Part shown: positions 1 to 38,450 of the stretch, piece after piece
How positions within the stretch are numbered: the stretch's first letter is position 1
How the letters are laid out: the number at the start of each line of letters is the position of its first letter
Assembly: GCA_902769055.1 (NCBI GenBank)
Contig: CACXNL010000007.1
Span: forward strand, 1-38,450
Source: an uncultured Pseudomonadota bacterium
GTDB lineage: Bacteria > Pseudomonadota > Alphaproteobacteria > RUG11792
Reading direction: 5' to 3'
Length of the DNA stretch: 38,450 bases
Program-made: the position numbers and the translations under genes
The notes under the pieces: generated by a model
Database searches by the model: none
Seen by the model: the letters and a program-made list of their open reading frames with translations, nothing else
What the model was told of the DNA's origin: nothing

Positions 1-3000
1 GGTGCTGGATATAAATACAAATTGCCGTGGTATATGATAATCGGCACTGAAAACTCAGGTAAGTCGTCGCTTATGAGCGGGTTTACGCACGATGAAATAT
101 ATGATGATGAAAGTGAAGAGGCGCCCTGTACGTGGTGGTTTTTGAAAAGCGGCGTCGTCCTTGATGTAAGAGGCTCGATGTTCCTGCCGAAATCTGGATT
201 TAATGCGGATGAAAATAGTTGGAACATTATTTTAAATATGCTTTCCAGATACCGTTCAGCACGTCCGCTTAATGGAATAATACTGACTATTCCGGCGGAT
301 GAGCTTTATGGAAAGTCAAAATTAGCAATAGAGGAAGTAAAGAAGCGTGCGCAATATGTTGCGAGAAAATTGAACTTTGCTCAGAACTATTTGGGTCTGC
401 GGTTGCCGATTTATATCGTCGTGGCGAAGACTGACGTCGTGCCGGGATTTCAGAGTTTTTGCTCAGAAATACCTGTCCGGAACCGTGGCAATATGCTCGG
501 TTGGTCTTCGCCTTATTCGGTCGACATCCCGTATTCTCCGCGAATGCTGGATGAGGGATTTGCGACATTCGAGAATGAACTGAATGAGCTTAGGATGGAG
601 ATTTTTTCCGGCAATTCCATGTCGATGACGCGGGATGGTATTTTCGTTTTTCCGAGCGAGTTGCTGACGATAAAGGAGGCATTGAGTCTGTATATCGACA
701 CGATATTTAAGTCATCGTCCGTAGATGAAAAATTCTATTTCAGGGGATTTTACTTCACTGGTGATAGCAAGATGATGCCATTACTGTCGTTTGATGGCGA
801 TTTAGTTCAGAACGATGCGATGGCTATAGTGGGCACTCCGGACGCTGATATAAATGAAGTCGGGAGTGTTTCAGCTTCATATAACGAAGAAACGGTCAAG
901 AAGATTTTCTTTTTTGAGGATTTGTTACTGAAGAAAATATTTGCTGAAGAAGGTCTGGCATCACCGATGAGGACTAAGGTAAATCAGGCGAATAAATCGA
1001 TTTTAATAGCAAAAATTTCGACAGCGACATTTGTTGTTATTGGAAGCTACGGGCTGCTCAGCACTAGTGATAAGTTGAAGGAAAGTAAGCAGATTATATA
1101 TCCATCGTTGTATAAAATTTCTTCACTTATAAAAAATGCGAGCGATTTGACGTACAAAAATCTCGAGGTAAATGGAAATGAGATATTGGCGGATTGCTCA
1201 AGTCAATTGCTTGCGATGATGCAGCAGATAAATAGCGCGAAGTTTTCGTCGATATTTGTTCCGGCATCGTGGTTTAGCTCGATACATTCTGATTTGACAC
1301 ACACACTGAAATCTTCGTATCAGCGCGTAGTTGTTAGGACAATTTATATGAACCTTATGTTAAAGGCACGTGAACTTTTGACAATGCGCTCAGATGTTAA
1401 GTCAAAAAGCATAGCGGAAGTGCTAAATCCGCAGAATAGCGCTGAGTACATTCAGATGAAGCGCTATGTTTTTGGATTGATTGAGCTTGAGAAAAATATA
1501 AAGAAGTTTGATTCATTGAGGACTTCAGGGGATCCAAAGGATTTGAATGATTTAATAGATTACACGTTTAAAGGTTCGTTACCTCGTGAATTCCTGGACA
1601 ATTATCAGCAGTTCAGGCTGATTTTGATGAATACGCCATTTCCTGCAATAAACTTGTCTCCCTATAAGCAAACTGCATATAACGTCCTGATGAATTTATT
1701 TCATGGGTATTTGGATGCGATATTTACGACGCGTTCTGAAAACAGCATAATAGCATTTTTAAATAAATTCATACTTCAACTCTCGCGGCAAAATTTAAAG
1801 GAAAAGCCGAATTGCACGGATTTCATAAAGTTTTCGAAAGACTTGACTGCTGTTTGCGCTGAAATCGGAAAGGAGGGCGCGACTTGGTTAGATAAGGAAA
1901 TATTCGAGCCGGATAAAGAATTTGATGCGTTTTTGGATGGTGTAGAAACTTTATTCGGCAAAGAAGAAGCGCAAAAGATTTTGGATATAGTCGCCGTAAA
2001 TTTCGGACACCTGAAAGCGAAACTGAGCGAATTTAATAATGCGCTGAAGAGCGATATACCTGGCAAGAAGTTGCAGAATAAAGCGGAAAATGAGTTTCCG
2101 TCGAGCGGTATATTTTTGATGGAACGTTGTTTATCTTCGCTGTGCGCCGAGCCGTTTATGGAAATTCCGGGCGATTACCAGCTTATAACTGATATACCTG
2201 CTGGGAAAATGATTTTCTGGGACGATGAACTTGTTAAATACGCATATGAAATTGGGAAGAGCTTCGAGCAATTTGTGGCGACGAAAATAAAAGATTTTCC
2301 GCGCAAAATGCAGGAGGGTGTGCTTTTACTGGCACGTTCGAATTTATGTGCCGTCATAGCAAGTACCGTTGCGAAATCACAAAGTTTAGTGGACGAACCG
2401 AGCGGTATAACTTCTGAAATAACATCTGAGGAAATTTTGCAAAAGCAAGTAACGGAATTGAAAGGTGTTGCGCCCAAACTCGTGAGTTTATTAAAAATTC
2501 TCCGTAGCGATAAATTCAGTTTTGTCTTTGGGAATTTGCGTGCAATTTTAAACAAAATTGGATTTTCGCTTTTGGGACATATTGACAAATTGTTCGAGCA
2601 GCAAAAGCCGTATTATCCAAATAATACGAACTTCAATTTTTGGAATGGCGAGCCTGGCGCGGGGCTACAAGCATATTCGTCAACCGATACCGAGGAGTTG
2701 GATTTGTACTTGCAACTTCAGCGAAGCATTGTGACTAGATTGGCGCTGGATTTTGCAGATACCATAGTTGCCTTTCTGAATTCGGAAGCTGTATATGACC
2801 CAAATTATGGTGAGCATACGCAACTAACGAAATGGACGAGGATTGTTGACAACGTAAAGAAAGTGGCAAAGAAAGACCCAACGAGTACTGTTGCTATAAC
2901 CGAGAATTTCATAAGGACGACGCTGAATAGCTATGATTTGGATACAATATCGAAGAAAATATCTCTCAAGGATATTCGTGGGAATTCTGGCGATTATTTT

Positions 3001-4146
3001 CAAAATATAATACGAAATATCAAAAAAGGACTAATGTCACGAGCCGAAGTACTTTTGAGACAACGCAATATAGCGAGGTACGACGCGCTTCGCGATTATT
3101 ACACAAAGCATTTGGAGAACAAGTATCCATTTGAGAATTACGGGAAATCGCAGCGTACGGCGACGGATGCTGACCTCGATGCGGTACGTGAATTTTTCAC
3201 GATGTACGACGAATTTGGAGGTTCCCCTGAAGCGATTTTAGACCAGATATACCAGCTTGGCGAGGACGCGAAGGAGGTTTATACGTTTATGAAAAAGCTC
3301 CACAGTATACGGGCGTTTTTCGGCGATTCCTTAGCCGATCCGAATGGGGCAATAAAGGTTAGGCTGGAGGCGAGTTTTGACATAAACAAGCGTGAAGAGA
3401 AAAATACAGATTACCTTGTTGACCGTGTGTTTGCTCCAAATAACGATACGAATATTGAACCTATAAGTTCGGATAAATCGGGGATTTGGTATTTCGGCGA
3501 CCCGATAGAGCTCAGGCTGAGGTGGGCTGAAGGCGATGACCAGGCGGACAAGCCGGTGTATGACCAAAATGATCCCGACTTGATACTGGAGGGAAATACT
3601 GTGCAAATCCAGTGTGTCGGGAATTGGGCTGCGATACGGTTTTTGCAGAAGTACAAGGCTGCGAATACTAATAGCGATACCTTGGCGCCAAATCAGAGCG
3701 TGCTGAACTTTAGGGTGCCTTTGAATTCAGGGAAAATAGCGAAGATATACATGGGTATAACGCCGTCTTTGCCGAAGAAGCCCGGCGAACCATCTGTGAC
3801 TAGCGTGAGTATTCCGCAAATACCAGGCAAAATGCCGAAAATGCCTAGTTCCGTAAAAGCATTAGAAAGTATTTCAGTTCTAATAAACAGAGCTCCTGTA
3901 ACTGAAACTAATACGAAAAAGGAACAATCTGTTAGAACAAAAATAGAAGATACATCAGAAACCATTGAGACAGAGCCAGAACATGGAGTGCCAGATCAAG
4001 TCGAAATGAAGGATGTTGTTAAAGACGAAAAAAAGATAAAGCAAGAAAACGATCGCAAAGAAGCAATGCGAATATTGAGGGCAAAGAATAATCAGGAGAA
4101 AGATGAGGAACCGCTAGTTGAGATAAACGAAGAGGAAATAGGCTAG
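1..4146 (+). CDS. tssM: Type VI secretion membrane protein TssM (IcmF family), 5' end outside window
   Basis: This is the large inner-membrane subunit of the type VI secretion membrane complex; in the family it spans inner membrane and periplasm and works with TssL and TssJ. The frame is open from base 1, so the start lies upstream; the TTG at 22 is an internal Leu codon. The fragment opens with LPWYMIIGTENSGKSS, the TssM-type approach to a Walker A (G15 to S22 in window numbering). A hydrophobic segment at about residues 333-352 (ILIAKISTATFVVIGSYGLL) should be the membrane helix that follows the NTPase domain. The long middle fits the periplasmic IcmF region, and the motif GNWAAIRFLQ near base 3620 matches the usual C-terminal domain. 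An extra Pro-rich then Glu/Lys-rich tail of about 125 residues follows (bases ~3765-4146). No other T6SS gene is visible here. Family call is strong; the exact T6SS subtype is unknown. Confidence 0.9.
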   Translation, partial: GAGYKYKLPWYMIIGTENSGKSSLMSGFTHDEIYDDESEEAPCTWWFLKSGVVLDVRGSMFLPKSGFNADENSWNIILNMLSRYRSARPLNGIILTIPADELYGKSKLAIEEVKKRAQYVARKLNFAQNYLGLRLPIYIVVAKTDVVPGFQSFCSEIPVRNRGNMLGWSSPYSVDIPYSPRMLDEGFATFENELNELRMEIFSGNSMSMTRDGIFVFPSELLTIKEALSLYIDTIFKSSSVDEKFYFRGFYFTGDSKMMPLLSFDGDLVQNDAMAIVGTPDADINEVGSVSASYNEETVKKIFFFEDLLLKKIFAEEGLASPMRTKVNQANKSILIAKISTATFVVIGSYGLLSTSDKLKESKQIIYPSLYKISSLIKNASDLTYKNLEVNGNEILADCSSQLLAMMQQINSAKFSSIFVPASWFSSIHSDLTHTLKSSYQRVVVRTIYMNLMLKARELLTMRSDVKSKSIAEVLNPQNSAEYIQMKRYVFGLIELEKNIKKFDSLRTSGDPKDLNDLIDYTFKGSLPREFLDNYQQFRLILMNTPFPAINLSPYKQTAYNVLMNLFHGYLDAIFTTRSENSIIAFLNKFILQLSRQNLKEKPNCTDFIKFSKDLTAVCAEIGKEGATWLDKEIFEPDKEFDAFLDGVETLFGKEEAQKILDIVAVNFGHLKAKLSEFNNALKSDIPGKKLQNKAENEFPSSGIFLMERCLSSLCAEPFMEIPGDYQLITDIPAGKMIFWDDELVKYAYEIGKSFEQFVATKIKDFPRKMQEGVLLLARSNLCAVIASTVAKSQSLVDEPSGITSEITSEEILQKQVTELKGVAPKLVSLLKILRSDKFSFVFGNLRAILNKIGFSLLGHIDKLFEQQKPYYPNNTNFNFWNGEPGAGLQAYSSTDTEELDLYLQLQRSIVTRLALDFADTIVAFLNSEAVYDPNYGEHTQLTKWTRIVDNVKKVAKKDPTSTVAITENFIRTTLNSYDLDTISKKISLKDIRGNSGDYFQNIIRNIKKGLMSRAEVLLRQRNIARYDALRDYYTKHLENKYPFENYGKSQRTATDADLDAVREFFTMYDEFGGSPEAILDQIYQLGEDAKEVYTFMKKLHSIRAFFGDSLADPNGAIKVRLEASFDINKREEKNTDYLVDRVFAPNNDTNIEPISSDKSGIWYFGDPIELRLRWAEGDDQADKPVYDQNDPDLILEGNTVQIQCVGNWAAIRFLQKYKAANTNSDTLAPNQSVLNFRVPLNSGKIAKIYMGITPSLPKKPGEPSVTSVSIPQIPGKMPKMPSSVKALESISVLINRAPVTETNTKKEQSVRTKIEDTSETIETEPEHGVPDQVEMKDVVKDEKKIKQENDRKEAMRILRAKNNQEKDEEPLVEINEEEIG

Positions 4147-4156
4147 AACTATATAT

Positions 4157-5923
4157 TCATGAAAGCCTATTTACCGTTTGTTTTATAGCTTCTTTAAAAT
4201 TTGGAACAATGTATCCGAAAGCGTCATTGTATTTTTCAGCTGATGCCTTCTGCTGTAGTATATCTAGAAGTATACCGTTTGTGCCAGAAATCATCACGGT
4301 GGCATTGTGAGATTTTGCAATTTGCACAAGTTCCTTTAGAGAATCGAACGCCTCGTTATCAAAATATGGCACATTGTTGAAATATATTATAAGTATACGC
4401 GGAAATTTTCCTTGAGCAATTAGAGCTTCTTCAACAATTTTCGCAATGTTTAAAAATAAAATATTTGATACCTGAATGATTTCTATTTTATCGAGCACCG
4501 CTTTAGGAATATCCATTGAATTTGCAAATCCCTGTTTATTTTTTAAAAATTCCACCGCTCCCGAATCATGATTTCGCGTAGAGTGAACGTTTGCGTCTTT
4601 GATTTTTACCATTCGTTCGGCAAAGAAAACGCAAGAAATGGCAAATCCAATAATAGTGGCTGGAATAAAGCCAAAATAAATGCTAAGCAATAATGTGATC
4701 CAAAATATATATGTCTCCTGAGATTTTATATTAAAATACTGTTTTATTTGTCGATTAAATAGTTCTGAAACGGCATATACCAGCAAAATGCCGGAAAGAC
4801 AGTAAAGAGGAAGAAAACGCATGACTGTATCGTTATAATAGATAAGGATTCCGCATAAAATTGCTATGACCAATAGTGGAATTACAGTTTTTGCTCTAAA
4901 TTTTATGTTTTTTACCGAAAAGCTGGTATTAGGAGAAACAAATAATCCACCACATGCGACCGAAGCAACATTTGCAATTCCGCTGGCAATCAGTTCGGCG
5001 TTTGTTTGAAGCCTGTTGTCACCTGTCATGCTTGTTAAAACGTTTGTGCAAAAGCAAGCCTCACAGCCGATTATCAACGCAATAACGAAAGCATAATTTA
5101 TTGCATTCGCTAAAAAAGTTTGAGATGGACTTGTCCATGACATCGTCATCATATTATCCAAGGCAGATAGTCCAGATATCATTTCTTGTCCAACTGTTCT
5201 TATTTCAAATAATTCTGGAACTAGTCCAACACTGAACAGGTAACTTATTGCACATCCGATTACTAAATATGCAAAAAAAGGAAAGAAACCTTTAAAAAAC
5301 GACTTGAGTAAAATTATAGGAAGCAAAAATATCGCGGCTGAAAGCAATCCCGCTTTTGTTATGTTATCCAAATTTTCGTTAAATAATGAAAAGTTCTCTA
5401 AAATTTCTTGAGACGATTGGACTGTATTTATTCCAAGAATATATTGTAACTGTCCTACGATGATTGCCAATATAACATAGGTCGTAAGCGCGGAAATAAA
5501 TGCGTGCGAAATATGTCTTAAAACATTACTAATTTTTAAAACTCCAAACAGAATTAAAATTAACGCAACAAACAAGGCGGTATAAAACATTCCCTTATAC
5601 TGATACTTTGCAAAAATGTCAACTGCCAGTACACAAACCGGCAAGGCTACCGATGCTATCCGGTATTTTGCTCCTCCCAATATGGCTCCTATAAGCGCCA
5701 CTACCGCGCATGAGATTATTCCCTGGACAGGCATTCCCCCAGAAAAGAAAGCGAGAGAAAAAACTATTGGGAATAATAGTAAAAATATTTTTATTCCCGC
5801 AAAAATATCATTCAGCAGGAATTTCAAAGAATATCTTTCAACATATAAATTCAATATTGATGGACATAATTCAAGCCTTCTAATGAATTCAAGTTTCTGC
5901 GACATCCTTTGTGCTATGTTCAT
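4157..5923 (-). CDS. SulP-family anion transporter with C-terminal STAS domain
   Basis: A 588-aa inner-membrane carrier of the SulP (SLC26) family, whose members move sulfate, bicarbonate or other anions. The N-terminal two thirds hold many hydrophobic helices with a SulP-like beginning (DIFAGIKIFLLLFPIVFSLAF, then VVALIGAILGGAKYRIASVALP). The last ~120 residues form a STAS domain (ILIIYFNNVPYFDNEAFDSL). The substrate cannot be read from the sequence. I chose ATG at 5923 over the TTG at 5947, because a CtrA-type promoter (box 5976-5991, possible -10 near 5953-5958) would start transcription at about 5946, leaving the TTG outside or at the very edge of the message. The ribosome site is weak for either start. 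The gene converges on tssM with only 10 nt between stop codons. Confidence 0.88.
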   Translation of the reverse strand: MNIAQRMSQKLEFIRRLELCPSILNLYVERYSLKFLLNDIFAGIKIFLLLFPIVFSLAFFSGGMPVQGIISCAVVALIGAILGGAKYRIASVALPVCVLAVDIFAKYQYKGMFYTALFVALILILFGVLKISNVLRHISHAFISALTTYVILAIIVGQLQYILGINTVQSSQEILENFSLFNENLDNITKAGLLSAAIFLLPIILLKSFFKGFFPFFAYLVIGCAISYLFSVGLVPELFEIRTVGQEMISGLSALDNMMTMSWTSPSQTFLANAINYAFVIALIIGCEACFCTNVLTSMTGDNRLQTNAELIASGIANVASVACGGLFVSPNTSFSVKNIKFRAKTVIPLLVIAILCGILIYYNDTVMRFLPLYCLSGILLVYAVSELFNRQIKQYFNIKSQETYIFWITLLLSIYFGFIPATIIGFAISCVFFAERMVKIKDANVHSTRNHDSGAVEFLKNKQGFANSMDIPKAVLDKIEIIQVSNILFLNIAKIVEEALIAQGKFPRILIIYFNNVPYFDNEAFDSLKELVQIAKSHNATVMISGTNGILLDILQQKASAEKYNDAFGYIVPNFKEAIKQTVNRLS

Positions 5924-5975
5924 GTTTATACCATCACAAGCTCGCAATCCTCTTTCTAAATCCTAAGGTAAAATA

Positions 5976-5991
5976 GTTAATATTTTCTTAA
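5976..5991 (-). promoter_or_regulatory. CtrA-type box upstream of the SulP gene
   Basis: On the minus strand this reads TTAA-N7-TTAAC, the full CtrA consensus of alphaproteobacteria. It ends 52 nt before the ATG at 5923. The second half-site (TTAACT) could serve as the -35, with TAGAAA 16 nt downstream as a -10, as in known CtrA-activated promoters. The same arrangement occurs before the surface-protein gene at 31693-31708. The rest of 5948-6165 is AT-rich and I see no gene in it. Confidence 0.6.
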
Positions 5992-6165
5992 TTTTTTATA
6001 CTTATTCTATTATTCCATATCTCATTGTGTTTCACATTCTGTTACTTCGAATTGATAGGTTCAAAATCCCTTTATCCTTATATACAAATCTCAAGAGGAC
6101 ATCGGTATGTTCTAAAACTTGGTTCCCATGACGTCGTTTTTTATATCGCTTTGTTTTCGCACACT

Positions 6166-6783
6166 TCATGAACCGTGCGAAAAAATATCATAATCCTCCC
6201 CAGTCATTAAGTCGATCTTGGCTCTGGTTTCCAAAAAATTAAAGCAACTTTGAGCCAATTCGACCCGTCCTTCTCTCTGTAACATTTCATCAAGTTTTTC
6301 TTTTAAACGGTGTAAATATAAAACGTCGTTCGCAGCGTATTCCTTTTGCTCGTCTGACAACTTCCTATTTCCCCAATCTGTACACGTTTGCTCTTTTGAA
6401 ATTTCAATATCTAAAAGTTCTTTACAGAGATCCAAAAGACCGTGCTTTTGAGCATAAGTCCTCGATAGCTTCGACGCTATCTTAGTGCAATAAACATTTT
6501 TTGGCATAATTCCTATATATTTGAATAACATCATCATATCAAAACGCGCATAGTGAAATATTTTTAATATTTTCGTATCGGAAAGTATATTTCTTATATT
6601 GTTTGCTTGAGAATAATCTGTAAATTGAACGAGGTACGCATCGCCATTGCCAAGCGAAAACTGAGCAAGGCACAATCGATCCCGGTGCGGCAGTAATCCC
6701 ATCGTCTCCGTATCAATCGCGACTGACGAATGTAACAACTCCATGAAACTGTTTGGTAAATCGTTTTCATATAAAAAAATCAT
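6166..6783 (-). CDS. rnd: RNase D-like 3'-5' exonuclease (DEDDy, without HRDC domain)
   Basis: A 205-aa 3'-5' exonuclease of the RNase D family, involved in trimming structured RNA 3' ends such as tRNA. The three catalytic motifs are readable: ExoI as IDTETMGL, ExoII as FHYARFDMMML, and ExoIII as YAANDVLYLH, whose Tyr marks the DEDDy class. E. coli RNase D is about 375 aa with two HRDC domains; the short form seen here, the nuclease domain alone, is usual in alphaproteobacteria. The ATG at 6783 is preferred to the TTG two codons upstream. A good promoter lies at 6817-6845 on the same strand, giving a leader of about 25 nt. The gene sits head to head with the tRNA/rpsB unit. Confidence 0.85.
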   Translation of the reverse strand: MIFLYENDLPNSFMELLHSSVAIDTETMGLLPHRDRLCLAQFSLGNGDAYLVQFTDYSQANNIRNILSDTKILKIFHYARFDMMMLFKYIGIMPKNVYCTKIASKLSRTYAQKHGLLDLCKELLDIEISKEQTCTDWGNRKLSDEQKEYAANDVLYLHRLKEKLDEMLQREGRVELAQSCFNFLETRAKIDLMTGEDYDIFSHGS

Positions 6784-6816
6784 TTCCAACGCTCACCACC
6801 AAAACTAACAAGGCTC

Positions 6817-6845
6817 ATTGTAACACCCGGATAAGGTGTTGAGAA
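6817..6845 (-). promoter_or_regulatory. Promoter of the RNase D gene
   Basis: On the minus strand a -35-like TTCTCA (6845-6840) is followed after 17 nt by TACAAT (6822-6817), preceded by TG one base upstream (extended -10, TGTTACAAT). Transcription would begin about 25 nt before the ATG at 6783. The same nonamer is found in the tRNA and rpsB promoters nearby. Confidence 0.55.
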
Positions 6846-6930
6846 AGAAAAAACAACGTATCTAAAAATTTGACAGATTTATTGGAAAAGTTTATATCTT
6901 CCGCGTTTGCTTGAGAATATCGTGCCGGAA

Positions 6931-6960
6931 TTGACGCTTAGGATAAAAGGATGTTACAAT
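6931..6960 (+). promoter_or_regulatory. Promoter of the tRNA-His/tRNA-Thr unit
   Basis: TTGACG at 6931-6936 and TACAAT at 6955-6960 are separated by 18 nt and include the extended element TGTTACAAT. Transcription would start a few bases before the tRNA-His gene at 6973. This is one of the clearest sigma-70-type promoters in the window. Confidence 0.7.
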
Positions 6961-6972
6961 CAGGCGCAGTGT

Positions 6973-7050
6973 GGCGAGTGTAGCTCAGTTGGTTAGAGCG
7001 CTAGATTGTGGCTCTAGAGGTCACCGGTTCGACTCCGATTACTCGCCCCA
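6973..7050 (+). tRNA. trnH: tRNA-His (anticodon GTG)
   Basis: The cloverleaf can be drawn by hand. The anticodon stem CTAGA/TCTAG encloses GTG at 7008-7010. The acceptor stem is G1-G7 at 6974-6980 against 7040-7046. G-1 is encoded at 6973 and pairs with C73 at 7047, and CCA is encoded at 7048-7050. The T loop is TTCGACT, with one C-A mismatch in the T stem (7024/7038). The gene is followed after 5 nt by tRNA-Thr. Confidence 0.95.
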
Positions 7051-7055
7051 TATGT

Positions 7056-7131
7056 GCCGATTTAGCTCAGTTGGTAGAGCAACTGATTTGTAATCAGTAG
7101 GTCGAGAGTTCGAGTCTCCCAATCGGCACCA
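7056..7131 (+). tRNA. trnT: tRNA-Thr (anticodon TGT)
   Basis: Acceptor stem GCCGATT (7056-7062) pairs with AATCGGC (7121-7127), followed by discriminator A and an encoded CCA. The anticodon stem ACTGA/TCAGT encloses TGT at 7089-7091. It is co-transcribed with tRNA-His and lies just before the rpsB promoter. Its anticodon arm has the same stem sequence as the second tRNA-Thr at 22038. Confidence 0.96.
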
Positions 7132-7158
7132 TGAATATTTCTCGAATTTTTCAGTGTG

Positions 7159-7284
7159 TGTTACAATGTTTCTAGTTCGTGGCGTGGTGCTATGGGCGAG
7201 TTTTAAGGCAAACGAGTTTTCCGATGCCCTATTTTGGGATTTTCACCACTCTTTGCTGTGTTTTAATCGGAAAGGAATGAAATA
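7159..7284 (+). promoter_or_regulatory. rpsB promoter and structured leader
   Basis: An extended -10 (TGTTACAAT, 7159-7167) has only a weak -35, and would start a leader of about 110 nt before rpsB. Inside the leader, GTGGTG (7184-7189) can pair with CACCAC (7244-7249). Within that, GGGC (7194-7197) can pair with GCCC (7226-7229), giving a nested stem of the kind expected for a ribosomal-protein autoregulatory element. Control of rpsB-tsf by S2 through the leader is known in gammaproteobacteria; here it is inferred. The ribosome site AAAGGA lies outside the stem, just before ATG 7285. Confidence 0.45.
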
Positions 7285-8049
7285 ATGTCAGCAAGTTTTA
7301 CAATGAAAGAGCTCCTGGAAGCGGGTGTGCATTATGGTCACGTTACCCGAAAGTGGAACCCGAAGATGGCTCCGTACATATTCGGCGAGCGTAACGGCAT
7401 ACATATAATCAACCTGGAGCAGACAGTACCTATGCTGGAAACGGCTCTGAATGTAATCAGGGATGTGGTTTCAGACTACGGGCGAGTGCTTTTTGTCGGA
7501 ACGAAAATGCAGGCTGCAGATCGTGTCAAGGAAGCCGCTGAGAAGTGTGGGCAGTATTACGTCAATCACAGATGGTTAGGCGGAATGCTCACGAACTGGA
7601 AAACCGTAAATCAGTCTATAAAGAGACTAAAAGCGCTGGAAGAAAAAATAGCAAATCCAGTCGGTTTGACGAAAAAGGAAGTTTTGCAGCTCCAAAGAGA
7701 AAAGGCGAAGCTCGATTTGGCGATTGGCGGAATACGCGAGATGGGTGGTCTTCCGGATTTACTTGTTGTTATCGATACAATTCGTGAAGCAATAGCCGTT
7801 AAAGAAGCTGTAAAACTTGGTATTCCGGTTGTAGCTATCGTTGATTCGAACTCTTCATCTGACGATATAACATACCCAATTCCTGGGAACGACGATGCGA
7901 CAAAGGCGATAGAGCTGTATTGTCACCTCTTCTCGAGCGCGGTTCTTGAAGGGCTACAGAAGGGTATGCAGAAGTCCGGCATTGATTTGGGCGCTTCCGA
8001 AAATATCGTCGAAGAAGAAATCGAGAAGAAAAAAGCAAGTGATAAGTAA
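7285..8049 (+). CDS. rpsB: 30S ribosomal protein S2
   Basis: A 254-aa small-subunit protein that binds the head-platform junction of the 30S subunit and is needed for S1 binding. Diagnostic segments are present: [19 protein letters not shown] near the N-terminus, [20 protein letters not shown] and the C-terminal [12 protein letters not shown] and YPIPGNDDA. The ATG at 7285 has the upstream ribosome site AAAGGA. The C-terminus ends in a charged Glu/Lys tail. tsf follows after 23 nt, the classic bacterial rpsB-tsf pair, so S2 and EF-Ts should be made from one message. Confidence 0.98.
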
Positions 8050-8072
8050 TTATTTTTTATGGAGAGTTGAAT

Positions 8073-9026
8073 ATGGAAATTACAGCACAATTAGTTAAGC
8101 AGCTCCGCGACAAAACCGGAGCTGGAATGATGGATTGCAAGAAGGCACTGATTGAGGCGAACGGCGATATCGCGTCCGCTGAGGAGTACCTGCGCAAAAA
8201 AGGGCTAATGGATGCGAAGAAAAAATCAACGCGTACGGCAGCGGATGGGTTAGTCGCTGTGGCGGTGTCTGATGATAGGCAGACGGCTTCCATCGTTGAG
8301 CTCAATTCGGAGACCGATTTCGTTGCGCGAAATGAGAAGTTCCAGGAGCTAGCTTCCGAATTAGCGAAAATAGCGCTGAAAAATGAAGATGTTTTGAGTG
8401 AGGAGTTCCCGAGTGGGAAGACCGCAAAGGAGGAAATAGAGCATCTGGTCTCGTTAGTTGGAGAGAATATAACTTTCCGTCGAGCCAAGAAGGTACACGT
8501 TGATATGGGGCTTATAGCGACGTACGTTCACAGTGCTGTTCAGCCGAATATGGGCAAAATAGGCGTTTTAGTTGCTCTGGAGCCGGAGGGGGCTTGTTGC
8601 GAGTGTTGTAGCAACCCGGAGAAGAGAGAGCGTGCAATGGAAGCTGTAACGGAGCTTGGCAAGAAGCTCGCTATGCATATCGCTGCGGCAAATCCGACAT
8701 ATCTTTGCTCGAAGTGTGTGCCTCAAGAAGCTATTGACAAGGAAAAGGAAATAGCACTTGCTCAGGCTAAGGAGGTCGGACGACCGGCAGATGTAGCGGC
8801 AAAGATTGCGGAGGGTAGGGCAAAAAAGTACATCGAGGAGACTGCCTTTATGGAGCAAATCTTCGTTATGGATGGAAAAACGAAAGTCAAGGATGTTATC
8901 GAGAAGTTCAACAAGGATAACGGAGTACACATCAAAGTATCGAGCTACACAAAGTTTGTCCTAGGTGAAGGCATAGAGAAAACGGCAACGAATTTCGCTG
9001 AAGAAGTCGCGTCGTTTATGAAATGA
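8073..9026 (+). CDS. tsf: Translation elongation factor Ts, with an unusual cysteine cluster
   Basis: A 317-aa nucleotide-exchange factor for EF-Tu in the cytoplasm. The N-terminal UBA-like part (LVKQLRDKTGAGMMDCKKAL) and the core signature SETDFVARNEKFQ are intact, as is the repeated core domain with AMHIAAANP. I chose ATG 8073 over TTG 8067, because the ribosome site GGAGAG (8061-8066) directly abuts the TTG. The oddity is in the second core region. Cys175-Cys176-Glu-Cys178-Cys179 sits where most EF-Ts have a short loop after the LVALE strand, and Cys212-Ser-Lys-Cys215 follows AANPTYL. The two groups could meet in space and bind a metal; this is inference. Length is otherwise normal. Confidence 0.97.
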   Translation: MEITAQLVKQLRDKTGAGMMDCKKALIEANGDIASAEEYLRKKGLMDAKKKSTRTAADGLVAVAVSDDRQTASIVELNSETDFVARNEKFQELASELAKIALKNEDVLSEEFPSGKTAKEEIEHLVSLVGENITFRRAKKVHVDMGLIATYVHSAVQPNMGKIGVLVALEPEGACCECCSNPEKRERAMEAVTELGKKLAMHIAAANPTYLCSKCVPQEAIDKEKEIALAQAKEVGRPADVAAKIAEGRAKKYIEETAFMEQIFVMDGKTKVKDVIEKFNKDNGVHIKVSSYTKFVLGEGIEKTATNFAEEVASFMK

Positions 9027-9033
9027 CAAAATG

Positions 9034-9052
9034 GTCGGGTCATTCCCGACCG
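9034..9052 (+). terminator. Hairpin after tsf
   Basis: GGTCGGG (9034-9040) and CCCGACC (9046-9052) form a perfect 7-bp stem with a 5-nt loop, 7 nt after the tsf stop. No T tract follows, so it may act as a 3'-end stabiliser or a weak terminator; the next gene starts 35 nt later. Confidence 0.45.
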
Positions 9053-9087
9053 CACGATTTGATAAAAAGATACATTGAGGAAGCGGT

Positions 9088-9555
9088 ATGTTGGATTGGT
9101 TGTTCAAGGTAGTATTTGATGTAGCATCAAAATTCTTTAAGATTAGACCACGTGTTGTTACTATAACTCATAAAACAGCGTTAAACGTGAGTAAAGCAAA
9201 ATACGGAACGTTTGAATTTGATTATTCCAACCATAATGGTGTTTTCACAATTGGAGAAGGTGATTATCAATTTGATACGAAATGGAGTAAGGCGTCAAAT
9301 AGATCAATTCATGCGTATAATGATTCACAAAATATAGATAAAATTGCTTTAATCAAGGACAACGTGGATTTGCAAAATATAAAATCTGTAGATGGAGATT
9401 TTTCATCCAGATGTAGATGTCCTAAAATAGGTCAATCCATTATTTGGAAGAATGTTCATGGTAAGTATGCAATTACGAAGATTGTGCAAATTAAAGATGA
9501 TTCTCGTGGTGATGATTCTGATTGGCTAGTGTGCGAATATATTATTTTGTGCTAA
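9088..9555 (+). CDS. Unrecognised 155-aa protein
   Basis: I cannot assign a function. The ATG at 9088 is preceded by a GAGG ribosome site. The first ~18 residues are amphipathic or hydrophobic with Lys (MLDWLFKVVFDVASKFFKI) and are too polar for a clear signal peptide. The rest reads as a compact beta-rich domain with blocks FEFDYSNHNGVFTIGEGDYQF, KWSKASNRSIHAYND and KIVQIKDDSRGDDSDWLVCEY. From memory, the WSKAS...IHxYND and IKDDSRGDD blocks resemble a small domain seen at the C-terminus of various bacterial proteins, but I cannot name it. It may be co-transcribed with tsf or be an independent accessory gene. The codon style is more AT-rich than tsf. Confidence 0.7.
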   Translation: MLDWLFKVVFDVASKFFKIRPRVVTITHKTALNVSKAKYGTFEFDYSNHNGVFTIGEGDYQFDTKWSKASNRSIHAYNDSQNIDKIALIKDNVDLQNIKSVDGDFSSRCRCPKIGQSIIWKNVHGKYAITKIVQIKDDSRGDDSDWLVCEYIILC

Positions 9556-9613
9556 GAGTAAGATGCCCCTAAATCTCAAGCAGTATAAAAATTGCCCGTA
9601 AGCGAGCCCAGTC

Positions 9614-9644
9614 TTCCTCAAGATGCAGTAGATAGCTTGAGGAA
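9614..9644. terminator. Stem-loop between convergent genes
   Basis: TTCCTCAAG (9614-9622) and CTTGAGGAA (9636-9644) form a perfect 9-bp stem with a 13-nt loop. It lies between the converging stops of the 9088 gene and the nlpD-like gene. There is no good T run on either side. A second small inverted repeat (9663-9667/9675-9679) overlaps the stop codon of the nlpD-like gene. A bidirectional end of transcription is plausible. Confidence 0.4.
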
Positions 9645-9677
9645 AACCTGTTTTAGCTAAACAACGGTATTGCTCCG

Positions 9678-10490
9678 TTAACCTAACAGTATTTCTGGGT
9701 CAACCGATTGGCGTCCTTTATCTGATATCTCGTTAATTTCGAAGTATAGCTGGGGCTTCGTCGCTATCGAGCCGGTTTGCCCGACTTTACCAATAATGAT
9801 TCCCTGTTTCACTTTCTGATTCACTGCAACAGTCGCCTCTTTCAAGTTCGAATAAATCGACATAGTTTTCTGCGCTGGGTGCTTTACAACAACAGTAACG
9901 CCGTATGCCGCGGCATCACCACTAGGTACGCCCGCAATCACGACCGTTCCATCGGCAATCGATTTCACGGGAGTACCGACTGACGCGTCTATAATTATTC
10001 CACCTTCACCATCGAAACGCTGCGAAATCTTGGACTTACCATTCGCAACTGGCCAAATGTAATCGCTTTTCGCTTCTACTACTTTGGGTTCGTTTTGAAG
10101 AGCCTCGTTATCCAATACCTCATTGTCCTCAACAGGAGCGCCAGTATTCAACTTTTCACTTTCCATCTTCTGTTCAGGAACATCATTAGAATTGGACTTT
10201 ACTGTAATATCTGCATCCACCGCTGGCTCGGGAACATCGCTAACCCGCGGCGTTACAATCAGCCTCTGCCCCTCGTATAGGTGATACGGCTGCTCCAACT
10301 TGTTCAGCTTTATCAGCTCAGAGCGCTTCATCCCGTATTGTTTCGCAATGCTTTCGACCGTATCGTCCCCGGAAACCTTGTGATACGGCGTTATCTTTTT
10401 CACCTGAACGACCTCAGGCAAATTGTCGCCATCACGAGCGCAACCGCACAAAAACAACGTCAGTAAAGATGCCCTTAAAATGTTCTTCAT
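9678..10490 (-). CDS. nlpD: NlpD-like lipoprotein with LysM and degenerate LytM (M23) domain
   Basis: A 270-aa cell-envelope protein. It has a lipoprotein signal (LLTLFLCGC, lipidated Cys about residue 17), one LysM peptidoglycan-binding domain (about residues 35-81, HKVSGDDTVESIAKQYGM), a low-complexity Glu/Asn linker, and a C-terminal LytM/M23 fold (about 150-265, VGTPVKSIADGTVVIAG). The zinc ligands are gone: the usual HxGID is EGGII and the usual HLHFE is QLYFE. So it should not cut peptidoglycan. In the family such proteins (E. coli NlpD, EnvC) activate amidases during cell separation. The ATG at 10490 overlaps the surE stop by 4 nt (ATGA), and surE-nlpD linkage is conserved in proteobacteria, though the usual pcm between them is missing here. 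Confidence 0.85.
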   Translation of the reverse strand: MKNILRASLLTLFLCGCARDGDNLPEVVQVKKITPYHKVSGDDTVESIAKQYGMKRSELIKLNKLEQPYHLYEGQRLIVTPRVSDVPEPAVDADITVKSNSNDVPEQKMESEKLNTGAPVEDNEVLDNEALQNEPKVVEAKSDYIWPVANGKSKISQRFDGEGGIIIDASVGTPVKSIADGTVVIAGVPSGDAAAYGVTVVVKHPAQKTMSIYSNLKEATVAVNQKVKQGIIIGKVGQTGSIATKPQLYFEINEISDKGRQSVDPEILLG

Positions 10491-11248
10491 GAAAATAGCT
10501 CCTCCAAAATATTGATTTCATTTTTTGCAGTCATATCGATCGTCATCGGAGTAATTGACACATAATGACTATGAACTGCGCCCAAATCAGTTGTTAAGTC
10601 GCGGTTCGAATCCTCCTTCCGGTACTCTGCCGAACCAATCCAGAAATACGGATCTCCACGCGGGTCAACGAACTGTATCACGTGATCATTTATCGCTCTC
10701 GAGCCCTGGTTGGTCACCTTTATGCCTTGTACCTCAGAAACTTCACAAGACGGAAAGTTAACATTTAAAAACACATTCTTTTTGAATTTATACCTATCCA
10801 TTATAACTTTTAAGACCACGGGCGCATATGTTTTCGTTACATCCCAGTTCGCCTTGCCGTCTCTGGTCAGCCTTTGGCTAAATGCAATAGCCGGTATATC
10901 AAAAAGACACGCCTCAATAGCCGCAGCTACTGTTCCAGAATACGTAACGTCGTCCGCCAAATTCGCATCGAGATTTACTCCCGAAAGCACAAAATCCGGC
11001 TTCTCCTTAAGCAGGTACCTGAGCGCCATTATAACGCTGTCGGTCGGCGTGCCATTGACCGAAAAGTGGTGGTCGTCATATTCCTTCATTCGCAGAGGCG
11101 TCTTCAAAGTCAACGAATGTCCAGCACCGCTCATATTTGCGCTTGGAGCAAAGACGTAAACGTCATCCGCAAATTTTTTCGCAATCTCCTCCAGAACTGC
11201 AATTCCAGGGGCTTCTATGCCGTCATCGTTGCTGAGTAAAATTCTCAT
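10487..11248 (-). CDS. surE: 5'/3'-nucleotidase SurE
   Basis: A 253-aa metal-dependent nucleoside monophosphatase (survival protein E). The metal-binding start MRILLSNDDGIEAPG, the loop PSANMSGAGHSLTL and the segment LSGVNLDANLADDVTYSGTV, with its metal-binding Asn, are all present, so it should be active. I chose ATG 11248 over GTG 11254, because it forms an exact ATGA overlap with the hemW stop, as surE itself does with the downstream nlpD-like gene. Length is typical of the family. The protein probably acts in nucleotide recycling. Confidence 0.95.
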   Translation of the reverse strand: MRILLSNDDGIEAPGIAVLEEIAKKFADDVYVFAPSANMSGAGHSLTLKTPLRMKEYDDHHFSVNGTPTDSVIMALRYLLKEKPDFVLSGVNLDANLADDVTYSGTVAAAIEACLFDIPAIAFSQRLTRDGKANWDVTKTYAPVVLKVIMDRYKFKKNVFLNVNFPSCEVSEVQGIKVTNQGSRAINDHVIQFVDPRGDPYFWIGSAEYRKEDSNRDLTTDLGAVHSHYVSITPMTIDMTAKNEINILEELFS

Positions 11249-12387
11249 ACACACTTCTCAGTCAAGTAGCGAACTATAAGGTTCAGTTTCATAATCCCCT
11301 CATCCGTCAAAACCACATCATCGCCTTTGTGTATTATATACGAATTCGCGCGCAACTTCTTCAACTTGTTTTCTAGCCCATACTTCGCCTTTATCCTCTC
11401 GCTTATTATATCCAGCTTTATACCGAATTTCGAACGTAGTCCCATTATTAACCGCTCTTTAAATTCATCGTCCTCAGTTAGAACTTCCTCATCTAATGCT
11501 GGATTTTCAGTTTCCATTGCCCATTTTAACCATTTTTCGTTGTCCGAAACCTGCGCTATAGCTACCTTATGTCCATTGACAGTACACCGCGAATGCGCTC
11601 CAGCACCTATGCCATAATAATCTTCATATCGCCAATACGAAATGTTATGCTTACCATAATGCTTGTTCTTCGCAAAATTAGATACCTCATACATCTCAAA
11701 TCCATGACCTCTAGCTGTTTTTATTGTCGCTTCAAAAAATTCGCTGGAAGAGTCGGGCCTTGGAAGCATTCCAGCATCAATCATAGCTTTTAGTTTCGTA
11801 TTCGGCTCAACTATTAGCTCGTATAAGGAAATATGACTTATTGGATACTGCAAAACTTCCTCTAGTTCCTGTTTCCATCTTTGTAAATTTTGTCCTGGGC
11901 GATTGTATATCACATCAATGGAGAGATTATCGAAAATTTCAGCCATTTCAAAAACGCAATCTTTAGCTTCCTGCGCTGTATGAGTTCTGCCGAGCATTTT
12001 CAAATCACTATCGATTATTGATTGAACGCCTACTGAAAGCCTGTTTATGCCAGCACTTCGTAACTCCGTCGCCTTTATTTTGTCAATAGTTTTCGGATTA
12101 GCTTCAAGAGTTATTTCTACATTTGTATCCAAGTTGAAGGTGTTATTTATTTCATCCAAAATGCTGGCAATAAACCAGCTAGGCAAAAGCGATGGCGTCC
12201 CACCACCGAAGTATATGCTGATAATCGGCTCATTTTTATAAAATTTCTTTCTATAAAATTGCAATATTCTCTTATACGCATAGAACCATACTCTGTAATC
12301 CAAATCTTTGTTACAGGAGACACTATTAAAATCACAATAATGACACTTAGAAAGGCAATACGCCCAATGAATATATATCGTGCTCAT
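11245..12387 (-). CDS. hemW: Radical SAM protein HemW (coproporphyrinogen oxidase-like)
   Basis: A 380-aa radical SAM protein. The CxxxCxxC cluster motif is CLSKCHYC near the N-terminus, followed by the glycine-rich segment YFGGGTPSLL, LEANP, RLSVGVQS, and HNISYWRYEDYYGIGAGAHS, the HNxxYW signature shared by HemW and HemN-type proteins. Lack of the longer HemN N-terminal extension supports HemW, now regarded as a heme chaperone, over a true oxidase. It starts at ATG 12387, with 117 nt between it and the prmC stop, so it may be read through or have its own promoter; I see a TATACT-like -10 but no convincing -35. It overlaps surE by 4 nt. Confidence 0.92.
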   Translation of the reverse strand: MSTIYIHWAYCLSKCHYCDFNSVSCNKDLDYRVWFYAYKRILQFYRKKFYKNEPIISIYFGGGTPSLLPSWFIASILDEINNTFNLDTNVEITLEANPKTIDKIKATELRSAGINRLSVGVQSIIDSDLKMLGRTHTAQEAKDCVFEMAEIFDNLSIDVIYNRPGQNLQRWKQELEEVLQYPISHISLYELIVEPNTKLKAMIDAGMLPRPDSSSEFFEATIKTARGHGFEMYEVSNFAKNKHYGKHNISYWRYEDYYGIGAGAHSRCTVNGHKVAIAQVSDNEKWLKWAMETENPALDEEVLTEDDEFKERLIMGLRSKFGIKLDIISERIKAKYGLENKLKKLRANSYIIHKGDDVVLTDEGIMKLNLIVRYLTEKCV

Positions 12388-12504
12388 TTATTGCAAAAGT
12401 ATAATTCGGTGCTTCTGATATTCTACCATGTCAAAAACTGATGCAATCCATTCAGTGTGCAAACTCTGAGAACTCAAAAATGAAATATTTTATATACATT
12501 CATT

Positions 12505-13329
12505 TTAGTTTTCCTTGCGGAATATACAAGTTCGCTCTATGCCAGCTAAATCTTTTTCTATATGTAATAACCTTAAATTTGTCGAAATTTGTGCAATTTT
12601 GCTGGATTGTCCTATGCCTATTTCTACAAGCAATAGCCCGTTACCATTCAGATATTCGTGAGCTTGAGGTAGAATTACCTTATACGCGTCCATACCGTCC
12701 ACTCCAGCGAATAAAGACAGCGGAGGATCATACGATGTTTCTTTATCGATTTTATAGTTACTTGCGACATACGGTGGATTAGAAATTATTACATCGAACG
12801 TAGTATTATCTATATGTTCAAACCAGTTGCTGCGTATAAAATCTGAACGTCCATCTACTTGATGAAATCTTGCATTTTCTTTTGCGACTTCTAGTGCCCC
12901 AGTGCTTATGTCTACAAAGCAACAAATCGCATTTTGATATAGCTTTAATAGTGTTATACAGATACACCCCGTGCCTGAACCAAGATCCAGAATTTTCAAA
13001 TTTGCGGCAGTATCCCGGTGATATCTTTTGAATATATCAATTAGCAGTTCAGTCTCCGGGCGAGGATCCAGAGTATCATGCGTTGTCTTGAAGCATAAAC
13101 CATAGAATTCCTTTTCTTGGATGATTTTTGCGATGGGTTCACTTTTGCCACGTCGCGCCAAAAATGATTTTAAAATTGCGTAATCACTTTCGGAAATATC
13201 ATATGCTTTCTCAAAAAAAAGTTTTGAATATTCGATTTTCAAGATGCTAGATAAAAGTAACAAAGCATCGTGATACGACACATTATAGTAAAGCACCAAT
13301 TGTTTTAAATCTTCTTTCTTTAAAATCAT
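12505..13329 (-). CDS. prmC: Release factor glutamine methyltransferase PrmC
   Basis: A 274-aa SAM-dependent enzyme that methylates the Gln of the GGQ motif in peptide release factors. The SAM motif ILDLGSGTGCICITLL and the catalytic NPPY (IISNPPYVAS) are present, with the family feature LDPRPETELLI just before. The C-terminal LLVEIGIGQSSKI is typical. The ATG at 13329 shares one base with the trkA stop (TAATG), so translation is probably coupled to trkA. The usual partner prfA is not next to it here. Length is normal for the family. Confidence 0.94.
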   Translation of the reverse strand: MILKKEDLKQLVLYYNVSYHDALLLLSSILKIEYSKLFFEKAYDISESDYAILKSFLARRGKSEPIAKIIQEKEFYGLCFKTTHDTLDPRPETELLIDIFKRYHRDTAANLKILDLGSGTGCICITLLKLYQNAICCFVDISTGALEVAKENARFHQVDGRSDFIRSNWFEHIDNTTFDVIISNPPYVASNYKIDKETSYDPPLSLFAGVDGMDAYKVILPQAHEYLNGNGLLLVEIGIGQSSKIAQISTNLRLLHIEKDLAGIERTCIFRKEN

Positions 13330-14699
13330 TATAACAAATACTTTGGCTTTTCTTGAAATAAATTTAAAAGTTTATCAATTGCTTTTACCTGTGCAACAAA
13401 CAAAACTTTGTCTCCAGCATTTAGAAGCAATTTTTTGGGCGAGACAAATATCTTATCCTCTCTAAGCACTACGGGAATATAGACTTCACTTTCAATATTC
13501 ATATCATCCGTTAAAGTCCCAACTGCATAGCTGTTATTAAGAACATCCGTTGCGAATACCTTTATTTCAGCTTCGCTAAAAGAGAGTATGTTTTCCACAT
13601 TAGCTTCATGAATATAGTGCAAAATCTTTGAAACAACAGCTCCTCTTGAATCTAAAACTGAATTTATACCCAATGAATGCAAAATGTCTGAATACGAAGA
13701 ATCATTCAAGATCGTAGCAACACGTTTCGCTCCAAGTTTCTTTGCAAGTAATGATGAGAGAATATTAACTTTGTCATCATTAGTAGATGAAATAACAAGT
13801 CCAGAATCACGTATACCAGAAAATTCTAAAACCTCCGTATCACAAGGTTCACCCTGCAAAATCTCAACATTATTTAAATTTTTCGTTAATTCTTCAATGC
13901 GCGATAAATCACTCTCAATAACCTTTATAGAAATATCATCGGAAGGCATGGAACTAACGATTTCTTCGCAAAGATTATTTCCTCCGATAAAAACTATGTT
14001 TGCATCTGTATGAGCAGCATAACCGAACAGCTCCATTGCTTGCGGGACGTTTTCAGAAGAACAAATGAAATAAATCTCATCGTTAGGTTGAATAACGTCG
14101 TTGTTTGTAGGGATGAACCATTCACCCAAAGCATGTTTCATTAAAAGAATTGCAATACAGGATTTCGGATCAACCGATTGAAGATACTTTAGCTGAATAT
14201 CGGATATCGGCGAATTTTTCTTACAAGTGACACCGATAGCTCTTAGCCTATCGCCAGCGCAGAAAGCAACATCAAGAGCGCTTGGAATTGAGACCATTCT
14301 CTTAACCATTTTTGTCATTTCAACCGCTGAAGAAACAACGAAGTCTATGGAAAAACGATTCTCTTTAAAAAGGTCTTGTTCATTCAGATACGATTTCGCG
14401 TTAATTCTTGCGATCTTCATTCCAACGTTCGATATAAAATTCGCTATCTGGCAAGCGGTTATGTTCACTTCGTCTGAAGATGTGACCGCTATGAGAATTT
14501 CGGTCTTTTCGATCCCAGCTTCTTTTAAAACACTTATATCAGAGGCATGTCCCAAGACCGTCCTTACGTCCAGCCTGTTTGCAACTGAACTTAAGGCTAT
14601 CTCAGACGAGTCTACTACAGTAACACTATTTTCTCCCCGCGATAGCTCTCTCGCCACTCCATACCCGACTTTTCCTGCTCCCAAAACTAAAACATTCAT
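13329..14699 (-). CDS. trkA: Trk potassium uptake regulatory protein TrkA
   Basis: A 456-aa peripheral membrane protein that binds NAD(H) and gates the TrkH/TrkG potassium channel. Two RCK units are visible: the first opens with MNVLVLGAGKVGYGVA (a full GxGxxG nucleotide-binding motif), the second with ANIVFIGGNNLCEEIV. Each is followed by a TrkA_C-like segment. The length matches two-RCK TrkA. It lies 8 nt after ntrX, the conserved alphaproteobacterial order ntrY-ntrX-trkA. No trkH is visible in the window. Confidence 0.94.
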   Translation of the reverse strand: MNVLVLGAGKVGYGVARELSRGENSVTVVDSSEIALSSVANRLDVRTVLGHASDISVLKEAGIEKTEILIAVTSSDEVNITACQIANFISNVGMKIARINAKSYLNEQDLFKENRFSIDFVVSSAVEMTKMVKRMVSIPSALDVAFCAGDRLRAIGVTCKKNSPISDIQLKYLQSVDPKSCIAILLMKHALGEWFIPTNNDVIQPNDEIYFICSSENVPQAMELFGYAAHTDANIVFIGGNNLCEEIVSSMPSDDISIKVIESDLSRIEELTKNLNNVEILQGEPCDTEVLEFSGIRDSGLVISSTNDDKVNILSSLLAKKLGAKRVATILNDSSYSDILHSLGINSVLDSRGAVVSKILHYIHEANVENILSFSEAEIKVFATDVLNNSYAVGTLTDDMNIESEVYIPVVLREDKIFVSPKKLLLNAGDKVLFVAQVKAIDKLLNLFQEKPKYLL

Positions 14700-14707
14700 A
14701 TACGATA

Positions 14708-16120
14708 CTACTCATATGTCCTAAACAACTTGGAATCGTCAATATCCAAGGTTTTTAATTTTCTATGAAGGGCGGAACGTTCCATGCCAACAAATCTTGC
14801 CATCTGAGAAATATTACCTCTGAACCTTTTTAACTGTTCGGCGTAATACTCCGTTTCAAAAGCTCTTTTGGCTTCTTTTGCGGGAAGATCAGAAACCTGT
14901 GAAATAAATTGAATTTTCGAATCTGGACATAATCTTTTATTTTCAAACATATCTACTGGCAAATCTTCTATCCCTATAATCGATTTGTCTTCGTTTCTGG
15001 TATTTACTACCGTCAAAATCCAATCTATGGCACCTTTTAGCTGCATAACGTCACCTGACCAGGGGTAGGTTGTCAGGACGCTGAGAACTTCTGCTGTAAA
15101 TTTTTTAGGCTTTATATTTTGAACTTGCGCAAATTCCTCCGCATAATGCTCAATCAAACACGGTATATCCTCCTGTCTCTGCGTTAAAGGCAAAATCCGT
15201 ACTGTATTTGAATTTAGCCGATAATAAAGTTCATCGCTGAATTTCCCCGCTTTTATCAAGGTTTCTGTATCCAATGGCAAGCCCGCTATTATACGAACGT
15301 CAACACAAATTGATTTACTTGCACCTATTCTATTAAAACTACCTTGTCTTAATAATTTCAATATTTTCTGCTGAAACTCTATTGAAGTGTACGCCAGCTC
15401 ATCAATGAACAATGTGCCTCCGGCGGCGTTCTCTAGCGCTCCAGTACTGAAGCTCATGCCCTCTGAATTTGTTGTCTCTACGCCGAAAAATTCCATTTCC
15501 AGCTGCATCAAATTGAACGAACGACAATTTATTGTCTTGAATGGATTTTTTGCTCGTGAGGATAGATTATGTATCTCCCTAGCGATCGCCCCTTTATCTG
15601 AACCTGTTTCTCCTAAAATAACGCATCTGCCATTCAAAGGAGCTATTTTGGCGACAAGTTGTCGTATATCTTGAATATTTCGGGACTTACCAAATATTCC
15701 ATCAGCAACTTTTGTTTTTTTCTTTAGCTCTGTATTTTCCATTTTTAATTTCGTGGCTTCTATAGCTTTTTCAACAGACGTTAGAAGCCTCGCCGAATCA
15801 AATGGCTTTTCAATAAAATCGTATGCACCTTGCTTTACCGCAGATACAGCTGTCTCGATTGTACTATGCCCACTTATCATAACGACTGGAACACACTCAT
15901 AACTTGTTTTGAATAGCTCTAAAAGTCTCAATCCATCACGTTCACCTTCGCCAAGCCAAACGTCAATGATCGCTAAATTTGGACACCTTTGCCTTATCGC
16001 CTCATAAGCCTCAACATAAGAGCCAGCGGTTGTCGCAGCATATCCCTTATCTTCGAGAATTCCTGAAACTAGCTCACGTATATCAGCTTCATCATCAACT
16101 ACAAGAACGTTAAATGGCAT
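14708..16120 (-). CDS. ntrX: Response regulator NtrX with altered Walker A
   Basis: A 470-aa sigma-54-activator-type response regulator paired with NtrY, linked in the family to nitrogen, redox and envelope control. Receiver domain: residues 1-120, phospho-acceptor Asp53 (LAIIDVWLGEG) and Lys106 (IEKPFD). AAA+ domain: Walker A is GETGSDKGA, with Asp175 where Gly normally precedes the Lys; Walker B is LFIDE (237-241). The sigma-54-contacting GAFTGA loop is replaced by SFSTGALENA, as is common in NtrX. C-terminal Fis-type helix-turn-helix: NISQMARFVGMERSALHRKL. ATG 16120 starts exactly at MPFNVLVVDDE and overlaps the ntrY end by 11 nt; the longer frame upstream of it is spurious. It may be a plain DNA-binding regulator with a weak or lost ATPase. 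Confidence 0.92.
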   Translation of the reverse strand: MPFNVLVVDDEADIRELVSGILEDKGYAATTAGSYVEAYEAIRQRCPNLAIIDVWLGEGERDGLRLLELFKTSYECVPVVMISGHSTIETAVSAVKQGAYDFIEKPFDSARLLTSVEKAIEATKLKMENTELKKKTKVADGIFGKSRNIQDIRQLVAKIAPLNGRCVILGETGSDKGAIAREIHNLSSRAKNPFKTINCRSFNLMQLEMEFFGVETTNSEGMSFSTGALENAAGGTLFIDELAYTSIEFQQKILKLLRQGSFNRIGASKSICVDVRIIAGLPLDTETLIKAGKFSDELYYRLNSNTVRILPLTQRQEDIPCLIEHYAEEFAQVQNIKPKKFTAEVLSVLTTYPWSGDVMQLKGAIDWILTVVNTRNEDKSIIGIEDLPVDMFENKRLCPDSKIQFISQVSDLPAKEAKRAFETEYYAEQLKRFRGNISQMARFVGMERSALHRKLKTLDIDDSKLFRTYE

Positions 16121-17990
16121 TTTTGTCGTTTCCCAAATCAAAACGAGCGCAAGGTATTGTAATTGATACTTTCGCCCCACCAAGTTTTGCAGATTTCCCC
16201 AAACTTATTTCCCCATTGTGATCTTTTATGATTCTATACACAATTGCCAATCCCAAACCGGTTCCTTTCTCCCTTGTTGTATAATACGGCTCGAATGCTT
16301 TTTTAATCCCGTCATCCGAAACCCCGGCACCATCGTCTTCGATCGATATGTTCATTGTACCATCTCGTACAAAAAAATCAGTCACAATGTTTCCGATATA
16401 AGGGTATTTAGATGTATTATTTTCCACAATTGAATTGATTGCATTTTGTATTAGGTTCATCATAACTTGATTGATTTGCCCCGGATCTATACTGCAAAAA
16501 AATTCCTTCTTATCGGAGTTATGGTCGAACTTTATGTTTCTATTCGCAGTAGCCTGAATAAAGGTCACTTGCTCTAGTAATTTGACGATATCTACGCGCT
16601 CAAATTTAGGCGCAGGCATTCTCGCAAAATCTGAAAATTCCTTTATCAAACTGTTAATACAATGAACTTGACGGAGTACAGTATCGATACAAGAGCGAAA
16701 TACTTCTGGATCGCTTGTTATTTCTTTTTGATACTTGCTTCTTAAACGTTCAACAGAAAGTTGGATCGGAGTTAACGGATTTTTTATTTCATGTGCGATT
16801 TTGCGTGCTATGTCTTTCCAGGCATTTTGTTTACTAAGCTCTACTAATCGCTGCTTTTGTTGCTCTAATTGTGTCACCATATTATTGAAAGTTGATACCA
16901 AAATATCAATTTCGGTTTTTGTCTTGGGTACAGTTACCGGATTGATGTAATTTTTATTCGATATTCGCTCTGTTGCAATAATCAGTTTACGTATTGGATG
17001 AAAAATTCTTCTTGCAAATATAGCTCCAATCAAAATTGAAATGAGCACGATTAAAAGCACTACCGTGAAAAACAAAGCTATAAATGAATATCTCATTTTT
17101 GCATTGTAAAGTTTTATATTTGAATAGTCATCTATAGCATTTTTTATGCCTTGTGCTCCTAATATAAAGTTTTTATTTATAGGTGCGGAAGCGAGAAGAT
17201 ATATTCCTAGATTTTCATCAATCATCGATAACGCTGTAACTGACACAGGAGTAGTCCGTATTACGGTATTTCCATTTTCTATACAATCGATTTCCCTTAG
17301 TTTTTCTTCAAATTCTGCTTCCGCACCTGCTGCAAAAGTAGTTTTTGAAATGATTCGCGAAGAACCAAATACCAGCTTTTGTATAACAGAAACGTCAACT
17401 CTGGAATCTGCAAACTCTTCATTCAAAACTTTATTCATTCGAGATGTATCAACCGCATATTCGTTTATACACCCCTTTATTCGAATACTTATCACATCGA
17501 CAAATTTTGCAAGGGTATTTTCCATTTCGTTTGTATAAAGTGCAGAAATACCTTTGGCATTATTTAAGATGACATTCATTGGAGTTTTAAATAAATTCTC
17601 TATATTAACATTAAAAAATAACATCCAAAATATGAAAAGGCATATTGAAGGTATAATAGCCATGCTGGAAAACAAAATAAATATTTGTCGGCGAAACGAG
17701 TGTCTTTTTGTGTTTGTATCTTTTAAATTAAGAATTATCCTAATGCGTTTATAAAAAATAAACGAAATAAACAGCAGCAATATAACATCAAAGACAATCA
17801 AAAAGATGACAAAATCAAAATTGATTTCGTAACCATTGAAAATAATGTATTCCATTAACAAAAATACTGCTGCCGCAAGTATTGAAAAATGCCAGATCTG
17901 ACTCTGTTTTATACCGATGCTCAAAAACGGCATACAGTACTCGTTCTGTATACTCCTACCCCGTGAGTGTAGCATGCTGCCATACCTCAT
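16110..17990 (-). CDS. ntrY: Sensor histidine kinase NtrY, PAS domain missing
   Basis: A 626-aa membrane sensor kinase. Membrane helices are at about 32-52, 60-80, 103-127 and 302-325, with an extracytoplasmic loop of about 175 residues between the last two. A HAMP domain covers about 326-378. The phospho-accepting His400 lies in IAHEIKNPLTPIQLS, followed by N box MNLIQNAINSIVEN, G1 EDDGAGVSDDG and G2 GTGLGLAIVYRI. Typical NtrY is about 750 aa with a PAS domain between HAMP and the His domain; here the gap is about 20 residues, so the PAS is absent. It starts 10 nt after the uvrD stop. The start codon is uncertain: ATG 17990 lacks a clear ribosome site and Met20 is another choice. Confidence 0.92.
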   Translation of the reverse strand: MRYGSMLHSRGRSIQNEYCMPFLSIGIKQSQIWHFSILAAAVFLLMEYIIFNGYEINFDFVIFLIVFDVILLLFISFIFYKRIRIILNLKDTNTKRHSFRRQIFILFSSMAIIPSICLFIFWMLFFNVNIENLFKTPMNVILNNAKGISALYTNEMENTLAKFVDVISIRIKGCINEYAVDTSRMNKVLNEEFADSRVDVSVIQKLVFGSSRIISKTTFAAGAEAEFEEKLREIDCIENGNTVIRTTPVSVTALSMIDENLGIYLLASAPINKNFILGAQGIKNAIDDYSNIKLYNAKMRYSFIALFFTVVLLIVLISILIGAIFARRIFHPIRKLIIATERISNKNYINPVTVPKTKTEIDILVSTFNNMVTQLEQQKQRLVELSKQNAWKDIARKIAHEIKNPLTPIQLSVERLRSKYQKEITSDPEVFRSCIDTVLRQVHCINSLIKEFSDFARMPAPKFERVDIVKLLEQVTFIQATANRNIKFDHNSDKKEFFCSIDPGQINQVMMNLIQNAINSIVENNTSKYPYIGNIVTDFFVRDGTMNISIEDDGAGVSDDGIKKAFEPYYTTREKGTGLGLAIVYRIIKDHNGEISLGKSAKLGGAKVSITIPCARFDLGNDKNAI

Positions 17991-18000
17991 GCTGAAGTAG

Positions 18001-19938
18001 TTACCCTGCGCTGCCTATTATCTTTACACAGCTCTTCGGCAGGTCGCGTAAAAATCTGGATGGTGAGGCGTACGTGGGGGTAGGGGAGGCATATGAGCCT
18101 CGTCTGTTGCAAAACGTTATGTATGCTTCCTTTTTCGCGCGCGTTATCGCAACGTAGCAAAGTCGTCGCTCCTCTTCTATGCCTATATCGCCTTTTTCGT
18201 AAATCGATTTTTGATGCGGCAGTATACCCTCCTCAAATCCCGGTATAAACACGCTATGGAACTCGAGCCCTTTTGCCGCGTGTATCGTCGATATAGTAAG
18301 CATGTCGTAATTATTCGTATTCGTTTTGTCCATCACCAAACTGACGTAATCCAAAAATTCATTTACGTCCTCAAATTCCTCCAAAGACTTAACCAATTCG
18401 TCCAAAGTCTCCAGCCTCGCCTCATCTTCAAGAATTTTAGAGCTCTGCAACATCGCTATATACCCAGATTCTTTCAGGATTTTCTGCATCAATTCAGATG
18501 GAGACAACGTTTCGATTTCCTGTCGCCAGCCATTTATTTGCTCAAAAAACTTCAGAAGTTTCGTATTTGACGCAGATTTCGAGCTTTCGGCGACCAACAA
18601 AGCGGCTTTAGGTAGCGAAATCGATTTTTCTTTAGACAAAGCGTAAAATTTATTTATCGAAGTCGTGCCAATTCCACGTTTCGGCAGATTTACGATCCGC
18701 TCGAAAGCCACGCCGTCATCCGGATTTACCACCAATCGCAAGTACGCAATTGCATCTTTTACTTCCTTCCGCTCATAGAATTTCAATCCTCCAACCACGA
18801 TATACGGTATTCCCTCCGCCAAGAACCGCTCTTCAAAGACGCGTGTCTGGAATGTCGCCCGAACTAAAATAGCAATATCGTGATATGCAAGTCCATGCTT
18901 ATGTTTATTTTCAACAAGAGCTGCAATAAATCTCGCCTCCTCCGCCGGGTGCATCAGTGCTTTTACTATAATCGGTAATCCAGCTTCCTCCTCAGTCCAA
19001 AATTTCTTTGTCATTCTCATCGAGTTTTTCGCGATCAGCCCACTCGCTGCCTGTATGATATTTTTTGTAGAACGGTAATTCTGTCCAAGTCGAATAATCG
19101 TTGGGTTCTTAAAATCTTGGTCGAATTTCAGTATATTTCCGACATCTGCACCACGCCAGCTGTATATCGATTGGTCATCGTCACCAACGCAACAAATATT
19201 GCCATGTCCCATCGCTAATAATCTGAGCCATATATACTGCGCAGTATTAGTATCTTGATATTCATCAACCATAATATACTTAAACTTTTCCTGATATATT
19301 TGCAAAATCTCTTGATTTTTCTTGAAAAGTTCGATGGAAATCTTCAGAATATCCCCGAAATCAACCGCATCCAGGGACGCCAGCATATCCTGATATGGCT
19401 GATACAAATTTGCAGCAATAGCCTCTGCCGTAAATCGCGGCGCCCCCCTCTTCGCATCATCCGGATTACAGCACTTATCCTTCCAACGATTTATATAATA
19501 CGCAACTTGTTTTGGCGTATTCTTTTTGTCATCCACCTTATACTCAGCCGTAATTTTCTTGAGCAAGCGCAATTGATCGGCTGCGTCTATTATGGTAAAA
19601 TTCGCACTTCTATTGAACAAATCGTGATAAGGACGAATAATGCGAAGTGCTAAAGAGTGGAACGTACCAATCCACAATTTTTCACTAGAGTATTCAAATG
19701 TACTCGATCGATTTAAAAGATTTACAGAGCGTTCTTTCATTTCATTTGCAGCTTTATTAGTGAATGTGACCGCCAAAATTTCGTTTATACGGCACAGATG
19801 TTGCGAGACAATATACGCAAGACGCGACGTTAAAACCCTGGTTTTCCCAGTTCCAGCACCAGCTAATACCAACACTGCTCCTTCAGTTGTCTGAACTGCC
19901 TCTCGTTGTTCTTTATTTAGTGACGACAAATCGAACAT
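18001..19938 (-). CDS. uvrD: UvrD/PcrA/Rep-type 3'-5' DNA helicase
   Basis: A 645-aa superfamily 1A helicase for repair and replication restart. Motifs in order: Q-motif region LNKEQREAVQ, Walker A LAGAGTGKTRVL, Walker B VDEYQDTN, motif III CVGDDDQSIYSWRGA, motif IV LGQNYRST, motif V TIHAAKGLEF, and motif VI EEERRLCYVAITRAKK. It lacks the ~75-residue C-terminal tail of E. coli UvrD or PcrA (about 720 aa) that contacts RNA polymerase, so its role may be closer to Rep, or the tail was lost by reduction. ATG 19938. It is the first gene of the long minus-strand run and is divergent from the ATPase gene at 20072. Confidence 0.94.
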   Translation of the reverse strand: MFDLSSLNKEQREAVQTTEGAVLVLAGAGTGKTRVLTSRLAYIVSQHLCRINEILAVTFTNKAANEMKERSVNLLNRSSTFEYSSEKLWIGTFHSLALRIIRPYHDLFNRSANFTIIDAADQLRLLKKITAEYKVDDKKNTPKQVAYYINRWKDKCCNPDDAKRGAPRFTAEAIAANLYQPYQDMLASLDAVDFGDILKISIELFKKNQEILQIYQEKFKYIMVDEYQDTNTAQYIWLRLLAMGHGNICCVGDDDQSIYSWRGADVGNILKFDQDFKNPTIIRLGQNYRSTKNIIQAASGLIAKNSMRMTKKFWTEEEAGLPIIVKALMHPAEEARFIAALVENKHKHGLAYHDIAILVRATFQTRVFEERFLAEGIPYIVVGGLKFYERKEVKDAIAYLRLVVNPDDGVAFERIVNLPKRGIGTTSINKFYALSKEKSISLPKAALLVAESSKSASNTKLLKFFEQINGWRQEIETLSPSELMQKILKESGYIAMLQSSKILEDEARLETLDELVKSLEEFEDVNEFLDYVSLVMDKTNTNNYDMLTISTIHAAKGLEFHSVFIPGFEEGILPHQKSIYEKGDIGIEEERRLCYVAITRAKKEAYITFCNRRGSYASPTPTYASPSRFLRDLPKSCVKIIGSAG

Positions 19939-20034
19939 GAAATGCTTCGCAAAATTCCAAATACCCTCCTAATCCTAGCATTTATACCGACATAATCAAA
20001 CTTCAATACTGAAGATAACTTTAGATAAATTTGA

Positions 20035-20040
20035 TATAAT
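20035..20040 (+). promoter_or_regulatory. -10 element before the ATPase-HEPN gene
   Basis: A perfect TATAAT in an AT-rich stretch 31 nt before ATG 20072. No convincing -35 is found at 16-18 nt spacing. The predicted leader is about 25 nt and has no Shine-Dalgarno match; it contains a five-codon reading frame (ATG at 20062) that overlaps the true start. Confidence 0.4.
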
Positions 20041-20071
20041 CTTAAAAGATTTTTACGATTTATGAAAAAAA

Positions 20072-21991
20072 ATGGATAAGTTCTTTATAAGAAAACTGAA
20101 ATTTCGTAGCAGCAAAATGATACATCCTTGCAAAACAGATATTTTGAATGGTTTAGAATTAGACTTTTACAATAAAATAATGGAAAAACCGTATAGTACA
20201 ATCATCCTTGCGGGAGAAAATGGGTGCGGAAAGACGACGATCCTTTATGAAATTTATCAGGTGAGAGATGATGTTTCCCCTTACCTCAAGGCATCTCCCG
20301 TAGATGCTGAGAATTTGCGTGATTTGAACGATAACTGGAGTTTTGAATATTTGTACCTTGAATCTCAAGAATCAACAAAGGATAACAAGGAAATAAAATG
20401 CTATGTATACGAATGCAAGTGTCGCGATAATCAAGATCATCCGCATTATCATTATAAGATACGACAATATTTCAAAGAGGAATTTGATAAAAAATGCACT
20501 AATGAAATGGAAGAACAAAAAGATGAGAATTGTAATTTTCCTCAAGTAAAGATAAAAGGTTACGGCGGTTACTCACCATTTATTTCGAACGATAATGATC
20601 ACAATGAGACATCTGTTTTGAAGATGTTACAAGATTTGTACATTAAGGATAGTCAGGATGACAAAATCGAAAACGGTCGTATATCTCGACTTAAAAAAGC
20701 ATTTGATCGCTTCTTTGCAGAAGAAAATTTGGAACTGTGCAAACACCCAGAAATTACAATTCACCCCATAAACGCCAACTTCTTAGAAGCGCAGAGGCGA
20801 CCATACGCTATTCCCGCTAAGGATGATAAAGTGAGCGTTCTTATTAAGCCGGAATCAGAAAAATGGAAAATAAAATTTTTCGGCAAAATTACTATCCAAA
20901 GAAATCAAGATATAAACGGGATAAAGGAGATTGATTCAGGTAAAGCCGTAAATCACGCGCTTAGAAGATTTTATGATATAGCCCAGTTTTCTCATCAATA
21001 TCCGCAGCAAGACACTAATTTTTCGTTTACTTTTAATAAAAAGGGGGAAAAATTTAATATACATCTTTTAAGCAGTGGAGAACAGAGGATTGTCTTGATG
21101 GCGAGTAATTTCCTCTTTCCTAGGAAAGAGGCTAGTCCACAGCACAATGGGGGAATACCTGAGAGCATTTCACCTCATATTGTCCTCGTTGATGAACCAG
21201 AACTAAGTATGCACCCGAAATGGCAGAAGCGAATACTCAAGTACTACCAGGATTTACTATCTGTTGACAAAGTTGATGAAAATGGTAATCCGATAAAGAA
21301 TGAAAAAGGCGAGATAGCAAAGGAACAAACAGCGCAACTAATCGTCGCCACGCACTCACAGCATATCATCGAATCAGCAATGACTGGTGCAAACAAAGAC
21401 GATACGCTGATTATTATTCTGAAAGAGGCTCTGAAGGAAAAAGACGGGAAAATTGAACCAACATACGTATACAGCACAGACAATGGTTTTTGCGTAAAGA
21501 AAGATAGAGCGGAGGAAAACGATGCACCTGAAAATGACGACTTCATTTTCAATGATAGCCCGACACCGGCGGAAGTAAATTACATCGTATTCGGTATTTC
21601 ATCTCCTGACTATCATCAGCACTTGTATGCTTATTTACAAGTTAAGAAACATAAAAACATTTTAGATATCGATACCTACATTCATGAGCAAATAGAAGCG
21701 AAAATTTACGAAAACATTAAGAAAATTAAGGCACTGGGAGTCAACAAAGATAATTTCGAAAAAGGGATGAAGGACTGGAGTAAAAAAGAAAGCTGGTTAA
21801 AAGAGGATACATATAACGGCACGACCTGGAAAACTTTACCCACTTACATACGAAATACGATAGATCATCTTTACAAAGACAATGAAAATGATAAAAGACA
21901 CTATACACCTGATGAATTAGAAATGTCCATTGAACTACTGCGAGTAATTATAAATAAACTTAAAACTGAAGGAGGCATCCAGAGCTTATAG
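20072..21991 (+). CDS. ABC/SMC-type ATPase with C-terminal HEPN-like motif, possible defence gene
   Basis: A 639-aa soluble protein. Residues 48-55 are a Walker A (GENGCGKT). An ABC-type signature SSGEQRIVL starts at 334, Walker B is LVDEPELSMHP (Asp374-Glu375), and the switch His is in VATHSQ (His428). This is the RecF/SMC-like class (AAA_15/AAA_21). No membrane segment is seen and the insert between motifs is highly charged. The C-terminal ~150 residues are helical and contain YIRNTIDH: Arg594-Asn-Thr-Ile-Asp-His599 fits the R-polar-x3-H signature of HEPN RNases, within a LPTYIRN...YTPDELEMSI context. ATPase plus HEPN is the layout of the anticodon nucleases PrrC and RloC, so an RNA-cutting phage-defence role is plausible but inferred. 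It is a stand-alone gene between uvrD (divergent) and a tRNA-Thr, with no partner gene visible. Confidence 0.85.
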   Translation: MDKFFIRKLKFRSSKMIHPCKTDILNGLELDFYNKIMEKPYSTIILAGENGCGKTTILYEIYQVRDDVSPYLKASPVDAENLRDLNDNWSFEYLYLESQESTKDNKEIKCYVYECKCRDNQDHPHYHYKIRQYFKEEFDKKCTNEMEEQKDENCNFPQVKIKGYGGYSPFISNDNDHNETSVLKMLQDLYIKDSQDDKIENGRISRLKKAFDRFFAEENLELCKHPEITIHPINANFLEAQRRPYAIPAKDDKVSVLIKPESEKWKIKFFGKITIQRNQDINGIKEIDSGKAVNHALRRFYDIAQFSHQYPQQDTNFSFTFNKKGEKFNIHLLSSGEQRIVLMASNFLFPRKEASPQHNGGIPESISPHIVLVDEPELSMHPKWQKRILKYYQDLLSVDKVDENGNPIKNEKGEIAKEQTAQLIVATHSQHIIESAMTGANKDDTLIIILKEALKEKDGKIEPTYVYSTDNGFCVKKDRAEENDAPENDDFIFNDSPTPAEVNYIVFGISSPDYHQHLYAYLQVKKHKNILDIDTYIHEQIEAKIYENIKKIKALGVNKDNFEKGMKDWSKKESWLKEDTYNGTTWKTLPTYIRNTIDHLYKDNENDKRHYTPDELEMSIELLRVIINKLKTEGGIQSL

Positions 21992-22037
21992 ACATCCCCT
22001 GGACGGTTCTCAGCAAGTGTGGTACCCTCAAGTGTGC

Positions 22038-22091
<54 letters not shown>

Positions 22092-22113
<22 letters not shown>

Positions 22114-22409
22114 TAAAATTTCGATATACAGATTCTCTTTTCTCGCGATTTGTGACCGCGTTTTATTGAGATGTTTGATTTCGGCACGTTGAACATTTTT
22201 GCTAAAAATTCTATCAAAGCGATATTCGCCCTATTTTCAATTGGGCGTTCGTGTATTGCAATTTTAAGCGCCTTCCCATGCTCAGTCTCGATAATCCCAA
22301 GTATTTGCTCATTCTTAGCGCCAGGCACAAGGTATACCGAAAGCTCTACTCCGGATTTTGTCTCAGTGAGCAAATCGGTAGGTAATGTGCGCGATAAATC
22401 TTTAGGCAC
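22092..22409 (-). CDS. UPF0235/DUF167 (YggU-like) protein
   Basis: A 105-aa small protein of the DUF167 family, function unknown. The hallmark is RPIENRANIALIEFLAKMFNVPKSNISIKRGHKSREK. It starts with GTG at 22409, inside the cckA end (8-nt overlap), and has a perfect AAGGAGG ribosome site 9 nt upstream, so it is translated together with cckA. Its last codons and its stop are the antisense of tRNA-Thr(CGU): the TGA is read from the T-loop TTCAAGT. The final residues FYGAEEGT are therefore dictated by the tRNA, not by selection on the protein. Confidence 0.85.
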
Positions 22410-24771
22410 CTGATAAAACCTCCTTCACTTTTACTGCTAAATCCCGCAGAGAAAATGGCTTCTTCAGAAAATGTATATCCGAATTTTTGCTAACGTCCTG
22501 CTTGAAAGTATCCGCAGTGTAGCCCGATATGAAAAGAGTTTTTATGCCTGGCAATTTGTCTTTTATCATTTTGCTCAAGGTGGGACCATCCATTTTGGGC
22601 ATAATAACATCAGTTATCAACAAATCGATTTTCTCGTCATTCAGTATTTCCAGCGCTTCATCGCCACAAGCCGCTTCAATGACCTTGTACCCTTTCTCTC
22701 GCAAAGCTCGTGCTGAAAATACCCTTACCGGCTCTTCGTCCTCCACCAAAAGTATCGTTCCTGAGCCCCCCAAACCCGTCATGTCTGTTTTCTCTTCCAT
22801 TTCTGCCGGTTTTTCTGAACCGGTATATTTCGTTATGTATATTTTGAATGTCGTTCCACTTCCAAGCTCTGATTCAACGTCTATAAATCCACCAGCTTGA
22901 TTTATTATGCCGTAAACGGTTGATAACCCAAGTCCTGTTCCAGTTCCGGCTCTGTGCCGAATATTTTCATCTTTTCTTGAAAAGAACGGATCAAATATGT
23001 TCGGTATATCCTCTTGTGCTATTCCTTTTCCAGTATCGCTAATCTCAATCAGGACGTAGTCTCCAGGCTTAGCCGTGCCGTTCGCGCACATTAACGCTTC
23101 TTCTACATAAACATTATTTGTTTTTATTTTGATTTTTCCTTCGCCTTCAATCGCGTCTCTGGCGTTTATAACCAGGTTCATTATGACTTGTTCCAGCTGG
23201 TTTTCATCAATCTCTATACACCAGACATTTCGTCCATGTACTATCTGCAAGTCAATATCAACTCCGACTAAACGCCTTAATAGCGATGAAAGTTCAATCA
23301 AAATCTCGGTCACCGAAACAACTGTTGGCTTTATCGTTTTTTGTCTCGAAAATGCCAGCAGTTGCTTGACCAAATTTGCAGCTCTACTGGCGTTTTGCCT
23401 AATCTGCATGATATCGCCATACGACGGGTCGTCTTGCGTATAGCGCTGCAACAAAAGGTCACAAAATCCAATCATCGCAGTTAAAAGATTATTGAAATCG
23501 TGCGCAATTCCTCCCACCAATAGACCGACCGTTTGCATTTTCTGTGACTGAAGGAACTGCTTCTCCAGCCCCTTTTGCGTAGTGACATCCACTATCTGTA
23601 TGAGCAAACGGTTCTTTTCTATTCTGCTGATACAAACTTTTGCTATTGCAGCTCCGCCATCGAATTTGAGCTCTAGCTGCTGTGTATTACTGCTATGTTG
23701 TAATGCTTGTTTTATATGCGATGCAAAATCGCAATCTTCACCCTTTATGAATTCGCAAATATCAGCCCCAACCTGTACTACCTTACTTCCTTCCACGATG
23801 ACTTTATCCTGCGCCATTGACGCAAAAGCGGGGTTTAATGAAATTATTTCTCCAGTTTCTGTTGTTATAACGGATGGTATTGGAGAAGATGTAAAAATAT
23901 CAGTCGTAATCCCTGCATCGTGCGATCTGATAATATCAGCACTATTTGCCTTATAAATTACCCACGGGGTTGTCGAAAATGTGCTTCCCATAGATGATTT
24001 TGCAAGAATTGCCGAAAAACTTCTGGCGAGCCTGGGCTTTATTACAACGCTAACTTGCTTTTGCTGTACATTATCGCTATTAAAATCTTCTATGAATTCA
24101 CCAATGTTTACGCCAACCAACTCGTTTTTATGCGCATTAAGTAAATTGGCAAAAGTAGTGTTAGCTCCGAGAATTTCTCCGGAATTGTTTATATAAAATA
24201 TCCCAAATGGAAAATGGTCGATAAAATTTTCGAGTTTCTCGTAATTCGCAGAGTTTTTTTCCGCTTCTGCAAATTGCTTTGAAATATCACTAATCGTTAC
24301 GACAGAAATACTTTCTCCAATCAATGAATTCTGTTTATCCAGTGTATTTATTGTCGCAAGCCACTTCTTAAATTGATTGTGCAGTCCTGAGCCAGAGCCG
24401 GAAATTGTAGTGTGGCAAGGCGTTCCTGTTTCGAAAAACTTGCAAAAATTTTGATAATTCGGAGACGCCGTAACTCGCGTAGAAAGATTTTGCAGAAACT
24501 CCTCTTTGTCCCCGTATAGTTGCGGATGAGTAGTATATATGACATCATCACTTTCATCAAACGCAATGACTTCGTGGTTTCTGGAAAGGGCTTTAGAAAC
24601 GTCCCTTACGATGTTGAGGAAGTATTCAGCGGAGCGTAAATTTCGTCTCGCCCTGATATACATCCCAAAAACGGATATTAAAATCGCAACTGATACAATA
24701 CACCAAAATATAGCATTTGGCAGCAGCACCTTAACGAACAACTTCCACAAAGTTTCCAGAATTTCCAGCAA
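22402..24771 (-). CDS. cckA: Hybrid histidine kinase CckA
   Basis: A 789-aa kinase/phosphatase at the top of the CckA-ChpT-CtrA phosphorelay that controls the alphaproteobacterial cell cycle and surface genes. One membrane helix is near the N-terminus (LLPNAIFWCIVSVAILISVF). Two PAS-like regions follow (about 180-245 and 300-400). His424 lies in GGIAHDFNNLLTAMIGF, the CckA-type H box; the ATPase domain has MNLVINARDAIEG, SDTGKGI and GTGLGLSTVYGI. A C-terminal receiver carries Asp721 (LLITDVIMPKMDG). I chose TTG 24771 because GGAGG lies 6 nt upstream and it begins just before the membrane helix; the frame upstream of it is antisense to the nupC copy. ctrA and chpT are not in the window. Confidence 0.92.
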   Translation of the reverse strand: MLEILETLWKLFVKVLLPNAIFWCIVSVAILISVFGMYIRARRNLRSAEYFLNIVRDVSKALSRNHEVIAFDESDDVIYTTHPQLYGDKEEFLQNLSTRVTASPNYQNFCKFFETGTPCHTTISGSGSGLHNQFKKWLATINTLDKQNSLIGESISVVTISDISKQFAEAEKNSANYEKLENFIDHFPFGIFYINNSGEILGANTTFANLLNAHKNELVGVNIGEFIEDFNSDNVQQKQVSVVIKPRLARSFSAILAKSSMGSTFSTTPWVIYKANSADIIRSHDAGITTDIFTSSPIPSVITTETGEIISLNPAFASMAQDKVIVEGSKVVQVGADICEFIKGEDCDFASHIKQALQHSSNTQQLELKFDGGAAIAKVCISRIEKNRLLIQIVDVTTQKGLEKQFLQSQKMQTVGLLVGGIAHDFNNLLTAMIGFCDLLLQRYTQDDPSYGDIMQIRQNASRAANLVKQLLAFSRQKTIKPTVVSVTEILIELSSLLRRLVGVDIDLQIVHGRNVWCIEIDENQLEQVIMNLVINARDAIEGEGKIKIKTNNVYVEEALMCANGTAKPGDYVLIEISDTGKGIAQEDIPNIFDPFFSRKDENIRHRAGTGTGLGLSTVYGIINQAGGFIDVESELGSGTTFKIYITKYTGSEKPAEMEEKTDMTGLGGSGTILLVEDEEPVRVFSARALREKGYKVIEAACGDEALEILNDEKIDLLITDVIMPKMDGPTLSKMIKDKLPGIKTLFISGYTADTFKQDVSKNSDIHFLKKPFSLRDLAVKVKEVLSGA

Positions 24772-24788
24772 AGCACGCCTCCGACCAA

Positions 24789-24830
24789 ACCACAAGTGGT
24801 ATTTCCATGTTATCAGAAATTCACAAGTGA
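24789..24830. promoter_or_regulatory. Paired palindromes in the cckA/nupC divergent region
   Basis: ACCAC-AA-GTGGT (24789-24800) and TCAC-AA-GTGA (24821-24830) share the core CACAAGTG (24791-24798 and 24822-24829), exactly 31 bp apart, about three helix turns. They lie in the 100-bp gap between the divergent cckA and nupC starts. This is the usual layout of two operators bound on one DNA face. The regulator is unknown. Confidence 0.45.
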
Positions 24831-25377
24831 TTGACGCACATGATGTTATACTGAACATTGAGGATTGCGTATTGGTGGACGTGAATGTGGTAAGAGCTGT
24901 CGTTGGATACTTTGTGTTTCTCGTTGCATCCATGTTTTTAGCTGAAGAATCAAATATGAAGTTAAATCGCAACTGGAAACCGATTGTATTGGATATTTTG
25001 TTGCAGATTTTCCTGGCATTTGCACTCACTAACTTGCCTGTGTGTATTTCGGCTATTGAATGGATGGCGAGAGGAGTTACGAAGATTAGCGAGGCAACTG
25101 CGGAGGGAACTAAATTCTGTTTTGGATATATTGGCGGCGGGGATTTGCCATTTACTGTTAAAGAAAACGGAAAAACTTTTGTCTTTGCTTTTCAGGCACT
25201 TCCGAGCATTATATTAGTCAGTGTTTTGTCCGCTGTGTTGATGTATTTCAAAATTCTCCCCATTTTATCGAAAATCGTCGGGTATGTTCTTAAATTTGTA
25301 TTTAATATCAAATTACATATCGGAATGTTTGCAATAGCAAGAATTTTCATAGGTCCACAAGAAAACCTTTTTTTTAA

Positions 25378-25385
25378 TCAAAAAC
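25378..25385 (+). repeat. T8 tract at the nupC copy 1 frame break
   Basis: Eight T in a row; seven would restore the reading frame through the conserved EAPLLIK-like motif. Confidence 0.8.
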
Positions 25386-25772
25386 AAACTAAATGCCCTA
25401 ACAAAATCCGAAACATTTATTATATTATCGCTAGCATTTGTGACATCCTCAGCAGGAAATATGCCTGTTATTGCAAATATTTTATCTGAAGTGTGTCCAG
25501 ATGCGTTGAAACATATTATAACAGCCTCAATTTTAAATATAATATCTGTCTTGATACTTGCTCGAGTTGCCATGCCAACACAAGATAGCGTAGTTGATGA
25601 AAAATTCGATATTTCTGAAGAACTCAATCATCCAAATTTAATGAGCGCGATATCACAAGGATTATCTGATGGCTTGAATACTTGGTGGCGTGTTGTTGGT
25701 TCGCTCATTGGCGTAATTGCACTCATCTATATTATAAACTATACTTTAGTTTTATTACTAAATTACTTGTTC

Positions 25773-25782
25773 GGGGGGGGGG
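25773..25782 (+). repeat. G10 tract in nupC copy 1
   Basis: Ten consecutive G coding for a Gly triplet in an otherwise AT-rich gene. Copy 2 has no such run at the matching place (FPNVAGAPITLQ). Length changes here would switch the frame of the last third of the protein. Confidence 0.8.
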
Positions 25783-26214
25783 CTATTACGTTGCAAAAAC
25801 TGTTTGGATTTATTATGCACCCAGTTGCTTGGCTAATAGGGATAGATACGCAAGATTTATATCAAGTCGCGCAAATAATTGGAACTAAAATAGCGGTCAA
25901 TGAAACAGTAGCATTTTCCGACTTAGCCAAGACTTCAATTTCTCAAATTGATATGACAAAAACAATTTATGCAATATGTAATTTCGGAAACTTTTCTACG
26001 CTAGGAGCAACGATTAGTTCAATGATGACACCTGCCCCAAAAAATAGTTGGACTTCTGGAATAATTGGAAAAGCATTCATTTGCGAACTTTTGGCAACAG
26101 GACTTTCGACTGCGATGATAAGCATAATTCTTGAAGTGACGGAATAATATGTTTGAAGGCACAACATAAAGTGTTGTACCATTCCTCAGAGCCTTAATCG
26201 TTTTGGATAGCTTG

Positions 26215-27465
26215 ATGTTAAGACCAATAATCGGATACTCCTTGTTTCTCACAGCTTCAGCTTTTCTTTGTGGGAATTTTCGTGATATTTTGCAAAAACG
26301 AAATTGGAGACCGATTGTATTTGGCATCCTGTTCCAGGTTCTCGTAGTTTTCGCATTCACGAACTTGCCAGCTTGTGTTTCGGCTATCGAGTGGGTCGCT
26401 AATGGAGTTATGAAGCTCAAGGACGCGACTATCGAAGGCACGAAGTTCTGCTTTGGCTATATCGGTGGCGGAGATTTGCCATTTAATCTGAAGGAAAACG
26501 GCAGCGCTTTCGTGTTTGCGTTCCAAGTCTTACCCACCATTATTTTGGTAAGCGCGTTATCTGCTATGCTTACATATCTAAAAATTTTACCAATTTTAGC
26601 GAAAATTATCGGATACGTATTCAGAGTAGTGTTCAATGTCAAATCATATATTGGGATGGTTGCTGCAGCGAAAATTTTTATAGGACAACTGGAGGCGCCG
26701 CTCCTGATAAAGAGCAAGCTGAATACGCTTCCTAAATCGGAGATGTTCGTTGTCCTGGCGTTAGCATTTGCGACGGCATCTGCCTCAGTTATGCCGATAT
26801 ATGCGACAGTACTGGCGCCGGTTTGTCCAGATGCTATGAAGCATATAATCATTTCATCGGTCTTAGGTGTTATTTCGGTTTTAATAGTTGCTGCAATAGC
26901 TATGCCTTCTGAGAGCAATATTGCTGAAGACATCAGTGATACATTCGAGGCAAGCGAACACAAAGGCTTTATGGGAGCTTTGTCGAAAGGTTTGTCTGAT
27001 GGTTTGTTTGTTTGGTGGTGTATAGTCGGTTCGCTCATTGGAACAATCGCGTTGATTGCGCTGTTTAATTATGTTTTAGAATCGTTTCCAAACGTTGCCG
27101 GAGCGCCGATAACATTGCAGCGAATATTTGGCGTATTTATGTATCCATTTGCTTGGCTTATGGGCATACAACCGCAAGACTTGTCGGCGATTTCGCAAAT
27201 ACTGGGTACCAAAATGGCAATAAACGAGACCGTGGCGTTTTTTGACTTGGCGAAAGCGGCAGTATCGCAGGAAAGCGTAGTCAAGACCATATATGCGATA
27301 AATAATTTCGGCAATTTCTCGGCTATTGGAATAACTATAGGCGGTATGAGTGCCCTGGCGCCTGGTAACAAGAGCATCGCTGAATTGGTCGGGAAAGCGT
27401 TTATAGGTGGCTTTTTGGCTACCGGGCTATCGGCAACGCTGGCAAGCATTTTCTTTGCAATATGA
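26215..27465 (+). CDS. nupC: NupC-type nucleoside transporter, copy 2 (intact)
   Basis: A 416-aa inner-membrane nucleoside symporter of the CNT family with about ten hydrophobic helices. Family motifs are complete: GTKFCFGYIGGGDLPF, IGQLEAPLLIKSKLNTLPKSEMF, GTKMAINETVAFFDL and INNFGNFSAIGITIGGMSALAP. It should import ribo- or deoxyribonucleosides, which host-associated bacteria take from the host. ATG 26215 is the likely start; TTG 26203 in frame is possible, and both have weak ribosome sites. It ends 10 nt before the acyl-CoA synthetase gene, so the two should share a message. Confidence 0.9.
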   Translation: MLRPIIGYSLFLTASAFLCGNFRDILQKRNWRPIVFGILFQVLVVFAFTNLPACVSAIEWVANGVMKLKDATIEGTKFCFGYIGGGDLPFNLKENGSAFVFAFQVLPTIILVSALSAMLTYLKILPILAKIIGYVFRVVFNVKSYIGMVAAAKIFIGQLEAPLLIKSKLNTLPKSEMFVVLALAFATASASVMPIYATVLAPVCPDAMKHIIISSVLGVISVLIVAAIAMPSESNIAEDISDTFEASEHKGFMGALSKGLSDGLFVWWCIVGSLIGTIALIALFNYVLESFPNVAGAPITLQRIFGVFMYPFAWLMGIQPQDLSAISQILGTKMAINETVAFFDLAKAAVSQESVVKTIYAINNFGNFSAIGITIGGMSALAPGNKSIAELVGKAFIGGFLATGLSATLASIFFAI

Positions 27466-27475
27466 TTGAGGGATT

Positions 27476-29410
27476 ATGGAGACACTAACGAAGGAATTTT
27501 TGCAACACCAAGATGCTTGGCGGAACGAGGAGATATACAAGAAAATATACGCGTATTCAATAGAAAATCCGGAGGGGTATTGGGAGGCACAAGTAGATAC
27601 TTTGTCTTGGACTAAAGTGCCGCAAGTAATTATGCAACAGGGGGCACGAGGTAAAACGCGCTGGTTTCCCGATGGCAAAATAAACGCTTGCTACAATTGC
27701 GTAGACAGACATGCCTTAAAGCACCCGGATAAGCCGGCTATTATTTGGCAAAGCGAGGACATAAATAGGTGTGAGGTAATAACATATAAGCAATTGCAAG
27801 ATAATGTCTGCAAATTCGCAAATCTATTGAAGAAATACGGACTAACTCGGAACGACTACGTTACCGTATACATGCCGATGGTCCCCGAGGGGGTATATGC
27901 CTGCCTTGCCTGCGCTAGATTAGGCATTCCGTATACCGCTGTTTTCGCTGGATTTTCGCCAAATGCCGTTGCGTTACGAATGAATGATTGCAACTCGAGT
28001 TTCGTTATCACTTGTGATGGGAATGCTCGCGGCGGAAAAATCATTCGATTAAAAGAAAACGTCGATAAGACACGGAAGTTGTGTAATCGCGATATAAAGG
28101 CGCTTATAGTGCGGCGCCAGAATATCGATATAACTTGGGACGATGAGCTGGATATTGATTACTACAAAGAAGTTGAAACTATGCCGACCGAATGCGAAAT
28201 CGCGGATACCGATGCGAATTCGGAACTGTTCATTCTCTATACCTCCGGTTCGGTCGGAAAACCCAAAGGTATTACGATGGGTACTGGTGGATTTTTGCTA
28301 TTCTCGAGCATTACCGGAAAATATTTCTTCAATCAATTTGATGGCGAAATATTTTGGGGCTCCGGCGATATCGGCTGGATGGGCGGACACGCATACGCCT
28401 TGTATGCTGCACTGTGTAACGGCGTAACTTCGGTGTTTTTCGAAGGAATTCCGACATACCCGCGAAAGTCCATTTTCTGGGAAATAATCGATAAACATAA
28501 GGTGACTTCGTTCAATACAGCTCCGACGGCGCTAAGAGCTATGATGAAAAACGCCGATGAAACATTAGCGAATACTTCTCGTGATTCGCTGAAATATCTC
28601 GGAGTTTTTGGCGAAATCCTGAATAAGGATGCATGGTATTGGTATTTCAACGAAGTTGGCAAAGGACGTTGTCCGATAGTAAATATGTGGGGGCAGACCG
28701 AGCTTGGCGGCGTGCCGACAGCACCACTGAGTTGTCTCGAAGATATGAAGACGTATGGGCATATTGGTCGCCAGTTTTTTGGATGTAAATTGATTCTAAA
28801 AGATGAGGACGATAACGATATAACGATGCCGGAAAAGCCTGGCGCAATGTTTATAAAGTATCCATTGCCGGGAATGCTGATTAAGATTTTCGGCGCCGAG
28901 AATGCTCTTGAAAAGATTTATTATTCGCAATCAAGAGATGATATTTATTGCACTGGTGATGAGGCGTATTTCGATTTTGATGGAAATTTCTGGATAACCG
29001 GGCGTATAGACGATGTCCTCAACGTTTCGGGACACAGAATAAGTCCAATCGAAATAGAGGAAGTCATCACTGGTTCCGAAGTCGTTGCGGAAGTGTCCGT
29101 TGTTGGCTATCCGCATGAAATAAAGGGGGAGGGTATATACGCATTCGTCGTTCTTAAAAAGGAAATCACAGACGAACAACGGAGTAATGCTAAGTCAATA
29201 ATATCTGAAAGAGTGAAAAACATAATAAGTCCGATAACGCGCCCTGATGTTATTGCTATAGTCAATGATTTACCGAAAACTCGCTCTGGAAAGATAATGC
29301 GCCGAATACTGCGAAAAATTGCAGCAAATGACATAAAAGACTTCGAAGATTTGACAACTATATCAAATCCGGATTGTATACAGGAAATAATTAAGATGAC
29401 GCAACTATAA
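27476..29410 (+). CDS. Acetyl-CoA synthetase-like acyl-CoA ligase with enlarged acyl pocket
   Basis: A 644-aa AMP-forming ligase with the length and all landmarks of acetyl-CoA synthetase: YTSGSVGKPKGI (P-loop), GDIGWMGGHAYALY, YCTGDEA, ITGRIDDVLNVSGHRIS, and the C-terminal LPKTRSGKIMRRILRKI with the Lys that is acetylated in Acs. The acyl-site sequence is VNMWGQTELGG instead of VDTWWQTETGG: Gly406 replaces the second Trp (Trp414 of Salmonella Acs), the residue that limits the pocket to acetate. In characterised enzymes a Gly here admits longer acids. The substrate may thus be propionate, butyrate, acetoacetate or similar (inference). Ribosome site GAGGG before ATG 27476. Its stop overlaps the convergent rdgB stop by 6 nt. 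Confidence 0.88.
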   Translation: METLTKEFLQHQDAWRNEEIYKKIYAYSIENPEGYWEAQVDTLSWTKVPQVIMQQGARGKTRWFPDGKINACYNCVDRHALKHPDKPAIIWQSEDINRCEVITYKQLQDNVCKFANLLKKYGLTRNDYVTVYMPMVPEGVYACLACARLGIPYTAVFAGFSPNAVALRMNDCNSSFVITCDGNARGGKIIRLKENVDKTRKLCNRDIKALIVRRQNIDITWDDELDIDYYKEVETMPTECEIADTDANSELFILYTSGSVGKPKGITMGTGGFLLFSSITGKYFFNQFDGEIFWGSGDIGWMGGHAYALYAALCNGVTSVFFEGIPTYPRKSIFWEIIDKHKVTSFNTAPTALRAMMKNADETLANTSRDSLKYLGVFGEILNKDAWYWYFNEVGKGRCPIVNMWGQTELGGVPTAPLSCLEDMKTYGHIGRQFFGCKLILKDEDDNDITMPEKPGAMFIKYPLPGMLIKIFGAENALEKIYYSQSRDDIYCTGDEAYFDFDGNFWITGRIDDVLNVSGHRISPIEIEEVITGSEVVAEVSVVGYPHEIKGEGIYAFVVLKKEITDEQRSNAKSIISERVKNIISPITRPDVIAIVNDLPKTRSGKIMRRILRKIAANDIKDFEDLTTISNPDCIQEIIKMTQL

Positions 29411-30010
29411 TCCGTTATGCCTTATATAATCGACAAACTCCCTGATAGCTTGTCCCCGGTGACTGATGCTATTTTTCTCTTCTATGGAAAGCTCGGCAGC
29501 GTGTTTTCCATTTGGTAATAGGAAGATAGGGTCATATCCATGCCCGTTTTGTCCACGAGGCTCGAATGCAATTCGTCCATAAAGATATTTTTCGAAATAG
29601 TGCTCCTTTCCATCTCGATCGATATAACAAATGCATGCCGTAAAATGGCAAGTGCGTTTTGACAAATTAGTAACGTTTTTCATTTTGTTTAATAAAAACA
29701 AACATTTTTCCGCATCCGTTTTGTTTTCTCCAGCATATCGTGCGGAGTATATGCCTGGCTCGCCATTTAGTGCATCTACGCATAAGCCAGAATCATCAGC
29801 TATGACTGGTTGTTTTATTAACTTATATATCGTTTCTGCCTTTAATGTCGCATTTTCTTTAAACGTTTTTCCTGTTTCCTCGATATCTATTCTTATCCCG
29901 GCTTCTTTTTTAGATAAAACGTCCACATTTTTCAAGAAACTTAAACACTTTTTTATTTCAGTAATCTTTCCTTGATTATCGCTGCAAATGACAATTTCTC
30001 TTTTAATCAT
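29405..30010 (-). CDS. rdgB: Non-canonical purine NTP pyrophosphatase (RdgB/HAM1)
   Basis: A 201-aa house-cleaning enzyme that hydrolyses dITP, ITP and XTP to keep them out of DNA and RNA. Signatures: SDNQGKITEIKKCL at the start (the family's T-x-N-x-x-K), FKENATLKAETI, ADDSGLCVDALNGEPGIYSARYAG, GYDPIFLLP and SHRGQAIREF. ATG 30010 is chosen because AGGGG lies 7 nt upstream; the frame extends further but without family similarity. The gene has few neighbours: the surface-protein gene lies 108 nt upstream on the same strand. Confidence 0.94.
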   Translation of the reverse strand: MIKREIVICSDNQGKITEIKKCLSFLKNVDVLSKKEAGIRIDIEETGKTFKENATLKAETIYKLIKQPVIADDSGLCVDALNGEPGIYSARYAGENKTDAEKCLFLLNKMKNVTNLSKRTCHFTACICYIDRDGKEHYFEKYLYGRIAFEPRGQNGHGYDPIFLLPNGKHAAELSIEEKNSISHRGQAIREFVDYIRHNGL

Positions 30011-30661
30011 AGACATACCCCTAAATTTCACCGCGTACATGGTATCACCTTCTATAAACCATCTACAACTCTCCAATCTCTAAATCTAATTTTGAAATTC
30101 ACTGAAAAACACCTTCATTACTCAAATTTAAGTGTTACGCCGTTAGAGAGTGACAAACGTTTTAGAGCTCTTAAATATCCACCATGTTCTACGGTAACGT
30201 TGTTAGATAATGTATGGTTTTCCGTGCCTGAAAAAATCAATGTTCCGTTCGCCTTGATATATATGTTAGTTTGCGGGAGCGAAGCTGTATTGTTTAAAGT
30301 AATATTCGTATTTTTAGTTCCATCACCAACTATAAACAATTTTTCGTTAAATTCTGAATTGTCGCCGGATAATGTAATCGTTCCTGTTAATTGCAAATTC
30401 GCTGGATAATACCCAATGCCAGAAACCGTTTTATTTATTAGAGCTCCCGAGATAATTCTATTAATTCCATCAGCGACTACCGTTTGATTGGGAGTGTTCA
30501 TCCCAATGTATGCCGCATCGTTAGAAGTAGCATTGAATAATTCACTGAAATCGAAGCTAATTTCTTCCGAGAATTCAGCCCCTGAAAGCTGAGCGGACCC
30601 CACATTTCTCAAACTTGTTGAAAGACCTGGCGTCCCATACACAGTGTAAACTTTGTCGGCG

Positions 30662-30669
30662 CCCCCCCC
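30662..30669 (-). repeat. C8/G8 tract at the surface-protein frame break
   Basis: Eight C on the plus strand (G8 in the coding sense). A tract of 7 or 10 would fuse the leucine-rich part to the beta-helix part in one 500-residue protein. Confidence 0.85.
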
Positions 30670-30749
30670 GCGCGCTTATAATGGGCTTTGAATCATCGTC
30701 TGTTTCCTCGAAGCTAAAGAGGTAATTTCCGATAATCCTCATATTATAT

Positions 30750-31210
30750 TTTGCATTACTAAACATATTTGTATAGCTACTTGGGACTACAAACGTTCTC
30801 GATACTCTCAATTCTGCTAAAGCTGAACAATCTGCAAACATTCTTGCTGTACTAGATAAAGCACTTGTGTCAAAGTTACATAAATTCAATGTTTGTAATC
30901 CGTAACAATATCTGAACATTCCCTCCATATTTGTAACTCTACTTGTGTTAAAACCACTCAAATCTAGTGTCGTTAAACTGGCACATCTGGAAAACATACC
31001 ATTCATAGTTGTTACATTAGCAGTATCAAGTCCGCTAAGACCCAAAGAGGTCAGACTTACACAACCGCGAAACATAAGTTTCATACTCGAAACATTACTT
31101 GTGTCAATATCATCTAGATTTACAGAAGTTAGTCTAAAGCAGTTATAAAACATATTTTCCATGCTGGTTGCGCTGGATGTATTTGCGCCGCGTAAATCAA
31201 TTCGCGTCCT
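30750..31210 (-). repeat. Tandem leucine-rich repeats (24 residues, about 72 bp)
   Basis: Repeat pattern L-x-L-x-x-x-D-T-S-x-V-x-x-M-x-x-M-F-x-x-C-x-x-L, seen five times clearly and a sixth time in degraded form. The nucleotide copies have diverged, so the array is old rather than recently expanded. Boundaries are approximate. Confidence 0.75.
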
Positions 31211-31692
31211 CGATATTTTGTTTGACGTATCGTAGTCAATTTCATCTCCGCACTCCGCGAACATATCCGAGAGATCGTTTGGAAACGTCACGTACTTAGT
31301 TTCTCCGGTGCTTTCGTCTATTGACGGTTGGAACTCCAACTCAACGTTCAATGCGGAATATGAGGAAGAGCTATAAGTATCCCAATAAAACGCTTTCTTT
31401 ACCACGCTCACTTGGTTGCCATTCACAAGCGCTGGTATGACAAACTTTACAGTACCTCCAGTATTTCCTGACTTAGGTAGGCACGTGGATATATTGTATT
31501 GTGAGGAACCAGCGGTAAACTTAAGGTAGTTATTACTGGAATTATTGTTTGTATTCGTGCATCCATTAAATACAATCGTCGTAGCGCTACACGATGCTAT
31601 AGATGACATAAACGCCAAACTTTTCATCAAAGTATTCATAATTTTCGCTCAACCAAAATTTCCAACTCACAATATTATTATTCCGGAAAATC

Positions 31693-31708
31693 GTTAATAT
31701 TTCGTTAA
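31693..31708 (-). promoter_or_regulatory. CtrA-type box upstream of the surface-protein gene
   Basis: Reads TTAA-N7-TTAAC on the minus strand, 53 nt before ATG 31639. It matches 14 of 16 positions of the box before the SulP gene. The proximal half-site TTAACG can double as -35, with TATTGT 17 nt downstream as a weak -10. Confidence 0.62.
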
Positions 31709-31833
31709 TCTTATAAGAACATTAAATTTTCAATATACCAAGGTTAAGTACTATCGTTTGGTTCATACAATTTACACTCGGAAAAACTTACGCTAACTGA
31801 AGCTAAAAAACACTGTCCGACCATGGCTTTTTC

Positions 31834-31842
31834 TGCTAGAAT
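31834..31842 (+). promoter_or_regulatory. Extended -10 promoter of rnpB
   Basis: TGCTAGAAT, an extended -10, ends 6 nt before the predicted 5' end of RNase P RNA. The -35 is weak (CTGTCC, 18 nt upstream). The same nonamer is found in the rpmB promoter. Confidence 0.55.
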
Positions 31843-31848
31843 ACCGAT

Positions 31849-32245
31849 GTGGCAATTGGTTGGTCGCTGAAAGTGCAAATCTTTCAGAGGAAAGTCCGGG
31901 CTTCATTGTAAGCAAGGTGCCGGATAACGTCCGGCGTTGCGGAGCGAGAGGTCTGCAATAGGGCTAGTGCAACAGAAAGTATACCGCCTTGGAGCCTTAA
32001 AAGGTTTTAAGGTAAGGGTGAAATGGTGATGGTAAGAGCTCACCGCGTTGCTGGTAACAGTAATGGCATTGTAAACCCCACCTGAAGCAAGACCAAATAG
32101 GGATGACGCGAATACCTTTCGTGATCGCTTACAGTCACAGTCATCCGGGTAGGTTGCTTGAGCTTGTTGGTAACGGCAAGTCTAGATGAATGACCAAACA
32201 GAGGGTATAATATCCTTGGACAGAACCCGGCTTATAGGTTGCCAC
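31849..32245 (+). ncRNA. rnpB: RNase P RNA (bacterial type A)
   Basis: The catalytic RNA that trims tRNA 5' leaders. Conserved blocks are in order: GAGGAAAGTCCGGGC (31887-31901), the AGGGCTAGTGCAACAGAAAG region (from 31961), GGTAAGGGTGAAATGGTG (32011-32028) and ACAGAACCCGGCTTA (32220-32234). The ends pair as helix P1, GTGGCAA (31849-31855) with TTGCCAC (32239-32245). Length of about 397 nt is normal. A run of six T follows at 32250-32255, so P1 plus the T run may end transcription. Confidence 0.96.
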
Positions 32246-32266
32246 ATAGTTTTTTGTAGGTGATGT

Positions 32267-32929
32267 ATGGTTTTATATGTTTTAGCGATGGCAGCTTTTT
32301 TGATCTTCTATAAATTATTCAGAGAGTTCGGGAGAACTCAAAACGTAATCATAAATGTTAGCGAAGAAGATAGAGAGAAGTTAAAAAATGTAATAGACGG
32401 TATAATCGCGAAACAATATGGAACCCCTGATAGTTCTGGCAATCCGGAGCTTGACAGGGTGACAGAGGCATTGCGCGAACAATTTCCTGATTTCACTCCA
32501 TCTTCGTTTTTAAGCAAAGCAGAAGAAATGTTTGATTCGATATTTAATGCTTTTGCAAATTCTCACCATTATCTTTTAAAGTCGATGTTGACCGAGAGAT
32601 TGTATGAAAGTTTTGCTAGCAAGATTGAACGAAGGGAAGCCCGAAATCTAAGGCAAGAACTTTTAGTAAAGCATCTTGAAACCAGCTTAAGTACGATCCG
32701 AGTAATTCCAGGAAAGGTGCAAATCTTGGTAACGTTCGTGATTTCTCAGATGAGCGCGATGGTAAACAGTAATGGTATCCCATTCGATAATCCTAAACGT
32801 CTCTACCGCGATGTCGTTTATAGATGGATATTCGAGCGGGCATTTGGCAAGGATAATTGGATTTTGGCAAAGATATCTGTGGGAAATCTTGAGAAGGAAT
32901 ATTCTTCAAAAGCTATTGAAGATAAATGA
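32267..32929 (+). CDS. Tim44-like domain membrane-anchored protein
   Basis: A 220-aa protein with one N-terminal membrane helix (VLYVLAMAAFLIFYKLFREFG) and a cytoplasmic Tim44-like domain from about residue 75 (FLSKAEEMFDSIFNAFANSHHYLLKSML). Alphaproteobacteria carry this relative of mitochondrial Tim44 (called TimA), often near secB, as in this genome about 4 kb away. Its role in bacteria is not settled; a link to membrane protein traffic has been proposed. ATG 32267 has AGGTG upstream. It starts 22 nt after rnpB and overlaps tsaC by 4 nt (ATGA). Confidence 0.85.
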   Translation: MVLYVLAMAAFLIFYKLFREFGRTQNVIINVSEEDREKLKNVIDGIIAKQYGTPDSSGNPELDRVTEALREQFPDFTPSSFLSKAEEMFDSIFNAFANSHHYLLKSMLTERLYESFASKIERREARNLRQELLVKHLETSLSTIRVIPGKVQILVTFVISQMSAMVNSNGIPFDNPKRLYRDVVYRWIFERAFGKDNWILAKISVGNLEKEYSSKAIEDK

Positions 32930-33489
32930 AATATCTGAATGAAGCGGTGTCTTTATTAAAAGAAGGCGAAGTGATAGCTGTAAGGACAGACACTGTTTAT
33001 GGACTTTTAGCGGACGCGACAAATGACAATGCTGTGAGGAAAGTATTTGGATTGAAGCAACGTCCATTAACGAAGCCGCTAATAGTCCTAGTCAACAGCA
33101 TCGAAATGGCAAACGAGATATCGCAGATTACTGACGAAAAAACGAAAATTGCACAGGATATATGGATAAATACACGCAAACCGGTGACCCTGATTTTTAA
33201 AGAGCGAAATGTCTCCAAATTAGTAACTGGTGGAGGAGAGACAGTAGCGGTGCGTATTCCCAACAACAAGTTTTGTATTAGACTGATATCCGCTCTAGGG
33301 CATCCAGTAGTGGCCCCGAGTGCAAACATTTCAACGCATCCGACAGCGATTTCAGCGGAGATGGTAAAAGCAGATTTTGGAGATAGGATACCTCTTGTAA
33401 TAAATGGGGGAATTTGTGAAAACATTCCATCGACTATAATAGATATGAGTGGTGAAAATTTTTCGGTTATTCGCGGCGAATATCCCTAA
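32926..33489 (+). CDS. tsaC: Threonylcarbamoyl-AMP synthase (TsaC/YrdC, short form)
   Basis: A 187-aa enzyme that makes threonylcarbamoyl-AMP from Thr, bicarbonate and ATP for the t6A37 modification of ANN-decoding tRNAs. Motifs: AVRTDTVYGLLADATN, KQRPLTKPLIVLV, KPVTLIF, VAVRIPNN and PVVAPSANIS. It is the short form without the Sua5 C-terminal domain. ATG 32926 lies in an ATGA overlap with the Tim44-like gene, so translation is coupled. Conserved residues look complete. Confidence 0.93.
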   Translation: MKYLNEAVSLLKEGEVIAVRTDTVYGLLADATNDNAVRKVFGLKQRPLTKPLIVLVNSIEMANEISQITDEKTKIAQDIWINTRKPVTLIFKERNVSKLVTGGGETVAVRIPNNKFCIRLISALGHPVVAPSANISTHPTAISAEMVKADFGDRIPLVINGGICENIPSTIIDMSGENFSVIRGEYP

Positions 33490-33507
33490 AAAAGGCACAG
33501 TGGTAAT

Positions 33508-34191
33508 TTAATGACTATTTATGATAGTTTTCCTTTTCTTTAACCATTCCAAAGCGTAGCTCTTTGTAATACTTGAAATATTGTGATGTTCTTTGATAAA
33601 AGCTATTACGGTGGCAGAATTACGTTTGCTTATTTCTCTAAGCATCCAACCACAGGCTTTGTGAATTAAATGATGCTTATGCGTTAAAAACTTTTCGCAT
33701 AATTCAAGTACTAATGTAAAACTTCCTGCTTTTATTAAAGATAAAGTCGAAACAATTGCTATACGGTTCTCCCACAAATTATCCGAAGCGGCAAGTTTAT
33801 ACACATGCTCATAATTGTTCGTTAAGCGCATGTATTCTCCAATGATATATGGTGCTGAACAATCTACTAAATCCCAATTATTTATATGTCTTGTATTATC
33901 CAAATATAGATGCGCAATCTTTTCTGGATCGCTAAAAAACTTATGCCTCAAAATAACCAAGGCAACAAATCTTGCTTCATGTAAATTGTGACAAAGTAAT
34001 TTTTCGCATTCATCATCTGGAATATTAGCGTATTTCCTTGCAATGCGTCGCAATTGAGGGCAGCTTGTTCCGCACAATGTGTCACCTTCTCCGTATCCAC
34101 CTGGCTTTACTTGCAATGCAGATATTTGGAATTTGGACAATTCCTTTGGTCTATACGCTAATATCTCAGATACAATATCGCTACTTAACAC
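33508..34191 (-). CDS. DNA alkylation repair protein (AlkD-like HEAT-repeat glycosylase)
   Basis: A 227-aa all-helical protein of the AlkC/AlkD family, which removes N3- and N7-alkylpurines. Family signatures: the loop INNWDLVDCSAPYIIG, then LWENRIAIVSTL and LIHKACGWMLREISKR; the aromatic/Asp pair used by AlkD for catalysis (Trp-Asp in NNWD and the Trp-Glu in LWENR) is kept. Start GTG 34191, with a strong G-rich ribosome site (GGGGGAG) that is unusually close, 2 nt away. It is the last gene of an aroK-like/recR/alkD run, 18 nt after recR. Confidence 0.88.
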   Translation of the reverse strand: MLSSDIVSEILAYRPKELSKFQISALQVKPGGYGEGDTLCGTSCPQLRRIARKYANIPDDECEKLLCHNLHEARFVALVILRHKFFSDPEKIAHLYLDNTRHINNWDLVDCSAPYIIGEYMRLTNNYEHVYKLAASDNLWENRIAIVSTLSLIKAGSFTLVLELCEKFLTHKHHLIHKACGWMLREISKRNSATVIAFIKEHHNISSITKSYALEWLKKRKTIINSH

Positions 34192-34209
34192 AACTCCCCC
34201 GCAGTGAAA

Positions 34210-34806
34210 CTATATACCTCGTCTTTGTGAAAATGCGGCAAGGATTGTGCCGTTATCAAGATATTCAAGATCACTTCCAATTGGAATACCCTGAGACAAC
34301 GTGGTTATTTTGACCCCCAAATTTTCAATTTTATCTTTTATGAAAAATAGAGTGGTTTGCCCATCCAAATCAGCACTTAGTGCCATTATTACTTCCTTTA
34401 TATCTCCTTGGGCAAGTCTGTTATATAAACCACTTATGTTTATATCATCAGGAGTAATACCTTCAACGGCTGAAAGTTTATTCCCCAAAACGTGATACTT
34501 GCCATTATAAAATCCGGCACGCTCTATTGTCCAAAGATCGGCTATTCCCTCAACGACGCAAAGTGTTGAGCTGTCTCGGTGCTTGTTCGAACATATAGCA
34601 CACGGCGTAATAACATCAATATTTCCGCATATCTCACAAACTTTACAATTGTTATAAAGATCACTTAACGAACTTATAACTGTTCGCAACACCGTATTCT
34701 TTCGTTTTAGTAAATGCAGCACAACCCTTAACGCCGAACGGCTCCCCATCCCGGGAAATCGACTGAAATATGATACTAGCCGTTCTATTTCACCGACATT
34801 CGGCAT
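34210..34806 (-). CDS. recR: Recombination protein RecR
   Basis: A 198-aa protein of the RecFOR pathway that loads RecA at gaps. The N-terminal helix-hairpin-helix (FSRFPGMGSRSALRV), the four-Cys zinc finger (CKVCEICGN...CAIC), the Toprim domain (LCVVEGIADLWTIER, ALSADLDGQTT) and the C-terminal Walker-B-like LSQGIPIGSDLEYLDNGTI are present. ATG 34806 lies 1 nt after the aroK-like stop. Length is typical. It is often next to dnaX and ybaB in bacteria; that linkage is absent here. Confidence 0.96.
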   Translation of the reverse strand: MPNVGEIERLVSYFSRFPGMGSRSALRVVLHLLKRKNTVLRTVISSLSDLYNNCKVCEICGNIDVITPCAICSNKHRDSSTLCVVEGIADLWTIERAGFYNGKYHVLGNKLSAVEGITPDDINISGLYNRLAQGDIKEVIMALSADLDGQTTLFFIKDKIENLGVKITTLSQGIPIGSDLEYLDNGTILAAFSQRRGI

Positions 34807-34807
34807 A

Positions 34808-35425
34808 CTAGACCGATCTTAAAACATGGTAATCAGGATATTGTGTATGTATAAAATCACTGAGAGCTATAATAACACGATCAACTGTGATATTAGCGGG
34901 TTCATCATAAGTCTGCACACAAATATCAGTCTGCTCAAAGAATGGATAACAATCCTCCATCATTTTCGTCAAGATTTCCTCTTCTTTCCCATCCTCCAAC
35001 AATGGACGATCTTTTCTGCCGGTAACTCTTTCGAAAAGAGTCTGTAGATCCGCCTTTAACCAAACCGAAATAGCCTTTTCTTTTATCAAACTTCTTGTTT
35101 TTTCAAAAGTAAATGTAAGACATCCGGTTGCAATAACTTGTACTTGTTGACCGAGCAACCTCGACATAACCCGATACTCGCCACTTTGCAAAGCTCCATC
35201 TCCAAAGATAGAATCAACATCGCTAATAGCACACCCAGCTGCGTCTTCCACCTCTTGATCAGAATCACAAAACGGTAAATCAAACCTCTTCGCGAGCCTC
35301 TTTCCTATGCTCGTTTTCCCACATCCCATTAGTCCGACGAGGACAACAGACTTTGGCGGCAAAAAACTCACGAGAGGCGATGCCGGTCTTGAAGGCGTCG
35401 CACAATTTTCGGAATTACCTGTCAT
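34808..35425 (-). CDS. aroK: Shikimate kinase-like protein with altered substrate site
   Basis: A 205-aa P-loop kinase that follows the AroK order: Walker A GLMGCGKTSIG (31-41), DSD (54-56), the lid Arg in GRKDRPLL (Arg140) and VWLKADLQTLFERV. However, the shikimate contacts known from AroK structures are changed. The FRDGE Arg is Gln80 (LQSGE), the GGG shikimate loop is Gly101-Cys-Leu, and the Arg of the RYP motif is Cys159 (CYPFFEQTDI). ATP binding should be intact but shikimate binding should be poor. It may be a decaying enzyme, use another substrate, or have another role. The N-terminus has about 20 extra residues. No aroB is adjacent; recR follows after 1 nt. Confidence 0.82.
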   Translation of the reverse strand: MTGNSENCATPSRPASPLVSFLPPKSVVLVGLMGCGKTSIGKRLAKRFDLPFCDSDQEVEDAAGCAISDVDSIFGDGALQSGEYRVMSRLLGQQVQVIATGCLTFTFEKTRSLIKEKAISVWLKADLQTLFERVTGRKDRPLLEDGKEEEILTKMMEDCYPFFEQTDICVQTYDEPANITVDRVIIALSDFIHTQYPDYHVLRSV

Positions 35426-35776
35426 TTCTTTATAATATCTCCCAAATCAATTCCAAACCTCAACTACAAAACCAAAAAACACTGGTTCCAGTTTCAATAA
35501 ACCACAAGAGAACCAGATAATCAAATGATAACAGAAAATGTAAAATCGTTTTCAAGAAAAAACGCCCCCGACACCTTACCTGTCCTACAAAGTGTTGTGG
35601 AGGGAAACTTCCACAACGGATAGCATTTTGATTTTTTTAGAGGGGGCACGAGTACATGTTCCCGTCAACTGCATAATACAATTCGCCAGCAATCTAGGTA
35701 TTCGTGCCGCATCAAAGGCTATTTCCCTTCGTCTTGTAACAAAAGAATTAGTGTAAAAGCGATACGGCAAACAGGT
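35426..35776. other. Intergenic region with two inverted repeats
   Basis: No convincing gene. A 61-codon frame on the minus strand (35585-35770) begins with TTG, has no family resemblance and is not called. GTTGTGGA (35594-35601) and TCCACAAC (35610-35617) form an 8-bp stem with an 8-nt loop, with a run of seven T about 15 nt later. GGCACGA (35645-35651) and TCGTGCC (35702-35708) form a wider inverted repeat. Possibilities are a small RNA or the remains of a lost gene. Confidence 0.4.
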
Positions 35777-36454
35777 TTACCTTAGTGATTTCGAAATTTT
35801 TCCATCCTTGACAATTAGTGGTAGATCAAGCTGCTTTGTATTTGTCAGCTTAGAAATTATCCGAACTCGTTCTGAGTATGTTTGCATCAAGGTGTGCTCA
35901 AATGGCTCTTGCATTTTCGGATCGGGGAAAGCATCAACTATTTTTTTATCTGAAAAGCCAAATTCCGAAGCTACCACTTGAAATTTTATCATCTCTGGAT
36001 CTTTCGCCGACCCCTTGTATGTGGAAATTTGCTCTTTAGTTGGTTTAACAAAATTTACCGTAGCAATTGCTCGCTTTATGTAATTCTTATAGATGTCGTA
36101 GTATGACTTTTCATCTTTTGCTTCATGCTGAAGTAGCTTCATTATAAAAACATCTTTTGCTGAGGTTGGCAAAAACTTTAATAAAACTTCTGTTTTATGA
36201 TCGAGTTGGTGCATAAATTCCTCTAAGGTTTCCACGATAAATTGTCCGCAATGCAAGCAAGAGGGAGATATGTAAATTTCGATTTTATTTTCTACTTCGG
36301 GATTTCCAAGATGAATCTCAGTTATCACCGGTTTTTCTGCAATGGCAACGCCATCGCTTGAGCCATTCGCAAAAGTTTCAACATTTGTTAATAAGGACAA
36401 AAACGTTGTAGCAAAAAAGCAAAATTTCTTCACGTGTGGCGACATCACATACAT
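35777..36454 (-). CDS. Exported DsbA-like thioredoxin-fold protein
   Basis: A 225-aa periplasmic thiol-disulfide protein. An N-terminal signal peptide (KKFCFFATTFLSLLTNVETFA) is followed by a thioredoxin-like fold with the active site Cys66-Leu-His-Cys69 (ISPSCLHCGQF), a helical insert, and the cis-Pro loop LDLPLIV near the C-terminus, the DsbA/thioredoxin_4 arrangement. It could introduce or isomerise disulfides in exported proteins, such as Cys-rich surface proteins. The start is ATG 36454 or ATG 36445; neither has a good ribosome site. It stands alone, and no DsbB is seen. Confidence 0.85.
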   Translation of the reverse strand: MYVMSPHVKKFCFFATTFLSLLTNVETFANGSSDGVAIAEKPVITEIHLGNPEVENKIEIYISPSCLHCGQFIVETLEEFMHQLDHKTEVLLKFLPTSAKDVFIMKLLQHEAKDEKSYYDIYKNYIKRAIATVNFVKPTKEQISTYKGSAKDPEMIKFQVVASEFGFSDKKIVDAFPDPKMQEPFEHTLMQTYSERVRIISKLTNTKQLDLPLIVKDGKISKSLR

Positions 36455-36797
36455 CAATTCTACGTTGGTATTCTAAGACTTAAGAGAGAAATCCTGCAAG
36501 TGTTTAAGGTAAATGAAATAAACGGTAAAAAGAAATGTTTTGTTATGTAAATCCAATGAGCGTAATAAAATAATATTTTCTTGTGTCACTAATATTTATG
36601 GCATAAATTATAAAAAATTTGATGAAATGTAAGGTTACAGAAGGGCGCAGTACCATTCGGAACTCCCTTATTCATAGAAGGGCAGTTTTGAATGTAATGT
36701 CTATGCGAAGTTTTAGGCGTTTTTTTGGTGCCAGAAGTTGACAAATGAGAAGCAGATGCTAGAATCGAGTTATTGTCGTTAGTGATTTTCAGTATTT
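36455..36797 (+). promoter_or_regulatory. Intergenic region containing the rpmB promoter
   Basis: The stretch between the DsbA-like gene and rpmB is AT-rich. A strong promoter is present: TTGACA (36738-36743), 16 nt, and TAGAAT (36760-36765) with an extended TGC before it. Transcription would start near 36772, 26 nt before the rpmB ATG. Two partial repeats GAAGGGC occur near 36638 and 36676. I see no other gene in the region. Confidence 0.65.
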
Positions 36798-37082
36798 ATG
36801 TCCAGAAGGTGTGAGTTAACTGGTAAGGCGGTGCAGTATGGTTGTAACGTTAGTCACGCAAATAATCATTCATCCCGTAGGTTTTTGCCGAACTTGCAAA
36901 GTATATCATTTCTAAGTGAAGGGCTTGGGCAAAGTTTTCGCTTCAGGGTGGCTACCAGTAGTGTGCGAACGGTTGAGGCTAAGGGTGGTCTCGATAGCTT
37001 TTTGCTAAGCACAGGCGATGAAAAGTTGAGTAAAAGAGCTTTAGCCTTAAAAAGGATGTTAAAAGTCAAAGGTGTGAAATAA
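36798..37082 (+). CDS. rpmB: 50S ribosomal protein L28
   Basis: A 94-aa large-subunit protein. The start [15 protein letters not shown], then [17 protein letters not shown] and the C-terminal [14 protein letters not shown] are diagnostic of L28. It is about 15 residues longer at the C-terminus than the common 78-aa form (basic tail [10 protein letters not shown]), as in other alphaproteobacteria. The ATG lacks an obvious ribosome site despite a strong promoter 33 nt upstream. secB follows after 18 nt and probably shares the message. Confidence 0.96.
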
Positions 37083-37100
37083 GGATTTGGGAGAGAGCAC

Positions 37101-37568
37101 ATGGCGGTCGAGCAGGAGTCAAATCAGTATCCGTTTCGTATAAATGATCAGTATGTGAAGGATTTATCGTTTGAAAATCCAAATTATCTGATGAAATACG
37201 GCGAGAGTAGCAAAGATCCTGAAATAGGGGTTAGCCTGGAGAATAGCGTCGCAAAGATTGATGATGAGCATTTTGAAGTAACTCTAAATGTCAAAGCGAA
37301 GTCCGATATCGCTGATAAATCCGTATTTGTTATCGAGATTGCATACGGGGCTCTTGTAACTGTAGCCAAGGATCTGGATAAGGAAGTCCTTGAATCCATT
37401 TTAATGGTACATTGTCCATTTTTGATGTTTCCGCATATCCGCCAACTTATAGAAAATATAACAAGCGCAGGTGGATTTCCTCCGTTGAGGTTGGATCCAA
37501 TTGATTTCGCTTCACTTTATATGTCTAAAAAGAAAGAACTGGCAGCGAACAAAAACAGTCCGCAATAA
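37101..37568 (+). CDS. secB: Protein-export chaperone SecB
   Basis: A 155-aa cytoplasmic tetrameric chaperone that holds precursors unfolded for SecA. Readable family segments: INDQYVKDLSFENPN near the N-terminus, HFEVTLNVKAK, FVIEIAYGALV, and CPFLMFPHIRQLIENITSAGGFPPLRLDPIDF, the most conserved block. GGGAGAG precedes ATG 37101. Its presence supports a Sec-dependent envelope with a true periplasm, and fits the exported proteins seen in this window. Confidence 0.96.
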   Translation: MAVEQESNQYPFRINDQYVKDLSFENPNYLMKYGESSKDPEIGVSLENSVAKIDDEHFEVTLNVKAKSDIADKSVFVIEIAYGALVTVAKDLDKEVLESILMVHCPFLMFPHIRQLIENITSAGGFPPLRLDPIDFASLYMSKKKELAANKNSPQ

Positions 37569-37716
37569 CACTTAAGCCTATTAGAGCATAGGTTGCGGAC
37601 TTTTCGCGCATCTCTTCAGCAATCTGATTTTGTACCTGTTTGTTAAACTCGCATTTGTGCGATGGCTTGTTTTTATCAAGTGAGTGATCAGTTTGTGAAT
37701 GAGGAGATGCCTACGG

Positions 37717-37724
37717 CCCCCCCC
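37717..37724 (+). repeat. C8 tract in the secB downstream gap
   Basis: Eight C between the secB stop and the stop of the convergent gene at 37737. It falls in a 27-codon open frame (37662-37745, MACFYQVSDQFVNEEM...) that is not called as a gene. The gap (37569-37736) shows nothing else I can name. Confidence 0.7.
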
Positions 37725-37736
37725 ATTGACCAGTAT

Positions 37737-38450
37737 TTACTGTAAAATACGCCGCACTTTCGAACCAAAAAACTTCGCAATGACACTAACACCGCGTTTA
37801 ATTGTATTACGCACAACGGAAAAAGCCCTATTGAGTGGATTTGATTCATTTTTTTGTATTTGGGTCTCAGGAAGTTTCTTTTCCTGAAGTATTTTTTGTT
37901 TCTCGTATTTTGCTTTCAAGGTGTAATACAAGTCGATCAGTCGTGCATCTTTGGGGCTCGTCATTAACTCCATACTCGGGATCCCCTTTCCTTGTAATAC
38001 ATTGTTTATCCGTATAGCTTCTTCGTCATCGCATTGTTTCAATTTATCGCTCAGTTCTTGTAAAGATATCTCACCCCATTTATATAGTTGGAAAAATTTA
38101 TACCTCTTCTTGTCGTACTGTCTTTTTATTTCTTTTGGAGTAATGTACACGAGGGACTCTAGTTGGTCTACTGAAGTTATTACCTTATCACTCAGATCTA
38201 CCTCGTATTCTTGTACATTCTCTGCATCCTCTTTAATGTTGAGCCGGTCGTCATTTTCGGCAGAACCAAGCTCTTCCTTAGCCTCAATCAACAATTTTGC
38301 CACATTTATTTCGTTGTGTTTGTTTTTATACACCTTTTTACATATTTCAGATTTGCACTCTCTGTTGTCTTGTATTTCAGTAAAATACTCTTTCAATTTA
38401 TCTATTTTAATGCACTTACTAGATATTTTGGCTTCTTCAGCTTCCCTGAG
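37737..38450 (-). CDS. Unrecognised charged protein, 5' end outside window
   Basis: At least 237 residues; the frame is open to the window edge, so the true start is upstream and the TTG at 38396 is probably internal. Composition is rich in Lys and Glu with predicted long helices and no membrane segment. Blocks include VYITPKEIKRQYDKKRYKFFQLYKWGEISLQELSDKL and IRINNVLQGKGIPSMELMTSPKDARLIDLYYTLKAKYEKQK. The C-terminus is basic (VVRNTIKRGVSVIAKFFGSKVRRIL), perhaps amphipathic. I know no family for it. Size, charge and helical style would suit an effector or a structural protein, but that is a guess. Confidence 0.65.
   Translation of the reverse strand, partial: LREAEEAKISSKCIKIDKLKEYFTEIQDNRECKSEICKKVYKNKHNEINVAKLLIEAKEELGSAENDDRLNIKEDAENVQEYEVDLSDKVITSVDQLESLVYITPKEIKRQYDKKRYKFFQLYKWGEISLQELSDKLKQCDDEEAIRINNVLQGKGIPSMELMTSPKDARLIDLYYTLKAKYEKQKILQEKKLPETQIQKNESNPLNRAFSVVRNTIKRGVSVIAKFFGSKVRRILQ

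Follow-up and report, generated by a model that had tools for sequence, protein, structure and literature searches.

The window analysed here is the whole stretch of 38,450 nucleotides, a single contig from an assembly of 0.81 Mb that is 76% complete. On its plus strand, which carries all of the gene's features listed here, an intact open reading frame at 20072-21991 starts with ATG and encodes 639 amino acids without an internal stop; the product is predicted to be an OLD-type ABC ATPase with a C-terminal HEPN-like domain. The ATPase proved complete, as originally predicted: Walker A (GENGCGKT, residues 48-55, 20213-20236), the ABC signature (LSSGEQ, residues 333-338, 21068-21085), Walker B (VLVDEPE, residues 371-377, 21182-21202) and the switch region (ATHSQHI, residues 426-432, 21347-21367) were all found, the last with a His428 that is invariant in alignment A6. 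It is followed by a C-terminal helical domain (residues 497-639, 21560-21988; modelled as residues 492-639), a predicted HEPN RNase that is conserved independently across relatives. This tail contains the acidic residue E501 (21572-21574) and the Rx4H motif RNTIDH (21851-21868), running from R594 and N595 to H599. The full-length relatives compared have 482-516 aa, and the window protein exceeds them by more than 120 residues. Most of this surplus falls between Walker A and the signature, a region in which the model is not reliable; it could be a lineage-specific sensor part. The GC content (0.363), GC3 (0.362) and codon fit (-1.008) of the gene are all within the range of the other window genes and thus give no backing to a recent transfer marked by foreign composition.

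The TATAAT sequence that had been put forward as the gene's own promoter is present at 20035-20040, 5' of the gene, but promoter-like sites here (8 found) are no commoner than in shuffled sequences (8.4 +/- 2.6 expected), and an own promoter is therefore unproven. Read from their translations, the neighbours are a UvrD-like helicase (18001-19938, minus strand), which is the divergent upstream gene, and a YggU-type ORF; the adjoining tRNA gene was confirmed as tRNA-Thr(CGT) at 22038-22113 (plus strand), 46 bases 3' of the gene. No recognised defence gene was seen adjoining it, and the ORF list shows nothing noteworthy among protein ORFs next to it on the same strand. The claim that no restriction system lies nearby held among the 10 window proteins scanned with Pfam, none of which is a restriction-modification (R-M) gene, but does not extend to the relatives, which do occupy R-M loci.

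The uvrD neighbour is 82-84% identical in genomes G002, G003 and G004 and has different neighbours there, its start adjoining another membrane-protein ORF and a dUTPase-like ORF; in these genomes a GlmS-like ORF comes after the cckA and YggU-type ORFs (all by reading). Counterparts of the tRNA-Thr (93-99%) are located elsewhere in G003, G004, G006 and G007, and in G003 and G004 the counterpart adjoins a RecF-like ORF (by reading). By this sequence comparison the gene is at a synteny breakpoint (19939-22092), with both flanks and the tRNA-Thr having other neighbours in same-genus genomes. A tRNA-linked island was considered and rejected, given that the gene is on the 5' side of the tRNA-Thr and that the matching tRNAs are located elsewhere in the four genomes named.

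Three other features of the window deserve mention. A large protein encoded at 22-4146 (plus strand), at the contig edge of this very small genome, has an IcmF-related N-terminal domain (Pfam, E 5.9e-47), which we take to be a type VI secretion-type part. An ORF at 24539-25489 (plus strand) with the N-terminal part of a nucleoside transporter overlaps the ORF 25440-26147 and looks like a frame-broken copy; a complete nucleoside transporter follows at 26203-27465. The minus-strand ORF 30575-31639 encodes a DUF285/leucine-rich-repeat protein (Pfam) that is possibly surface or secreted.

Profile and structure comparisons assign the ABC head to a different class from that of PrrC and RloC. Pfam matches to AAA_21 (1.7e-17) and AAA_15 (8.9e-15) cover the ABC part only and leave the tail unmatched, the PADLOC profiles that match the head are AriA and PtuA, and the sole NCBIfam result, a PtuA match, stayed below threshold. 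AF2 modelled the full-length protein poorly (pLDDT 49); in structure comparison the ABC part of this model resembles the heads of GajA, OLD, PtuA and SMC-type proteins, with Z of 11.5-13.5. Among the Pfam matches at E<=1 there is no AAA_13, the model linked to the PrrC/RloC-type ABC domain, and no TOPRIM or DUF4435. On Pfam, PADLOC and structural resemblance, with the relatives likewise profile-scanned, the predicted head is of the OLD/PARIS/Gabija/Septu type and not of the PrrC/RloC type.

GajA structures rank high among the folds that match the ABC part, and this, together with a divergent UvrD-family neighbour (by reading), raises the thought of a Gabija-like pair, in which the protein would be a GajA relative partnered with the upstream helicase (18001-19938, minus strand). 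Such a pairing is very improbable given that the window protein has no TOPRIM match in Pfam, that the two genes are divergent, and that the helicase is conserved in G002-G004 beside other neighbours, with G002 and G003 yielding no tail relative.

An Rx4H occurrence is by itself little proof of a HEPN domain, and the weight comes from conservation. With the tail's own composition, R[NDH]xxxH is expected 0.02 times in its 143 residues, and a second Rx4H, RDNQDH, occurs at 118 within the ABC insert. The signature R594-N595-x3-H599 named in the original prediction withstood the comparison: all of the aligned relatives (19 of 19) have R594 and H599, among them the 15 that were collected without a motif pattern. 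Four rows (L064, L066, L069 and L071) had been collected with a DNA pattern demanding R[N/H]x I[D/H]H PEN and are no test of the motif. Left out of the 19 rows were L070 and L024 (near-copies of L023), L072 (the same protein as L066), L063, L065, L067 and L068 (from the same contigs as L027, L029, L028 and L025) and G825, which is divided over two frames and has RHQIHH in the second part. This conservation rules out a chance motif, despite the second occurrence at 118.

The residue after the arginine is N in 12 of the aligned tails and H in seven, so that the tails have the HEPN pattern Rx4-6H with a polar residue following the arginine; in HEPN RNases this residue is described as mostly N, D or H in the part of the survey that deals with the motif (Anantharaman 2013, PMC3710099). 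The residues after H599 in the window protein are unlike the HPEN of most relatives. Six tail columns are invariant across the 19 rows, namely E501, L518, R594, H599, S619 and I620. By a count from the alignment, E501 has K or R four positions on in nine of the 19 tails, resembling the Ex3[KR] given for HEPN in the portion of the 2013 paper that covers it (PMC3710099), and the window protein is not one of the nine. As a control, 46 ABC ORFs with a DEPE-type motif from loci L078-L128 were inspected: R[NH]xxxH within 40 residues of the end occurs in five, all members of the family, and in none of the other 41, one of which has RDxxxH 102 residues from its end while the rest have no such motif. 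Most of the non-family ORFs match the query in the ABC part only.

A repair ATPase resembling RecF, RecN or SMC, with a helical tail that is structural and has no nuclease role, would agree with the structure comparison of the ABC part, in which cohesin, Smc and RecN heads score close to the OLD and PtuA heads, and with the weak RecF and SMC matches among the relatives' profile hits. This explanation is quite unlikely, as precisely the R and H of the HEPN motif are among the least variable tail columns and the distribution of the family is patchy, mobile and defence-linked.

The tail is also homologous on its own: searched alone, that of the window protein matches those from Latilactobacillus (L. 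curvatus), Weissella and Klebsiella with E values of 3e-6, 5e-6 and 2e-4 (for a nominal database of 3 million letters). It is covered by none of the Pfam, NCBIfam or PADLOC models scanned, and for this reason such genes bear no annotation beyond AAA family ATPase or ATP-dependent nuclease. The proposed profile search against HEPN families went against the assignment, the Pfam HEPN models giving no meaningful score on 11 tail sequences (best pEK499_p136, E 0.11, in one of the 11).

The tail was modelled with AF2 (residues 492-639, alignment of 11 rows), giving a pLDDT of 70.7 and a pTM of 0.72. In this model of moderate confidence it is a helical bundle in which helix 98-108 (residues 589-599) ends at H599; a loop comes next, and then the long final helix (122-142). 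The motif would thus be located at a helix end before the last helix; for HEPN domains, the corresponding section of Anantharaman 2013 (PMC3710099) has the motif where helix 3 ends, ahead of the last helix. A second look with VIA at 171 chains put the HEPN toxin 7ae8 (entry title R102A) first, with Z 5.4 and 3.7 A over 103 residues, a score that does not reach the tool's safe level for helical bundles and exceeds that of an unrelated row by only 0.2; the archaeal HEPN 1wol scored Z 4.3. Foldseek matches of the tail model were not significant (the best, to an MntR regulator, had E 0.13), nothing significant came from BFVD, and a PDB sequence search with the tail profile gave no match. PrrC and RloC were not among the fold matches of the tail, an absence that excludes nothing. 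The modelled fold is compatible with the predicted four-helix HEPN fold but only weakly matched to it, the 7ae8 match being supportive and not decisive.

Relatives of the protein are widely scattered. One in the same genus (G004, on a contig of MAG RUG14192) has 72% identity in the ABC part and reads RNSISH at the motif; it and a Weissella plasmid protein both end in LPT-x-IRN-xxx-H. With the Weissella protein as query, relatives were found on L. helveticus pLH1, on a Klebsiella plasmid and as a split L. curvatus copy, all with RNxxxH, and further ones occur among E. coli prophage genes, viral contigs and additional genomes. The full-protein search matched four of 59 relatives, the genome itself included, and only its own match and that of G004 extend past the P-loop region. 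The tail profile hit two of 35 genomes of the family (own included), two of 398 in the phylum sample (own included, thus one of 397 others) and four of 369 in the class of G602 (G602 included). With the Klebsiella gene as query, 10 of 5426 E. coli genomes gave diverged relatives. Queried with the window protein, the viral contigs gave no match, the phages gave two records, both of a single Yersinia phage and matched in the ABC part only, and the class sample gave eight of 384 others, again in the ABC part only, none of whose ORFs shown ends with the motif. A search of the genome contigs with patterns chosen without the motif found only the same-genus relative already known, and the A7 profile scan gave no additional protein. 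The patchy distribution of these ABC-HEPN relatives fits mobile defence genes.

Several relatives are located inside defence loci. On the viral contig L064 (639-7963) the gene is part of a type I R-M operon in the order hsdM, ABC-HEPN, hsdS, hsdR (Pfam-confirmed), and the L069 relative adjoins ResIII and N6_N4_Mtase genes, a type III-like R-M arrangement. In G602 (L057, 3216-9154) SIR2_2-STALD, ThsB_TIR and TIR_2 genes stand beside the relative in a Thoeris-like locus, which also has a small ORF (3216-3692) with RNDVAH. An AbiE-like gene pair is near the relative in G1108 (L058; by reading). Others are associated with mobile elements: the E. coli prophages L023 and L024 combine an integrase (a frameshifted remnant in L024), the ABC-HEPN gene and a capsid gene; an integrase-like ORF adjoins the gene on the viral contigs L025, L028 and L070 (by reading); the Weissella plasmid relative adjoins an integrase; that on pLH1 is near recombinase and transposase genes; and that on the Klebsiella plasmid is between transposases with a TIR gene near.

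Given the relatives found inside R-M and Thoeris loci, the protein might be the ABC-HEPN part of a multi-gene system, an R-M or Thoeris accessory, of which the window copy is stranded and decaying or inactive. Some copies are indeed damaged, the L. curvatus plasmid relative (L018:3001-4469) being split into three ORFs and that of G825 (L060:565-2158) being divided over two frames inside its tail. This is unlikely for the gene studied here, which is intact with all motifs present; its same-genus relative retains RNSISH, and relatives are also found in prophages and on plasmids without R-M neighbours.

How the protein relates to known systems depends on which half is compared. In PrrC and RloC an ABC head keeps a HEPN anticodon nuclease in check, according to the part of the 2013 survey on these enzymes (PMC3710099), and the window protein is predicted to share this organisation of a single polypeptide in which an ABC head regulates a C-terminal HEPN RNase. 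Its relative in L064 lies, as PrrC does, inside a type I R-M operon, a location not seen for the window gene itself among the 10 Pfam-scanned proteins. Its head, in contrast, is OLD-type (AAA_15/AAA_21) and not AAA_13. The zinc hook CxxC is a feature of RloC, and it is absent from all 639 residues, as had been claimed. Compared by hhalign with one RloC-like APEC O1 protein, a single sequence, alignment A5 gave a probability of 0.9 on a percent scale. The PrrC/RloC-like layout hence stands as an analogy but not as membership, given the AAA_21/AAA_15 and OLD, AriA, GajA and PtuA matches, the missing AAA_13 and zinc hook, and a tail that did not align with the one RloC-like protein compared.

That RloC-like protein (738 aa, by reading; L074:30933-33149) is an AAA ATPase and cargo of a P2-type prophage of E. 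coli APEC O1, in which a Sll1717-family P-loop ATPase occurs further on; it was located via a guessed position and may be APECO1_4465.

In PARIS, an OLD-type ABC sensor releases a tRNA-cutting TOPRIM nuclease, as described in parts of two reports (PMC12839542, PMC12409363). The window protein is similar in pairing an OLD-type sensor, matched by AriA profiles, with a putative RNase effector, but its effector is HEPN-like and in the same chain, whereas that of PARIS is the TOPRIM protein AriB. The PtuA of Septu and retrons and the GajA of Gabija have the same class of ABC head; the window protein differs in having no TOPRIM match, no HNH partner seen in the ORF list, and a HEPN-like tail instead. 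A TOPRIM domain, fused or adjacent as in OLD, Gabija and PARIS, was thus not found, the neighbours having been assigned by reading. Krishnan is said to have published a study on ABC ATPases in 2020.

Calling the gene a possible undescribed one-gene defence or toxin was too strong, as C-terminal HEPN-ABC ATPase fusions beyond PrrC/RloC, the APECO1_4465 and ERFG_01251 groups, were reported in the section of Anantharaman 2013 on such fusions (PMC3710099). That section places the APECO1_4465 group in prophages, and for the ERFG_01251 group it gives CRISPR neighbourhoods, HEPN/Toprim-NTD1 fusions and a HEPN said to be nearer to that of MNT toxin-antitoxin pairs (PMC3710099). The ERFG_01251 group is like the window protein in having an N-terminal ABC and a C-terminal HEPN domain, and the best second-look match of the window tail is a HEPN toxin; the CRISPR neighbourhoods and HEPN/Toprim-NTD1 fusions were not seen here. 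Compared by description only, this group is the likeliest home of the window protein. ABC-HEPN is then already known as a kind, within which the present protein is distinguished by a predicted OLD-type head and a tail that is unmodelled in Pfam, NCBIfam and PADLOC.

Taken together, the window protein is probably a horizontally acquired, single-gene, ATPase-gated HEPN RNase that would serve abortive phage defence in a PARIS/PrrC-like manner, a reading drawn from its observed domains, the conserved motif, the order of helices in a moderate model, the context of its relatives and analogy. Because it appears to combine a PARIS-type head with a PrrC/RloC-type effector, we infer an ATP-gated release of the HEPN RNase on phage infection. 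The N-terminal head would dimerise on ATP and act as sensor and switch, keeping the C-terminal domain inactive until the head responds to a phage product, which might be an anti-restriction protein, or to an altered DNA or nucleotide state. Two HEPN domains might then pair, with R594, N595 and H599 making up an RNase active site that needs no metal, and, as in PrrC, RloC and PARIS, cut host RNA, most likely tRNA anticodon loops, so that translation would stop before the phage matures. The OLD-type ABC head may accordingly be suggested as a general phage sensor that has been combined with effectors of the TOPRIM and HNH kinds and of the HEPN kind as well.

A more specific and rather doubtful proposal is that these genes form a separate, unmodelled one-gene class of 'PARIS-like' guards, in which an OLD-type ABC sensor with a HEPN RNase in place of TOPRIM senses phage anti-restriction proteins and cuts host tRNAs, and which has been retained alone in a very small genome. 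Sensing of anti-restriction proteins would account for the placement of ABC-HEPN genes inside R-M operons and beside Thoeris. As relatives occupy E. coli prophages and R-M operons, the idea of a general phage sensor head is directly testable in laboratory strains.

An OLD-like AAA ATPase lacking the tail motif was observed on an Arcobacter plasmid (L020:2029-3540), where it is encoded two genes upstream of type I-B CRISPR genes.

Follow-up and report, generated by a model that had tools for sequence, protein, structure and literature searches.

The window, by which is meant the whole stretch of 38,450 nucleotides analysed here, carries on its reverse strand a gene for a leucine-rich-repeat (LRR) surface protein and another for a SulP-family anion transporter, each preceded by a CtrA-type box and a -10-like element (Table 1). 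The box ahead of the LRR gene, which reads GTTAATATTTCGTTAA on the forward strand, lies 53 nt from the ATG at 31637-31639, as a preliminary description of this DNA had stated, and comparison of the letters bears out its further claim of 14 identities in 16 with the transporter site (read as GTTAATATTTTCTTAA), which lies 52 nt from the ATG at 5921-5923. The LRR protein matches both Pfam DUF285 (1.5e-28) and TIGR02167 (4.4e-29). The same description had placed cckA in the window, and a gene for which CckA is the best model is indeed found there, with HisKA, HATPase_c and receiver domains according to Pfam; CckA is the kinase with which the CtrA phosphorelay is expected to begin. The DNA belongs to a small-genome Holosporales bacterium, a gut symbiont with relatives in the rumen and the termite gut. 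The closest named relatives of its CtrA are those of an alphaproteobacterial MAG from goat rumen (82% identity), of rumen MAGs and of Holosporales MAGs whose isolate labels are taken to denote termite gut.

Table 1. Features of the window and of box-bearing and poly-G loci elsewhere in the genome (L, locus; C, contig).
Feature	Position or locus	Strand	Remarks
SulP-family anion transporter with STAS domain	4157..5923	-	Pfam Sulfate_transp 1.1e-30
-10-like TAGGAT, SulP promoter	5960..5965	-	conserved spacing in alignment A1
CtrA-type box TTAAGAAAATATTAAC before SulP gene	5976..5991	-	sister of LRR box
CckA hybrid histidine kinase	22402..25029	-	NF046020 best model, E 1.1e-158, below lineage cut-off
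ORF continuing LRR protein in another frame	30118..30642	-	C-terminal part like that of L008 paralogue
LRR surface protein (DUF285 / TIGR02167 PARCEL repeat)	30575..31639	-	354 aa as assembled, signal-like N-terminus
G8 tract, frame break in LRR gene	30662..30669	-	register lost after tract
-10-like AATAAT, LRR promoter	31677..31682	-	conserved spacing, columns 27-32 of alignment A1
CtrA-type box TTAACGAAATATTAAC	31693..31708	-	TTAAC-N6-TTAAC direct repeat, 11-bp period
DUF285 LRR proteins with box	window, L008, L009, L010		this genome
MscS-type channel with cyclic-nucleotide domain and box	L007		this genome
dCache sensor with box	L018		this genome
Solute-binding proteins with box	L020 and related frameshifted L012		this genome
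Secreted proteins with box, no family assigned	L003, L005, L006, L014, L015, L019, L024, L208
Conserved 220-aa protein with box	L013:791-1450; relatives L116, L141		68-91% identity to first
G/C tracts of at least 8 in reading frames of box genes	window 30662-30669; L188:2103; L178:7931; L244:1674		frame lost at several
Poly-G promoters in this genome (G000)	C3:42504, C3:62453, C3:64256, C4:9813, C4:29801, C4:38507, C4:74679, C4:91410, C6:57364, C14:4272

The preliminary description held that two matches with equal spacing were unlikely to arise by chance, and on the window data alone this does not stand. The window contains three copies of TTAA-N7-TTAA where shuffled sequence would give 3.16, the third copy (at 11448) lying inside a gene, and no enrichment was found in the genome (807 kb searched, 76% complete, 20 contigs), with 63 occurrences against 67 in the reversed control. 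Because the bare skeleton is at expectation in the window and equal to the control in the genome, the two window sites are by themselves insufficient, and the bare skeleton was dropped as evidence. A genome search allowing at most two mismatches gave close matches to the box that cluster ahead of start codons. The preliminary description had also proposed that the 16-mer be sought upstream of starts throughout the genome and its hits examined for a preference for secreted or membrane proteins, and here its expectations were upheld: the refined 16-mer, TTAACRAAANATTAAC, has 10 copies against none in the reversed control, every copy is followed, 50-64 nt downstream, by an ATG in the same orientation, and nearly all the genes behind them encode a signal peptide or membrane segment. 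Equal scatter over coding and intergenic DNA is seen for the bare skeleton and not for the refined 16-mer. Spacing was compared in 258 kb of stretches, picked around sites of interest together with controls and so biased in site density, although the distance distribution for each spacing should be free of this selection bias. An ATG-initiated reading frame 44-66 nt downstream was found for 21 of the 104 strand-sites with N7, compared with 15/258 for the other spacings (N2-N6 and N8-N15; Fisher p = 9e-5), and the peak is specific to N7, with 0/32 at N6 and 0/28 at N8.

The anatomy of these promoters was established from a gapless alignment of 26 of them (A1). No variation is seen in columns 1-4 (TTAA) or 11-16 (ATTAAC), and column 5 is C and column 28 is A in at least 90% of the sequences. 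The box consists of two direct repeats of TTAAC (TTAAC-N6-TTAAC) with a period of 11 bp, and a -10-like block, TAnAAT or TAGACT, occupies columns 27-32. If this block is the -10 element, the box would lie at about -38 to -23, near -35 as a full site does: in Caulobacter the 5' base of full CtrA sites is near -35, or at -39 in the case of ctrA P2 (PMC4287350), and the CtrA consensus has been quoted as TTAA-N7-TTAAC (PMC9791040). The two half-sites, 11 bp apart, face the same side of the helix and would accommodate a dimer of CtrA around -35 in a promoter activated by it; the -10 element would follow some 10 nt beyond the box, and the distance from box to start codon is 50-64 nt.

The box is not confined to this genome (G000). 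A profile of the box plus the -10-like element (R1), itself trained on 26 of the same sequences, gave 193 sites at E<=0.01 in 32 of the 35 genomes of the family set, 19 of them in this genome, whilst the reversed profile (R2) gave one site in the 35. The R1 total is swollen by repeats in G005 (27 sites) and G041 (17 sites, probably also from a repeated element) and stands at 149 without these two genomes. Matches outside the training set precede signal-peptide genes (L208, L209, L261, L264, L269-L273 and others). The 23 exact boxes of G005 do not count as evidence for a large regulon, the copies inspected being one repeated element. This element, of approximately 180 bp, combines the box with a TATAAT-like element and a stretch rich in GC (L117, L126, L132, L136, L140, L267) and is perhaps a mobile promoter or small-RNA element. 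The box is retained ahead of the SulP orthologues of five genomes from several genera (this one, G006, G012, G035 and G036), although the flanks are not visibly alike, and ahead of the 220-aa protein in G000, G001 and G013, again with divergent flanks.

At least 20 genes genome-wide make up the box-gene set and most encode exported or membrane proteins (Table 1). Weaker TTAA-N7-TTAA sites, at 47-58 nt, precede further genes with hydrophobic N-termini (L339, L346, L348, L351, L354, L355). The bias to exported and membrane proteins looks real, but was gauged with a crude hydrophobicity index (cut-off 2.0) in place of a signal-peptide predictor; 7 of the 27 window reading frames pass this test, as do 58 of 152 in stretches enriched for such genes by design, and the window LRR protein, with a score of 1.7, falls below the cut-off. 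The 220-aa protein has no Pfam or NCBIfam match and no signal peptide, and its predicted structure has a pLDDT of 29. Promoters of ftsZ, dnaA and ctrA were not recognised among the box matches of this incomplete genome. A gene that resembles TssF of type VI secretion in appearance begins on the far side of the box-bearing secreted gene L003 (C5:1-3500). As to the CtrA regulon of envelope and surface genes that had been proposed, a regulon sharing the box at a fixed distance is upheld and CtrA is its deduced factor.

CtrA is nonetheless well supported as the protein that would bind the box: this agrees with the motif and its geometry, with a genome that encodes both ctrA and cckA and with the box-bearing genomes in which CtrA alone was found. 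The product of locus L002 is best matched by the CtrA model NF045991 (316.6 bits, the next model scoring 171), although the Rhodobacter-centred cut-off of 350 is not reached. A search with PF00486 found one or two OmpR-type regulators in each family genome except G012, CtrA and the PhoB/OmpR-like L001 in the present one; in G012, which gave none, tblastn picked up a fragment of ctrA at the end of a contig. In several box-bearing genomes, G006, G044 and G046 among them, CtrA is the only OmpR-type regulator found; for loci L286-L288 we infer the genome assignment from hit-list order. CtrA is the best candidate because the family genomes have at most two regulators of this type and the genera with CtrA alone keep the box. 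Some observations count against it. A search for ctrA in two box-bearing genomes, G002 (94% complete) and G008 (100%, in approximately 120 contigs), was negative, only the second OmpR-type regulator being found; loss through assembly gaps is likely in G002, since other members of its genus have ctrA, and may also account for G008. TTAA-N7-TTAA is also absent from the 400 nt upstream of ctrA in this genome, and a full site is found upstream of ctrA at 4 of 21 loci in relatives. ChpT was detected with PF10090 in 0/35 family genomes, although CtrA is common across the family and the same model finds ChpT in Caulobacter, and a diverged ChpT is possible. ChpT is part of the textbook relay and is not required for a CtrA box.

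Several explanations have to be weighed before the box is attributed to CtrA. Were it a chance product of AT-rich intergenic DNA, the bare skeleton would show just the lack of enrichment that it does show in window and genome, but the 10 copies of the refined 16-mer against none, the 193 profile sites against one, the sharp distance peak that is missing at neighbouring spacings and the retention of the box ahead of orthologues leave this explanation with hardly any credibility; chance is refuted for the box class as a whole, and one weak site could still be due to it. It is just as improbable that rnpB (RNase P RNA, 31848-32250, forward strand), and not the LRR gene, is the target of the box near 31.7 kb. 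The box does lie in the intergenic region that the two share, 140 nt upstream of rnpB, but its orientation, its -10-like element and its distance from the start codon all fit the LRR gene. In L008 the paralogue of that gene is preceded by the same box, and no rnpB was noticed next to it.

Marginally better placed, though still very improbable, is the idea that the box is no activator site at all and forms an extended core promoter, in which a spacer follows a -35-like TTAAC and which is read by the housekeeping or another sigma factor in a class of secreted-protein genes. Fixed orientation and a fixed distance to the -10-like element are what such a promoter would have, but half-sites one 11-bp turn apart with a conserved centre typify a response-regulator dimer, the spacer from the first TTAAC to the -10 element would be some 20-21 nt, and another class of genes in the same genome has a normal TTGACA -35 element. 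The alternative that deserves most attention, unlikely as it is, accepts the box as a real regulator site and assigns it to the second OmpR-family regulator, L001, which is PhoB/OmpR-like and possibly CenR-like. L001 is encoded here and its counterpart is the sole regulator of the type found in the box-bearing G002 and G008, and in Rhodobacter the genes under CenR are mainly those of the envelope (PMC9275681). Against this, the second regulator was not found in G006, G044, G046 and other box-bearing genomes, the published CenR motif is TGA-N8-TGA (PMC9275681) as opposed to TTAAC-N6-TTAAC, and the known CtrA motif fits exactly. We put the probability that the site is a CtrA-binding box at the -35 region of a promoter that CtrA activates, a reading drawn from sequence comparison, at about 0.8.

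A possible second layer of control is associated with homopolymeric G/C tracts, of which there are 26 of at least 9 in the genome compared with about one estimated by chance. The frame of the window LRR gene is broken after a G8 tract (Table 1), L010 (L188, G11) and L012 (C9) have frame breaks at similar tracts, and in L008 a G9 tract leaves the frame intact. A separate class of approximately ten genes has promoters in which TTGACA (in one case TTGACG) is followed by 5-8 nt, a run of G6 to G23 and an AGAATT-like -10 element, the G23 case adjoining an N run and being uncertain. These promoters are mostly about 36 nt ahead of the ATG of members of a related signal-peptide family, several of which have weak DUF285 matches, and it is likely that they are phase-variable. 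Switching of tract length is something we infer from one assembly, in which homopolymer error is possible. Elsewhere in the window, two overlapping forward-strand reading frames (24539-26147), which precede a nucleoside transporter gene (26203-27465), have the appearance of a single gene interrupted close to a T8 tract (about 25368-25375); a G10 tract lies at 25773-25782, within the same region.

CtrA is best known for cell-cycle regulation, and the targets identified here suggest that in this organism it may control what the cell shows to its host. CtrA would activate the box genes and signalling through CckA would set the timing of a surface set comprising LRR proteins, the SulP transporter, solute-binding proteins, a dCache sensor, a mechanosensitive channel and secreted proteins. 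More tentatively, and with the balance of judgement slightly against it, the CtrA of this Holosporales family may have been rewired to the host-facing surface, with ChpT undetected and no autoregulatory full site, the LRR genes being subject in addition to G-tract slippage and a sister family being driven by poly-G promoters. If this were true, timed and random surface switching would be split between gene families. A CtrA-type promoter class can be read from sequence in a lineage that is uncultured and has genomes close to 1 Mb in size, and its targets point to the host interface; it yields candidate symbiosis factors, many without known function, and offers a testable case of regulatory rewiring.

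No such regulon is described in the titles or abstracts of the papers retrieved by a literature search on Holosporales and CtrA. PmrA of Legionella and Coxiella, also of the OmpR family, has a direct repeat containing TTAA and governs numerous host-directed proteins, but it is gammaproteobacterial and its secretion route and exact motif are unlike those here; a literature search on the PmrA motif found no match. The CenKR system of Rhodobacter resembles the present case in that envelope proteins predominate among the targets of an OmpR-family regulator, and differs in its TGA-N8-TGA motif and in activating sites that lie upstream of the -35 element (PMC9275681). The full CtrA sites of Caulobacter (PMC4287350) share the motif skeleton, the position near -35 and the presence of CckA and CtrA in the same genome. 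The differences are that the targets here are mainly exported and envelope proteins, that there is no full site at ctrA whereas ctrA P2 of Caulobacter carries one, that ChpT was not detected and that strong constraint is seen at the box centre (CRAAANA). Ehrlichia chaffeensis is, like the present organism, an obligately host-associated alphaproteobacterium, and its CtrA, which is produced late during growth inside the host cell, controls infection-related genes and activates the surface protein gene ompA (PMC9791040). The order and the target genes differ, and the box of E. chaffeensis gst lies between -181 and -166 relative to the start codon (PMC9791040), compared with the near-uniform 50-64 nt here. 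Since the E. chaffeensis regulator is expressed late inside the host cell and activates ompA (PMC9791040), it is reasonable by analogy to suppose that surface display in this lineage may vary with growth stage.
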